From contig CAIOLW010000157.1 in assembly GCA_903859215.1 (NCBI GenBank), positions 1-58,371 of the forward strand: a DNA stretch of 58,371 bases, given 5' to 3'. This stretch comes from an uncultured bacterium (GTDB taxonomy: Bacteria > Krumholzibacteriota > Krumholzibacteriia > LZORAL124-64-63). The notes beneath the pieces were generated by a model. The model made no database searches and had not been told where the DNA came from. It was given only the letters and a program-made list of their open reading frames with translations. Below are positions 1 to 58,371 of this stretch, in pieces; the first letter of the stretch is position 1, and each line of letters begins with the position of its first letter. A program made the translations under genes and the position numbers.

Positions 1-22
1 CGTTCGCCATGGATGGCGAACG
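1..22 (-). terminator. Inverted repeat downstream of glmS, cut by window edge
   Basis: Perfect 9-bp arms (1-9 and 14-22) with a 4-nt loop lie 74 nt beyond the glmS stop codon. The stretch that would carry a U-tract is outside the window, so intrinsic termination is only inferred. Confidence 0.4.
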
Positions 23-95
23 GCGCCGAAACGCGAGCGAGGCGGCGACACGATGTCGCCGCCCCGCGTCCCGCCACGCGAGCCATCCCTCGCGC

Positions 96-1916
96 CTACT
101 CCACCGTCACCGACTTGGCGAGGTTCCGGGGCTGGTCCACGTCCTCCCCACGGAACACCGCGATGTGGTAAGCCAGCAACTGCAACGGCACCACCGACAA
201 CAACGGCATCCAGAAGTTCATCGTGTCCGGAATCGTGATCACGTGGTCGCTGAGCGCCGCGATCTCGGTGTCGCCCTCGGTGACGATGCTGATGATCTTG
301 CCGTGCCGCGCGCGCACTTCCTGCACGTTGCCGACGATCTTGTCGTAGCTGCCGTCCTTCGTCGCGATGACGACCACCGGCATCTGCGGGTCGATCAGCG
401 CGATCGGGCCGTGCTTCATCTCGGCCGCCGGATAACCCTCGGCGTGGATGTAGCTGATCTCCTTCAGCTTCAGCGCGCCCTCGAGCGCGATCGGGAAATT
501 CACGCCGCGCCCGAGGTACAGGCAGTTGTGGTGGTTCGCATAGACGCGCGCGATGGTGCGGATGGCCTCCGACTGGTCCAGCACGCGCTGCACCAGGTCG
601 GGGATGCGCTCGAGCTCGGCGATCATCTGCGTGCCGCGGTCGGCGCTCAGGTGGCCGCGCCGGCCGAGCAGGATCGTGATCAGGCCCAGGATGGTGACCT
701 GGCTGGTGAACGCCTTCGTCGAGGCGACGCCGATCTCGGGGCCGGCGTGGATGTACACGCCGCACTCGCTCTCGCGCGCGATCGTCGAGCCGACCACGTT
801 GGTGATGCCCAGGATCTTCGCGCCGCGACGACGCGCCTCGCGCATCGCCTCGAGCGTGTCGATGGTCTCGCCGCTCTGGCTGATGACCAGGCACAGCGTG
901 CCCGGCTCGATGATCGGCGAACGGTAGCGGAACTCGCTGGCGTACTCGACCTCGACCGGGATGTGCGCGTACTCCTCGAGCAGGTACTCGCCCACCAGGC
1001 CGGCGTGCCACGACGTGCCGCAGGCCAGGATGATGATCCGGCGGATGTTGCGCAGTTCCCAGTCGGTCAGCTGGATGCCGCCCAGCTTGACGTCGCCGGT
1101 CTCCGACAGCACGCGGCCGCGGAAGGCGTCGCGGATGGTGGCGGGCTGCTCGAAGATCTCCTTGAGCATGAAATGCTCGAAGCCGCCCTTCTGGATCTGG
1201 TCGAGGTCCCAGGTGATCTCCTGGATTTCCTTGATGATCTCCTCGTTGCTGATCGTCATCACCTGCACGCCGTCCGGCCGCAGGACGACCATCTCGCCGT
1301 CGTCCAGGTAGATGACCTGGCGCGTGTGGCTCATCACCGCGGCCACGTCCGAGGCCAGGAAGTTCATGCCGTCGCCGACGCCCACGACCAGCGGGCTGCC
1401 CCGGCGCGCGCCCACGATCAGGCCCGGCTCGTCCGAGTGCGTGACCGCGATGCCGAACGCGCCGTTGACCACCGCGAGCGCCTTCTGCACGGCGGTGACC
1501 AGGTCGCCGTCGTAGAGGTCGTCGATCAGGTGGACCAGCACCTCGGTGTCGGTCTCGCTGGCGAAGACGCGGCCCTTCTTGCCCAGCTGCACCTTCAGCG
1601 CGGCGTAGTTCTCGATGATGCCGTTGTGCACCAGCGCGATCTTGCCGGCGACGTGCGGGTGCGCGTTGTCCCGGTTGGGGACGCCGTGCGTGGCCCAGCG
1701 CGTGTGCGCGATGCCGCAGGTGCCCTTGAGTTCCTTCCAGTCGAGGCAGGCCTCGAGGTTCTTGATCTTGCCCTTCTCCTTGACCACGTACTGGCCATCG
1801 GGGCGCTGGATCGCGATCCCGGCGCTGTCGTAGCCGCGGTACTCGAGGCGCTTGAGGCCCTCGATCAGGATCGAGGCTGCTTCATGCGTTCCGGTGACGC
1901 CGACGATTCCGCACAT
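96..1916 (-). CDS. glmS: Glutamine--fructose-6-phosphate aminotransferase (isomerizing)
   Basis: Converts fructose-6-phosphate and glutamine to glucosamine-6-phosphate, the first committed step toward UDP-GlcNAc for peptidoglycan and lipid A; cytosolic. The protein (606 aa, the usual GlmS length) begins MCGIVG, so Cys2 is the N-terminal nucleophile of the class II glutamine amidotransferase domain (about residues 2-220). Two SIS sugar-isomerase domains follow (for example CGTSWHAGLVGEYLLE, and SQSGETIDT in the first SIS). The C-terminus ends DQPRNLAKSVTVE, the conserved GlmS tail. It lies 52 nt downstream of glmM on the same strand, so the two consecutive enzymes of the pathway are probably co-transcribed. 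No glmS ribozyme is visible in the short glmM-glmS gap. Confidence 0.97.
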   Translation of the reverse strand: MCGIVGVTGTHEAASILIEGLKRLEYRGYDSAGIAIQRPDGQYVVKEKGKIKNLEACLDWKELKGTCGIAHTRWATHGVPNRDNAHPHVAGKIALVHNGIIENYAALKVQLGKKGRVFASETDTEVLVHLIDDLYDGDLVTAVQKALAVVNGAFGIAVTHSDEPGLIVGARRGSPLVVGVGDGMNFLASDVAAVMSHTRQVIYLDDGEMVVLRPDGVQVMTISNEEIIKEIQEITWDLDQIQKGGFEHFMLKEIFEQPATIRDAFRGRVLSETGDVKLGGIQLTDWELRNIRRIIILACGTSWHAGLVGEYLLEEYAHIPVEVEYASEFRYRSPIIEPGTLCLVISQSGETIDTLEAMREARRRGAKILGITNVVGSTIARESECGVYIHAGPEIGVASTKAFTSQVTILGLITILLGRRGHLSADRGTQMIAELERIPDLVQRVLDQSEAIRTIARVYANHHNCLYLGRGVNFPIALEGALKLKEISYIHAEGYPAAEMKHGPIALIDPQMPVVVIATKDGSYDKIVGNVQEVRARHGKIISIVTEGDTEIAALSDHVITIPDTMNFWMPLLSVVPLQLLAYHIAVFRGEDVDQPRNLAKSVTVE

Positions 1917-1968
1917 GGGCTCTCCGTCTCTCCGGGCGACGGCCCCACGGGGGGCCAGGGCACGCGTA

Positions 1969-3300
1969 TCAGGCTGATTTCACGCGGCTTATAAGATCGA
2001 CCGCCGCGCTCTCGTCTTTAGCTTCGGCGATGATCCGGACCGCCGGCTCGGTATTCGACGACCGGACGTGGACCCAGGCGTCGGCCCCGGTCCATTTGAC
2101 CCCGTCCCGGCGGTCGATGGCGCCCGGGCCCAGCCGCTCCAGGCGGGCCACCAGGGCGTCCCCGGAAGGGAAATCGGGATCCTCGACCTTGGTCTTGACC
2201 ATGGCCACCGGGGGCAGTTCGGCGGCCAGTTCGGCCAGCGAGGCCTTCCGGTCGGCCAGGTACTGCAGCAGCATGGCGATGCCGACCAGCGAGTCGCGCC
2301 CGGCGTGGATGGTCGGATAAATGACCCCGCCGTTGCCCTCGCCGCCGAGGATACACCCCTGCGCCAGGATGGTTTCCACAACGTTGGCTTCGCCCACCGG
2401 GGTCCGCCAGACGCGGCGCCCGTGGCGCGCGGCCACCTTCTCGATCAGCCCCGTAGTCGACAGGTTGACCGCCACATCGCCGGGCGTGCGGCCGAGCAGG
2501 AAGTCGGTCGCCAGGACGAGCGTCAGTTCCTCGCTGAGAGCCGTCCCGTGGCCGTCCACGAGCGCGAGCCGGTCCGCGTCCGGGTCCACGGCCACGCCCA
2601 GGTCGGCGCCCTGCCGGCGCACCTCGGCGCAGAGCGCGGCCAGGTGCGCGGGCGTCGGCTCGGGGTCGTGCGGGAAGTTGCCCGACAGGTCGCAGTAGAG
2701 CGGCGTGCAGCGGACACCCAGGCGCTCGAGCAGGCGCGGGACGATGGCCCCGCCGGCGCCCTCCACCGCATCGACCACCACGTGCAATCCCCGCCCACGG
2801 ATAGCCGCGATGTCCAGCCAGGGAACCGCGCACACGGCGTCCAGGTGCAGGTCGTCGGCGCCCGGCTGCGCGATGACGCGACCGAGGCGGTCCCAGCCCA
2901 CGTGGCCGTCGCCGGCTTCGAGGTGCGCGGTCACTTCGCGGTTGTCGGCGGCGCTCAGGAACAGGCCGTCGCCGCGCAGGAACTTCAGCGCGTTCCACTG
3001 CTGCGGATTGTGGCTGGCGGTGATGATGACGCCGCCGACGGCAGGGCCGTGCTGCACGGCGACCTCGGTCGTGGGCGTGGTGGCGATGCCGATGTCCAGC
3101 ACGTCGTGGCCCGTCGAGTTCAGCGCCGCGGTGACGGCCGACAGGACCATCGGCCCGCTCGGGCGCGTGTCGCGGCCGACGACCACCGGGCCGGGCGGCA
3201 GCCAGGCGCCGAACGCGCTGGCCCAGCGCGCGACGCCGACGGCATCGAGGCCGTCACCGATCACACCACGAATCCCCGAAATACTGACGCGAAGCGGCAT
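1969..3300 (-). CDS. glmM: Phosphoglucosamine mutase (alpha-D-phosphohexomutase family)
   Basis: Interconverts glucosamine-6-phosphate and glucosamine-1-phosphate, downstream of GlmS. Family features visible: N-terminal SISGIRGVIGDGL, phosphoserine loop TASHNPQQWNALKF, metal-binding DPDADRLAL, and C-terminal phosphate-binding RSSNTEPAVRI. The WNALKF form of the active-site loop resembles the archaeal-type GlmM/phosphomannomutase branch rather than E. coli GlmM, so phosphomannomutase activity cannot be excluded; adjacency to glmS favours GlmM. I chose the ATG at 3300 (443 aa) because AGGGGAG lies 9 nt upstream; an in-frame ATG at 3309 sits directly on that Shine-Dalgarno and longer versions add a non-conserved leader. 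Confidence 0.88.
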   Translation of the reverse strand: MPLRVSISGIRGVIGDGLDAVGVARWASAFGAWLPPGPVVVGRDTRPSGPMVLSAVTAALNSTGHDVLDIGIATTPTTEVAVQHGPAVGGVIITASHNPQQWNALKFLRGDGLFLSAADNREVTAHLEAGDGHVGWDRLGRVIAQPGADDLHLDAVCAVPWLDIAAIRGRGLHVVVDAVEGAGGAIVPRLLERLGVRCTPLYCDLSGNFPHDPEPTPAHLAALCAEVRRQGADLGVAVDPDADRLALVDGHGTALSEELTLVLATDFLLGRTPGDVAVNLSTTGLIEKVAARHGRRVWRTPVGEANVVETILAQGCILGGEGNGGVIYPTIHAGRDSLVGIAMLLQYLADRKASLAELAAELPPVAMVKTKVEDPDFPSGDALVARLERLGPGAIDRRDGVKWTGADAWVHVRSSNTEPAVRIIAEAKDESAAVDLISRVKSA

Positions 3301-3406
3301 GGACGTCATCTCCCCTGGTGCGCGAACGCACGCGACCCGGCAGCCCGCGCAGGCGGGCTTCCTTCCCCGGAACGAATCTAACCCCGGCGCAATCGACACA
3401 ACACAC

Positions 3407-3444
3407 AAAAAAACCCGCGCCGCCGCCAGTGGCGGGGTCGGGTT
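3407..3444 (-). terminator. Rho-independent terminator of the tRNA-Phe/tRNA-Thr unit
   Basis: On the minus strand a GC-rich stem (AACCCG...CGGGTT with inner CCGCC/GGCGG) is followed by seven U residues, 23 nt past the 3' end of tRNA-Thr. Confidence 0.85.
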
Positions 3445-3466
3445 CTGATGTCCGGCGGGTTTGGTC

Positions 3467-3542
3467 TGGAGCTGGTGTGGGGACTCGAACCCCAGACCTG
3501 CTCATTACGAGTGAGCTGCTCTACCAGCTGAGCTACACCAGC
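3467..3542 (-). tRNA. tRNA-Thr (anticodon CGT)
   Basis: A 76-nt cloverleaf on the minus strand: 7-bp acceptor GCTGGTG/CACCAGC, D-arm GCTCAGC, anticodon loop with CGT, T-arm with GGTTCGAGTCC, U discriminator and an encoded CCA. It lies 15 nt downstream of tRNA-Phe and shares its promoter and terminator. Confidence 0.95.
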
Positions 3543-3557
3543 TCCAATAAGACCGGG

Positions 3558-3633
3558 TGGTGCCTGGGGGCGGAGTTGAACCACCGACACCGTGATTTTC
3601 AGTCACGTGCTCTACCAACTGAGCTACCCAGGC
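3558..3633 (-). tRNA. tRNA-Phe (anticodon GAA)
   Basis: A 76-nt cloverleaf on the minus strand: acceptor GCCTGGG/CCCAGGC, D-arm AGCTCAGTTGGTAGAGC, anticodon loop CTGAAAA (GAA), T-loop GGTTCAACTCC, A discriminator and encoded CCA. It is the first gene of a two-tRNA transcript. Confidence 0.95.
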
Positions 3634-3664
3634 ACCCGATGCCGCCGCCGGCGGCGAACGGGCA

Positions 3665-3693
3665 ATAAAACACGCGCGCCAAACCCTTGTCAA
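3665..3693 (-). promoter_or_regulatory. Sigma70-type promoter for the tRNA-Phe/tRNA-Thr unit
   Basis: On the minus strand a perfect -35 TTGACA (3693-3688), a 17-nt spacer and -10 TTTTAT (3670-3665). Predicted initiation near 3658 leaves a leader of about 25 nt before tRNA-Phe, to be removed by RNase P. Confidence 0.8.
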
Positions 3694-3769
3694 GGCAACC
3701 GGAACGGGATTTTTGCCGAGCGGCCCCGGAAGGGCTCGCCGGGGCCGTTCACAGCCGATTTCGCCGCAC

Positions 3770-4174
3770 TCAGACCGCGCGACTGGCCGTCAACTGGCGG
3801 ATCGTCGAAACGATCTCCTCCATCTCGAACGGCTTGTACATGCAGGCATCGGCCCGCGACCAGGTGGCGATGAACTTCTCGCGTTCGCGCGTGTCCACCT
3901 TGCGGGCGGTCAGCAGCATGATCGGGAAGGCGGACGACGCGGGGTCGTTCTCCATCCACTCCTTGAGCATGCGGCTGACCTCGTAGCCGTTGCAGCCGGG
4001 CAGCATGACGTCCAGGATCATGAAATCGGGCGGCACGCGCTTGGCCTTTTCCAGGCCCTCGAGCCCGTCGGCGGCCGTGGCGACGTCGAACCCGCGGCGC
4101 GCGAGGCTGAACTCCAGCGTCTCGAGGATGTCCGGTTCGTCGTCGACGACCAGCACTTTCAGCGCTCGTTCCAT
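3770..4174 (-). CDS. Stand-alone response regulator receiver protein
   Basis: A single REC domain (134 aa) without an output domain. It starts LKVLVVDDEPD (acidic pocket), has the phospho-acceptor Asp in FMILDVMLPG (about residue 55), the switch Thr in MLLTAR, and Lys in ACMYKPFE near residue 116. It lies 49 nt downstream of the histidine kinase gene and is very likely its partner. With no DNA-binding or enzymatic domain it probably works by protein contact or in a phosphorelay. A GC-rich hairpin (about 3719-3750) follows the stop but lacks a U-tract. Confidence 0.9.
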   Translation of the reverse strand: MERALKVLVVDDEPDILETLEFSLARRGFDVATAADGLEGLEKAKRVPPDFMILDVMLPGCNGYEVSRMLKEWMENDPASSAFPIMLLTARKVDTREREKFIATWSRADACMYKPFEMEEIVSTIRQLTASRAV

Positions 4175-4223
4175 GGTCCTGCCCTTTTCGTTCGCCGGCT
4201 TCCCCACCGGCCGAATACAGAAT

Positions 4224-5741
4224 TTACGCAATGGTATCGACAGGCCGCGTGGCGGGTTTACCCCAGAACGCGGGCACGGCCCCGCCACCGGACAGCTCGA
4301 GCGGGACACCCAGCGTCCGCCAGCCCGCTGCTTCGGCCCGCCCGCCCGCCAGCCAGGCAGCCGTGTCGGCCACGACCAGGGCCAGCACGCCGGCCACCGG
4401 CTCGCATGGGCGCCCTGCCACGGCGACGCCCGTCCCCTCGGCGAAAGCACGCCCGGCCGCCAGGGCGGCCGCGGTGCCTTCACCACGCTCCCGCGCATCG
4501 AGCAGCGCCAGGCAGCGACCACCCGCGGTGCCCTCGGGACCCTTGCCCAGCGCGGCCCGCAGCTGCGTCGCAGCAAGGAGCAGCCGCCCGGACGCCGGAT
4601 CGACCGGCAGCCGCACCCAGACCGTGGTCCCGGCGCCCGGCGCCGTCGCCAGGCTGACCCGGCCACCGTGCGCCTCGGCCAGCCGGCGCACGATGTGCAG
4701 GCCCAGGCCGGCGCCGCCGATGCGGCCGATGACCTCGGCCCGGCCACGTTCGAAGGGTTCGAACACGCGGTCGACGATCTCCGGGTCGATGCCCGGCCCG
4801 TTGTCCTCGACCACCAGCGCGAACGTGCGCGCCTCGACGCCGCAGGCGCGCGCCAGCGCCAGGACCAGCGGGTCGCCCGGGCCGGCCTGCGGGTCCAGCC
4901 ACACGCGCACGCGGCCGTCGGCCGGCACGTACTTGCGCGCGTTGCCGACGAGGTTCGAGACGATCTGCACGATCTTGTCCGCGTCGACGCAGGCCTCGAA
5001 GCGGTCCGGGACGCCCGCCGCATCGAGGTCCGGGCCCGCCTGGCCCGGCCGGCGCTCGAACAGGCCGAGGGCCTCGCGCAGCACCGGCCCGAGGTCGGTC
5101 GGTCGGCAGTCCACATTCAGGCAGCCGGCGTCGTCGCGCGCAAGATCCAGCAGGTCGCCAACCAGCCTGTCCAGCCGCGCGACGTTGCGCAGCGCCACGT
5201 TCAGGAAGCGCGTCTGGTCGTCGTTCAGCGGCCCCGCGTCGCCGCCGCAGACCAGCGACAGGCTGCTCTTCATCGAAGCCAGCGGTGTCCGCAGTTCGTG
5301 GCTGAGCGTGCTCACGGCCTCGACCAGGTCGCGGCCGCCGCCGGACCCCGCCGCACCCATCGCACCCATCGCACCCGTCGCATCCGTCGCATCCGTCGAC
5401 TCCATCGCCGCGCGCAGCACCAGCACGACCACGCCGTCACGGCGCCCGTCACCGGTCATCGCCACGTCCAGCGCCGGGGCGCCGTCCCGCCGCCCCGCGA
5501 GCACCGTGGACGCGCCCGGAAGCAGGTTCAGGCGCAGCGCGGCCGACTCGAGCCACCGCTGCCAGGCCGACGCGCCGCCGCCCACGGACTCCTCCAGCAG
5601 GCGGCGCGCCTCGGGGTTCCACGCGGCCAGGTGCCCGTCGTCCAGCAGAGCCAGCCCCACGGGAACCTGCCGCCAGACGTGCTCGAGCACGGTCAGGCCG
5701 GGGTCCCGGTGAGGCTGATTCTGCCGATCGGCCGAGGGCAT
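4224..5741 (-). CDS. PAS-containing sensor histidine kinase
   Basis: 505 aa with the ATG at 5741; an upstream ATG at 5867 would add 42 poorly conserved residues. Order: a short PAS-like segment (about 15-100; GLALLDDGHLAAWNPEARRL), a low-complexity Thr/Ala/Met/Gly linker, HisKA with the phospho-acceptor His in LSHELRTPLASM (about residue 147), then HATPase with N-box NLVGNARKYV, G1 DNGPGID and G2 GGAGLGLHI. No transmembrane segment is visible, so it is probably cytosolic. The last 120 residues after the ATPase domain are a low-similarity tail with repeated Ala/Val hydrophobic strands, perhaps a degenerate receiver-like fold. The receiver protein is encoded immediately downstream. Confidence 0.88.
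   Translation of the reverse strand: MPSADRQNQPHRDPGLTVLEHVWRQVPVGLALLDDGHLAAWNPEARRLLEESVGGGASAWQRWLESAALRLNLLPGASTVLAGRRDGAPALDVAMTGDGRRDGVVVLVLRAAMESTDATDATGAMGAMGAAGSGGGRDLVEAVSTLSHELRTPLASMKSSLSLVCGGDAGPLNDDQTRFLNVALRNVARLDRLVGDLLDLARDDAGCLNVDCRPTDLGPVLREALGLFERRPGQAGPDLDAAGVPDRFEACVDADKIVQIVSNLVGNARKYVPADGRVRVWLDPQAGPGDPLVLALARACGVEARTFALVVEDNGPGIDPEIVDRVFEPFERGRAEVIGRIGGAGLGLHIVRRLAEAHGGRVSLATAPGAGTTVWVRLPVDPASGRLLLAATQLRAALGKGPEGTAGGRCLALLDARERGEGTAAALAAGRAFAEGTGVAVAGRPCEPVAGVLALVVADTAAWLAGGRAEAAGWRTLGVPLELSGGGAVPAFWGKPATRPVDTIA
5352..5405. repeat. Six 9-bp tandem units inside the kinase linker
   Basis: Units of 9 bp (cgcacccat, cgcacccat, cgcacccgt, cgcatccgt, cgcatccgt, cgactccat) run head to tail and encode the TDATDATGAMGAM linker between the PAS-like segment and HisKA. 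The length is a multiple of three, so copy-number changes keep the frame. Confidence 0.8.
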
Positions 5742-5923
5742 CTTTTTCCCACTCGCTGCAGGCGGACCCGGCTCGGTCCACCCTGTTCGTTGCGGGACAG
5801 GCGCTTGCGGGTTCGTTCCCGCAGCCCGTCCGTGTCTCCGCTGGTGAAACTGCAAGGCGGGTGCCACGGCAGGAAGCCCGGTGCGGGAGCGGCGCCGTGG
5901 AGCGCGTTCGGCAGGTTGGCGCG

Positions 5924-8800
5924 TCAGCGCCCGAGGATGCCCGAGAGGTAGCGACCGGTCAGCGAGCCGGCGACGCCGGTGATGTCGGCAGGCGTGCCCT
6001 GGGCCACGACCTTGCCGCCGTGGCGACCGCCGCCGGGGCCGAGGTCGATCACCCAGTCGGCCTGCGCCACCAGGTCGAGGTTGTGCTCGATGACGAGCAC
6101 CGAATGCCCGGCCTCGACCAGTTCGTGCAGCACCTTGACCAGCGCGCGCACATCCTCGGCGTGCAGGCCGGTCGTGGGCTCATCCAGCAGGTAGAGGTTG
6201 TGCTTGCCGGTGGGCAGGGCCAGTTCGCGCGCGATCTTCAGGCGCTGGCTCTCGCCGCCCGACAGCGTGGGCGCCGGCTGGCCGAGGCCCAGGTAGCCGA
6301 GGCCGACCTTCTTCAGCAGCCACAGCTTCTGCCCCACGGCCGGCACGTCGCCGAAGAAGGCGAGCGCGTCGTCGATGGTCAGTTCGAGCACCTGCGCGAT
6401 GCTCAGGCCCTTGTAGCGGATCTCGAGCGTGCCCGCATTGAAGCGGCTGCCGCGGCAGTCTTCGCACGGCACCTCGATGTCGGCCATGAACTGCATCTCG
6501 ACGCGGTGGTAGCCGAGCCCCTGGCAGTTGGCGCAGCGGCCGCCCGCCGTGTTGAAGCTGAAGCGGCCCGCCGCGTAGCCGCGCGAGCGCGCATCGCGGG
6601 TGCCGGCAAACAACTCGCGCACGGGCCCGAGCACCTGCAGGTACGTGGCCGGGTTCGAGCGGCTGGTCTTGCCGATCGGCGACTGGTCGACGCGGATGAC
6701 GCGCCCCACGCCGTGCCCGCCCTGGATGGAGGTGAACGGGAACGCGCGGCCGACGCCGCCGGTCACCCGCGCGGTCAGCCCGTCGTGCAGGCAGCCGTTG
6801 AGCAGCGAACTCTTGCCCGAGCCCGAGATGCCGGTCACGGCCACGAAGCGGGCCAACGGCACCTTCACGTCGATCTCGCGCAGGTTGTTCAGGCGGGCGC
6901 CCTTGACGACCAGCCAGCGGTCGGGCGCGGGGCGGCGCGGACGCTCGGTGCCGACGCGCGCCTCGCCGCGCAGGTGGCGCGCGGTCAGCGTGTCGGCCGC
7001 CAGGGCTTCGGCAATGGGGCCCTGGAACACGAGGTGCCCGCCGCCCGTGCCGGCGGCCGGCCCCAGTTCGATGAAATGGTCGGCCGACCGCAGCACCGAC
7101 AGGTCGTGCTCGACGACGACCACGGTGTTGCCGGCGCGGACCAGGTCGCGCAGCGTGTCGGTCAGGCGCTCGACATCGCTGGCGTGCAGGCCGCAGGTCG
7201 GCTCGTCCAGCACGTACAGGGTATCGACCAGGCGCGCGCCGAGCGCATTGGCCAGGTGGATGCGCTGCGCCTCGCCGCCCGACAGCGTGCGCGTCAGGCG
7301 GTCCAGCGTCAGGTAGCCCAGGCCCACGCGCTCGAGGAACCGGAGCCGGTGCAGCACCTCGTCGCGCACCTCGCCCGCCGCGGCGGCGGCCGACTTGCCC
7401 AGTCGCAGGGCGCCGATCTTCTGCAGCGCCTCTTCCACCGACAACTTGCCGACCTGGCCGAGGTCCATCCCCTGCACGCGCACGGCCAGCGCTTCCTCGC
7501 GCAGGCGGCTGCCGCTGCAGGCGCGGCACTCGGTATCGCCCATGAAGCGGCGCGTGAAGAAGCGGTGGTGCCCCTTGCGCATCTCGCGGCGCATCGTCTC
7601 GAGGAACGGGACGACGCCGATGTAGGTCTCGTCGCCGCCGTCGAGCACCAGCTTCTGGTGCGCGCGCGTCAGCTTGTGGAAAGGCGCGTCGGTCGGGATC
7701 TTCTTCCGCGCGCAGAAGCGCAGCAGCGCCGTGAAGTCGCGCGCGAAGGACTCGGTGCTCCAGGGCTTGATGGCGCCCTCGCGCAGCGTCAGCGACGCAT
7801 CGGGGATGATGCGGTCCTCGTCGAACTCGAGCTTGTTGCCGAAGCCCTTGCAGGCCGCGCAGGCGCCTTCGGGCGAGTTGAACGAGAACAGGCGCGGCGA
7901 GGGGTCGGGGAACACGCGGCTACAGCCGCCGCAGCGCAGGTCGCCGGAGTACTCGGCGCGCCAGGTCAACTCGCGGTCGCGGATGGCCGCGAGGCCCGAC
8001 TGCGCCAGGGCCAGTTCCACGGCCTCGACGAAGCGCGATCGCGCGGCGGGCTTCAGGTGCAGGCGGTCGACGACGACGTCGATGCCTTCGGCGCCCGGCA
8101 ACGTCTCCAGCAGCGCGGGGTCGGCGCCGTCGAGCACGTGGATCGCGCCCTTGGCCACGACGCGCTGGAAGCCCTGCGCCAGCAGCGGTTCCCACCAGCC
8201 GACCGCGGCGGCGCTGCCCCCGGGCAGCGGATAGCAAAGCAGCACGGCGTCGCCCTCGTCCCGCGCGCGGCGGACATCCTTCCAGACCGAGTCGGGCGTG
8301 TGACGCCCCACGTCGACGTCACAGGCCGGGCAGTGGACGGACCCGGCGCGGGCCCACAGCACGCGCAGGTAGTCGTTGATCTCGGTGACGGTGCCCACGG
8401 TGGAGCGGCCGCTGGTCACCGCGTTGCGCTGCTCGATGGCGATGGCCGGGCTGACGCCGTCGATCCAGTCGACATCGGGCTTGGGCAGGCGCTCGAGGAA
8501 CTGGCGCGCGTAGGTCGACAACGACTCCACGTAGCAGCGCTGGCCCTCGGCGTAGAGCGTGTCGAAGACCAGGGACGACTTGCCCGAGCCGGACAGGCCC
8601 GAGACGACGGTGAACCGGCCGCGCGGGATGTCGACGTCGATGTTGCGCAGGTTGTGCTGGCGGGCGCCCTTGATGCGGATCCACTCGACCACTTCTGCCA
8701 ACACGGCGGCCGATCCGCCGGCGCCGTCGGCGGCCGGCAGCAGGGCCGGCAGGACCGGGGCGGGCGTTGCGTCGTCGTTCTGCGTGGTCTTCCTGGTCAC
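5924..8800 (-). CDS. uvrA: Excinuclease ABC subunit A
   Basis: DNA-damage recognition ATPase of UvrABC nucleotide excision repair. Both ABC ATPase halves are present: Walker A GLSGSGKSSL and GISGSGKSSL, signatures LSGGEAQRI and LSGGESQRL, Walker B YVLDEPT and YLLDEPT. Zinc modules are visible (CGGC...CAAC near the middle; CANC...CEDC in the second half). I place the start at the GTG at 8800 (958 aa, close to the usual UvrA length) because AGGGG lies 8 nt upstream. Starting at the ATG at 8938 would add 46 residues consisting mostly of a translated tandem repeat. It is divergent from mazG. Confidence 0.96.
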   Translation of the reverse strand: MTRKTTQNDDATPAPVLPALLPAADGAGGSAAVLAEVVEWIRIKGARQHNLRNIDVDIPRGRFTVVSGLSGSGKSSLVFDTLYAEGQRCYVESLSTYARQFLERLPKPDVDWIDGVSPAIAIEQRNAVTSGRSTVGTVTEINDYLRVLWARAGSVHCPACDVDVGRHTPDSVWKDVRRARDEGDAVLLCYPLPGGSAAAVGWWEPLLAQGFQRVVAKGAIHVLDGADPALLETLPGAEGIDVVVDRLHLKPAARSRFVEAVELALAQSGLAAIRDRELTWRAEYSGDLRCGGCSRVFPDPSPRLFSFNSPEGACAACKGFGNKLEFDEDRIIPDASLTLREGAIKPWSTESFARDFTALLRFCARKKIPTDAPFHKLTRAHQKLVLDGGDETYIGVVPFLETMRREMRKGHHRFFTRRFMGDTECRACSGSRLREEALAVRVQGMDLGQVGKLSVEEALQKIGALRLGKSAAAAAGEVRDEVLHRLRFLERVGLGYLTLDRLTRTLSGGEAQRIHLANALGARLVDTLYVLDEPTCGLHASDVERLTDTLRDLVRAGNTVVVVEHDLSVLRSADHFIELGPAAGTGGGHLVFQGPIAEALAADTLTARHLRGEARVGTERPRRPAPDRWLVVKGARLNNLREIDVKVPLARFVAVTGISGSGKSSLLNGCLHDGLTARVTGGVGRAFPFTSIQGGHGVGRVIRVDQSPIGKTSRSNPATYLQVLGPVRELFAGTRDARSRGYAAGRFSFNTAGGRCANCQGLGYHRVEMQFMADIEVPCEDCRGSRFNAGTLEIRYKGLSIAQVLELTIDDALAFFGDVPAVGQKLWLLKKVGLGYLGLGQPAPTLSGGESQRLKIARELALPTGKHNLYLLDEPTTGLHAEDVRALVKVLHELVEAGHSVLVIEHNLDLVAQADWVIDLGPGGGRHGGKVVAQGTPADITGVAGSLTGRYLSGILGR

Positions 8801-8809
8801 GTGCAGATC

Positions 8810-8881
8810 CCCTGGCGGTGCGATGGCCCTTGGCGGTGCGATGGCCCCTGGCTGTGCCATGGCCCCCGGCGGTGCCGGGGC
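8810..8881. repeat. Four 18-bp tandem repeats upstream of uvrA
   Basis: Four adjacent 18-bp units (8810-8827, 8828-8845, 8846-8863, 8864-8881) of the form ccctggcggtgcgatggc; the last unit is the most diverged. They lie between the predicted uvrA promoter and the GTG start, so they would form part of the uvrA 5' untranslated region, or a repeated PGAIAP peptide if translation began at the upstream ATG. Confidence 0.85.
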
Positions 8882-8902
8882 TTGGCAGGTGGGCGACCGT
8901 TC

Positions 8903-8932
8903 AGGATAACCGGGAGTTGGCCGTCCCGCCAA
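8903..8932 (-). promoter_or_regulatory. Possible uvrA promoter
   Basis: On the minus strand TTGGCG (8932-8927), an 18-nt spacer and TATCCT (8908-8903), about 100 nt upstream of the uvrA GTG. Both boxes match consensus at 4 of 6. No LexA-type box is recognised. Confidence 0.4.
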
Positions 8933-8989
8933 ACTCATTTACTGTGGGCAACCGACCAGCCCGTTACCCCCGCTGCGGAAGGCATCCCC

Positions 8990-9808
8990 ATGGCATCGGA
9001 CTTCGGCGACCTCCTGGCCACCATCCACACGCTGCGCTCTCCGGGAGGCTGCCCCTGGGACCGCAAGCAGACCCTTGTGGACGCCGCGCGCTACCTGCTG
9101 GACGAGGCCGGCGAGCTGGTCGATGCGGCCCTGTCCGGCGATACGGACCACGTGCGCGAGGAACTGGGCGACCTGCTGTTCATGACCTGCTTCTGCTGCG
9201 AGATCCTCGGCGAGACGGCGGGCGTCTCGATGCAGGACATCGCCCGTCAGGGAAACGACAAGCTCATCCGCCGCCATCCCCACGTGTTCGGCGACGAGCA
9301 GGCGCACGAGGTGGGCGCCAGCCAGCGGCTGTGGAACGAGATGAAGGCGCAGGAGAAGCGCGACAAGGGACTCGACCCCGAGGCCGACAGCGTGCTGAAG
9401 GAGATGCCGTCCTCGACAGCGCCGCTGCACCTGGCCTACCGCTGGCAGCACGACGCCGCCGACGTCGGCTTCGACTGGCCGACCATCGACGGCGTGAAGG
9501 ACAAGCTGCGCGAGGAATTCGACGAACTGGACGAGGCCGTGGCCGGCGGCGACCCGGCCGCCATCGAACACGAGGTGGGCGACGTGCTGTTCTCGCTCGT
9601 CAACCTCTCGCGCTGGCACCACGTGCAGCCGGACATGGCCCTGCGCCGGGCCAACCAGCGCTTCGCCGCGCGCTTCCGCCTGGTCGAGGCGCAGTTCCGC
9701 CGCGAGGGCCGCCCGCTGGGCTCGGCCACGCTCGACGAGTTGGAGGCGGCGTGGCAGGCCGCCAAGCGCGAACTGGCCGGGCGCGACCCGTCCGCTGCCG
9801 CAGATTAG
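8990..9808 (+). CDS. mazG: Nucleoside triphosphate pyrophosphohydrolase MazG
   Basis: House-cleaning NTP pyrophosphatase that hydrolyses (d)NTPs to NMPs and pyrophosphate. 272 aa with two tandem MazG domains: the N-terminal one starts IHTLRSPGGCPWDRKQT and carries metal-binding DEAGELVDA and EELGDLLFM; the second starts YRWQHDAADVGFDW and carries REEFDELDEA and HEVGDVLFS. This is the size and two-domain layout of E. coli MazG. The ATG at 8990 precedes the conserved domain by only a few residues; the upstream sequence has only a weak ribosome-binding site (GGAAGG, 7 nt). Transcribed divergently from uvrA. Confidence 0.94.
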   Translation: MASDFGDLLATIHTLRSPGGCPWDRKQTLVDAARYLLDEAGELVDAALSGDTDHVREELGDLLFMTCFCCEILGETAGVSMQDIARQGNDKLIRRHPHVFGDEQAHEVGASQRLWNEMKAQEKRDKGLDPEADSVLKEMPSSTAPLHLAYRWQHDAADVGFDWPTIDGVKDKLREEFDELDEAVAGGDPAAIEHEVGDVLFSLVNLSRWHHVQPDMALRRANQRFAARFRLVEAQFRREGRPLGSATLDELEAAWQAAKRELAGRDPSAAAD

Positions 9809-9820
9809 CCCCCGCCCCCG

Positions 9821-11329
9821 CTACTTCCAGACGGGCGCGGGCGCGCCGTCGGGGCAGCCGTCCGTGTCCTGTATCCCGTTGTAGTCCTCGGCCTGGTCCG
9901 GGCAGGCGTCCTTCGCGTCCTCGATGCCGTCGAGGTCGTTGTCCGGGTCCGGGCAGCCGTCCTTGTCGGCGAACCCGTCGTAGTCTTCCGCGGCCTGCGG
10001 GCACGCATCGCGGTCGTCGGGCACGCCGTCGCGATCAAGGTCCTGCAGCGCCTCCGGGCAGCCGTCCTCGTCGGCGTCGCCGTCGAAGTCCTCCGGCCGG
10101 TTGGGGCAGAGGTCCTCCAGGTCCGGGACGCCGTCGCCGTCGTTGTCCGGGTCGGGCGCGCCGTCGAAATCCATGAAGCCGTCGCGGTCCTCCGGCTGGT
10201 CGGGCGCCAGGTCGCGCACGTCGGGGATGCCGTCGTGGTCGTTGTCGACGTCCGGGCAGCCGTCGGTGTCCCGGTAGCCGTCGTGGTCCTCGGCCAGCTG
10301 CGGGCAGGCGTCGCGGCGGTCGACGATGCCGTCGTGGTCCCGGTCGCGGCCGCCCAGCGACAGCTGGCGCGACACCGAGATCGACATCGACCAGTCGGGG
10401 AACGCGGGATACCAGGCCGTGGCCGCGTCGTCGCGCGCCAGCGAGACCAGGTAGGAGCCGCCCAGCGCCCAGCCCTCGGTCAGGCCCCAGCGCAGGCCGG
10501 CGCCGAGGCCGCTGAACTGCTCGCGCGGGCTGACGGCGACCGTGGCCGGGAAGCGATCGCGCATGTACTCGACCCACAGCGACGTCGACCCGCGGCGGAA
10601 CTCGAGCGCGCCCGCGAGCGTGGTCACATCGTTGCCGCCATGGCCCCCGACCGCGTCCGCCGCCGGGTACCGCGGCGGCCACGGCTCGAAGCCCGCCTGC
10701 TGCCAGCCGTAGCCGGTGTCCTCGGCGCGGTTCCACGACCTTGTCGCGTTCAGGTGCAGGCGCATTTCCGGCACGTGCGCGCCGCGCCACAGGCACCAGG
10801 TCGCGGCGGCGCCGGCCCGGGGCGAGAAGACGCCCTCGCCGAGGCCCTCGGAACGCTTGCCGATCGCCAGGTTGCCGCCGCCGAGCAGCGCCACGTGCAG
10901 CGAGCCACCGCCCAGCGCGCGCCCGGCCACGACCTGCCACCGGCCGTCGCCGAGCCCGCCGCCCGAGGCCGGGATCCAGCCGGCGCCGCTCGACCAGGTG
11001 CGCCAGGGCACCTCGGCCCAGGCCTGCAGCCACGGCAGCGGGCTCCATTCGCCCTGCAGAAAATACTCGCGGCGCTGCACGCGCTGCCGCCAGTCGTCGA
11101 GCAGGTAGACGGTGCTGCAGGTGCGCAGGCCCAGCCCGAACGACAACAGCCCGTCGGGCGGCAGCGCCGCCGACGTCACGTTGCCGAGGCGGAGCGAGTC
11201 CTGCAGGCGCGGCAATTCCGGCGAGCCGTCGAGCGGCGCGGTCGCGCGCGCGGACGCCGCCGCCAACAGGCAGGCCAGCCCCACGGCCAGGCGCGGCCAG
11301 GCCGCGCGCGGGTGGCGCCACGGTTTCAA
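9821..11329 (-). CDS. Secreted/outer-membrane protein with thrombospondin type 3 repeats
   Basis: About 502 aa. From a TTG that overlaps the preceding stop codon (TTGA), the product opens with basic residues and a hydrophobic core ending SARA, a good signal peptide. Residues about 30-330 alternate hydrophobic and polar strands rich in Gly and aromatics, like an outer-membrane beta-barrel. The C-terminal 160 residues are Ca-binding thrombospondin type 3 repeats (DRDHDGIVDRRDACP, DNDGDGVPDLEDLCP, DNDLDGIEDAKDACP). Proteins of this layout often end in an OmpA peptidoglycan-binding domain; here it is absent and the chain stops after the repeats. The 3' end lies 12 nt from the convergent mazG stop. 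Function is not known; Ca-stabilised surface exposure is inference. Confidence 0.8.
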   Translation of the reverse strand: MKPWRHPRAAWPRLAVGLACLLAAASARATAPLDGSPELPRLQDSLRLGNVTSAALPPDGLLSFGLGLRTCSTVYLLDDWRQRVQRREYFLQGEWSPLPWLQAWAEVPWRTWSSGAGWIPASGGGLGDGRWQVVAGRALGGGSLHVALLGGGNLAIGKRSEGLGEGVFSPRAGAAATWCLWRGAHVPEMRLHLNATRSWNRAEDTGYGWQQAGFEPWPPRYPAADAVGGHGGNDVTTLAGALEFRRGSTSLWVEYMRDRFPATVAVSPREQFSGLGAGLRWGLTEGWALGGSYLVSLARDDAATAWYPAFPDWSMSISVSRQLSLGGRDRDHDGIVDRRDACPQLAEDHDGYRDTDGCPDVDNDHDGIPDVRDLAPDQPEDRDGFMDFDGAPDPDNDGDGVPDLEDLCPNRPEDFDGDADEDGCPEALQDLDRDGVPDDRDACPQAAEDYDGFADKDGCPDPDNDLDGIEDAKDACPDQAEDYNGIQDTDGCPDGAPAPVWK

Positions 11330-11673
11330 GCGGGGGTTCCGGTTTCGGGGGCCGGGTCTCCCGGGGCGGCTTCGGCGGGCGCCGGGGCGCCGGCTGCCGC
11401 CTTCCTCTTCAGTTCGTCCACGTAGTTCAGCTGCAGGTTCAGCACGGCCCCGTCGAGCATGCGCAGCACATCGACCGGCGTGCCGGTGCGGCACTTCACC
11501 TTGAGCATCTCCAGCACGTCGATCGTGGCGCGCGCCTGGTCGAGGTCGAGTCCCACCTCGCCGGTCATGGGGTCCTGGATCTTGCCCAGTTGCTGCATCG
11601 CCGCGGCCTGCAGGCTGAAGACCAGGCCCATCAGCACGTGGTCGTGCCGCGTCAGTTCGGCATCGTTGCTCAT
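11326..11673 (-). CDS. DUF1844 family protein
   Basis: 115 aa. The core LMGLVFSLQAAAMQQLGKI...GLDLDQARATIDVLEMLKVK matches the small helical DUF1844 family, of unknown function. The ATG at 11673 has GAGGAG 6 nt upstream. The C-terminal 30 residues are Ala/Pro-rich and not conserved. The stop codon overlaps the TTG start of the barrel protein, so the two are probably translationally coupled. It lies 16 nt downstream of the CNNM-type gene. Confidence 0.82.
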   Translation of the reverse strand: MSNDAELTRHDHVLMGLVFSLQAAAMQQLGKIQDPMTGEVGLDLDQARATIDVLEMLKVKCRTGTPVDVLRMLDGAVLNLQLNYVDELKRKAAAGAPAPAEAAPGDPAPETGTPA

Positions 11674-11689
11674 CAGCGTCTCCTCGCGT

Positions 11690-12721
11690 TCACGCCGCCG
11701 GGCCGGCGGCCACCTGGGGGTCGAACTCGTCGTGGATGGAGCCCATCACGGTCTCGATGAGGTCTTCCAACGTGATCAGCCCGAGCGGGTTCCCCGCCGG
11801 GTCGCAGACGGCCGCCATCTGGTTGGCCTGCCCGCGCAGTTCCTCGAAAACTTCATACGCCGTCATGCGCGCGTCCACAAGCACGAACGGGCGCCACAGG
11901 CGCCGCGGCACCGGCCGTTCCAGCATCTCCGCGTCCAGGAAGAGCAGGTCGCGCGCCGTGACGTACGCCTGCAGCGCGCAGCCGTCCTCGCGCGTGACAG
12001 GCAGCCGGCTCAGCCCCGAGCGCGACGCCACGGCCAGGCACTCGGCGACGGTCGTTTCCGGGCCGATGGTCACGACGGCATCGAGCGGCCGCATCAGCGC
12101 CTTCAGCGGGCGGTGCGCCAGCTGCAGGAAGCGGTCGAGGATGTCGGCGAAGCCGCGCTCCTGCTGCGACGGCGGCGCGTGCGCGAGCATCAGCGCCGCC
12201 AGGCTGCCGCGGTCCAGGCGCCGGCGGCTGTGGCCCGACGACGGCACCAGTCCCTGCAGCAGCCGTCGGTAGCCACGCAACACCATGCGCACGGGCCAGA
12301 GCACGGCCATGAACGCCAGGAACACCGGCAACATCGCCAGCGACAGGCGCTCGGGCCACTCGCGGAACGCCACCTTGGGCAGGATCTCGCCGAACACCAG
12401 CATCACGGCCGAGACGACGACCACGGCCAGGCCCTGCCCCGCCTCGCCGAAGCGCTCGGTCAGCGCAATGGTCATCAGGGCGCTGAGCACCACGTTCACC
12501 AGGTTCGTGCCGACCAGGCAGGTCAGCACCGGATCCTCGAGGTCGCGCAGCAGCGAACGCAGCCGGCGGCCGCGCTGCGTGTCGCCCGCCGGCGAACGGC
12601 GCAGGCGCACGCGGCTGACGCTCATCAGGCCGGTCTCGATGCCGGCAAAGAACGCGGAGGCCAGCACGCAGGCCAGGCACGCCAGCGTGATGAACAGGCC
12701 GTTGTCGAACCAGACGGGCAT
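11690..12721 (-). CDS. CNNM (DUF21)/CBS-pair membrane protein, short form
   Basis: 343 aa. The N-terminal 190 residues form a DUF21/CNNM transmembrane domain (FITLACLACVLASAFFAGIETGL; FGEILPK signature); two CBS motifs follow (VTIGPETTVAECLAVA and the segment ending LGLITLEDLIETVMG). The C-terminal CorC/HlyC transporter-associated domain normally found in the family is missing; the chain ends about 15 residues after the CBS pair. The family is linked to Mg2+/Co2+ efflux or resistance in bacteria, often annotated hemolysin-like; the substrate here is unknown. Start: ATG at 12721 (or GTG at 12724) overlaps the stop of the upstream paralogue. Confidence 0.85.
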   Translation of the reverse strand: MPVWFDNGLFITLACLACVLASAFFAGIETGLMSVSRVRLRRSPAGDTQRGRRLRSLLRDLEDPVLTCLVGTNLVNVVLSALMTIALTERFGEAGQGLAVVVVSAVMLVFGEILPKVAFREWPERLSLAMLPVFLAFMAVLWPVRMVLRGYRRLLQGLVPSSGHSRRRLDRGSLAALMLAHAPPSQQERGFADILDRFLQLAHRPLKALMRPLDAVVTIGPETTVAECLAVASRSGLSRLPVTREDGCALQAYVTARDLLFLDAEMLERPVPRRLWRPFVLVDARMTAYEVFEELRGQANQMAAVCDPAGNPLGLITLEDLIETVMGSIHDEFDPQVAAGPAA

Positions 12722-13974
12722 CACGTCGACACCCCCCCGCCGGGCGTCGCTTCGAATCGCGTCACCTGGATGCTCTCGACGCGCAACCCCTCCATCTCCA
12801 GCACGGTCAGGCGCGCCTGCGGCAGCGTGACGCGATCGCCGGGCACGAGCACGCGCCCCAGCGTCGTCATCAGGAAGCCGGCCACCGTCACGTAGTCGCG
12901 GCTGTGCGGCAGGCGCACGCCGCAGGCTTCGTCCAGTTCCCGCAGGTCGGTGCGGCCGCTGACCACCCAGCGGCCTTCACCCAGCGGGATGACGTCGGGA
13001 TCGCCCACCGCCGCGTCGGCGACGGGCCCGAGCAGCGCCTGCAGGCAGTCGGCCATCGTGACGATGCCGGTGAAGTCGCCGTGTTCGTCGATGACGGCGG
13101 CCATGTGGCCGGCGCCGCGGCGCATCTGCGCCAGAAGGGCGTCGACATCCTTGCTCTCGGGCACGAACAGCAACGGACGCGCGCCGGCCTCCAGCGGGTG
13201 CGAGCAGTCGGGCCCTGACGCCAGGAGGTCCTTCAGATGGAACATGCCGACCGGCTGGTCACCTTCGGCGGCCAGCACCGGGTAGCGGTTGAAGCCGGCC
13301 TCGCGCGCGATCGCGAGCACCTCGTGGCGCGTCATGTCAGCGCGCAGCGAGATGACCGCCGGGCGCGGCACCATGATGTGCTGGACCTCGAGCCCCGACA
13401 GCTGCAGCAGGCGCGCCAGCGAACGCCCTTCCGTCTCGGTCAGGGTGCCGTCCTCGATCGCCAGGTCGCAGGCGGTCTGCAGTTCGCCGGTGTTCAGCGG
13501 GCGCGAGCCCGGGCGGTCCTGCGGCAGCACGTGCAGCAGGGCGCGCACGAGCGAGCCGGTCAGCCACAGCACCGGCCGCGCGACGACCACCCAGACGCCC
13601 ACCGGCAACTGGGCGGCCACGGCCACCTTCTCGCGGCGCGAGAGCGCCACGAGCTTGGGCGTGATCTCGCCGAAGAGCAGCAGCATCACCGTGACGGCGG
13701 GGATCGCGATGGCGACGCCGCGCGGGCCGAACAGCTTCAGGCACAGGGCCGTGGCCACGACACTGGCGGCGGTGTTGGCCAGGAGGTTGCCCAGCAGCAG
13801 GGCCGACAGCAGGTCGTGGCTGCGGCGGACCAGGGCGGCGGCCCGGCGACCGGCGCGGCCGCCGGAAGCCTCGATCCGCGCCAGCTCGGCGGCGCTCAAC
13901 GAGAAGAAGGCGGACTCCGAGCCGGAGAACACCGCCGACAGACCCATCAGGATGACCAGCAGGACCAGTTCCAA
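12721..13974 (-). CDS. CNNM (DUF21)/CBS/CorC_HlyC membrane protein
   Basis: 417 aa from the TTG at 13974, which begins LELVLLVILMGLSAVFSGSESAF, the expected first helix of a DUF21 protein; GGAAAG lies 8 nt upstream. The FGEITPKLVAL signature closes the membrane domain, two CBS motifs follow (HIMVPRPAVISLRADMT; VIDEHGDFTGIVTMADCLQ) and a complete CorC/HlyC domain ends the chain (GRWVVSGRTDLRELDEACG). It is paired head-to-tail with the shorter paralogue. Such pairs are common, and the CorC family is implicated in divalent cation extrusion. The start codon is uncertain: no ATG precedes the first helix in a sensible position. Confidence 0.85.
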   Translation of the reverse strand: MELVLLVILMGLSAVFSGSESAFFSLSAAELARIEASGGRAGRRAAALVRRSHDLLSALLLGNLLANTAASVVATALCLKLFGPRGVAIAIPAVTVMLLLFGEITPKLVALSRREKVAVAAQLPVGVWVVVARPVLWLTGSLVRALLHVLPQDRPGSRPLNTGELQTACDLAIEDGTLTETEGRSLARLLQLSGLEVQHIMVPRPAVISLRADMTRHEVLAIAREAGFNRYPVLAAEGDQPVGMFHLKDLLASGPDCSHPLEAGARPLLFVPESKDVDALLAQMRRGAGHMAAVIDEHGDFTGIVTMADCLQALLGPVADAAVGDPDVIPLGEGRWVVSGRTDLRELDEACGVRLPHSRDYVTVAGFLMTTLGRVLVPGDRVTLPQARLTVLEMEGLRVESIQVTRFEATPGGGVST

Positions 13975-14201
13975 GGAGACGGCTTTCCGGTCCGCCGACC
14001 GCGCCGCGCTCGCGCCCGGATCCGGGGACCGGCGCGATGGTAACCCGGTGCGGCGGCGGCGGCAAGACCGCCGGCGGCGGCCCGGCATTGGCGCCCGCCC
14101 GCCGAATGTGTTTCCCTTCCCGGCAGCGGTGCCCGATCATGGGCGCCGCCGGGCGGCGATGCCGCCGCCACGGCCGTCACCCACAGACCCCGGATGCACG
14201 C

Positions 14202-15194
14202 GTGAACGAGTGGCTGGTCCTGCGTTTCGGCTCGCTGGGCGACCTGTGCCTTCTGGGCTGGGGACTGTCCGCGCTCGCCCAGGCGCCGGAGGCTTCCGGG
14301 CGGCGCGTCACCCTGGTGACCAAGGGGACGTTCGCCCCGCTGGCAGCCCGCTTCCACGGCGTGGACGACGTCATCGCCCTGGAAGGGCGCGGCCTGGCCG
14401 ACCTGAGTGTACTCGCCGGGCGCCTGCGCGGCCGGCGCTGGCACCACGTCGTCGACGCCCACCATGTGCTGCGCAGCCACGCCCTGCTGACGCTGGTCGG
14501 CCGGCGCGCCGATGCGCGCCTGTGCAAGGACACGGCCGCCCGGCTGCGGGTGCTGGCCGGCGGCAAGGCCGCGGACGAACTCGGCCGGACGATGGTCGAC
14601 CGCTTCGACCTGACGCTTGAAGTGGCGCGCGCCAGCGACGGGGGGCGTCCCCCGCTCGCCGCGCTGGCCCCGGCGACGCGGAACGGCGGCCCGCTGGGCC
14701 TGGCCCCGGGCGCCCGCTGGGCCGCCAAGCGCTGGCCCGAGGGCCACTGGGTATCACTGGTCGAGATGCTGGCGACCGCCGGCGAGAAGGACCTGCGCGT
14801 CTTCCTGGGCCCGGACGAACGCGAATGGTACGCCGGGAGCCGGCTGGCCGGAGCCGCCGCCGCCGCCGGCGCCGTCGTCATCGAGGGCCGCGGTCTGGTC
14901 GAGGTGGCCGGCGAACTGGCCGCCTGCCGCGCGCTGGCCACCAACGACAGCGGCCTGCTGCACCTGGCCGAGGCGACGGGCACGCCGGTGCTCGCCTTCT
15001 TCGGCCCCACCGTGCGCGCCTTCGGCTACTTCCCGCGCCTTCTCCGCAGCCGCGTGCTCGAGCGCGAACTGGAGTGCCGCCCGTGCTCGCGCAACGGCAA
15101 GCGCCCGTGCCACCGCGGTGACCTGGCCTGCCTGGCCGGGCTTGCGCCGGCGAGCGCGGCCACGCTGCTGCGCGACGTCGGGAGGCCGGCATGA
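14202..15194 (+). CDS. Glycosyltransferase family 9 (heptosyltransferase-like)
   Basis: 330 aa. N-terminal EWLVLRFGSLGDLCL is the GT9 N-terminal strand and helix; the C-terminal nucleotide-sugar-binding motif is TNDSGLLHLAEATGTPVLAFFGPT. The family adds ADP-L-glycero-D-manno-heptose to the LPS core. The stop overlaps the waaA start (ATGA), which supports a role in LPS inner-core assembly; the exact acceptor cannot be told. A GTG at 14202 is the only start placing the first strand correctly; its ribosome-binding site is weak. A Cys-containing segment near the end (CRPCSRNGKRPCHRGDLAC) is typical of many GT9 proteins in distant phyla. Confidence 0.88.
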   Translation: MNEWLVLRFGSLGDLCLLGWGLSALAQAPEASGRRVTLVTKGTFAPLAARFHGVDDVIALEGRGLADLSVLAGRLRGRRWHHVVDAHHVLRSHALLTLVGRRADARLCKDTAARLRVLAGGKAADELGRTMVDRFDLTLEVARASDGGRPPLAALAPATRNGGPLGLAPGARWAAKRWPEGHWVSLVEMLATAGEKDLRVFLGPDEREWYAGSRLAGAAAAAGAVVIEGRGLVEVAGELAACRALATNDSGLLHLAEATGTPVLAFFGPTVRAFGYFPRLLRSRVLERELECRPCSRNGKRPCHRGDLACLAGLAPASAATLLRDVGRPA

Positions 15195-16498
15195 GCGCGC
15201 CCGGCCTGTCGCTGCGCGCCTACCGCTTCCTGAGCCCCGGCCTCGCGGCCATCGCCCCGCTGGCGGCTCCGTTCCTGCCCAAGCTGCGCGAGGGCCTGCG
15301 CGGCCGTCGCGGCCTGGACGCCCGCCTGGCAGCCGCGACGCCCGCCGTGCAGGGCTGCGTGTGGTTCCACGTGACGTCGGTGGGCGAGTACGAGCAGGCG
15401 CGCCCGCTGATCGCCGCGCTGCGCGGGCGCCCGGGCTGCCCGCCGCTGGTCGTCACCCACTACTCGCCCTCGGGCTACCACTTCGCCGCGCGCCGCCCGT
15501 GCGCCGACCTGCACGAGTACCTGCCGCTGGACACGCCGCGCGCGATGGTCCGCCTGGTCGCGCTGTGGCGCCCGCGCCTGCTCGTGTTCGTGAAGTTCGA
15601 CTGCTGGCCCAACCAGGTGCTGGCCGCGTCGCGCGCCGGCGTGCCCGTGGTCATGATGGCCGGCTCGCTGCGCCCGGGCAGCGCGCGCCTGCACCCGCTG
15701 GCGCGGCCGCTGTACCGCGACGTGTTCGACCGCTTCGCGCACATCGGCGTGTGCACCGAAGAGGACCGGTTGCGCTTCGTGGACACGTTGAAGGTCCGTT
15801 GCCCGGTCAGCGTCACCGGCGACACGCGCGCCGAGCAGGTCATCCTGCGCTACGAATCGGCGCAGGGCGGCGCCACGGCTGCCGCGCTGCAGGCCCTCGG
15901 CGGCCGGCTGCTCATCCTGGGCAGCACCTGGCCGCCCGACGAGAAGCTGTGGCTGCCCGTGCTGGCCCGCCTGCGCGCTTCGCTGCCCGACGTGCGCGTG
16001 GTTCTGACCCCCCACGAGCCCACGCCACCGCGCCTGGCGCAGTTGGAAGCGGCGCTGGAGGCCGCGGGGCTGGCCACGGCCCGGCTCTCGGCGGTGGTCG
16101 CCGCCGCCGGCGCGCCTTCCGGCGCCGCCGTTCCCGATGTGGTCCTGGTCGACTCCATCGGCCAACTGGCGGAAATCTACCGGGCGGGTCATCTTGCCTA
16201 CGTCGGCGGCAGCTTCACCACCGGCGTGCACAACACGATGGAACCGGCGGTCGCCGGCATGCCCGTTCTGTTCGGCCCGGTGATCGACAACGCCGAGGAA
16301 GCCGGCGAACTGGTGCGCCGCGGCGCCGGCCAGGTCGTCCGCGAACCGGAGCAGGCCCTGGCGGCGGCGTTGCGGCTGCTGGGAGACGACGAAACACTGC
16401 GCCGGGCGGCGACCGCGGCCCGTGACGTGGTGCTCGCGCAGCGCGGGGCCACCGCCCGCAGCCTGGCCGTGCTCGATCCGCTCCTGGCCGCGCGCTGA
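15191..16498 (+). CDS. waaA: 3-deoxy-D-manno-octulosonic acid (Kdo) transferase
   Basis: GT30 enzyme adding Kdo to lipid IVA at the inner membrane. 435 aa, the usual length. Motifs: WFHVTSVGEYEQARPLI (carries the catalytic acidic residue region), VVTHYSPSGYHF, VKFDCWPN, LGSTWPPDEK, LTPHEPTPPR and GGSFTTGVHNTMEPAV near residue 340, the conserved nucleotide-sugar-binding segment. The N-terminal stretch is only moderately hydrophobic, so membrane attachment is weakly predicted. The ATG overlaps the GT9 stop by four bases. Confidence 0.94.
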   Translation: MSAPGLSLRAYRFLSPGLAAIAPLAAPFLPKLREGLRGRRGLDARLAAATPAVQGCVWFHVTSVGEYEQARPLIAALRGRPGCPPLVVTHYSPSGYHFAARRPCADLHEYLPLDTPRAMVRLVALWRPRLLVFVKFDCWPNQVLAASRAGVPVVMMAGSLRPGSARLHPLARPLYRDVFDRFAHIGVCTEEDRLRFVDTLKVRCPVSVTGDTRAEQVILRYESAQGGATAAALQALGGRLLILGSTWPPDEKLWLPVLARLRASLPDVRVVLTPHEPTPPRLAQLEAALEAAGLATARLSAVVAAAGAPSGAAVPDVVLVDSIGQLAEIYRAGHLAYVGGSFTTGVHNTMEPAVAGMPVLFGPVIDNAEEAGELVRRGAGQVVREPEQALAAALRLLGDDETLRRAATAARDVVLAQRGATARSLAVLDPLLAAR

Positions 16499-16542
16499 GC
16501 AGCCGCCCGGCCCGCACTGACCACTTCCGCGAAGGAACGAAG

Positions 16543-17496
16543 ATGCGTCCAGCCCAGGCAGACAACTGGCAGGCAAACGCCGCCACCCCGGGCGCCGGCG
16601 CCGGCCCGCGCTGGCGGCTGCCGTACGCCGAGCGGCCGCGCTACCTGCAGCTCGAGACCGTCACCAAGTGCAACGCGAAGTGCCCGTTCTGCCCGCAGAA
16701 CGAGATCAAACGCGACCCCGCGCGCATGCCCGACGCGATGTGGAAGAAGATCGTCGACGACACGCGCGGCTGGGGCGTCACCTACCGCCCCTTCCTGACA
16801 AATGAACCCTTCGTCGACAAGCGGCAGCCGGAGATCGTCCGCTACATCAAGCAGAACGATCCCACGGCGCGCGTCGAGTTCAACACGAACGCCGAGTTGC
16901 TGTCCGAGGACCTCGGCCGCGAGTTACTCGAGGCCGGCGTCGACATCATGCGCTTTTCCATCGACGGCTTCAGCGCCGCGACCTACGAGCCGTCGCGCGT
17001 GGGCATCCCCTACCAGAAGGTGCTCGAGCGCACGACGCGCTTCCTGGAGATCTGGGACCAGGAAGGCTGGCGCGACAAGGTCTTCACCGAGTTGCGGATG
17101 ATCGAGGTGCCGGAGAACCGCCACGAGATCGCCGACTACCGCGCCTACTGGTCGCCGCGCTGCACCGAGGTGCTGGTGACGCAGCTGTACCAGTGGCCGT
17201 GGACGGGGCAGAAGCCCGAGGATGTCGTGCTGAAGCCGTGCCTGAAGATCCTCGACGAGATGTTCTTCTACACCGACGGCAACGCCACCATCTGCTGCTG
17301 GGACGTGCATGAGAAGGCCGTCATCGGCAACGTGCTGGAACAGTCGGTGGAGGAGATCTGGCGGGGGCACGCCGCGAAATGCCTGCGCGAACTGCTGGAC
17401 GACGGCCGCCGCGACCTGATCCACCTCTGCAGCCGCTGCAACGCCTACCAGGATTACGATTTCGGCAGGTTCAGCGCGGGTCCGGCGGGCGCCTGA
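16543..17496 (+). CDS. Radical SAM protein with SPASM-like C-terminal domain
   Basis: 317 aa. The radical SAM cluster motif is CNAKCPFC (about residues 42-49). The C-terminal region contains KPCLKILDEMFFY, NATICCWD and CSRCNAYQ, giving the Cys pattern of a SPASM/twitch auxiliary cluster domain. AAGGA lies 6 nt before the ATG. It follows waaA by 44 nt on the same strand. SPASM enzymes modify peptides, proteins, sugars or tRNA; no precursor peptide gene is visible nearby, and the close link to LPS genes suggests a sugar or envelope substrate, which is inference. Substrate unknown. Confidence 0.82.
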   Translation: MRPAQADNWQANAATPGAGAGPRWRLPYAERPRYLQLETVTKCNAKCPFCPQNEIKRDPARMPDAMWKKIVDDTRGWGVTYRPFLTNEPFVDKRQPEIVRYIKQNDPTARVEFNTNAELLSEDLGRELLEAGVDIMRFSIDGFSAATYEPSRVGIPYQKVLERTTRFLEIWDQEGWRDKVFTELRMIEVPENRHEIADYRAYWSPRCTEVLVTQLYQWPWTGQKPEDVVLKPCLKILDEMFFYTDGNATICCWDVHEKAVIGNVLEQSVEEIWRGHAAKCLRELLDDGRRDLIHLCSRCNAYQDYDFGRFSAGPAGA

Positions 17497-17513
17497 CTCG
17501 GCGGCGGCCCGAC

Positions 17514-18215
17514 TCAGCGATGATACGGAATGGGGTCGATCAGGCCGGCCCGCTCGAAGCCGCGCAGCCGCAGCCGGCAGCTCTCGCATTCGCCGCAGGC
17601 CTCGTCTTCCCCCGTGTAGCACGACCAGGTCAGGTGCAGCGGCGCGCCCAGTTCGACGCCGCGGCGCACGATGGCGCCCTTGTCCAGGCGGATCAGCGGC
17701 GTGATGATGCGCAGGTCGGTGTCCGGTTTCGTACCGGCGTTGGCGGCGGCCTCGAAACGGTCGTAGAACTCGCGGCGGCAGTCGGGGTAACCGCTCCCGT
17801 CCTCCTCGACGGCGCCGATGAACAGCGCCGTGGCGCCGATCACCTCGGCCCACGAGACACCCACCGACAGGATGTGCGCGTTGCGGAACGGCACGTACGT
17901 CGAGGGCACGCCCTGCCCCGCTTCCGGCAGGCCCGTCTCGACCGGCTGCGACGCATCGACCAGCGACGAGCCGCCGATGACCTTCAGGTACGAAATGTCC
18001 GCCACCAGCCGCCGCGCCACGCCGTAGTGGTCGCACAACTCGTTGAACGCGCGCAGCTCACGCGCCTCGGTGCGCTGGCCGTAGTTGATGTGCAGCGCGG
18101 CCACGTCCCAGTCGCGCGCGGCCTCGGCCAGGCACACGCAGGAGTCCATGCCGCCGCTGACCAGCACGATCGCCAGCGGTCCAGCGCCTGCCTGTTTGAG
18201 AGCTGCCACGGTCAC
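17514..18215 (-). CDS. queC: 7-cyano-7-deazaguanine synthase
   Basis: Converts 7-carboxy-7-deazaguanine to preQ0 with ATP and ammonia, in queuosine biosynthesis. 233 aa from a GTG that overlaps the queE stop (GTGA). The PP-loop is VLVSGGMDSCVCLAEA; the conserved zinc-binding cysteines are in CYTGEDEACGECESC near the C-terminus; PFRNAHILSVG is a further family motif. Coupled to queE. A second GTG 6 nt later is an alternative start. Confidence 0.95.
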   Translation of the reverse strand: MTVAALKQAGAGPLAIVLVSGGMDSCVCLAEAARDWDVAALHINYGQRTEARELRAFNELCDHYGVARRLVADISYLKVIGGSSLVDASQPVETGLPEAGQGVPSTYVPFRNAHILSVGVSWAEVIGATALFIGAVEEDGSGYPDCRREFYDRFEAAANAGTKPDTDLRIITPLIRLDKGAIVRRGVELGAPLHLTWSCYTGEDEACGECESCRLRLRGFERAGLIDPIPYHR

Positions 18216-18886
18216 ACCCCCCGCTCGACGCCCGGCCAGACCACCTTGTGCAGCTGCATCTGGAAGCGCACTTCCAGGCCGTCCGCGAGGATCCAGCCGG
18301 CCAGTTCGGCCGGCGCCAGCCCGTCCTGCACCGGCGAGAAGCTCACGGCCACACCCGCGGGCAGGCGCCCCGGCTCGCGTACCAGGTCGCGCGCCCACTC
18401 GTAGTCGCGCCGGTCGGCCAGCACGGCCTTCAGTTCGTCGCCCTCGCCCAGCCGGGCGATGCCGTCCCAGTCGATCACATCGTCACCCAGGCCACTGCCG
18501 GGGGCCTTCAGGTCGACGATGCGGTGCACGCCCGCCGGCACCTCGTGGAGCGGCACCAGGGTGCGCGGGCCCTTCGTGCCGCTGGTCTCCAGCAGCACGG
18601 TGCGTCCATCGGCCAGCAGCGCCCGCAGCAGGTCGACCACCGCCGGCTGCAGCAGCGGCTCGCCGCCCGTCACCAGCACCGTGGCCAACCCGTGCGCAGC
18701 CACCTGCGCCACGACGTCGTCGACGGCCAGCGGCTGCCCGCCGTTGAACGCGTGGGCCGAGTCGCACCACGCGCAGCGCACGTGGCAGCCCGTCAGGCGC
18801 ACGAGCACGCACGGCATGCCGCTGAAGCGCGACTCGCCGCAGATGGCCCGGTAGATTTCGGAGATCTGGAGCATGCCTTCATTCAC
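18212..18886 (-). CDS. queE: 7-carboxy-7-deazaguanine synthase
   Basis: Radical SAM enzyme producing 7-carboxy-7-deazaguanine from 6-carboxytetrahydropterin. 224 aa. N-terminal LQISEIYRAICGES and the cluster motif CHVRCAWCD, then LVTGGEPLLQ (SAM-binding), and DLKAPGSG. The CX3CX2C spacing is canonical for radical SAM. Translation may begin at the ATG at 18886 or at 18874 (MLQISEIY), which fits the family N-terminus better. queD and queF are not in the window, so the pathway is completed elsewhere. Confidence 0.94.
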   Translation of the reverse strand: MNEGMLQISEIYRAICGESRFSGMPCVLVRLTGCHVRCAWCDSAHAFNGGQPLAVDDVVAQVAAHGLATVLVTGGEPLLQPAVVDLLRALLADGRTVLLETSGTKGPRTLVPLHEVPAGVHRIVDLKAPGSGLGDDVIDWDGIARLGEGDELKAVLADRRDYEWARDLVREPGRLPAGVAVSFSPVQDGLAPAELAGWILADGLEVRFQMQLHKVVWPGVERGV

Positions 18887-18899
18887 CGTGGTCGCCGGC

Positions 18900-18926
18900 G
18901 GGCGCGCGGCACACGGCCGCGCGCCC
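18900..18926 (-). terminator. GC-rich hairpin between peptidase gene and queE
   Basis: Perfect 11-bp inverted repeat (18900-18910 and 18916-18926) with a 5-nt loop in the 54-nt gap downstream of the M49-like gene. There is no U-tract, so it could be a weak or Rho-assisted terminator, or a processing element. Confidence 0.45.
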
Positions 18927-18940
18927 CGTCGGCGGGATGG

Positions 18941-20692
<1,752 letters not shown>

Positions 20693-20753
20693 GGGTCCTG
20701 CTCCTTAGCGAAGGGGCGACGACCGAACCGGGGAGCCGTCGGTGCGCGGCAAC

Positions 20754-20780
20754 AAAAAACCGCGACCGGTGGCCGCGGTT
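20754..20780 (-). terminator. Rho-independent terminator after tRNA-Asp
   Basis: On the minus strand AACCGCG...CGCGGTT forms a stem followed by a run of U, starting 7 nt past the tRNA 3' end. Confidence 0.85.
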
Positions 20781-20786
20781 GACAGA

Positions 20787-20863
<77 letters not shown>

Positions 20864-20886
20864 GCCTTGGGATTCAGCGAGCCGGC

Positions 20887-20915
20887 AATATAGTCGCGGC
20901 CCGCCCATCCGTCAA
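20887..20915 (-). promoter_or_regulatory. Sigma70-type promoter of tRNA-Asp
   Basis: On the minus strand TTGACG (20915-20910), 17-nt spacer, TATATT (20892-20887). The -35 hexamer includes the TGA stop codon of nagZ (20914-20912). Initiation is predicted about 20 nt upstream of the tRNA. Confidence 0.8.
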
Positions 20916-22366
20916 AGATTTTGTGCCGGCCCGGCGGAATCCGGCGCCAGGTCCGCGACATCACAGTCGTAAACCTGTCCGATGGCCCAACCTATTCCCA
21001 GCCAATCCCTTAGATCGTCGGCCAGACTCGGGTGCCCCATCGCCACGGCGATCCCCGCCGCCGGCGCCGCCCGGCCGCGCAGCGCCCCGACCGGCAGCGG
21101 GCGATGCGAGGTGACCAGGAGGCGAGGGCCGATCGTCCCGCTGCCGGCAGGCCCCACGCGACGCACGCCCGCGAACAGTCCGGCGAGCCTCGCGGCGAAC
21201 ACGGCGCCGCCGCGCTGGTCGGCCGCGCCCCAGCGGTCGCCCGCGGTCAGGTCGAGCCAGTCCACCTCGTCCGCCCGGTCCGCCCAGCCGGCGGCTGCGG
21301 CCTCCCAGAGCCTCGCCCTCGCGGCGCGCCAGGCAGTCGGTTCGTCCGCCAGGCCATCCACCACGGGCACGCCAGGCGCCGCCACAGCCACCTGGGGCGC
21401 AACCGCCCCCGCCGGCAACGGCAGCGCGCCCCACGGGATGCCCCGGATGAGCAGCAGCGCGCAGCCCGCGTCGCGCAGGCGCAGCAGCCAGGCTGCCGGC
21501 AGCACGCCCGGGTCGACCAGCCCGCCCGCCAGGTCGTCCGGCGCCGGCACGCCGGCCGCGAGCATCGGCGCCCGCAGCGCGCCCATCGTCACGTCGTCGG
21601 CCACCAGCAGGGGCGCCGGGCCGCCGGTTGCGCCCAGCCGCGCGCGCGTCGCCGCCAGGTAGCCCGCATCCAGCGTCGCCAACCGCGGTCGCCCTGCGGC
21701 ATCAGCCGCGACCGGCAGGTGCCCCACCATCACCGCGTCCGCGCCCGCGGCCAGGCCCGCCGCGAACGGCAAGTCACAGCCGGCGACGAGGTGCTCCTCG
21801 AGCGCGAGGTGGGAGTCGGTCGCCGTGCCGCCGTGGCCCGGCCAGTGCTTCACGCAGACCTTCAACCCCGCCTCGCGGTAGCCGCGCACCGCCGCCGCCA
21901 CGTGGCGCGCCACCAGCGCGGCATCGCCGCCGAACGCGCGCGCGCCGATCACCGGGTTGCGCGGGTGCTCCAGGACATCGGCCACCGGGCCCAGCACGCG
22001 CGTGACGCCGAGCGCCGCCAGCCGGCGCCCGCTCTCCCGGCACACCGACTGCGTGAGCGCCGTGTCGTCCAGCACGCCCAGCGCCCACGCCGCCGGCGGC
22101 CGTCCCGCCGCCGCGACCATCTGCGCCACCGGGCCGCCCTCGTGGTCGACCATGACCTCCAGCCCGGGCACGGCCGCGCGCAGGCGCGCGCACAGCGAAG
22201 CCGCCTGCGCCGGCCCGGTCACGTTCCGCCCGAACAGGATGACGCCCGCCGGCCGCCACGCCGCCAGCCAGGCCCACTCCGCCGCCATCGGCTCGGGACC
22301 CGCCAGCCCGACCACCAGGCAGGCCGCCAGGCCGCGGTCCCCGCTGTCCTTTGGACGCGCGCTCAT
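20912..22366 (-). CDS. nagZ: Glycoside hydrolase family 3 beta-N-acetylhexosaminidase
   Basis: Hydrolyses GlcNAc from muropeptides during peptidoglycan turnover. 484 aa. GH3 motifs: VDHEGGPVAQM (substrate pocket), NPVIGARAFGGD and the NagZ signature KHWPGHGGTATDSH with the catalytic His, then the nucleophile Asp in LLVADDVTMGALR. E. coli NagZ is about 340 aa; here some 150 extra residues (after about 335) follow the TIM barrel, resembling the second domain of larger two-domain GH3 enzymes. The start ATG overlaps the stop of the SpoIID homologue (ATGA), linking both in cell-wall turnover. Assignment to NagZ is good; broader exo-glucosaminidase activity is possible. Confidence 0.87.
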   Translation of the reverse strand: MSARPKDSGDRGLAACLVVGLAGPEPMAAEWAWLAAWRPAGVILFGRNVTGPAQAASLCARLRAAVPGLEVMVDHEGGPVAQMVAAAGRPPAAWALGVLDDTALTQSVCRESGRRLAALGVTRVLGPVADVLEHPRNPVIGARAFGGDAALVARHVAAAVRGYREAGLKVCVKHWPGHGGTATDSHLALEEHLVAGCDLPFAAGLAAGADAVMVGHLPVAADAAGRPRLATLDAGYLAATRARLGATGGPAPLLVADDVTMGALRAPMLAAGVPAPDDLAGGLVDPGVLPAAWLLRLRDAGCALLLIRGIPWGALPLPAGAVAPQVAVAAPGVPVVDGLADEPTAWRAARARLWEAAAAGWADRADEVDWLDLTAGDRWGAADQRGGAVFAARLAGLFAGVRRVGPAGSGTIGPRLLVTSHRPLPVGALRGRAAPAAGIAVAMGHPSLADDLRDWLGIGWAIGQVYDCDVADLAPDSAGPAQNL

Positions 22367-23829
22367 CGCTCCTGCCTCGTCACCGCGTCCAGCGTCGCCC
22401 CCGGGTAGTAGTGCGCCAGGATGTCGCGCCACGACTGGCCCGCAGCGGCCATTCCCAGCGCTCCGGTCTGGCACAGCCCGATGCCGTGGCCGAACCCGCG
22501 CCCACGCACCGAGATCTCGCTCAATCGCTCGTCGTCGCGCACGACTTCCAGCTCGAACAGCGCGCTGCGCAGGATGGCCGGGTTGCCGCCGGCCGGCGTG
22601 AGCACCCAGCGCACGCGGTCGCCGCGCACGTGGTACGTCCCCGATTCCATCACGATGGCGAGCTCGGAGACGCGCCCGCTCGGCGTGCGATGCTTGATGG
22701 CGATCTCGCGCAGCGCGCCGGGATTGCCCGCGCTGCCGCCGCGCGACGGCGTGTACGATACGCCGCCCCACGCGCCGCCGCCCTGGGCCATGTAGTCCAC
22801 GTAGTCCGGCAGCGTGCGCTGCAGGAGGCGCTCGAGCGCCTTCGCGCTCCACGTCTCGCGCCAGTTGTAGTAGGGGGATCCGGAACACCAGGCATTGCCG
22901 CCGCGCGACGACTTGTCGGCGGCCTGGCGCAGGTAGGGCAGGTCGGGCTTCGGCCACACCTCGGACACGGCGCAGCTGCTGCCGCCGCAGCAGGCGCTGT
23001 AGTAGGCCTCGATCTCGCGCCCGGCGTGCCGCAGCACCAGCGGCGCCGTCGCGGCGATGGCCTCGTTGCAGCGCGCGTCCTCGCCGGTGGCGCCCTTGTA
23101 CACCTGGTCCATCACCGTGGCGAAGAGATCGAAACCGCGCGCCTGGCGCGAGCCGATGCGCGCCACCGTGTACGTGCGCGCGGCCACTGCCTGCGCGCAG
23201 AGCGCAGCGAACTTCGTCGCGTCGTGCCGCCCGATCTCCCACGGCACGACGCCCTTGAGGTAGTCCTCCAGCTCGACGTTGTTCACCAGCGTCAGCCCGT
23301 GCCCATGCGGCGTGGCGATGACCAGGAATTCGCCGCGGTACGAGCCGCCGGGCGCGCTGACCAGGAACCCGGGGTCGACGGGCTGCAGCGCCACCGAGCG
23401 CACACGCCCCGATTCGGCGCCCGCCTCCCAGGCCACCTCGTCGCCCGCCAGGCGGCAGGTCAACGGCTCACCGGCCTCCAGCGCGACCAGCGTGTGGCCG
23501 GAGTCGGCGTCGCGCACCCAGGCCGCGCCCTCGGCGCGGAGTTCCAGTTCCGGCCGGTCCTCGAGCAGGCCCACGCCCAGCAGCCGCAGCGGCTCGGCTG
23601 GCTCCAGCCACGGGATGGGCGGCGCCACCGGATGCGCCGGGAGCTCCGCCACGGTCGCCGGCGCCGGCGCCGCGTCCACGGGAGCCTCGACGCCCGGCCG
23701 TGGCCGCGGCGACGTCACGACCGCCGGCAGCCGCTTGGGGCCGCCGCAACCGCCTGCCGCCAGCCACACGGCCGCCGCCAGCAGGGCAGCGCACGTCGCC
23801 CGCCGCGCGGGGTGTGAGCTCCGTCCCAT
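22363..23829 (-). CDS. SpoIID/LytB domain lipoprotein (putative lytic transglycosylase)
   Basis: 488 aa from the ATG at 23829, which has GGAAGG 6 nt upstream; other ATGs lie 6 and 42 nt further upstream. The N-terminus is a lipoprotein signal (hydrophobic core then LAAGGC lipobox). After a Pro/Ala-rich linker the SpoIID domain shows NNVELEDYLKGVVPWEIG (catalytic Glu expected here), CAQAVAARTY, YYSACCGGSS and the C-terminal FGHGIGLCQTGALGMA. SpoIID cleaves denuded glycan strands in spore formers; homologues in non-sporulating Gram-negatives are thought to act in septal peptidoglycan remodelling. Coupled to nagZ, whose substrate it could supply. Confidence 0.85.
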   Translation of the reverse strand: MGRSSHPARRATCAALLAAAVWLAAGGCGGPKRLPAVVTSPRPRPGVEAPVDAAPAPATVAELPAHPVAPPIPWLEPAEPLRLLGVGLLEDRPELELRAEGAAWVRDADSGHTLVALEAGEPLTCRLAGDEVAWEAGAESGRVRSVALQPVDPGFLVSAPGGSYRGEFLVIATPHGHGLTLVNNVELEDYLKGVVPWEIGRHDATKFAALCAQAVAARTYTVARIGSRQARGFDLFATVMDQVYKGATGEDARCNEAIAATAPLVLRHAGREIEAYYSACCGGSSCAVSEVWPKPDLPYLRQAADKSSRGGNAWCSGSPYYNWRETWSAKALERLLQRTLPDYVDYMAQGGGAWGGVSYTPSRGGSAGNPGALREIAIKHRTPSGRVSELAIVMESGTYHVRGDRVRWVLTPAGGNPAILRSALFELEVVRDDERLSEISVRGRGFGHGIGLCQTGALGMAAAGQSWRDILAHYYPGATLDAVTRQER

Positions 23830-23875
23830 CCCCATCCTTCCGGGGCCGTCGCCGCGCCCGCGCGCGGCCACCGCC

Positions 23876-26800
23876 TCAGCGCATGATCACCAGGCGCTGC
23901 ACGTCGCTGTGCACCGGCCCCTGCGGCCCCGCGATCTCCACACGATACAGGTACGTGCCGTTGGCGAGTTCGTCGCCGCGCGCGTCGCGGCCGTCCCAGT
24001 CGACGACGACTCCCCGTTCAGAGCCGCCCCCGGCCGTGAACGGGAGCCTGGCCACGGTGCTGCCCGCAACCGACCACAGGCTGATGCTGCCCTCGCCCGC
24101 CTGCTCGGTCTCGATCACGAACCGCGTGTCCTCGGCCATCGGGTTCGGGTAGTTGAGCACCCGGCCGATGCCCACAACACCGCCGTTGTCCGGCGCCGCC
24201 TGCAGCACGATCTCGGTCCTCTGCCCGTCGATGGTCAGCGCCACGCTGTGTCCGGCGGCGCTCGCCGCGGCATCCGCGGTGGCGGTGAAGTCGACCGTCA
24301 GCGCACGACCCTTGTCCAGGCCGAAACTGATATTGGCAAGGCTGAGCGTCGCGCTGGTCAGCGTCTTCTCCATGGCGGCCGTGATCCACGCCGCGCTGGT
24401 CACCGTGCCGTGGAAACTCACCGGCACGCCGGTCACGAAGGTGAACGCCGTCGGATCAAGCACCTGGCCGTCGGCCGTCAGCACGGTCGTCTGCGGCATG
24501 CCCAGCGCCAGTTCCCAGTGGCGATCGCCCGGCAGGGCCGCGCCCGTGTCGTAGACCTTGACGGTCAGCGTGTGGTCGTACGGCCGCACCGGCACCGTCA
24601 ACGCGTAGTCGGCGCGCTGCGTCGTGCGCGCGCCGGCCGGCAGCGTCTCGACCGCGACCTGCGACGTCACGTCGTTGCCCTGGTCGTCCACCACCACGAG
24701 TCGGTCGATGCCGGCCTCGTCGCGCGCCGCGATCGACAGCGTGCGCACGTTCGTGTCGTCCAGCGCCGCCAGGTCCACCGCGCCGCTGACCGGTTCGTCG
24801 GCTGTCCCGTGCAGCGTGGCCTCGACCAGGGGCTCGCCCCCGTCGAGCGTCAGCAGGGGATCGCCCAGCAGGACGTACTGCGCGAGCATGTCGGGGAACG
24901 GGTAATATGTCGCGCGATCGGCGGCGACATCCGCCTCGGCCGCCCACAGGATCTCGCCGAGCACCCACCGGCTGCGCCCGGGCGCGCTGCCCCCGGGGCC
25001 GCTGGTCGCCGGCGCCGGCGGCAGGCTGCACCACCGGCGGAAGATGTACTCGCCGAACAGGCGGTTGGCGGTGATGAACTCGTAGCCGCTGCTCGCGTAC
25101 ACGCCCGAGGCGCCGGCCGCGGACCTCAGCAGCATCTTCTCGCCGATGCTGCGCTCCTGCGGCACCTGGTCGCTCTTGACCGGGTTCTGCGCCCAGTCGG
25201 CGATGTGGCAGCCCAGCCCGATGAAGAACCACGGCCGCCCCGTGTTGGCCAGCAGCGCAACGTCGGTGCGCTGGTTCGGGATCGTCGGCATGTCCTGCAT
25301 CCAGTACTCCGACGACAGCACGTACTGGTTGGCATGCCCCTGGTAATTGGCGACGAGCCCGCCCGCATTGAGCGCCGCCATCAGCGCGCTGTTGGGCGCG
25401 GTCGCCGTGTACAGGCGCACGGCGTTGAGGGGCCGATCGGCCGGCGTCGGCGGCGGCCCCGTGTACGGGAACTGCACATCAAGCAGCGCCTTCAGCGAGA
25501 CCAGGTTGCTCTCCAGCGGCACGCCCGCGCGCGCGGCCCAGGCCGTGGACATCGAGTCGCGCTCGCCGGCCAGGAAATCGGTCTCGCCGTACTGGTACGT
25601 CAGGTACAGGAACGCCTCGGCGCCGTACCCGTTCGACCACTCGTCGTCGGCGGCGAAGATGCCCCGCCGCCGCCAATCCTGCCCCGCCTGCGGCGTCTCC
25701 ACCGTGATGATCTTGTCGATCATCGCATCCAGTTCCTCGACGCTGTTGCAGGGCAGGCGCCCGGCCAGCATGTCGAACGGCGCGGCGATCGACGCCGGGA
25801 AGTCCTCCTGCGGGTAGTTCTGGCCGTAGAGCAGCGAGGCGTACCATTTGTCGCTGGCCATCAACTCCGGCTCGTAGGACAGCACGTGCTGCGTGTGGTA
25901 ATGCGTGGGCACCCAGTCGGTGGCCCAGCTGTTGGCCGCCGAGAGCACACGCTTGCCCAGCGCGTTCTCGTTCGCGTCGCCGACGATCACGAGGGCCCAA
26001 CTCTCCCACGCCGTCAGCGCGTGGTCGCAGAAGCGCTTGACCGCCCACGGGTCGCGCAGGCCGCCGCTGTACCAGTCGTAGAGGTCCTCGACATCGACGA
26101 CGTGCACCTTCAGCGTGCCGCCCGAGCGCGCCACCCGGTGCTGCACCCAGCGATCGAGCGCCGCGCGGAACGCCTTGTGTGTGACGACGACCAGGTCGGG
26201 GTTGCCCCCGGCCAGCTGGGTCGGGTCGGTCGGGTCGCCGGCCACGGTCGACTTCACGTAGTTGAACTCGGTCACGCCCGTCGTGCCGGCGTTGCCCAGC
26301 GCATGGAACACGCGGCGCGTGCCCGACTGCGTCGGCATCACCGAGAGCTTCCACCCGGCGCCGTCGGCCACGACGTTGGCCGGCTGCAGGGTCACCAGCA
26401 CCGGCGCGCGCGGGTCGGTCACCTCGAGCAGGCCGATGTCGGCGGTGGTGAAGCCTGTCACCTCGATGGGCCGGTCGCCGGCGACATCGCCGCCGTGGAA
26501 ACGCAGTTCGTTGCCGACGGCCGCGTAGAGCGCATCGTAGGCGATCTCGACCCAGTTCAGGTAGGCGAACAGGAACGGCGTCGCCCCGGCGCCCCGCGAC
26601 ATGCGCAGCTTCGTGGTGACGCCGTCGATGGCCGCGGGCTGCACCGTGTAGCTGCGCACCATGGTCTGCGAGGTGGCGAGGCTGTAGTCCTCCAGCAAGG
26701 TCACGTTCGACGTGTCGGTCACAAGCTCGAACCGCAGGGGTCTCGGCACGCCGTTGAAGCCGGCGACGGCCACGTCCAGGTCGACGGCCGAACCGGCCGG

Positions 26801-28273
26801 GTCCGGCCGCCAGAACGGGCTGACGACGATGGAGGCTTCCGCATCCGTGTGCAGGTTCAGGTACATGCGGTCGGTGGTCGTCGTCGGCAGGTTCTCGCGG
26901 TAGGCCGCCTGTTCCTCGAGGTGCGCCGTGTGGCGGAAGTTCGCCAGCGGCGTCCCGGCCGCGGCCGGCAACGTTGTCGTGGCCATGCGCGCCCAGTTGC
27001 CGCCGGCCGCCGGCGTCGCGCAGGCCAGCCAGTAGACATTCGCCTCGTTGTTCATCTCGAAGGCGTCGCCGCAACCCGGGATCATCTCCGGCCCGGCCCC
27101 CGCATCGCCGATGTAGCTGCCGTCGTCGCGCAGGCGCAGGCCGTAGAAGATGAAGAAATCGTTGCCGTCGAACGCGTCGCCCGCGCCCACCATGTGGATG
27201 GGCACCTCGACCTCGATGTACGGCGCGCCGGCGCCGTCGTCCAGCCGCTTCACGTAGCGCCGCTGGTAGAGACGGATCTGGCTCTCCTGGATGGGGACAT
27301 CGGGGATCAGCCCGCGCTGGCGCAGGCGGGCGTAACTGACGCGCACCGGGCCGGTGCGCGAGACGGCCAGCCGCGCCTCCGGTCCCAGCAGCGTGGCCGC
27401 CTTGCTCGCAGGCACGGCCGACAGGCCGATCGCGTCCGCGGCGGCGGCGCCCGACACCTGACCCTCGGTGGGGAGCATCGACAGCAACCCGCCGTTGAGG
27501 AACGCCGCCGCGAAGCGCGCGTCGTTCGTCCCCCGCGTCATGCGGGCGTTGGCTGCGGGCGGGGCAGCCTTCGCGACGTCGGGCACGAACACGATCTCCC
27601 AGCGGCCGCCGGACAGCGTCTGCTGCGCGGTGCCGTCGGCGTCGAAACGGACCGGCACCACGCGGCAGGCCGCCACGCGCCGCCCGCGCCACCACACCGG
27701 CTCGCCCACGTTCACGGCGGATCCGGCGTAGCCCTTGGCCGCGTCACCGAGGCCCGGCAGCGCCTCCAGGCCGTCCGGCAGCGCTGCGCCCGGTTCCAGC
27801 AGCATCTCGCGCAGTTCATCCGGCTGGTCACCGGTTCCGCGGACCCGGACCGGCATCGTTTCGCAGGCGAGTTTCCGCCCGTCAGCCGGCTGCCAGGTCT
27901 CGCCGAGTACCTTCAGAGCCGGTCGCGTGCCGGGCGGCACCACGATCCAGGCGCCGCCCGAGGGCACGCGCGGCGCTCCCGGCGCCCCGGCGGTCGTGAA
28001 CCCGTCGATGGCCAGCGCCCAGCGCGCCTGGCCGTCCGGGCCCGCATAGGCTTCGGTCCACGCCGGCTGCAGACCGTCCAGCGACAGGCTCAGGCCGCTG
28101 GCCGAACTCGCGGTGACCTGCAGGCGCGGCAACGCGCCGGTGGCCGGCGCGACATCCGCGGCCCGACAGGGTCCGGCAGCCAGGGTTCCCTGGACCAGGA
28201 TTCCCAGGGCCAGGCACACGAACGACGCGCCAAAGGTGCGCCCTGACAGGATGCATCGCGCAACACGGCCCAT
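23876..28273 (-). CDS. Gingipain-like (family C25) secreted peptidase with C-terminal FlgD-like Ig domain
   Basis: 1465 aa with an N-terminal signal peptide (core FGASFVCLALGILVQG). A long N-terminal region precedes a C25 caspase-fold domain (about 690-1120): NPDLVVVTHKAF, a His in NYQGHANQ (near 978) and a Cys in GLGCHIADW (near 1020), positions expected for the gingipain His/Cys dyad. The last 95 residues (from VLNYPNPMAEDTRF to the end) match the FlgD Ig-like domain used as a C-terminal anchor or sorting module in type IX-like secretion. Overall layout recalls PorU-type sortases, which usually lack such a tail, or cargo proteases. A strong promoter lies 68 nt upstream, and GGGAG precedes the ATG. 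Confidence 0.8.
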   Translation of the reverse strand: MGRVARCILSGRTFGASFVCLALGILVQGTLAAGPCRAADVAPATGALPRLQVTASSASGLSLSLDGLQPAWTEAYAGPDGQARWALAIDGFTTAGAPGAPRVPSGGAWIVVPPGTRPALKVLGETWQPADGRKLACETMPVRVRGTGDQPDELREMLLEPGAALPDGLEALPGLGDAAKGYAGSAVNVGEPVWWRGRRVAACRVVPVRFDADGTAQQTLSGGRWEIVFVPDVAKAAPPAANARMTRGTNDARFAAAFLNGGLLSMLPTEGQVSGAAAADAIGLSAVPASKAATLLGPEARLAVSRTGPVRVSYARLRQRGLIPDVPIQESQIRLYQRRYVKRLDDGAGAPYIEVEVPIHMVGAGDAFDGNDFFIFYGLRLRDDGSYIGDAGAGPEMIPGCGDAFEMNNEANVYWLACATPAAGGNWARMATTTLPAAAGTPLANFRHTAHLEEQAAYRENLPTTTTDRMYLNLHTDAEASIVVSPFWRPDPAGSAVDLDVAVAGFNGVPRPLRFELVTDTSNVTLLEDYSLATSQTMVRSYTVQPAAIDGVTTKLRMSRGAGATPFLFAYLNWVEIAYDALYAAVGNELRFHGGDVAGDRPIEVTGFTTADIGLLEVTDPRAPVLVTLQPANVVADGAGWKLSVMPTQSGTRRVFHALGNAGTTGVTEFNYVKSTVAGDPTDPTQLAGGNPDLVVVTHKAFRAALDRWVQHRVARSGGTLKVHVVDVEDLYDWYSGGLRDPWAVKRFCDHALTAWESWALVIVGDANENALGKRVLSAANSWATDWVPTHYHTQHVLSYEPELMASDKWYASLLYGQNYPQEDFPASIAAPFDMLAGRLPCNSVEELDAMIDKIITVETPQAGQDWRRRGIFAADDEWSNGYGAEAFLYLTYQYGETDFLAGERDSMSTAWAARAGVPLESNLVSLKALLDVQFPYTGPPPTPADRPLNAVRLYTATAPNSALMAALNAGGLVANYQGHANQYVLSSEYWMQDMPTIPNQRTDVALLANTGRPWFFIGLGCHIADWAQNPVKSDQVPQERSIGEKMLLRSAAGASGVYASSGYEFITANRLFGEYIFRRWCSLPPAPATSGPGGSAPGRSRWVLGEILWAAEADVAADRATYYPFPDMLAQYVLLGDPLLTLDGGEPLVEATLHGTADEPVSGAVDLAALDDTNVRTLSIAARDEAGIDRLVVVDDQGNDVTSQVAVETLPAGARTTQRADYALTVPVRPYDHTLTVKVYDTGAALPGDRHWELALGMPQTTVLTADGQVLDPTAFTFVTGVPVSFHGTVTSAAWITAAMEKTLTSATLSLANISFGLDKGRALTVDFTATADAAASAAGHSVALTIDGQRTEIVLQAAPDNGGVVGIGRVLNYPNPMAEDTRFVIETEQAGEGSISLWSVAGSTVARLPFTAGGGSERGVVVDWDGRDARGDELANGTYLYRVEIAGPQGPVHSDVQRLVIMR

Positions 28274-28340
28274 GAAGGACTCCCGGGGTTGTGACAGAAC
28301 TGTCGATCAGGGGCGGGCTTGGCCCGGCAGGCATGCCCAG

Positions 28341-28369
28341 AGTATAGAGACGTTCGGCGGGGCGGTCAA
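28341..28369 (-). promoter_or_regulatory. Sigma70-type promoter of the C25 peptidase gene
   Basis: On the minus strand TTGACC (28369-28364), 17-nt spacer, TATACT (28346-28341); each box has 5 of 6 consensus bases. Predicted leader about 60 nt. Confidence 0.75.
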
Positions 28370-28395
28370 TAGCGCGTGGCCGGGGCCATGAAAGC

Positions 28396-28421
28396 GGCCG
28401 CCCCCGTTGCCGGGGGCGGCC
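28396..28421 (-). terminator. Strong hairpin downstream of secreted protein gene
   Basis: Perfect 10-bp GC arms (28396-28405 and 28412-28421) with a 6-nt loop, 45 nt past the stop at 28467, followed on the minus strand by GCTTTC. The U-run is short but the stem is very stable; it insulates the C25 promoter. Confidence 0.65.
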
Positions 28422-28466
28422 AGGATTCCGCGGCGATTTGCGTTCACCGCGTCGTCACTTTACAAA

Positions 28467-29105
28467 TCAGCGGAACAGGGCCTTAACGGCGCCGAACGAC
28501 ACATCCTCGTCCGCAGTGACCGTTCCGCCGATCGAAAACACCGGCAGCGCAAAATTGCCGGACGTCGGCAGGCACGACTGCAACAACGGGGTGCTGGTCG
28601 GGATGTCGATCGCCATGAAGCCGCCGGGCACCGACGGGATCGTGCCGGGGCCCATGTACATGTTCCACGGGCTACCGGAGGAGGCCGGCGCCGACAGCAT
28701 GCAATTCCAAGTTGCGAGGAGGCAGAGTCCGTTCGTGGGGGGCATCGGGGACGCCAGTCCGACTGCATAGCCGTTCGCGGCAGCATCGACGTCCAAGGCG
28801 CCGGAACCGTTCAGCGTCTCGGTCAGGCGAAACCAGGCAGGACCGGTGACCGTGACCGTGCATTCGTAAGCATCGACCGCGGCGGACGACCCGTCCTCTG
28901 CCGTCGGATTGCAGAGCACCATGTACACGTTGAAACCCGTAAACGGGACCATGGACGGCAGGCTCACGCCGTCGGCCGTCGCGGTGGTGTAGAAGCCGAT
29001 ACGATTGTTCCACACCGCCGGATCAGGCGTGTTGGCGAAGCCGGCACTCGGAGCCAGCAGAGAGATCGCAGCGAGCGCGCACACAGCAAAGAGCAGTTTC
29101 TTCAT
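28467..29105 (-). CDS. Small secreted protein, paralogue of the gene at 29550-30131
   Basis: 212 aa, function unknown. The ATG at 29105 has AGGGGA 8 nt upstream and opens MKKLLFAVCALAAISLLA..GFA, a clear signal peptide. The mature part shares with its neighbour an ordered set of motifs: FNVYMVLCNP, YECTVTVTG, SGALDVDAAANGYAVG, a hydrophobic strand LLATWNCML, GPGTIPSVPGGFMAID, and the C-terminal DVSFGAVKALFR. Predicted all-beta. Two promoters precede it. The basic C-terminal VKALFR shared by the pair could be a sorting or binding signal (inference). Confidence 0.75.
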   Translation of the reverse strand: MKKLLFAVCALAAISLLAPSAGFANTPDPAVWNNRIGFYTTATADGVSLPSMVPFTGFNVYMVLCNPTAEDGSSAAVDAYECTVTVTGPAWFRLTETLNGSGALDVDAAANGYAVGLASPMPPTNGLCLLATWNCMLSAPASSGSPWNMYMGPGTIPSVPGGFMAIDIPTSTPLLQSCLPTSGNFALPVFSIGGTVTADEDVSFGAVKALFR

Positions 29106-29152
29106 CTTAGGATTCCCCTTTCTCGGAAATCTCACCCAACCCTGCAGGGCCT

Positions 29153-29183
29153 CTGGGTGTTGCGGGCATCCGTCCGCACCCAG
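29153..29183 (-). other. Hairpin in the leader of the secreted protein gene
   Basis: Seven-bp arms CTGGGTG/CACCCAG enclosing a further GCGG/CCGC pairing, about 50 nt upstream of the ATG at 29105, inside the predicted untranslated leader. It matches no riboswitch class I can recognise. Confidence 0.4.
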
Positions 29184-29275
29184 GTTGCGGCTCCGCCAAG
29201 CACGTACCGTGCCGTTCAGGACCGATCCTGTTCCTACGGGCCGCAGGCCAAGCCCGGGCGACCTCGCACGGGCGC

Positions 29276-29304
29276 AACATATCAAGCGATTTCCGAAGCG
29301 ACAA
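29276..29304 (-). promoter_or_regulatory. Proximal promoter of the secreted protein gene
   Basis: On the minus strand TTGTCG (29304-29299), 17-nt spacer, TATGTT (29281-29276). Predicted leader of about 160 nt to the ATG at 29105. Confidence 0.55.
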
Positions 29305-29386
29305 GTGAAGATTTTGACCTCAATTGCCACTTGGGGCCCGCTGCCGCCGACACCGGTCCGGTGGGGCCGGGAGGTGTCGGGGGGTG

Positions 29387-29415
29387 AATATCGATACCTC
29401 AAACGGGCGTGTCAA
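29387..29415 (-). promoter_or_regulatory. Distal promoter of the secreted protein gene
   Basis: On the minus strand perfect TTGACA (29415-29410), 17-nt spacer, GATATT (29392-29387). Predicted leader of about 275 nt. Together with the proximal promoter it accounts for the gene-free stretch 29106-29480; no ORF or known RNA is seen in the rest. Confidence 0.65.
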
Positions 29416-29480
29416 GCGTTCGCCGCGACGGCGCCCGAACCACGGGGCAGGATCTGCCGCGCCGGAACTGAGCAACCGGC

Positions 29481-29513
29481 AAAAAAAAGCCCGGCCGGAT
29501 AACCGGCCGGGCT
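29481..29513 (-). terminator. Rho-independent terminator of the 29550-30131 gene
   Basis: On the minus strand a perfect GC stem (AGCCCGGCCGG...CCGGCCGGGCT, 4-nt loop) followed by eight U, 37 nt past the stop codon. A textbook intrinsic terminator. Confidence 0.92.
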
Positions 29514-29549
29514 CCCTCAGCGGCCAAGGCCGCCGAATCTGAACCAGTC

Positions 29550-30131
29550 CTAACGGAACAGGCTCTTGACGTTGCCGAACGAGGTAGCCTCGTCAGCCAC
29601 GACGCAGTTGGCATTGTTGACGGTCGCCACCGGCAGCAGGACGCTACCGGAAGCAACGCCGCAACGACGCAGGGTGCCGTCGCCCGTGACAACCGGCAGA
29701 CCACCGGTCATCGAGGGGATGGAAGCCTTGTCGATCCTGAACGCCATGTCGCCGGGGCCCGTCATCATGTAGCTCCAGGTCACCAGGGTGAGGCCACCGT
29801 TGGCAACCGGGTAGTTCGCAGCGGCGCCCACGGCAAAGCCGTTCGGCGACGCGTCGACGTCCAGCGCGCCCGTGCCCGCCAGGGTCGTCGACAGAGCGAA
29901 GTTCGGAGCGGTACCCGACGCGACAACCGTGCACTCGAAACCGTTCGTGGGGCCGGCCGGGTTCATCAGAACCAGGTAGACGTTGAACGGCTGGTACAGG
30001 CCGCCGGTGAAACAATTGTTGCTGTTGCCAGCATCGAAGTAGACACCGAACGAGTCGGTATCCGAATCGTGAACAGCAAACGCCGCCGTAGCCATGAGGC
30101 TGACGATCAGCAGTGCTACCAACTTCTTCAT
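29550..30131 (-). CDS. Small secreted protein, paralogue of the gene at 28467-29105
   Basis: 193 aa, function unknown. GAGGAGA lies 8 nt before the ATG at 30131; a longer reading from 30206 would start inside the upstream hairpin region and is not credible. Signal peptide: MKKLVALLIVSLMATAAFA. Mature motifs parallel those of the neighbour: FNVYLVLMNPAGPTNGFECTV, TGALDVDASPNGFAVG, LTLVTWSYMM, ASIPSMTGGLPVV and C-terminal DEATSFGNVKSLFR. Several Cys pairs (for example NCFTGG, RRCGVAS, NANCVV) may form disulfides outside the cytoplasm. Its own strong terminator follows. No separate promoter is evident, so it may depend on read-through from the dockerin-like gene. Confidence 0.75.
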   Translation of the reverse strand: MKKLVALLIVSLMATAAFAVHDSDTDSFGVYFDAGNSNNCFTGGLYQPFNVYLVLMNPAGPTNGFECTVVASGTAPNFALSTTLAGTGALDVDASPNGFAVGAAANYPVANGGLTLVTWSYMMTGPGDMAFRIDKASIPSMTGGLPVVTGDGTLRRCGVASGSVLLPVATVNNANCVVADEATSFGNVKSLFR

Positions 30132-30206
30132 TGTGGTTGTCTCCTCAAACCGCAGGAGTTGTGTCACGTCAGACCGCTGTGCATCAAAATCGGGCGATCT
30201 TAACAC

Positions 30207-30237
30207 ATGGCCCTGCCGCCTGCATCAGCAGGGCCAT
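30207..30237 (-). terminator. Hairpin between dockerin-like gene and small secreted gene
   Basis: Perfect 10-bp arms (30207-30216 and 30228-30237) of ATGGCCCTGC, loop 11 nt, about 100 nt after the dockerin-like stop. Followed by GTGTTAAG on the minus strand, so U-poor; termination may be partial. Confidence 0.5.
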
Positions 30238-30336
30238 TTGGTTCAGTTGTCCGCAGGTCGCCTTTCGGTTTCCTGTTCCGGTCCGGGACCGGTTGGTCCA
30301 CTTCACCAGGCCAGCGGTGCCGTTGCTAACAGTCGG

Positions 30337-30978
30337 CTACGGGCAAACCGCGCCCACGCCCGAGGCCAGGCGGGGGATATCGGACACGTTCACGACGCCA
30401 TCGAACAGCAGGTCCGACCGGAAGGTCGTCGAGCCGTAATCGGCGGCGAACAGCGGAATGTCCGACAGATTGGCAACGCCGTCACCGTTGATGTCGGCGC
30501 TGTTGTGGCGCAGATTCAGACCGGCATTGCTGGTCAGGGCCGCACCGTTGATGACAACCAGGGTGTTGGACGTCGACCAGCCACCAGCGCGCAGCGGGGC
30601 GGCCCAGCTGGTCACGCCCGCGTTGCTGGTGTTCACGTCGGCAGTCGTGCCACCGGTGCAGGCAATGAAATTGCCCGTGCCGGCAACGACGGCCTTCTGC
30701 AGCCACATGTCAGCAGCCGAGAAGTTCGCCACAGCAACGCCGCCGCCATCGAGGACGGTCAGGGTGATCGTCGCGTTCACGACACCGCTGGTCGCACGAG
30801 CCTGGGCAAAGGTCGCGCCAAGGCCGTTCGGCAGGTTGTACATGACCGGACTCACACCAGCGCCGGCCGCGGTGCTCGCGGTCGAGAGCTGCAGATCCGG
30901 GACACCAGCGACAGCAAACGTAGCCGCGCCGATGACCAGAGCGATCGAGAAGACTCCCGTGAGTTTCCTAAGAACCAT
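30337..30978 (-). CDS. Secreted protein with C-terminal dockerin-like calcium repeats
   Basis: 213 aa. GGAGGTG lies 5-7 nt before the ATG; an N-terminal signal peptide (core FSIALVIGAATFAVA) is clear. Residues about 25-155 are a beta-rich domain with no recognised family (NATITLTVLDGGGVAV resembles an Ig/cohesin-like strand pattern). The C-terminal 54 residues hold two dockerin type I-like segments: ADINGDGVANLSDIPLF, with complete DXNXDGXXNXXD ligands, and LLFDGVVNVSDIPRLA, where the first Asp ligands are degraded. Dockerins bind cohesins or stabilise surface proteins through Ca2+. No cohesin is recognised in the window, although the N-terminal domain deserves that comparison. Confidence 0.75.
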   Translation of the reverse strand: MVLRKLTGVFSIALVIGAATFAVAGVPDLQLSTASTAAGAGVSPVMYNLPNGLGATFAQARATSGVVNATITLTVLDGGGVAVANFSAADMWLQKAVVAGTGNFIACTGGTTADVNTSNAGVTSWAAPLRAGGWSTSNTLVVINGAALTSNAGLNLRHNSADINGDGVANLSDIPLFAADYGSTTFRSDLLFDGVVNVSDIPRLASGVGAVCP

Positions 30979-31331
30979 TAGGACACCTCCAAATAAGGCA
31001 AGTTCCTGCGAGGGTGGCTAGCCCAGGCGCACACTTTGACAACTGCGTTGAACTCTCCTTCCCACTTGCGTGTCCATCACTTGACCCGATGAGATTACCA
31101 CGGGGGCTGAAAGCGCGCAAGCGATTATTTTCTGCTCTACTATGGAAAATTGACCAATCACTGGAAAACCGCCGGCGGGGGGCCGTGGATCATGCACGAT
31201 GTAACATGTTGAAATAATAAAAGATATGCCCAACGACACTCTGGCGCCGGCAGGGGTTCCACCCCCGGTCCACTGGGGATCCATAAAAAAGAAGTCTATT
31301 TTAACCCGAGATCGGACCCGCCAGGAGGGTT
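30979..31331. other. 353-nt intergenic region, AT-rich island
   Basis: No credible gene. Positions about 31120-31240 are markedly AT-richer than the rest of the window, as expected for a promoter or regulatory region of the dockerin-like gene, but no convincing -35/-10 pair is seen. Near 31303-31331 a weak AACCC...GGGTT hairpin followed by A- and U-rich sequence could terminate the tRNA-Val transcript. Confidence 0.4.
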
Positions 31332-31408
31332 TGGTGGGCGAAACAGGACTCGAACCTGTGACTTCCTGCGTGTAAAGCAGGCGTTCTAACCAACTGAACT
31401 ATTCGCCC
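31332..31408 (-). tRNA. tRNA-Val (anticodon TAC)
   Basis: A 77-nt cloverleaf: acceptor GGGCGAA/TTCGCCC, D-arm GTTCAGTTGGTTAGAAC, anticodon loop TTTACAC (TAC), T-loop GTTCGAGTC, A discriminator and encoded CCA. Its first ten bases overlap the end of the small membrane protein gene upstream. Confidence 0.95.
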
Positions 31409-31575
31409 ACGTTTCGACGGAAGGAACGCCAGAGAAAGAACGGCAGCAGGACGCAGTAGCCGGTCACCAGCAGGATCGGCCCCAGCGACAGGCTGCGGAA
31501 ATACAGCAGCACGAAACCCAGCGCGATCGCGGCCAGCGCCGCCCACAGCAACCAGAACCTGCGCAGGATGTCCAT
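31399..31575 (-). CDS. Small (58 aa) membrane protein overlapping tRNA-Val
   Basis: The ATG at 31575 has AAGGA 6 nt upstream. The product has two hydrophobic helices (about residues 8-27, WLLWAALAAIALGFVLLYF, and 31-49, LGPILLVTGYCVLLPFFLW) with basic flanks and ends SFRRNVGE. The TAG stop is formed by bases 8-10 of tRNA-Val. A promoter lies 60 nt upstream. No family is recognised. Size and layout fit a two-helix small membrane protein; it is unlikely to be spurious given the ribosome-binding site and helices. Confidence 0.65.
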   Translation of the reverse strand: MDILRRFWLLWAALAAIALGFVLLYFRSLSLGPILLVTGYCVLLPFFLWRSFRRNVGE

Positions 31576-31634
31576 CAGCGTTCCTTTCCACCGGCGGCAG
31601 CCGTGACGGCGCTTCACGCGCCGCACCGGGACGC

Positions 31635-31664
31635 AAGATAGCGCGGCCGACCCGGCATCGTCAA
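31635..31664 (-). promoter_or_regulatory. Promoter for small membrane protein and tRNA-Val
   Basis: On the minus strand TTGACG (31664-31659), 18-nt spacer, TATCTT (31640-31635). It lies downstream of the mltG stop and about 60 nt upstream of the small ORF, which continues into tRNA-Val without a gap. Confidence 0.6.
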
Positions 31665-31709
31665 ATAACCTGCGAAGCGGCCCCCGGCCGCCGCGCACCC
31701 CGGCAGGGG

Positions 31710-32816
31710 TCAGCGGCGCGAAATGGCCGTCGCCTCCCGCCGTGCGTGATAACGCTGCACCGCAGCGTCATGCTCGGCCGCCGTCAGGCTGAACACGTGG
31801 CCACCGGTCCCGTCGGCGACGAAGAACATCGCACGGCAGGCGGGATCCGGGCGCGCCGCCGCCTGCAACGACGCCAGGCCGGGGCTGCCGATCGGTCCGG
31901 GCGGCAACCCTGTTGTGCGGTAGGTGTTCCACGCCGAGGGGCATTCCAGGTCCCGGAACAGCAACCGCTGCCCCTTCTTACCCAGCGCGTAGGCCACGGT
32001 CGGATCGGCCGCCAGGCTCCAGCCCAGGCGCAGCCGGTTCAGGTAGACCGCCGAGACACGCGCGCGCTCGTCCTGCCGGCCGGTTTCCGCCTCGATGATC
32101 GACGCGAGGGTCAGCAGTTCGTGCGCCGACAAGCCCGCCGCCGCCGGCGAGCGCGGGCCCTTCAGCACCGAGTCCAGTCGTTCGAACTGGGCGTCGACCA
32201 GGCGACGAGCCGCCTGAGCGGGCTCGGTGTCCTCGTCGAAGAAATACGTGTCGGGAGCCAGGTAACCCTCGCAACTTGGGATCGTGTGGCCGGCCAGCAC
32301 GGCCTCGGACACCAGACCGCTTTCGAGGCGGGCAAAGGCAGCCGCGCCGGCGCGGTCGCCGCGGTCGCGCCACACCTGGCCCACCGCGCGGTTGGCTGCG
32401 TCCAGGAACGCCACCTCGTCGACGTGCAGGGCCCCGGCCAGCAGCCGCGCCGTCTGGCCGGCGTCCAGTCCTTCGGGGATCGTCACGCGCACCGGCGGCA
32501 GGCCCGGCTTCGTGAACAGTGACAGCAGGTCGCGCACCGGCAGGCCCGGCGCCACGTTGAACAGCCCCACCTGCAGCCGGCCGCTCTGGCCGCCCAGGCG
32601 GGCGCCGACCACCAGCACCGACGGGTGCCGGAGGAGCCCGCGCGCCGACAACGTGTCCGCCAGCGCCACCATCGACATGCCCGAGTGCACCCGCACCCGC
32701 TGGGAAACATAGCGCGGGCCCACCGGCCAGCGCTGGTTCCACTGCTGCCACGACCAGCCGAGGGCTGCCGAGAGCAACAGCAGCGCGCAGCCGCCGGCCA
32801 CCAGGAAGCGCTTCAC
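31710..32816 (-). CDS. mltG: Endolytic murein transglycosylase MltG (YceG family)
   Basis: Inner-membrane enzyme that cleaves nascent glycan strands and ends their polymerisation. 368 aa from a GTG overlapping the ruvX stop (GTGA). One N-terminal membrane anchor (FLVAGGCALLLLSAALGW), a LysM-like segment (VRVHSGMSMVALADTLSARG), then the YceG catalytic domain with EGYLAPDTYFF, LASIIEAETG (catalytic Glu) and a C-terminal DPTVAYALG...SAWNTYRTTGLPPGPIGSPG. These are the defining family motifs. Confidence 0.94.
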   Translation of the reverse strand: MKRFLVAGGCALLLLSAALGWSWQQWNQRWPVGPRYVSQRVRVHSGMSMVALADTLSARGLLRHPSVLVVGARLGGQSGRLQVGLFNVAPGLPVRDLLSLFTKPGLPPVRVTIPEGLDAGQTARLLAGALHVDEVAFLDAANRAVGQVWRDRGDRAGAAAFARLESGLVSEAVLAGHTIPSCEGYLAPDTYFFDEDTEPAQAARRLVDAQFERLDSVLKGPRSPAAAGLSAHELLTLASIIEAETGRQDERARVSAVYLNRLRLGWSLAADPTVAYALGKKGQRLLFRDLECPSAWNTYRTTGLPPGPIGSPGLASLQAAARPDPACRAMFFVADGTGGHVFSLTAAEHDAAVQRYHARREATAISRR

Positions 32817-33298
32817 GCGGCGCCCCCGTCGTCCCCGGGACCGGCCTCGCGGGCCGCATCGGCCGCGCGGACCAGGTCGGCCTTCCGGCGATCGAGCCAC
32901 CCCTGCAGGATCAACTCGGCGGCGACCGCATCCCGCTCGCCCTTCGCGCGATCGACCTTGCCCCGGCCGCTGCGCGGCGCCAGGAAGCGGTCGGCCTCCT
33001 GGCTCGTGTAGCGCTCGTCCCACATCTGCACCGGTACCGGCAGCACCTCGGCCAGGCGGTCGGCGAAACGGCGCGCCCGCACCGCGGACTCGCCCTCCCG
33101 CCCGTCGGCGGTCAGGGGCAGGCCGACGATCACGGCCTCGGCTCCGCGCTCGGCGACCAGCCGCGCCAGCAGATCGAGCAGCGAGCCGTCACGTCCTTCG
33201 ACATGGGTTTCCAGCGCGAACGCAAACGCCGCGTCGGGATCGCTGACGGCGATCCCGACGCGGCGCGTGCCGTGGTCGATGCCCAGGAACACGGGCAC
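32813..33298 (-). CDS. ruvX: Holliday junction resolvase-like pre-16S rRNA nuclease (YqgF)
   Basis: Family of RNase H-fold nucleases acting in 16S rRNA 5' maturation. About 161 aa from the GTG at 33298 (another GTG at 33292). Motifs: LGIDHGTRRVGIAVSDP (catalytic Asp), VIVGLPLTADGREG, MWDERYTSQEAD and the C-terminal KGERDAVAAELILQGWLD with the second catalytic Asp. Starts 4 nt after the stop of the anti-sigma-like gene; upstream in-frame codons would overlap that gene and are not conserved. The ruvX-mltG order is widely conserved. Confidence 0.93.
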   Translation of the reverse strand: MPVFLGIDHGTRRVGIAVSDPDAAFAFALETHVEGRDGSLLDLLARLVAERGAEAVIVGLPLTADGREGESAVRARRFADRLAEVLPVPVQMWDERYTSQEADRFLAPRSGRGKVDRAKGERDAVAAELILQGWLDRRKADLVRAADAAREAGPGDDGGAA

Positions 33299-33302
33299 CG
33301 GG

Positions 33303-33725
33303 TCACTCAGGGTCGGCTTCGGGGCCGAGCAGCTTGACGAGGCGGATAAGGAAACGGCCATCGGCGTAGCGGCTGAATTCCAGTTCGTCGGTGAACTCGC
33401 GCATGATCAGGATGCCGCGGCCGCGCTGGCGCATCAGGTCCTCGCTCGGCATCCAGGCCACGTGGTCGAAACCGGGGCCCTGGTCCAGGACCGTGACCGT
33501 GATGCGGTCGTCGTCCAGGTCGAACCAGATCTCGATGCAGAGGCCCGCCGCGAGGTGGTTGCCGTGCTCCATGGCATTGGTGCAGGCTTCGATGATCGCG
33601 GTGCCGAGTTCCTCGAGCCCCCGCCGGCTGAAGCCCCGCTCGCCGCCGATCTCGAGCAGCACCACGTCAGGCACGCCGAGGTACTCCATGCGGCTGGGCA
33701 GCCGCAGTTCGACACGCGTGCTCAT
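33303..33725 (-). CDS. Anti-sigma factor-like serine kinase (RsbW/SpoIIAB type)
   Basis: 140 aa with a single GHKL ATPase domain: N-box GTAIIEACTNAMEHGN, G1-type VLDQGPGFD, G2-type MRQRGRGILIMREFTDE. This is the short ATPase of partner-switching modules, which binds a sigma factor or phosphorylates a STAS antagonist. It lies 22 nt downstream of a STAS gene. The ATG at 33725 with GGAGGTG upstream is preferred to a GTG 21 nt earlier. Neither a sigma factor nor a PP2C phosphatase is encoded nearby. Confidence 0.87.
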   Translation of the reverse strand: MSTRVELRLPSRMEYLGVPDVVLLEIGGERGFSRRGLEELGTAIIEACTNAMEHGNHLAAGLCIEIWFDLDDDRITVTVLDQGPGFDHVAWMPSEDLMRQRGRGILIMREFTDELEFSRYADGRFLIRLVKLLGPEADPE

Positions 33726-33747
33726 GCCGCACCTCCCGTCCCGCACT

Positions 33748-34086
33748 TCACGAGAAACTCCTGACGGCTTCGTCCTCGTCGTGGAAGGAAGCGAAGACGG
33801 TGTAGAGCTTGGACACGACGAAGATGTTCTCGATACGGTCTGACACGTTCAACAGTTTCAACTCGCCGCCACTCTTCTTCAGGGTGGTGTAGCCCGAGAT
33901 CAGGATGCCCAGGCCGGTGCTGTTGACCCAGCTGACCCGCTCCATGTCGACGATGACGTTGCGACAGTCCTCGTGGATGAGGGTCTTGAGCGTCTCGTCA
34001 AAGGCTTCTGCGTCAGGGCCACCCATGAGCTTGCCGCTCATCTCCAGGATGGCCACCCCGTCCCGCTTGCGTTCCCTGATCTTCAA
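33748..34086 (-). CDS. STAS-domain anti-anti-sigma factor (RsbV/SpoIIAA type)
   Basis: 112 aa from the TTG at 34086, which has AAGGTGG 9 nt upstream and gives the normal N-terminus (LKIRERKRDGVAILEMSG). The phospho-acceptor Ser sits in VSWVNSTGLGILISGY (about residue 69). A longer form starting at 34167 would read through the predicted promoter. Partner-switching regulator working with the adjacent kinase; the genes it controls cannot be told from the sequence. Confidence 0.86.
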   Translation of the reverse strand: MKIRERKRDGVAILEMSGKLMGGPDAEAFDETLKTLIHEDCRNVIVDMERVSWVNSTGLGILISGYTTLKKSGGELKLLNVSDRIENIFVVSKLYTVFASFHDEDEAVRSFS

Positions 34087-34155
34087 CGGCAGCGACCACC
34101 TTGCTGGAAATTGCGCGAAACGGCGGGCCGCCGTGATCCCGCCGTCGACGGGCAC

Positions 34156-34184
34156 AGGATAGGACACCCGCGGACCCCTGTCCA
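34156..34184 (-). promoter_or_regulatory. Promoter of the STAS-kinase-ruvX-mltG operon
   Basis: On the minus strand TGGACA (34184-34179), 17-nt spacer, TATCCT (34161-34156), immediately downstream of the rluD stop codon and about 65 nt before the STAS start. Confidence 0.6.
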
Positions 34185-34188
34185 GAAA

Positions 34189-35190
34189 TCAGCCCGCGGC
34201 GGGCGCCGCGGCGCCGGGGGCCCGCAGGGCGGCCAGGACGGTCTCGAAATCACGCGGCAGGGGCGCCGAGAAGGACATGGCTTCGCCGGTTATCGGGTGG
34301 CGGAGGTGCAGCTCCGCCGCGTGCAGCATCTGCCGGCGGGCCAGACGGACCATCTTCTCGGCCAGCCGCCGGTCGGGACCGTGGACGCCGCGCGCGCGGC
34401 CATCGTCCCCGTACAGGGGATCCCCCACGACCGGATGGCCGCGGTGGGCGAAATGGACGCGGATCTGGTGGGTGCGGCCCGAGGCCAGTTCGACCCGGCA
34501 GTACTGGGCGAAGTCGTAGTCCTCCAGGACACGGTAGCGCGTCAGGGCGGCACGGCCCCCGGGCACGACGGCCATGCGCTGGCGCCGCTTCGGGTCGCGG
34601 GCGATCGGCCCCTCGAGTTCACCCTCGTCCTCGGCCCAGCGCCCCCAGCTGAGCGCCAGGTAGACACGGCCAAGGCTGCGGTCGGCCAGCTGCGCGGCCA
34701 GCCGGCGATGCGAGACGTCGTCCAGCGCGGCCACCAGGAGGCCGCTGGTGTCGCGGTCGAGCCGGTGCACGATGCCCGGCCGCAGCGGGTCGCCGCCCGC
34801 CGTGATCGGCCCCTGCCGGTGCAGGAGCGCGTTGACCAGCGTGCCGTCGGGGTGGCCCACCGCCGGGTGCACGACCAGGCCGACCGGCTTGTTGACCACG
34901 ATCAGGTGCTCGTCCTCGTAGATGATGTCCAGGCTGATGTCCTGCGGCACGGCGCTGAGCGCCGTGCGCACCGACGGCGTGAAGGCCACCTGCTGCCCGG
35001 ACTTCAGGCGGAACGAGGCGGGACGCACGCGATCGTCCACGAGCACCGCGCCGGGCGTGTCGAGGTCCGCGCGCACGCGGCTGCGCGACAGGTCGGGGCA
35101 CGCCGCGGCCAGGAACACGTCCAGGCGCGCCCCGTCGTCGACGGGCCCCACGACGAAGACGCGCGGCCCGGTATTCTTTTCAGGCATCAT
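34189..35190 (-). CDS. rluD: Large-subunit rRNA pseudouridine synthase, RluA/RluD family
   Basis: 333 aa. An N-terminal S4 RNA-binding domain (RLDVFLAAACPDLSRSRVRADLD...VLVDDRV) precedes the catalytic domain with GIVHRLDRDTSGLL (catalytic Asp), VHPAVGHPDGTLVNALL, RTHQIRVHFAHRGHPVVGDPLYG. RluD modifies helix 69 of 23S rRNA; the exact specificity (RluD, RluC or RluA) is not proven. The start ATG lies inside the last codons of lspA (11-nt overlap); lspA-rluD adjacency is frequent. Confidence 0.92.
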   Translation of the reverse strand: MMPEKNTGPRVFVVGPVDDGARLDVFLAAACPDLSRSRVRADLDTPGAVLVDDRVRPASFRLKSGQQVAFTPSVRTALSAVPQDISLDIIYEDEHLIVVNKPVGLVVHPAVGHPDGTLVNALLHRQGPITAGGDPLRPGIVHRLDRDTSGLLVAALDDVSHRRLAAQLADRSLGRVYLALSWGRWAEDEGELEGPIARDPKRRQRMAVVPGGRAALTRYRVLEDYDFAQYCRVELASGRTHQIRVHFAHRGHPVVGDPLYGDDGRARGVHGPDRRLAEKMVRLARRQMLHAAELHLRHPITGEAMSFSAPLPRDFETVLAALRAPGAAAPAAG

Positions 35191-35713
35191 CAGGCCGATC
35201 TGCGGGCGGGTCCGCGCTGGGTGCGGCGGCGGTGGCGGCGGTGGCGGGCTTGCCCTCGCGCATCAGGCTCAGGAACAGCACGACGCCGCCCAGGCTGACT
35301 CCGATATCCGCCACGTTGAACGTGTAGAAGCGATGCGTCCCGATGCCCACGTCGATGAAGTCGACGACCAGGCCGCCGTAGAAGACACGGTCGACCAGGT
35401 TGCCGAGGGCGCCGCCGAAGATGGCGGCCATCGCGCCGAGCCGGAGCGGATTCCGCGGCTTGCTGGTCACGTAGAGCCAGGCCAGGAACACGGACGCGGC
35501 GGCGCTGATCACGACCAGGGCCCAGCGTCCCACCGGGAACAGGCCCATCGCCGAACCGGGATTGCGCACGTAGATGAAGCGGGCGAAGTCGCCGATGAAA
35601 TCGATGCGTCCCTGCAGCGCGGCAATGTTCGCCAGCACCAGCCGCTTGGTGACGAGATCGACGACAAGGACGAGCGGCGCCCAGAACCAGGGCCGCCACA
35701 GGCGGGAAGGCAT
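35180..35713 (-). CDS. lspA: Lipoprotein signal peptidase (signal peptidase II)
   Basis: Aspartyl protease of the inner membrane that removes signal peptides from prolipoproteins. 177 aa from the ATG at 35713, which overlaps the TraR/DksA stop by one base (GGAGG 7 nt upstream). Four hydrophobic helices. Conserved: VRNPGSAMGLF, GGALGNLVDRVFYGGLVVDFIDV and TFNVADIGVSLGG; the catalytic Asp pair are those in VDFIDV and FNVADI. A Pro/Ala-rich tail of about 20 residues is extra. Its presence fits the lipobox protein at 22363-23829. Confidence 0.93.
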   Translation of the reverse strand: MPSRLWRPWFWAPLVLVVDLVTKRLVLANIAALQGRIDFIGDFARFIYVRNPGSAMGLFPVGRWALVVISAAASVFLAWLYVTSKPRNPLRLGAMAAIFGGALGNLVDRVFYGGLVVDFIDVGIGTHRFYTFNVADIGVSLGGVVLFLSLMREGKPATAATAAAPSADPPADRPDDA

Positions 35714-36087
35714 CAGGCTTCCTCCGCCTCTTCCTTCTCCTTGCACTCGATGCACAGGCGGGTGTACGGCAGGCGCTTGAGGCGCTCGGGCGCGATCGCC
35801 TTGTTGCACTCGAGGCACTTGCCGTAGGTGCCGTCCTCGATGCGGCGCAGCGCCTCTTCGATGCTGTACAGGTAACGCCCCTCGGCGTTCGCGAACTTGA
35901 TGGTCGTCTCGTAGAGGAACTCGTCGGAGCCCTGGTCGGCCATGTGGTTCGAGTGGGCCTTGCCCGTCTCGAGACCCGACAGCTCGTTATGCTTGATGAC
36001 CTTCTCGTGCTGGGCCAGCGACTGCATCACGCGCTCCTTCTCGTCCAGGAGCAGCTTTCGGAATCGCTGGAGATCAGTCTTTCGCAT
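35713..36087 (-). CDS. TraR/DksA family zinc-finger protein
   Basis: 124 aa. N-terminal coiled-coil-like helices (FRKLLLDEKERVMQSLAQHE), the acidic tip region MADQGSDEFLYE, and a four-Cys zinc finger CLECNKAIAPERLKRLPYTRLCIEC. DksA-type proteins bind RNA polymerase in the secondary channel. The length is shorter than E. coli DksA (151 aa) and like the short YocK/TraR-DksA group. It lies 37 nt after ileS and is coupled to lspA. Confidence 0.87.
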   Translation of the reverse strand: MRKTDLQRFRKLLLDEKERVMQSLAQHEKVIKHNELSGLETGKAHSNHMADQGSDEFLYETTIKFANAEGRYLYSIEEALRRIEDGTYGKCLECNKAIAPERLKRLPYTRLCIECKEKEEAEEA

Positions 36088-36124
36088 GGGCTTCCTCCCG
36101 AGTCGCCTGTCACCCGACCTGGCC

Positions 36125-39319
<3,195 letters not shown>

Positions 39320-39321
39320 GC

Positions 39322-40149
39322 TCAGAACTCGGCCGCGGCCAGGAAGCCGGTCACCAGCGCCTCGAGGCGGGGCTGGGCCTCGTTGGCCACGCGGATGATC
39401 TCGCTGACGTCGGCCGGCTTCAGCGCATCGGGGAAACAGGCGTCCGTCACGACGGACAGCCCGATCACGCGCATCCCGCCGTGCACGGCGGCCAGGCACT
39501 CGGGCACGCTCGACATGCCGACGGTGTCGGCGCCGATGGCGCGCAGGAACCGGTACTCCGCCGCGGTCTCGAGGTTCGGCCCCGCGACCGCCACGTAGAC
39601 GGCGCGCTTGAGCGACAGGCCCGCCTTCAGCGCGACCTCTTCGATGCATGCGAGGAACCGGCGGTCGTACGGCGCCGACATGTCGGGGAAGCGCGGCCCG
39701 AGCCGGTCGTCGTTGTCCCCGATGAGCGGGTTGTCGCCCATCAGGTTGATGTGGTCGGTCATCACCGTGATGTCGCCCGGCGCGAACTGCGGGTTCATCC
39801 CGCCGACGGCATTGCTCATCAGCAGCGCGCCGCAACCGAGCGCCTTCATCACGCGGACCGGCAGGGCCACGTCGCGCATCGAGTAGCCCTCGTAGAAATG
39901 GTGGCGCCCCTGCATCGCGATGACGCGGCGGCCGCCCAGGGTGCCCAGCACGAGCTGGCCGGCGTGGCTCTCCGCGGTCGATTCCCTGAAGTGCGGCACG
40001 TCGCCGTACGGGATCGCGCAGTCGGTCTCGATGCGGTGGCCGAGCTCGCCCAGGCCGGTGCCCAGCACGAGGCCGATCTCGGGCTGGAACGAGGTGCGCG
40101 ACCGGATAAAGGCCGCTGCTTCCTGGATTTGGGTCCAGTAGTCGCTCAC
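39322..40149 (-). CDS. Purine nucleoside phosphorylase (trimeric type)
   Basis: Phosphorolysis of guanosine, inosine and their deoxy forms for purine salvage. 275 aa. The trimeric PNP motifs: LVLGTGLGELGHRI, GDVPHFRESTAESHAG, VIAMQGRHHFYEGYSM, LLMSNAVGGMNPQFAPGD, VAGPNLETAAEYRFLR and MSSVPECLAAVHGG. The GTG at 40149 has AAGGAG 4 nt upstream, and the start of the family alignment (SDYWTQIQEAAAFI) follows directly. First gene of a unit running into ileS. Confidence 0.93.
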   Translation of the reverse strand: MSDYWTQIQEAAAFIRSRTSFQPEIGLVLGTGLGELGHRIETDCAIPYGDVPHFRESTAESHAGQLVLGTLGGRRVIAMQGRHHFYEGYSMRDVALPVRVMKALGCGALLMSNAVGGMNPQFAPGDITVMTDHINLMGDNPLIGDNDDRLGPRFPDMSAPYDRRFLACIEEVALKAGLSLKRAVYVAVAGPNLETAAEYRFLRAIGADTVGMSSVPECLAAVHGGMRVIGLSVVTDACFPDALKPADVSEIIRVANEAQPRLEALVTGFLAAAEF

Positions 40150-40205
40150 GGTGCTCCTTGCGGCGGGAGGGGCCGGAAATGGCCGGGTGGCCCGCCGGGC
40201 GAGGT

Positions 40206-40234
40206 AAACTAGCATGCCGGCGCGGGGCGACCAA
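40206..40234 (-). promoter_or_regulatory. Possible promoter of the PNP-ileS unit
   Basis: On the minus strand TTGGTC (40234-40229), 17-nt spacer, TAGTTT (40211-40206), about 60 nt before the PNP start. Confidence 0.4.
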
Positions 40235-40276
40235 GGGAAAGGTTCCCGCCCGTTCCCGGCCCCCGGACGAGCGGAA

Positions 40277-40304
40277 GGACCCGGCAGCGCAGGCCACCGG
40301 GTCC
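40277..40304 (-). terminator. Hairpin after divIVA
   Basis: Eight-bp arms GGACCCGG/CCGGGTCC (40297-40304 with 40277-40284, loop 12 nt), flanked by a further GGACGA...TCGTCC pairing, 40 nt past the divIVA stop. Followed by TTCC rather than a long U-run. Confidence 0.45.
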
Positions 40305-40343
40305 CTCGTCCAAATCGTCGTCCGGCGATCGCCGGGCGCCTCG

Positions 40344-41360
40344 TCAGAGGTTGGCCACTTCGGTGACGACCGGCTCCGGACGCCAGCTCTCCTGCTCGCC
40401 GGCCGGTGCTTCGGGGCCGTTCCCAGACGCCGGGGACTCGACCAGGCTGTGCGCGATCAGGCCGTTGACGTCCTCGTCCAGCACCCGCGCAGGGGTTGTC
40501 GGGATCGACGAAATCGACGAGGCAGTCGGGGCCACCGGCTGGGCCGGCGCCTGCGCCTGGGCTGCACGGCCCGGGACGTAGTCGCGCCAGATGTCGCCGG
40601 CCGGCGCCGCGGGTGCCTTGGCCACGGAAGCCGCCGGCGCGATCGGCGCAACGGACGGCGTGTGGTGCACGGGGGCCGTGTTCACCGTCGGCGCGGCGTA
40701 GGGCGCGGGCGAAGCCTGGTAGACCGGCGCGGCCGGAGCCCACGGGTTGGCCGGGGCCGTCGCCGCGTAGGGAGCGGCCGGCGGCGGACCGTACGCAGCC
40801 GGCTGCTGCCAGCCCTGCGGCGCCGGCATCGCGTACCCCGGGGACGCGGCAGGCGTGGCGTGCGACACGACCGAGTCGGCGATGTCGCCCAGGCGACGAT
40901 CGAGGTCCTCGAAATCGCTGCGGTGCGCATCGATGAACTGGACCTGCGACTCGGCCAGCGAACGGAAGCGGGCCAGGTAGGTCTCCTTCTCGCGGCGCAG
41001 GCCGATGAGTTCGCGGCGGAGCTCGTCGGTGCGCATCCGGCACTCCTCCATCACGCCGCGCGCCTTCTGCTCGGCCTCGCGGATGACGAGCTCGCCCTCG
41101 CGTGCCGACGCCTCGCGCGACTCCTGCGTCAGGCGCTCGGCCGTCAGCAGCGTATCGCGCAGGTTCTTCTCGAGGTGGTGGTACTCGCCCAGCTTGTCCT
41201 CGAGTTCGAGCGTGCGCTCGCGGATCTGCTTGCTGTCCATGAGCACGGCTTCGTATTCGTCCGCGAGCGTGTTGAGGAAGGCGCGCACCTCGTCACAGTC
41301 GAAGCCGCGCATCGACCGGGAGAAGTCCTGCTTCCGCACGTCAAGGGGGGTGATCCTCAT
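40344..41360 (-). CDS. DivIVA-domain coiled-coil protein
   Basis: 338 aa. The ATG at 41360 has GGAGG 8 nt upstream and opens MRITPLDVRKQDFSRSMRGF, the DivIVA N-terminal domain with YDxxEVDxFL-like DCDEVRAFLNTLADEYE. A long coiled coil (about 40-160) is followed by a Pro/Ala/Tyr-rich low-complexity tail (about 175-290). DivIVA proteins bind curved membrane and organise division or polar growth; in Gram-negatives the role is less clear. The gene lies 89 nt downstream of yggT; the yggS-yggT-divIVA order resembles the ylm cluster next to division genes in Gram-positives. Confidence 0.88.
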   Translation of the reverse strand: MRITPLDVRKQDFSRSMRGFDCDEVRAFLNTLADEYEAVLMDSKQIRERTLELEDKLGEYHHLEKNLRDTLLTAERLTQESREASAREGELVIREAEQKARGVMEECRMRTDELRRELIGLRREKETYLARFRSLAESQVQFIDAHRSDFEDLDRRLGDIADSVVSHATPAASPGYAMPAPQGWQQPAAYGPPPAAPYAATAPANPWAPAAPVYQASPAPYAAPTVNTAPVHHTPSVAPIAPAASVAKAPAAPAGDIWRDYVPGRAAQAQAPAQPVAPTASSISSIPTTPARVLDEDVNGLIAHSLVESPASGNGPEAPAGEQESWRPEPVVTEVANL

Positions 41361-41449
41361 GTTTCGATCCTCCGGCAGGGTACCGCCGGAAGCCTCGGGA
41401 CCAGGGGCCGGGCGGGTCGCAAACGACACCGCCGGGCGGCAGCAACTGG

Positions 41450-41698
41450 TCAGGCGCCGGCCTGCATGATCCATCTCATGAGGAGCTGTATCAAGAGCCA
41501 TGCCAGCAGGGGCGAGAGGTCGATCCCTGGGATCGGGAGCAGCTTGCGCAGCGGCGCCATGACCGGCTCGGTCAGGCGTATCACCCACAGCAGCAATTCG
41601 TTACGGGGATACGGGTTGATCCAGCTGATGATGACGCGGGCGGTGATGACCCACGAATAGACCCTCAGGATCGCCAGGGCAAGTTTGACGAGGTCCAT
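41450..41698 (-). CDS. yggT: YggT family integral membrane protein
   Basis: 82 aa with two hydrophobic segments (LALAILRVYSWVITARVIISWI and LLAWLLIQLLMRWIM) and the conserved central motif LTEPVMAPLRKLLPIPGIDLSP. GGAAGGA lies 6 nt before the ATG. The family is linked to division-site or osmotic functions, often beside YggS. It lies 39 nt after yggS here. Confidence 0.9.
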   Translation of the reverse strand: MDLVKLALAILRVYSWVITARVIISWINPYPRNELLLWVIRLTEPVMAPLRKLLPIPGIDLSPLLAWLLIQLLMRWIMQAGA

Positions 41699-41737
41699 GG
41701 CATTCCTTCCCCCCGGCGCGCCGGCGGCCGCCGTTGA

Positions 41738-42460
41738 TCAATCGTCGGACGGTTCGAAGATCGCCCCGCCGATGCGCACGATCGTGGCGCCCTCGAGGAT
41801 CGCCGCCTCGAAGTCGCCGCTCATCCCCATGCTCAGTTCCGGGAGCGCGAGTCCCGTCCGCTCCCGTTCGCGTTCGGCAAGGGCGCGTAGTCCCGCGAAC
41901 ACGCGGCGGGCGGTCGGTTCGTCGTCGCCGTAGGCGGCCATGCCCATCAGGCCGCGCACGTCGAGGCCGGGCAGGCCGCCCACCTCGTCGAGCAGTCGCG
42001 GCAGGTCGGCTGGGGCGACGCCGTGCTTCTGCGCCTGGCCGGTCAGGTTGACCTCCAGAAGGACGGCCTCGCGGCGGCTTTCGCCGGTCGCTTGCGACGC
42101 CAGCATCCCGGCCAGTTCGGCCGAGTCGACGCCGTGCAGCAGCGCAAAGCGCCCGGCGGCACGGACGGCCTTGTTGCGTTGCAGGTGTCCGATGAAGTGC
42201 CAGCGGAGGTCGGCGGGATCGACGCCGGTGCCGGCGAGGAGGCGGGCGAGTTCGGCCTGGCGAGCGAGCGCTTCGCCGACGCGGTTTTCGCCGAGGTCAC
42301 GGGCGCCGGCCGCGCACGCCTCGACCACCAGGGGCAGCGGCACGTACTTCGTGACGGCCACCAGCCGCACTTCGTCCGCACCGCGCCCGGCACGCGCGCA
42401 GGCGCCAGCGATCCGCTCCTGGATCGCATGGAGCCGCCCGGCCACAGGCCGGGGTTCCAT
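41738..42460 (-). CDS. yggS: PLP homeostasis protein (YggS family)
   Basis: 240 aa, an alanine racemase-like TIM barrel without the C-terminal domain. The PLP Lys is in VRLVAVTKYVPLPLV; also DLGENRVGEAL, WHFIGHLQRNK, LLEVNLTGQAQKHG, GLMGMAAYGDDE and LSMGMSGDFEAAILEG (phosphate binding). It regulates pyridoxal phosphate supply rather than racemising amino acids. The ATG overlaps the stop of the upstream ATPase gene by one base. Confidence 0.94.
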   Translation of the reverse strand: MEPRPVAGRLHAIQERIAGACARAGRGADEVRLVAVTKYVPLPLVVEACAAGARDLGENRVGEALARQAELARLLAGTGVDPADLRWHFIGHLQRNKAVRAAGRFALLHGVDSAELAGMLASQATGESRREAVLLEVNLTGQAQKHGVAPADLPRLLDEVGGLPGLDVRGLMGMAAYGDDEPTARRVFAGLRALAERERERTGLALPELSMGMSGDFEAAILEGATIVRIGGAIFEPSDD

Positions 42461-43179
42461 CACTGCCAGCGCAGCAGCAGGGTCGTCGGGTCCAGTTCCA
42501 TCCCGACCTGGGCCGGCTCGGTGCTGGCGTGCTCCTTGAGGACCTTCAGGTTGATGCGCCCGTTCTCGGCCGCCAGGCGCACCACCACGGCCAGGTCCGC
42601 GTCGTAGCGGGCGATCTCGGTCGGGATGCCGCGCGCGTCCAGCTCCTGCGCCTCGCGGTGCAGCAGGCCGCTGGTCCACACCTCGGCGTTCCACTGGCGC
42701 GCCAGCTTGCGGATGGCGTCGAGCTCCCACTGCTCGGTGCTCTCGAAACGCGGCGTGCCGTCCATGATCACCATGTCGGGCGTAAATCCGGTCGTCTCGG
42801 CCAGGAACGTCGCCGAATTCTGGAGCTTCTCGACGCTGAAGAGCTTGCGATTGTAGACCAGGATGTGCCGGTTGCGCTCCATCTGCAACTGCCTCTGCGG
42901 CACCTCGTCCATCGCCAGCGACTCGGCCATGGCGTGGAAGATCTGGTCGAAGAAATCGTTCACGTGCTCCACCGATTCCTTGGTGGAGATGTAGAGCACG
43001 CGCTTGCCCTGCAGCAGCTTGTCGACAGCCAGGCCGATCATGAAGCCGGTCTTGCCGCCGCCGTTGCGCGACAGCACGACGCCGATGTTGCCGGCACCGA
43101 GGCCGCCGCCGATGGCGCGGTCGAACACGCGGACCGGGCTGCGTTCGATCATGGTCTTCTCGGGCATCGTCATCCTCAC
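42460..43179 (-). CDS. RecA/KaiC-like P-loop ATPase of unknown function
   Basis: 239 aa, one domain. FDRAIGGGLGAGNIGVVLSRNGGGKTGFM contains the Walker A (NGGGKT), typical of the RecA/KaiC/RadA fold; the Walker B is FTPDMVIMDG (about residues 135-145). A further KESVEHVNDFFDQIF helix follows. No HerA, KaiC duplicated domain or DNA-binding module is present, and RNA helicase motifs are absent. The stop overlaps the yggS start, so translation is coupled. The start is one of two early ATGs (43179 or 43167). Function cannot be assigned; KaiC-like single-domain proteins act in signalling or assembly of machines. Confidence 0.7.
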   Translation of the reverse strand: MRMTMPEKTMIERSPVRVFDRAIGGGLGAGNIGVVLSRNGGGKTGFMIGLAVDKLLQGKRVLYISTKESVEHVNDFFDQIFHAMAESLAMDEVPQRQLQMERNRHILVYNRKLFSVEKLQNSATFLAETTGFTPDMVIMDGTPRFESTEQWELDAIRKLARQWNAEVWTSGLLHREAQELDARGIPTEIARYDADLAVVVRLAAENGRINLKVLKEHASTEPAQVGMELDPTTLLLRWQ

Positions 43180-43225
43180 TCGCTGACGGATGTGGCCGCG
43201 GCCGTGCCGGCCGTCGGCCTGTGCT

Positions 43226-45313
<2,088 letters not shown>

Positions 45314-45409
45314 GCCTGTGCGTCCTTTGCGCGGCAGCGGCCTGCCGCCTGCCCACCGGGTGGTCACCCTCGTGCCTGATCGTCCGCCTTCGGACCGCTT
45401 CTGGCACCC

Positions 45410-45455
45410 AAAAAAACACGTCCGCGCTGGCCGGGATGCAGGTCAGGCAGACGTG
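45410..45455 (-). terminator. Hairpin plus U7 in the fusA leader (terminator or attenuator)
   Basis: On the minus strand CACGTCTGC (45455-45447) pairs with GCGGACGTG (45425-45417; one T-G pair) around a 21-nt loop, and seven U follow (45416-45410). It lies after the AsmA-like stop but also after a good promoter for fusA, so it may end the upstream transcript or attenuate fusA. Confidence 0.65.
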
Positions 45456-45466
45456 GCTCGGGCGGG

Positions 45467-45495
45467 AAAATAGCTCCCACCGGCCCGAAACGCAA
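45467..45495 (-). promoter_or_regulatory. Possible promoter of fusA
   Basis: On the minus strand TTGCGT (45495-45490), 17-nt spacer, TATTTT (45472-45467). Predicted initiation near 45460, just upstream of the hairpin-U7 at 45455-45410, giving a fusA leader of about 145 nt. Confidence 0.45.
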
Positions 45496-45542
45496 ATCCG
45501 CCCCGATCCCATCCCCGATTTCGGCCGGCCCCGGGGGCCGCC

Positions 45543-48140
45543 CTACTTGCCCTTACCGCCCCGGAGGCCCTTCAGGATCGATTTGATGCCGGCGTCGAGG
45601 CCCGTCTTCACCGTGTCGGCCTTCGCGGCGGCAGTGTCGGCCGGCTGGCCCGTCAGGCGCCCGAGCACCCTGGTCGCCGCACTCGTAACCTGTTCGGTGA
45701 CTTTGTCCTGCACCTGCTTCTGCACCTGCTGCACCTGCCGGCCGGCGCGGGCTTTCGCCCGGTCCTTCGCCGCATCGGCCAGGCCGGCCAGGTCCAACTG
45801 CACCTGCGGGTGGTCCCAGCGGCCGGTCATCCCGACCGGGACGACCAGCGGGGCGCCCGAGCCGTCGAACAGCGCGGCGGCCACCAGCGGCGGCAGCTTG
45901 GCGCGCAGCCCCTCGGCCATCGCCTGGGGTACCGTCAGCTCGACCCCGAGGGCGACGTCGCCGGCCAGCGACTGCCAGCCCCCGGCCTTCACGCCGATGC
46001 CCGCGGCCGTCAGCTTCAGGCCGTCGATGTGGAGCTTGCCGTCCTCGATGCGGAACGGCTGCAGCCACTCGGTGATCGCGACCGATTCCAGCTCGGGGCG
46101 CGCCAGCAGCGTCGCCAGTTCCTTCTGCAGCGGCGACCCGGCCAGGCGCGCCTGGCGGATCTCGACCTGGCCGTTCGTCGAGAGCGTCGGCAGGTCCAGG
46201 CCGAACGTGTCGTCGAGCGCGCCCTTGAGCGTGGCCTGCCCGTCGATGAACCCGGTCACCAGGCCGCCGAGGCGCGCGAACTTGCTCATCGCGACGGCGC
46301 GGCGGCTGAGCTCGGCCGCCTGCACGCCGGCCAGCTTGACCTTCAGGTCCATCTTCCCGTGCGACGGGTCGCTGAGGTCGACGATGCCGTCCAGGTCGAC
46401 CTTGCCGCCGTAGAGCGCGCCGCGCACGCCCTGCAGGTCGAGCCGGCCGCGATCGAGGCGCACAGCGCCGGTGACGTCCTGCAGTTCCTGGCCGCGCGTC
46501 AGCACGCGCCTGATCGTCACGTCGGCGTGGCCGGTGATGAGCGCCAGCTGCGCGAGCCCCTGGTTCGCGGCCGCGGACTCCGCCTTCGCGCCGGGCGGCG
46601 GGGCGTACTGGTCGGCGTCGATCAGGCGGCCCTCGATGCGCGCGGCGAGCACCGCGGGCGGCGCCACCTTCGCCTCGGGCACCAGCGCCAGGTAGTTGTC
46701 GACCGTGCCGAACACGGTCAGGTCGGTCGTGCCCTGCTTGTAGGTGACGCCGTCGGCCTGCAACTGCTGGCCGTGCAGGCGGAACGGGCCGTCGATGCGG
46801 TCGATGGCCGGCACCACGTCGGGGCCGGACATGCGCACGTCGCTGAGCCGGCCGGCGCCCTCGAGCGCCAGGGCCGACGGCGGGTTGACCGGGCCGGTGA
46901 CCGTGAAGGCGCCGGCCAGGCGGCCGGACATCTGCGGCGGTGCGGGCCGGTTCGGCACCGGCGGCTGCAGCGCCATCACCTCGGCCAGGTCGACGTCGGC
47001 CTCGACCTTCAGCGCGACCGCGGGCGTCGTCAGCAGGCGCGACATCGTGCCGGACGCCGCGAGCCTGCTGCGCGGGGTGGCGGCGGCGAAGCGCGCCAGT
47101 TCCACCACATCGTCGTGCGCGCGCAGGTGCAGTTCGAGGCCCGACAGCGGCGTCGGCAGCGCGGGCGCCGCGACGCGGCCGTCGGCCAGGTCGAACGTCA
47201 CGTCGTAGGCGAACGGGAGCGGCTGCCCGACGGCCGCCGGCGGCGCCATCCGGCCCGTGACGGTGCCGGCGAGCGCAACGGTGCCGGAAGACTGCACGCC
47301 GGCCAGTTGCGGCACCAGGAACGGCGGCAGGAAACCGAGCAGCGAGGCGACCTGCACGGGGCCGCCCTTGAACGCAAGGTCCACGACCGGGTCGCCGGTC
47401 GCCGGCAGGTCGATCGTGCCGCTGAGGGCGACGGGCAGGTCGCCCAGGGCCAGCGTCGCCGAACCCACGGTCAGGCGATGCGCTGCGGCCTGCCACTTCA
47501 GGTCCTTCTCGAGCGCGATCTTCAGGCCCTGGCCGAGCACCCCCTGCGGCGTGTGGAAGGAGAGCGAGTCGATGGTGGTGCGCCCGGCCAGCGAGAGGTC
47601 TCCGCCCGGGGCAAGGGTCGCGGACAGCTTCTCGCCAAGGCCCGCGATCTCGAGCAGGGGCGCCCCGTCCGCGCGCCGCACCGCGACCGCGCCACCGGTC
47701 ACTTCAAAGCTGCGGAGGTTCACCCGCATCGGCGTGGCCGCCGGCCCTGCCGCCGCGGCGGGCTTCGCGGCTGCGACAGCGGGCACCTGCACGACCACGC
47801 GCGGACCGGCCACGACGAGGCTGGTGATCTCGATCTGCCGACGCAGCAGGGGCCCCAGGGACAGCGACAGGGATGCGCGGTCGATCGTCAACGAGACGAG
47901 CGGTCCCGCGCCGCCGGGACCGACCTTCAGGCCCCGCAACTCGACGGTCGGCGAAGGCAGGAACGACGATTTCACCGACTCCACCGAAACGGGTCGGCCC
48001 AGAGACCGGCTGAGCCGGCGCACGAGCTCGTCGCGCACCAGGTTGCCGGGCGACAGGAGGACTCCTGCGAGGACCACGGCGGCGACGGCCGCCAGGGGCA
48101 GCAGGACGCGCTTGCGAACGAACGGCGACCGTCGATCCAT
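45543..48140 (-). CDS. AsmA-like inner-membrane protein
   Basis: 865 aa with a single N-terminal membrane anchor (VLLPLAAVAAVVLAGVLL), then a long repetitive beta-rich periplasmic region of the AsmA/DUF748/TamB-related type: repeated segments such as GRPVSVESVKSSFLPSPTVELRGLKVG and DLTVFGTVDNYLALV. The C-terminal part has AsmA_2-like motifs (IRQARLAGSPLQKELATLL; GLKLTAAGIGVKAGGW) and a lysine-rich coiled tail. AsmA-family proteins are proposed to bridge periplasm and carry phospholipids to the outer membrane. It is 42 nt downstream of the oxoamine synthase gene, same strand. Cargo unknown. Confidence 0.78.
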   Translation of the reverse strand: MDRRSPFVRKRVLLPLAAVAAVVLAGVLLSPGNLVRDELVRRLSRSLGRPVSVESVKSSFLPSPTVELRGLKVGPGGAGPLVSLTIDRASLSLSLGPLLRRQIEITSLVVAGPRVVVQVPAVAAAKPAAAAGPAATPMRVNLRSFEVTGGAVAVRRADGAPLLEIAGLGEKLSATLAPGGDLSLAGRTTIDSLSFHTPQGVLGQGLKIALEKDLKWQAAAHRLTVGSATLALGDLPVALSGTIDLPATGDPVVDLAFKGGPVQVASLLGFLPPFLVPQLAGVQSSGTVALAGTVTGRMAPPAAVGQPLPFAYDVTFDLADGRVAAPALPTPLSGLELHLRAHDDVVELARFAAATPRSRLAASGTMSRLLTTPAVALKVEADVDLAEVMALQPPVPNRPAPPQMSGRLAGAFTVTGPVNPPSALALEGAGRLSDVRMSGPDVVPAIDRIDGPFRLHGQQLQADGVTYKQGTTDLTVFGTVDNYLALVPEAKVAPPAVLAARIEGRLIDADQYAPPPGAKAESAAANQGLAQLALITGHADVTIRRVLTRGQELQDVTGAVRLDRGRLDLQGVRGALYGGKVDLDGIVDLSDPSHGKMDLKVKLAGVQAAELSRRAVAMSKFARLGGLVTGFIDGQATLKGALDDTFGLDLPTLSTNGQVEIRQARLAGSPLQKELATLLARPELESVAITEWLQPFRIEDGKLHIDGLKLTAAGIGVKAGGWQSLAGDVALGVELTVPQAMAEGLRAKLPPLVAAALFDGSGAPLVVPVGMTGRWDHPQVQLDLAGLADAAKDRAKARAGRQVQQVQKQVQDKVTEQVTSAATRVLGRLTGQPADTAAAKADTVKTGLDAGIKSILKGLRGGKGK

Positions 48141-48182
48141 GAGCCACCCTCACCTGTCGCGTCGGACGCGCCCGCACCCGGG

Positions 48183-49430
48183 CTACAGCCCGTACATGTC
48201 CTTGATCTCGTCCTTGTTCCTGCCGAGGATCCCGTACTTGCGCCCCACCGCTTCGAAGGCCGCCAGCCCGCGTTCGAGGTGCTCCATCTCGTGCGCGGCC
48301 GACAGCTGGGTGCGGATCCTCGCCTGTCCCTTGGCCACCACGGGGAAGAAGAACCCGACCGCGTAGATCCCCTCGCCGTACAGGTCGCGCGCCACATCCT
48401 GGGCCAGCTTCGCGTTGTACAGCATCACCGGGACGATCGGGCTGTCGCCGTCCTTGATGTCGAGGCCGATCCGCGTCAGTCCCTCGCGCCAGAAGCGCGT
48501 GTTCGCTTCCAGCTTGTCGCGCCGCTCGGTGGAGGCCTCGACGAGGTCCATCACCTTCAGGGCGCCCGAAACGATGACCGGCGCCACCGTATTGGAGAAC
48601 AGGTACGGGCGCGCCCGCTGCCGGCACAATTCGACGATCTCGCGGCGACCGCTCACGCAGCCCCCGGAGGCCCCGCCAAGCGCCTTGCCCAGCGTCGTCG
48701 TGATGATGTCGACGCGGCCCAGGACCCCGCAGTGCTCGGGCGTGCCGCGGCCGGTCCGGCCGATGAAGCCGGAGGCATGGGACTCGTCCACGAACACCAT
48801 CGCGTTGTACTTCTCGGCCAGGTCGACGATGCCGCCCAGCGGCGCGAGATCGCCGTCCATCGAGAACACGCCGTCCGTGATGACCAGCCGGTACCGCTTG
48901 TCCTGGTGCTCCTGCAGCTTCTCCTCGAGGTGGGACAGGCTGCCGTGCTTGTAGGTGTCGCGCACCGCGGAGCACAGGCGCATCCCGTCGACGATCGAGG
49001 CATGCACGAGCCGATCGGCGATCATGACGTCCTGCTCGCCGAGGATCGCCTCGAAAACACCGGCGTTCGCGTCGAGGCACGACGGGAACAGCAGCGTGTC
49101 TTCCGTGCCCAGGAACGCCGTCAGGCGCTCCTCGAGTTCGCGGTGGATGTCCTGCGTGCCGCAGATGAAACGCACGGAGGACATGCCGTAGCCGCGCCGA
49201 TCCAGGCCGGCCCGGGCCGCGGCCACCACTTCCGGATGGTTGGACAGCCCGAGGTAGTTGTTCGCGCAGAAGTTGATGACGGTTCGCCCCGGCGCGCCCG
49301 CGGGGTATTCCACCTCGATGTTCGCCGCCTGCGGGCTGCGGATGTACCGCTCCTCCTTGAAGAGACCCGCCTCGCGGATCGCCTCCAGGTCGCGCCGGTA
49401 ACCGGACCTTGCCTCATCGGAATACGCCAT
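48183..49430 (-). CDS. Alpha-oxoamine synthase (Kbl/BioF/SPT family), second copy
   Basis: PLP enzyme condensing an acyl thioester with an amino acid. 415 aa. Motifs: TVINFCANNYLGLSNHPEV, MSSVRFICGTQDIHRELEERL, DRLVHASIVDGM, VITDGVFSMDGD, FVDESHASGFIGRTGRG and the PLP Lys in TTTLGKALGG. These are closest in character to glycine C-acetyltransferase. Adjacent genes upstream encode an ACP and AcpS, so an ACP-linked acyl donor is plausible instead of acetyl-CoA. No threonine dehydrogenase (tdh) is present. Start ATG 49430 is 21 nt after the ACP stop. Reaction inferred, product unknown. Confidence 0.78.
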   Translation of the reverse strand: MAYSDEARSGYRRDLEAIREAGLFKEERYIRSPQAANIEVEYPAGAPGRTVINFCANNYLGLSNHPEVVAAARAGLDRRGYGMSSVRFICGTQDIHRELEERLTAFLGTEDTLLFPSCLDANAGVFEAILGEQDVMIADRLVHASIVDGMRLCSAVRDTYKHGSLSHLEEKLQEHQDKRYRLVITDGVFSMDGDLAPLGGIVDLAEKYNAMVFVDESHASGFIGRTGRGTPEHCGVLGRVDIITTTLGKALGGASGGCVSGRREIVELCRQRARPYLFSNTVAPVIVSGALKVMDLVEASTERRDKLEANTRFWREGLTRIGLDIKDGDSPIVPVMLYNAKLAQDVARDLYGEGIYAVGFFFPVVAKGQARIRTQLSAAHEMEHLERGLAAFEAVGRKYGILGRNKDEIKDMYGL

Positions 49431-49451
49431 GACCCAACTCCCGCGGGCGCA

Positions 49452-49703
49452 CTAGCCCTGTTGCAGCCGCTGAACGAGCGCAGCGATCCTGGTGACGGTG
49501 TCGAACGCCTCGGGGCTCGCGTCCCGGTCCGGGATGCTGATGGCGTACTTCTTCTCCAGGAACCGCTTGAGCGAAACCATCGAGAACGAATCGACGATCC
49601 CGCCGCTGATCAGTTGCGTGTCTGCCGTGATCGTCTCGTCCCCGTCCTCGTCCAGGTACTCGTGCACGACATAGTCGAGGATCGCCTTCTTCAATTCTTC
49701 CAT
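49452..49703 (-). CDS. Acyl carrier protein
   Basis: 83 aa, acidic. The 4'-phosphopantetheine Ser is in GGIVDSFSMVSL (about residue 39), in the DSF context rather than DSL. A four-helix ACP pattern fits (MEELKKAILDYVVHEYL; FLEKKYAISIPDRD). It lies between AcpS and the second oxoamine synthase, same strand, gaps of 45 and 21 nt. Not adjacent to fatty-acid synthesis genes, so it is probably a dedicated ACP. Confidence 0.87.
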   Translation of the reverse strand: MEELKKAILDYVVHEYLDEDGDETITADTQLISGGIVDSFSMVSLKRFLEKKYAISIPDRDASPEAFDTVTRIAALVQRLQQG

Positions 49704-49748
49704 TGCAGACCTCCCGATTCAGTTGAATGGCCGGCATCCGGCCGGGCT

Positions 49749-50150
49749 TCAGGTCAGCGCAGCGTGGTCGCCGCCCCCCTCCAGGATGACACTGGCCACG
49801 GCCGTGTCCTCCACGTGCGTCAGGGAAACCCAGACACGCGACACGCCGAGACCGGCCGCTGCTTCTGCCGCGCGCCCGCGGAGCCGGACCTCCGGTTGCC
49901 CGCCCGGGGCGTTCACGATCTCGATGTCCAGCCAGAACGAACCGGCCGCCGACGAAGCCGACAGCGCCTTGACGACAGCTTCCTTGGCCGCATACCTCGC
50001 GGCCAGGTGGAGCGCGGGCGAACGCTTGCCGCTGCAATAGGCGACTTCAGCCGGCGTGAACACCGAGGCGACGAGCCCCGGGTCCGGGCTCGCCAGCCAA
50101 TCCTGCAGGCGCGCCGCGTCGCAGATGTCGATGCCCGTTCCCAGGATCAA
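49749..50150 (-). CDS. acpS: Holo-ACP synthase
   Basis: Transfers 4'-phosphopantetheine from CoA to apo-ACP. About 133 aa from the TTG at 50150 (LILGTGIDICDAARL, the AcpS N-terminus with metal-binding Asp); a GTG at 50168 would add six residues. Also KEAVVKALS in ARYAAKEAVVKA (Glu and Lys of the active site) and VSLTHVEDTAVASVIL near the C-terminus. A form extending to 50204 would overlap the upstream oxoamine synthase. Position next to the dedicated ACP is functionally consistent. Confidence 0.86.
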   Translation of the reverse strand: MILGTGIDICDAARLQDWLASPDPGLVASVFTPAEVAYCSGKRSPALHLAARYAAKEAVVKALSASSAAGSFWLDIEIVNAPGGQPEVRLRGRAAEAAAGLGVSRVWVSLTHVEDTAVASVILEGGGDHAALT

Positions 50151-50181
50151 GGATGCGCCCCCGTCCACGCGATTGCCGTGC

Positions 50182-51399
50182 CTACCCGTGCTGGACGACG
50201 CCACCGATCACGCCGTGCCGGCGGCCGACGCGCGCAAAGGCTTCCAGGCACTGCGAAATGTGCGCATCGGTGTGGGCCGCCGAAGCCTGCAGGCGGATGC
50301 GGGCCTTCCCCTTCGGCACGACGGGGAATCCGAAGCCGACGCAATAGATCCCCTCGCCCAGCAGGTCGCTCGCGATCGCCTGCGACAGCCGCGCATCTTC
50401 CTCGTGGCCGCGGAAGTGCACGGGGATGATGGCGTGCTCGCCCTCGTCGACGTCGAAGCCGAGTTCGCGCAGGCCCGAGCGCAGGCGCGCCTGGTTGTGG
50501 GCCAACCGGCGCAGCGGCTCGGGATCCTCGCGCAGGATGCGCAACACCTCGAGCGCCGCGCCGCAGATCATCATCGGCAGCGAGTTGCTGAACAGGTACG
50601 GGCGGCTCTTCTGCCTGAGCCACTCGATGATCTCGGCGCGGCCGCTGGTGCAGCCGCCGAGCGCGCCGCCGAGCGCCTTGCCGAGCGTGGTCGTGACGAT
50701 GTCCACCCGGCCGAGACAATCGAAGCGCTCGCAGGTGCCGCGGCCGGTGGCCCCCACGAAGCCCGTGGCGTGGCTGTCGTCGACCATCACCAGGGCGCCG
50801 TACCTGTCGGCCAGGTCGCAGATCCCGGGCAGTTTCACCAGGTCGCCGTCCATCGAGAACACGCCGTCGGTGACGATCATCCGGAACGGCGACGCCTGCG
50901 AGGCCCTGAGCTGCTCCTCGAGGCTGTCCATGTCGGCGTGCCGGTAGATCAGGCGCTGCGCCTTGGCCAGCCGGACGCCGTCGATGATCGAGGCGTGGTT
51001 CAGCTGGTCGGTGATGATCGTGCTGTCCTTGTCCAGCAGCGGCTCGAAGACGCCGCCGTTGGCGTCGAAGCACGCCGCGTACAGGATGGTGTCCTCGGTG
51101 CCGAGGAACGCGCTGAGTTCGCGCTCGAGCTGCTTGTGCAGCGCCGTGGTGCCGCAGATGAAGCGCACCGAGCTGAGCCCGTAGCCCCACTCGCTGAGCG
51201 TCCGCCGCGCCGCCTCGGTCACCCGCGGGTCCGAGGCCAGGCCCAGGTAGTTGTTCGCGCAGAAGTTCAGCACCTTGCGGCCGCCGACGGTGACCTCGGC
51301 GCCCTGCGGCCCTTCCAGCACCCGCTCTTCCTTGTAGAGGCCCTGCGTGCGCAGCGCGTCGAGCTCGCCCCGCAGGACCTCACCCAGCTTCCCGTACAT
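50182..51399 (-). CDS. kbl: Alpha-oxoamine synthase, glycine C-acetyltransferase-like (Kbl)
   Basis: 405 aa from the ATG at 51399 (GGAGG 5 nt upstream). The sequence follows E. coli Kbl closely: RTQGLYKEERVLEGPQGAE, VLNFCANNYLGLASDP, LSSVRFICGTTALHKQLE, FDANGGVFEPLLDKDSTII, NHASIIDGVRLAKA, VMVDDSHATGFVG, TTTLGKALGG (PLP Lys), ARIRLQASAAHT. Kbl makes 2-amino-3-ketobutyrate from glycine and acetyl-CoA, or the reverse in threonine breakdown. It is paired with AcpS, ACP and a second oxoamine synthase rather than tdh, so an acyl substrate other than acetyl-CoA is possible. Confidence 0.82.
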   Translation of the reverse strand: MYGKLGEVLRGELDALRTQGLYKEERVLEGPQGAEVTVGGRKVLNFCANNYLGLASDPRVTEAARRTLSEWGYGLSSVRFICGTTALHKQLERELSAFLGTEDTILYAACFDANGGVFEPLLDKDSTIITDQLNHASIIDGVRLAKAQRLIYRHADMDSLEEQLRASQASPFRMIVTDGVFSMDGDLVKLPGICDLADRYGALVMVDDSHATGFVGATGRGTCERFDCLGRVDIVTTTLGKALGGALGGCTSGRAEIIEWLRQKSRPYLFSNSLPMMICGAALEVLRILREDPEPLRRLAHNQARLRSGLRELGFDVDEGEHAIIPVHFRGHEEDARLSQAIASDLLGEGIYCVGFGFPVVPKGKARIRLQASAAHTDAHISQCLEAFARVGRRHGVIGGVVQHG

Positions 51400-51420
51400 C
51401 CCGGCCTCCCCCAAGGTTTC

Positions 51421-52440
51421 CTAACGGTAGCGCCGCGCCATGTCCTCGAGCGTGACGATGGGAATCTTGTCCGCCCAGCCGGCCTGGCCGAAGGCGATCA
51501 TGCGCGCCTTGACGACCTGCGCCATCGCTTCGCGCGCCGGCTTCATGTAGTCGCGGGGATCGAACTTCTCGGGCGTCTCGGCGAACACCTGGCGGATGGC
51601 GCCGGTGATGGCCAGGCGGTTGTCGGTGTCGACATTGATCTTGCGCACGCCGTGCTTGATGCCCTTCTGGATGGCCTCGACCGGCACGCCGTAGCTCTCC
51701 TTGAGCTTGCCGCCGTACTTGTTGATGATGTCGATCAGCTCGCGCGGCACGCTGCTGCTGCCGTGCATCACCAGGTGCGTGTTGGGCAGGCGGCGGTGGA
51801 TGTCCTCGATGACGTCCATCTTCAGGACATCGCCCGTGGGCTTGACCGTGAACTTGTAGGCGCCGTGGCTGGTGCCGATGGCGACGGCCAGCGCGTCGCA
51901 GCCGGTGTCGGCGACGAAACGCTCGGCCTCGGCCGGGTCGGTCAGGTGCGCCAGGGCCTCGTCACCGGTCAGGCCGGCGCCGTGCCCGTCCTCGATGCCG
52001 CCGAGGCAGCCGATCTCCGCTTCCACCGTCACGCCCAGCGCATGGGCGCGCTGCACGACCTGCCGCGTCACGTCGACGTTGTACTCGTAGGTGGCCGGCG
52101 ACTTGCCGTCCTCCGCCAGCGAACCGTCCATCATCACCGAGGTGAAACCCTGGTCGATGGCGCTGAAGCACGTGGCCGGGCTGTTGCCGTGGTCCTGGTG
52201 CATGGCGATGGGGATCTTCGGATTCAGTTCGGCGGCCGCCAGCATCAGGTGACGCAGGTAGGCGTCGTTGGTGAACGAGCGGGCGCCGCGGCTGGCCTGC
52301 ACGATGACCGGGCTGTTGGTCTCGGTCGCGGCCATCATGATGGCCTGGATCTGCTCCATGCTGTTCACGTTGAAGGCGCCCACGCCGTAATCGTGTTCGG
52401 CGGCGTGGTCGAGCAGGGCACGCATCGGGACCAGTGGCAT
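51421..52440 (-). CDS. fba: Class II fructose-bisphosphate aldolase
   Basis: 339 aa from the ATG at 52440 (GAGGAG 6 nt upstream). Zn-dependent aldolase motifs: [31 protein letters not shown] (Zn His), [42 protein letters not shown], and [19 protein letters not shown]. The N-terminus and length match the Calvin-cycle/Fba type of class IIB. It ends 21 nt before kbl, same strand. Acts in glycolysis and gluconeogenesis. Confidence 0.95.
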
Positions 52441-52604
52441 GATCGTCTCCTCGCGAAGGCGGGAAAAAGGCAGGGCCGAACTCACCGCTCCAACCTATAA
52501 CAAGCGGCGGGACAAGGCAATCGCGAGGCGCTGGGCCGGTTTTCGCGGTTGCGCCGCCCCGGCCGCCCGCTATCATGGGGCGGTCCCAACCAGGTGGTTG
52601 CCCC

Positions 52605-53477
52605 GTGCCCAGATCCCCCCGTCCGTTGCTGTGCCTTATGGCGCTCGCGCTGGCCTGCGGCCTGCCTGCCGCAGCCCGTGCCGGGACGCCGCTGCGCGTG
52701 GCCGTCAGCATCCCCCCGCAGAAGTGGCTGGTCGCGCAGGTGGCCGGCCCTGCGGCGCAGGTTTCCATCCTGGTCGAGCCGGGCCGTTCGCCCGAGAACT
52801 TCGCCCCGACGCCCCGCCAGGTGGCCGACCTGCAGGCGGCCGATGTGTACTTCAGCGCGGGCGTGGCCTTCGAACTCGGCCTGCTGCCCCGCCTGCGGGC
52901 GATGCCGGGGTCCCTGCGGCTGGCCGGACGGCGGCCCGTGTCCGAGCGCCACGGCACCGACGGCGACGACCAGGACCCCCACGCCTGGCTGGACCCGCGC
53001 GAGGCCTCCGCCTTCGCCGACACGGTGTGCCGCGTGCTCTCGGAACTGCGCCCGGCCGAGGCCGCTGCGTTCGCGCAGGGGCGCGATGCGCTCAAGGCGC
53101 AACTGGCCGGCCTCGACCGCGAACTCGCCGCGCGCCTGGAGGGCTGCCGCGGCCGCGAATTCTACGTGTTCCATCCCGCCTACGGCCACTTCGCGGCGCG
53201 CTACGGGCTGACGCAGGTCGCCGTCGAGGACCACGGCCACGAGCCCGGCGCCCGCCACCTGGCCGAGACGATCGACCGCGCGAAGGCCGCCGGCGCGCAC
53301 GTCATCCTGGTGCAGCCGCAGTTCCCGCAGCGGTCGGCGGATGCCGTCGCCGCCGCCATCGGCGCGCGCGTGGTGATGGCCGACCCGCTCGAGGCGGACT
53401 ATCCCGCCGGCCTGCGGCACCTGGCGGACGTGCTGCAGGATGCGCTCGGGTGCGGCGACGGGAAGGCGGCGCGATGA
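52605..53477 (+). CDS. znuA: Zinc ABC transporter substrate-binding protein
   Basis: 290 aa from the GTG at 52605 (AGGTGG 7 nt upstream), opening with a signal peptide (LLCLMALALACGLPAAARA). Cluster A-I/ZnuA motifs: VAVSIPPQKWLVAQVAG, QDPHAWLDPR (first His ligand region), EFYVFHPAYGHFAARYGL, AVEDHGHEPG and MADPLEADY. The His-rich loop of ZnuA is short here (RHGTDGDDQDPH). Zn2+ is the likely ligand, Mn2+ possible. The stop overlaps the znuC start (ATGA). The 165-nt gap to divergent fba contains a TGTTATA half-site at about 52497-52503 resembling Zur operators. Confidence 0.87.
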   Translation: MPRSPRPLLCLMALALACGLPAAARAGTPLRVAVSIPPQKWLVAQVAGPAAQVSILVEPGRSPENFAPTPRQVADLQAADVYFSAGVAFELGLLPRLRAMPGSLRLAGRRPVSERHGTDGDDQDPHAWLDPREASAFADTVCRVLSELRPAEAAAFAQGRDALKAQLAGLDRELAARLEGCRGREFYVFHPAYGHFAARYGLTQVAVEDHGHEPGARHLAETIDRAKAAGAHVILVQPQFPQRSADAVAAAIGARVVMADPLEADYPAGLRHLADVLQDALGCGDGKAAR

Positions 53478-54238
53478 CGTCCGTCCCGAATCCCGTCCTG
53501 GCCTTCCATGACCTCGACTTCGGCTACGACGGCCGCCGCGTGCTCAGCGGCGTCAACCTCGCGATCCCCGCCGGCGACTTCGTCAGCGTGGTCGGCCCGA
53601 ACGGCAGCGGCAAGACGACGCTGCTGAAGCTGGCCCTCGGCCTGCTCAAACCGACCGCCGGCGAGGTGACGGTCTTCGGCGAGAAGCCCGAGCGCGCGCG
53701 CCACCGCATCGGCTACGTGCCGCAGCATGCGCACCTCGATCCCCTGTTCCCGGTCTCGGCGCTGGACGTGGTGCTGATGGGCCGGCTCGGGCTGGGCCCG
53801 CGGCTGGGTCCCTGGCGCGGGCGCGACCGCGACGCGGCGCGGGCGGCGCTGGCCGAGGTGGGCCTCGGCGACCAGGCCGACCGCCACTTCGCCGCGCTCA
53901 GCGGCGGCCAGAAACAGCGCACGCTGATCGCGCGGTCGCTGGCCGGCGAGCCGGAGTTGCTGCTGCTGGACGAGCCCACCGCCGGGCTGGACGCGCACGT
54001 CGAGGAAGGGTTCTTCCGCCTGCTCGAGGAGCTGAACCGCCGCCTGACCATCATCATGGTCTCGCACGACCTGGGCTTCGTCACCGCGCTCGTGCGCAGC
54101 GTCATCTGCGTGGGCCAGAAGGTGGTCGTGCACCCGACCAGCGCCATCACCGGGCAGGTCATCGCCGACCTCTACGGCGCCGACATGCGCCTGATCCGCC
54201 ACGACCACCGCTGCAGCGAGGAGGGCCACGAGTGCTGA
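53474..54238 (+). CDS. znuC: Zinc ABC transporter ATP-binding protein
   Basis: 254 aa. ABC ATPase: Walker A VGPNGSGKTTLL, signature SGGQKQRTLIA, Walker B LLLLDEPTAGLD, His switch VSHDLGF. C-terminal RLIRHDHRCSEEGHEC is His/Cys-rich. Overlaps znuA by four and znuB by seven bases, so the three are translated as a coupled unit. Confidence 0.9.
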   Translation: MTSVPNPVLAFHDLDFGYDGRRVLSGVNLAIPAGDFVSVVGPNGSGKTTLLKLALGLLKPTAGEVTVFGEKPERARHRIGYVPQHAHLDPLFPVSALDVVLMGRLGLGPRLGPWRGRDRDAARAALAEVGLGDQADRHFAALSGGQKQRTLIARSLAGEPELLLLDEPTAGLDAHVEEGFFRLLEELNRRLTIIMVSHDLGFVTALVRSVICVGQKVVVHPTSAITGQVIADLYGADMRLIRHDHRCSEEGHEC

Positions 54239-55068
54239 CGCCGGCCTTCCTCGGCCCTTTGGCCACGCACGCCTTCCTGCAGTACGCGCTGCTGGGCGGC
54301 GTGCTGGTGGCGATCCCGTGCGGGCTGGTCGGCAGCTACGTCGTGATCCGCCGCATCAGCTACATCGCCGGCGCCATCTCGCACAGCGTGCTGGCCGGGC
54401 TCGGCCTGGTGCAGTACCTGCGCGTCGTGCACGGCGTGACATGGCTGTCGCCGCTGGCCGGCGCGGCTGTCGCGGCGCTGCTCTCGGCGTCGGTCATCGG
54501 CTGGGTCAGCCTGAAGCTGCGACAGCGGGAAGACACGGTGATCGGCGCCGTCTGGGCCGTCGGCATGGCCGCGGGCATCGTGCTGATCAGCCTGACGCCC
54601 GGCTACGCCGCCGACCTGATGAGCTACCTGTTCGGCAACATCCTGATGCTGACGCCGCGCGACCTGATCCTGATCGGGGCCCTCGGCGTGGCGGTGGTGA
54701 CCGTTGTCACGCTGTTCCACAAGCAGCTCTTGGCCGTGTGCTTCGACGACGAGTTCGCCTCGCTGCGCGGCGTGCGCACGTCGCGGTACTACTTCCTGCT
54801 GCTGGGGCTGACGGCCCTGACCGTCGTCGTGCTGGTGTCCGTCGTCGGCATCATCATGGTCATCGCGCTGCTGACGCTGCCGGCCGCGACGGCCAACCAC
54901 CTGACCCGGCGGCTGTCGCACATGATGATCGTCGCGGCGCTGCTGTGCGCCGGGCTGACCGCGGCGGGGCTCGCCCTGAGCTACGGGCCGGACCTGCCGG
55001 CGGGCGCCGTGACCATCCTGCTGACGGGCGCCCTCTACTTCGCCACCGCCCTGTTCAAGAAGCGCTGA
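54232..55068 (+). CDS. znuB: Zinc ABC transporter permease
   Basis: 278 aa from a GTG at 54232 (GGAGGG upstream). ABC-3 family membrane protein with eight or so hydrophobic helices: ALLGGVLVAIPCGLVGSYVVIRRISYI, VIGWVSLKLRQREDTVIGAVWAVGMAAGI, SYLFGNILMLTPRDLILIG and FYFLLLGLTALTVV-like LLLGLTALTVVVLVSVVGI. Completes ZnuABC. Confidence 0.9.
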   Translation: MLTPAFLGPLATHAFLQYALLGGVLVAIPCGLVGSYVVIRRISYIAGAISHSVLAGLGLVQYLRVVHGVTWLSPLAGAAVAALLSASVIGWVSLKLRQREDTVIGAVWAVGMAAGIVLISLTPGYAADLMSYLFGNILMLTPRDLILIGALGVAVVTVVTLFHKQLLAVCFDDEFASLRGVRTSRYYFLLLGLTALTVVVLVSVVGIIMVIALLTLPAATANHLTRRLSHMMIVAALLCAGLTAAGLALSYGPDLPAGAVTILLTGALYFATALFKKR

Positions 55069-55119
55069 GGGGATCCGGCGCCCGGCAGCGCCTTTCGGCG
55101 CAGCGGGCCGAACCAAGGG

Positions 55120-56265
55120 ATGGCATCGACGGTGTTGGCGAACATCCGGTTCGACCGCAATGAATGGGCGGGCAGCTTCGGCGACATCGGCACCGACCTG
55201 CCGCTCATGGTCGGCATCGTCATGGCTACCGGCCTCGACGCGGGCGGCGTCTTTGCTGTCTTCGGGCTGTTGCAGATCGCCAGCGGACTGGTCTATCGCC
55301 TGCCGATGCCGGTGCAGCCCCTCAAGGTCATGGCGGTCCTGGTCATCACCCAGCGCATCGCCGGGAACATCCTGCTGGGCGCGGGCCTCGCGATCGGCGC
55401 GATCATGTTCGTGCTGTCGGTCTCAGGCGCCCTGGGGTTCCTCGCGCGCCGGATCCCGCGCTGCGTGGTGCGGGGGATCCAGTTCGGGCTGGGGTTGTCG
55501 ATGGCGTCCCTTGCCCTGCGGACCTACGTGCCCGCCGGCGGCCCTTCCGGCTACGTGCTGGCCGCCGTCGCCCTCATGGTGATGTTCGGCCTCTGGGGCC
55601 ATCGGCGACTGCCCCCGGGCCTGATCGTCATCGGCCTCGGCGCCGCGTACGCCCTGGCGAACGGCCTGCGCCTGGGAGTCATCACGGACGGCTTTGGCTT
55701 CTCGCTGCCGGCATTCCACCGACCCGTGCCCGCGGACATCCTCACCGGCTTCATCGTCCTGGCCCTGCCCCAGCTGCCGCTGTCCATCTCCAACTCCGTG
55801 ATCGCCACCGAGCAGACCATCGCCGACCTGTTCCCCGCCCGGAAGGTGAAGGCGCGCCGGATCGGGTTCACGTACGCGGCGATGAACCTCGTCGCGCCCC
55901 TGCTGGGAGGGGTCCCGGTCTGCCACGGCTGCGGCGGGCTGGCCGGGCACTACGCGTTCGGGGCCCGCACGGGAGGTTCGGTCATCCTCTACGGCACCTT
56001 CTACCTCTTCCTGGGCCTGTTCCTCGGCGGGCCGCTGCACGAGGTCCTGAAGGTGTTTCCCGAGCCGATCCTGGGCGTCGTGCTGCTGTGCGAGGCGCTG
56101 ACGCTGCTCGGGTTCGTGCGCGACCAGGCCGGCAATGCCCGCCACCTGGCGATCGCCCTTCTGGTCGGTGTCATCGCGCTGGCAGTGCCGCAGGGGTTCG
56201 TCGTCGGCCTGCTGGTCGGCTGCGTGGCCTACTACGGCTTCCGGCGGTTCGGGGCGCCCGCGTAA
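55120..56265 (+). CDS. MOT1-type putative molybdate/sulfate transporter
   Basis: 381 aa, about ten hydrophobic helices. Family hallmarks: GSFGDIGTDLPLMVGIV, YRLPMPVQPLKVMAV, and VPVCHGCGGLAGHYAFGARTGGS. MOT1 proteins transport molybdate; sulfate is also suggested for bacterial relatives. It starts 51 nt after znuB and may be co-transcribed, but a metal link is only inferred. The ATG at 55120 lies directly against AAGGG; a GTG at 55132 would give better spacing. A bidirectional terminator follows. Confidence 0.82.
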   Translation: MASTVLANIRFDRNEWAGSFGDIGTDLPLMVGIVMATGLDAGGVFAVFGLLQIASGLVYRLPMPVQPLKVMAVLVITQRIAGNILLGAGLAIGAIMFVLSVSGALGFLARRIPRCVVRGIQFGLGLSMASLALRTYVPAGGPSGYVLAAVALMVMFGLWGHRRLPPGLIVIGLGAAYALANGLRLGVITDGFGFSLPAFHRPVPADILTGFIVLALPQLPLSISNSVIATEQTIADLFPARKVKARRIGFTYAAMNLVAPLLGGVPVCHGCGGLAGHYAFGARTGGSVILYGTFYLFLGLFLGGPLHEVLKVFPEPILGVVLLCEALTLLGFVRDQAGNARHLAIALLVGVIALAVPQGFVVGLLVGCVAYYGFRRFGAPA

Positions 56266-56366
56266 GGCCGCTAGCCCGCCGGCTGCGGGCGCGAAGGCGA
56301 CTGGACTCGCGGTCACGAGGCGGCCTGCTGCCACGCCGCCTGCCCCGCGGATGGGGCTGGACGAGG

Positions 56367-56401
56367 ATGGGGCCCGCGGTATTGCGACCGGCGGGCCCCA
56401 T
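56367..56401. terminator. Bidirectional terminator between MOT1-like gene and ssrA
   Basis: Perfect 11-bp inverted repeat (ATGGGGCCCGC at 56367-56377 and its complement at 56391-56401, 13-nt loop), 102 nt past the transporter stop and 7 nt beyond the ssrA 3' end. Followed by TTTACT on the plus strand; U-poor on the minus strand. Confidence 0.7.
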
Positions 56402-56408
56402 TTACTAC

Positions 56409-56766
56409 TGGTGGAGGCGGCGGGAATCGAACCCGCGTCCGTAACCGGCGCTCCGCCGGCGTCTACATGCTTAGCTCCCTGTTAATTTAACCCGACGACT
56501 GGCCAGGGAACGTGCCAATCGCAAGGCTAGCCCCATGTTTAGTCTCGTCCGTCCGCCAGGGACACGCTTCAGGACCAGACACCAGAAAACGGCGCTCCCA
56601 TTGGGCCAGTCCGGTGACCCCCCGACCCGGGAACGGGCTGCGTTATTTAGGCAGCCAGTGCGAAGTTAGCTTCGTCACTTGTTTTTGTTCCACCGTTTAA
56701 CGAGATGGATGGGATCTCGGCATGCAGCCAACGGTCCTCCGACCACGTCGAGACCATTTCGCCCCC
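56409..56766 (-). ncRNA. ssrA: tmRNA (transfer-messenger RNA)
   Basis: Rescues stalled ribosomes. One-piece RNA of 358 nt on the minus strand: tRNA-like acceptor GGGGGCG (5' end, 56766) pairing CGCCTCC before A-CCA (3' end, 56409), with T-arm GGTTCGATTCCC. The tag reading frame (56691-56647) encodes GTKTSDEANFALAA and ends TAA (GGA taken as resume codon, an inference). The ANFALAA end is the usual degradation tail. The TATATT at about 56819-56814 may be its -10 box, with a short leader trimmed by RNase P. Confidence 0.94.
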
Positions 56767-56882
56767 ACGAGTCATCAGCCGTTGTCCGTACCCCAAGGCG
56801 GCACGGCTTGTTCAATATAACACGCGAAGGGCCGCCCGGCCATCGCCGAACGGCCCCCGTCCATCGTCCCGTGCGCCGAAGC

Positions 56883-58271
56883 TCAGTCGACCTTCAGCAG
56901 GCGCAGGTACGCCCCCAGGTCGCGGCAGTTCTCGAAGTCCCAGGTCGCCTCGATGACCCGGTCCTGCGCGGCCTTGTCCAGCACGGCGCCCGCGTTGGCC
57001 CGGAACTTCGCCACCAGCTCGTCGTCGCTCAGCGGATTGAGCGGGCTGCCCTTGGCGTGGTCCACCGTCTTGGTGAACGTGCGGCCGTCGCCGGTCGTCA
57101 GCGTGGCGATGGCGCGCTTGGTGCCGGGGAACATCGCGTCGATCTCCGCGTTGGCCACGACCTTGATCTTCGGCAGCAGCGCGCGGATGCGAGGGTCGAA
57201 GAGCTTCTCCTTCTCGAAGCTGCTGGGGTAGACGCCGCCGTCGGCCGCCACCGCCGCCAGGCAGTAGGGCAGGCTGTGGTCGGCCGTCTCCTTCGTCTGC
57301 GGGTCGTACTTGCTCGCGTCGCTCAGGATGTCGGCGCCGCGCGTCGTGGTCTGGATGTGGATGGAGGCCAGATCCTCGGCCTTGAGCCCGTTCTCCTGCA
57401 TCGCGCCGAGCACCGCCGACATCGGCTGGTGGGTCAGCGCCTCGGTCGGGAACGCCTTGTAGCCGCAGCGGCGGATCATCGGCGGCAACGTGCCAAGCCC
57501 GTCGAGCAGGATCTCCGGCTTCAGCTGCACGTTGTGGATGACGTGCTGGAACCCTTCCTTGCCCTCGATGACCTCGACGGGGCCCTCGTAGCCTTCGGCT
57601 GCCATCTGCGCGGCCAGCACGCCGCCCTGCGTGGCCAGCGGGTCGGCGGTGTTCTTCATGTTCGTCAGGTGCCCGGCCACGACGCCGCCGAGGGTGAAGT
57701 GGCTGCTGCCGCTGATGCCGGCGGCGGCCACCAGCTGGTCGACGCCCAGGCCGTACATGCGGCCGGCGACGAACGGGCTGACGAACTGCGTCAACGTCGC
57801 GTGGTGCCAGCCCACCTCGCGCACGCCGGGGAAGCAGGCCAGGCACCACCGGAGTTCAAGCTCATACGCGATCATGATGCCGACGATGGCCTCGCGGCCG
57901 TCACGCCCGCAGGCCTCGGCCGGCGACAGCGCGCCGAAGATGATGTCCGACGGATGGCTCGGGTCCTGCTCCCAGAAGATGTCGTTGTAGTCCAGGGCGC
58001 GGATCAGCAGGCTGTTCATCAGCGACGCGTTCGCCGCGTTCGTCTTCTCGCCGGTGCCGATCAACGTGGCCTCGGGCGTGCCGCCCTGCCGGCGGATGAA
58101 GCGGTACATCGCCCCCATGTCCGGGTTGCGCACGGCCGCCAGCGCGCAGCCGACCGAATCCAGAAGGAAGCGCTTGGCTTCCTTGACGTCGGCGGCGGGC
58201 AGGTCCTCGTAGCGCAGGTTGACGGTGTACTCGGCCATGCGGCGCGTCAGGCTCGGGCGGGCGTTGCTCAT
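56883..58271 (-). CDS. MmgE/PrpD family protein (2-methylcitrate dehydratase-like)
   Basis: 462 aa. N-terminal TRRMAEYTVNLRYEDLPAADVKEAKRFLLDSVGCALA and ATLIGTGEKTNAANASLMNSLLIRALDYND; then VGWHHATLTQFVSPF and a C-terminal Lys-rich half (KRAIATLTTGDGRTFTKTVDHAKGSPLNPLSDDEL). The family includes PrpD (2-methylcitrate dehydratase) and IdS-epimerase-like enzymes. No methylcitrate synthase or lyase is encoded nearby, so the substrate is uncertain. The ATG at 58271 is 8 nt after GGAGGGG. Confidence 0.85.
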   Translation of the reverse strand: MSNARPSLTRRMAEYTVNLRYEDLPAADVKEAKRFLLDSVGCALAAVRNPDMGAMYRFIRRQGGTPEATLIGTGEKTNAANASLMNSLLIRALDYNDIFWEQDPSHPSDIIFGALSPAEACGRDGREAIVGIMIAYELELRWCLACFPGVREVGWHHATLTQFVSPFVAGRMYGLGVDQLVAAAGISGSSHFTLGGVVAGHLTNMKNTADPLATQGGVLAAQMAAEGYEGPVEVIEGKEGFQHVIHNVQLKPEILLDGLGTLPPMIRRCGYKAFPTEALTHQPMSAVLGAMQENGLKAEDLASIHIQTTTRGADILSDASKYDPQTKETADHSLPYCLAAVAADGGVYPSSFEKEKLFDPRIRALLPKIKVVANAEIDAMFPGTKRAIATLTTGDGRTFTKTVDHAKGSPLNPLSDDELVAKFRANAGAVLDKAAQDRVIEATWDFENCRDLGAYLRLLKVD

Positions 58272-58304
58272 CGGTCCCCTCCGGGAGGCGTTGCCAATCA
58301 GGTT

Positions 58305-58345
58305 ACGTGGTGGCCAGATGACGTGGTGGCCAGATGACGTGGTGG
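58305..58345. repeat. 16-bp tandem repeat upstream of the PrpD gene
   Basis: Unit acgtggtggccagatg at 58305-58320 and 58321-58336, followed by a partial copy of nine bases (58337-58345). It ends 34 nt before the PrpD start and lies at the expected promoter or leader position. Confidence 0.85.
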
Positions 58346-58371
58346 AGTTTACGGGACAATCAGGCTTCGTC

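Follow-up and report, generated by a model that had tools for sequence, protein, structure and literature searches.

The gene for a small two-helix membrane protein and the gene for tRNA-Val(UAC) are neighbors in many bacteria that are only distantly related, and the production of the tRNA and of the protein therefore looks tied together. In the stretch of DNA analyzed here (58,371 nucleotides from an uncultured member of the Krumholzibacteriota, hereafter the window), the two genes overlap by ten bases. We think it probable that they form a dedicated mRNA–tRNA unit, in which the protein would stop on bases T8A9G10 of the tRNA and the RNase P cut would leave the message without a stop codon.

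Anatomy of the Gene Pair

The two genes and the elements that surround them on the minus strand are as follows.

31399..31575, minus strand: ORF for a two-helix membrane protein, 58 aa plus stop (MDILRR...SFRRNVGE), supported by homologues, purifying selection, and a two-helix model
31332..31408, minus strand: tRNA-Val, anticodon TAC, CCA encoded, supported by RF00005 and the anticodon call
31399..31408, minus strand: ten-base overlap, in which the last base of codon 56, codons 57–58, and TAG are tRNA bases 1–10
31399..31401, minus strand: TAG stop codon, identical with T8, A9, and G10 of the tRNA
31408..31409, minus strand: predicted site of RNase P cleavage, separating 31409 from 31408, placed from the tRNA 5' end
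31635..31664, minus strand: putative sigma70-like promoter, TTGACG-N18-TATCTT, conserved 5' of the ORF in relatives
31581..31587, minus strand: Shine–Dalgarno-like AAAGGAA ahead of the ATG, recognized from its sequence
31710..33023, minus strand: upstream YceG/MltG-like gene (PF02618), given for context and not the neighbor everywhere

The initial annotation of this DNA described a 58-aa ORF ending at a TAG formed by tRNA-Val bases 8–10 and sharing ten bases with the 5' region of the tRNA, and the coordinates bear out both the stop (31401–31399) and the shared segment (31399–31408). The ORF begins with ATG and comprises 58 codons plus the stop (31575..31399, minus strand); its final sense codons read GTG GGC GAA, with tRNA base 1 in the third position of GTG, and its last two residues (GE) are coded entirely within tRNA-Val. 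The base at position -1 of the tRNA is T. The tRNA scores 76.2 bits against Rfam RF00005, with a cloverleaf that passes the cut-off and the anticodon TAC. As in overlapping pairs of the selB–selC type, the ORF lies on the same strand as the tRNA and has its stop codon inside it. The proposal that RNase P cleavage removes the stop codon likewise agrees with the anatomy, given a cut at tRNA base 1 and a stop at bases 8–10; the message would then break off two bases into codon 56. The window also contains a tmRNA gene. Two secreted-looking proteins without a Pfam match are encoded at positions 29550–30206 and 30337–30978 (minus strand), the latter ending in a stretch that by eye resembles an EF-hand or dockerin; at one related locus (L022) a gene resembling the latter seemingly lies 3' of the tRNA.

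Overlaps with tRNA Genes in a Single Genome

The genome assembly (G000; 4.33 Mb in 391 contigs) has 42 RF00005 matches, and tRNA-Val(TAC) is a single copy among the tRNA genes read. By eye, TAG stands at bases 8–10 in 28 of 37 tRNA copies and TGA in one of the 37, and any in-phase frame entering a tRNA with TAG at these bases therefore finishes at that codon. Among ATG ORFs of 50 codons or more, one further case does so, a 68-codon frame before tRNA-Arg(TCT), which we rejected as apparently spurious given that its translation crosses an upstream tRNA-Pro. Seen in one genome alone, the overlap could be a product of chance; we rate it above chance because of its conservation across relatives.

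Conservation of the ORF and the Pair within the Phylum

A protein search of 80 genomes of the phylum (E 0.01) returned 61 places and placed the ORF family in 59 of the genomes, and a profile search placed it in 61 of the 80, two of them weakly. One place (L067, E 0.0097), a fragment that lacks a tRNA, was dropped, leaving 60 confident loci. Values of dN/dS lie between 0.047 and 0.540 in ten of eleven sequence pairs, with eight below 0.23, and the eleventh pair (L023–L024) is saturated. Lack of conservation, named in the initial annotation as grounds for abandoning its reading, was thus looked for, and the ORF proved to be conserved. Judged by these comparisons, the ORF is a genuine gene that is conserved and under purifying selection. 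The contrary idea, that an open frame enters the tRNA by chance, can appeal to the high G+C content, which gives long chance ORFs, and to such frames at other tRNAs of the same genome; it is extremely improbable in our estimation, given the occurrence of the family in 59 of 80 genomes within the phylum and 46 of 209 beyond it, the low dN/dS, and a confident two-helix model, and we rejected a chance ORF on conservation and dN/dS.

tRNA-Val(TAC) is the next gene downstream on the same strand in all 60 confident loci, and 59 of them have no more than 18 nt between stop and tRNA, overlaps counted in. This linkage was judged on genomes with a confident ORF, a base outside which 21 of the 80 fall, and many of the genomes compared are fragmentary assemblies. 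The position of the stop is less constant: it coincides with T8A9G10 in 41 of the 60 loci, lies at tRNA bases 21–23 in one (L035), and falls 1–43 nt before the tRNA in 18. Conservation in relatives, proposed earlier as a check on the overlap, therefore holds for the pair (60 of 60) but not for the overlap, which is variable (41 of 60), and we reject the overlap as a universal rule given the 18 loci that do without it. A homologue of the YceG/MltG gene of the window is found upstream in 40 of 61 phylum loci, several loci having little upstream sequence.

In the 21 phylum genomes without a confident ORF, tRNA-Val(TAC) was not found either, by BLAST, by two pattern searches, or by ARAGORN, which was run on the BLAST and first-pattern loci; the hits of the second pattern all had one mismatch. 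The tRNA is likely absent from those 21 assemblies. Its apparent absence, for example from the single-contig G075, is odd for a tRNA that is expected to be essential. Another genome (G004) carries two family loci, L051 and L062, each overlapping a tRNA-Val(TAC); the two resemble different families and would reflect either a mixed bin or a true second copy.

The Pair beyond the Phylum

Profile A1, run at E 0.001 against 209 genomes from outside the phylum, found the ORF family in 46 of them, at 47 places; 40 of these were read, seven of the weaker being left out. tRNA-Val(TAC) lies at most 170 nt downstream in 28 of the 40 loci, tRNA-Asp(GTC) is next instead of tRNA-Val in three, and nine have neither within 400 nt. 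Eighteen of the 40 have a tRNA-Asp within 500 nt downstream. The stop is T8A9G10 in eight of the 40, all among the 28 linked to tRNA-Val and belonging to families f142, f159, f125, f180, f111, f182, f9, and f160 (outside lineages are counted by family codes, not phyla); it lies at tRNA bases 21–23 in two further loci (f76) and ahead of the tRNA, with a gap of 0–170 nt, in 18 of the 28. The gene pairing is thus more widespread than the overlap. Ten outside upstream proteins were scanned and gave YceG (two), Asn_synthase (two), periplasmic binding protein (two), ACR_tran, DHO_dh, and no match (two). Given that the upstream neighbor changes while tRNA-Val stays, the lasting association of the ORF is with the tRNA. 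In L116, L139, and L150, the ORF is followed by tRNA-Asp(GTC) and tRNA-Val is missing, an arrangement that suggests an older ORF–Val–Asp array from which Val has been lost.

The Protein Product

The 58-aa protein does not reach the cut-off of any Pfam or NCBIfam family, and no match in either collection ties it to tRNA or translation. The nearest family is DUF3098 (PF11297), to which the protein scores 13.6 bits, below the gathering cut-off of 25. Of 29 phylum members, 23 match DUF3098 only weakly (best E 0.0024); two homologues found outside the phylum with profile A1 (L139 and L145) pass the cut-off with 31.0 and 28.1 bits, and five further outside members score 16.1–24.2 bits. The window protein is therefore homologous to DUF3098 via intermediates, and the two share a similar size and two hydrophobic segments, although the window protein itself falls below the Pfam cut-off. 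An AlphaFold model (mean pLDDT 85.9) has helices at residues 2–25 and 31–55, with residues 56–58 outside the helices; a structure search gave no PDB match at E <0.001, the best starting from E 6.6. The link to tRNA-Val is the best lead to the function of the protein, and the pair connects a DUF3098-like protein to tRNA supply.

Transcription Signals

Promoters were scanned as matches to the sigma70 consensus, scored out of 12 and compared with shuffled sequence, in the 59 phylum loci with enough sequence; the scan covered 140 nt upstream of the ORF and, as the inside region, the ORF start up to the tRNA, with the ORF start set at a fixed distance from the stop. Upstream of the ORF, 54 of 59 loci reach a score of at least 8 (6.9 expected) and 41 reach at least 9 (2.3 expected). 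From the ORF start to the tRNA there is no excess, with at least 8 in eight of 59 loci (9.0 expected) and at least 9 in one (2.0 expected). Outside the phylum the signal is weaker, a score of at least 8 being found upstream in 26 of 40 loci and inside in 12 of 40. Strict terminator-like hairpins at most 130 nt after the tRNA are few, occurring in five of 59 loci, with 0.1 expected.

The upstream excess, combined with the chance level inside, favors one promoter and a joint transcript, and from these signals the ORF and the tRNA look like a single mRNA–tRNA transcription unit. We rejected a separate tRNA promoter inside the ORF, given that the scan up to the tRNA start stays at chance level. 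Such a promoter belongs to the view that two independently expressed genes drifted together and that their overlap is inconsequential. The frequency of TAG at bases 8–10 (28 of 37 tRNA copies), which makes an overlap cost-free, and the gain and loss of the overlap among relatives speak for this neutral packing; it is nonetheless very unlikely in view of promoter-like sites that are far above chance before the ORF and at chance up to the tRNA, and of a pair that outlives turnover of the upstream gene.

Why the Stop Lies inside the tRNA

The tail between a conserved proline and the T8A9G10 stop measures 7, 9, 12, 13, 14, 15, 16, 17, 19, or 21 residues depending on the lineage, and the core tree, which is poorly resolved and built on few columns, implies that the overlap was gained or lost at least 13 times. 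At L018 of genome G052 (oriented tRNA at 1688), the ORF ends in SVGR and a TGA that precedes the tRNA by 10 nt, and the DNA at this stop resembles a tRNA 5' end; the locus looks like a recent loss of the overlap, as though the ORF and the tRNA had been parted by a short insertion or a partial duplication. The variable tails and the loss at L018 indicate that the residues coded by the tRNA are dispensable. Among lineages with a stop inside the tRNA (counted by family codes in a hand tally), 12 of 14 use the T8A9G10 phase and not bases 21–23 or read-through, a bias with a binomial probability of 8e-5 against 1/3 and 0.006 against 1/2 for lineages that may not be independent. This bias is suggestive of a preference, and selection for the earliest stop fits it equally. 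Position -1 is occupied by T in 27 of the 41 overlapping phylum loci, by A in nine, and by G in five.

Proposed Mechanism

We propose that a sigma70-type promoter about 60 bases 5' of the ATG would yield a transcript with the protein first and the tRNA second, and that the protein would be translated from the unprocessed, probably nascent, transcript, with T8-A9-G10 of the tRNA serving as a ready-made stop codon. The 5' ends of bacterial tRNAs are made by RNase P. Here its subsequent cut at tRNA base 1 would mature the tRNA and in the same act strip the message of its stop, of codons 57–58, and of the final base of codon 56. The cut message could not be finished and would be expected to enter nonstop decay, and a ribosome stuck on it would be expected to be rescued by tmRNA; each transcript would thus give a tRNA plus any protein completed before cleavage. 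Because the cut should fall two bases into a codon and leave the message without a stop, a cut molecule could not afterwards yield both products. The mutual exclusivity suggested in the initial annotation would accordingly apply after cleavage but not before it, where translation during transcription could come first. Its shared transcript is consistent with the upstream promoter-like site, but a stop ahead of the tRNA, seen in 18 of the 60 phylum loci and in 18 of the 28 linked outside loci, speaks against an essential switch.

A regulated switch would have ribosome traffic and RNase P compete for the ten bases, with the overlap kept by selection and the ratio of protein to tRNA set by translation load or by the supply of tRNA-Val or RNase P. 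Recurrence of the T8A9G10 stop with tails of 7–21 residues and in eight outside families, the repeated state changes (at least 13, on the poorly resolved tree), and the shared phase of 12 of 14 lineages are in keeping with such a switch. Yet the loci that stop before the tRNA lack the overlap, T8A9G10 is the earliest stop on entering a tRNA so that selection for a short tail explains the bias, the lineages are possibly not independent, and no regulator or sensor was seen; we therefore hold a regulated switch to be rather unlikely. At the 18 non-overlapping phylum loci the cut would spare the stop, and stop loss is thus not required for the pair. Within the mRNA–tRNA unit that we favor, the stop inside the tRNA is most plausibly a convenience of close spacing that has been used time and again, and not a required switch. 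In a bolder extension, the pair would be an old one shared among many bacterial lineages, the membrane-protein message would be the sole source of tRNA-Val(UAC), and competition between ribosome and RNase P over the shared bases would set the ratio of the products, tying membrane state to tRNA supply; this strikes us as distinctly unlikely.

It is unusual for a single-copy tRNA to depend, as this one appears to, on a promoter that drives a membrane-protein message. The natural series of stops, at bases 8–10, at bases 21–23, or 0–170 nt before the tRNA, suits tests of competition between ribosome and RNase P. Gene callers that forbid overlaps with tRNAs may miss the ORF.

Comparison with Known Systems

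Our literature search found no paper on the ORF–tRNA-Val pair, subscription journals and preprints being mostly outside its coverage. The closest precedent is selB–selC (Mukai 2021, PMC8124441), in which tRNA-Sec is nested in or overlaps the SelB gene; some Dyella and Luteibacter selB stop codons lie inside the tRNA at bases 46–48, in some relatives the stop precedes the tRNA, and tRNA processing is proposed to give a nonstop mRNA, making the products alternatives. The systems are alike in that a bacterial protein gene enters a same-strand tRNA and that both have non-overlapping relatives. They differ in that SelB is the partner of its tRNA, whereas here a seemingly unrelated small membrane protein is joined to an elongator tRNA-Val, with the stop at bases 8–10 and the pair present in many families outside the phylum of the window.

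The secG–leuU mRNA–tRNA transcript of Escherichia coli, reportedly described by Mohanty and Kushner in 2008 (cited in PMC3985628), resembles the proposed unit in that a membrane-protein gene precedes a tRNA and RNase P processes the joint transcript; we know of no stop-codon overlap in that case. In animal mitochondria, tRNAs punctuate the transcripts, genes and tRNAs overlap, and tRNA excision sets the mRNA ends. The overlaps and, as proposed here, an mRNA end set by excision are the features shared with the present pair; the differences are the organelle setting, extreme compaction, another kind of RNase P, and stop codons completed by polyadenylation. The cox1 gene of Armadillidium is the mitochondrial overlap cited in PMC8124441.
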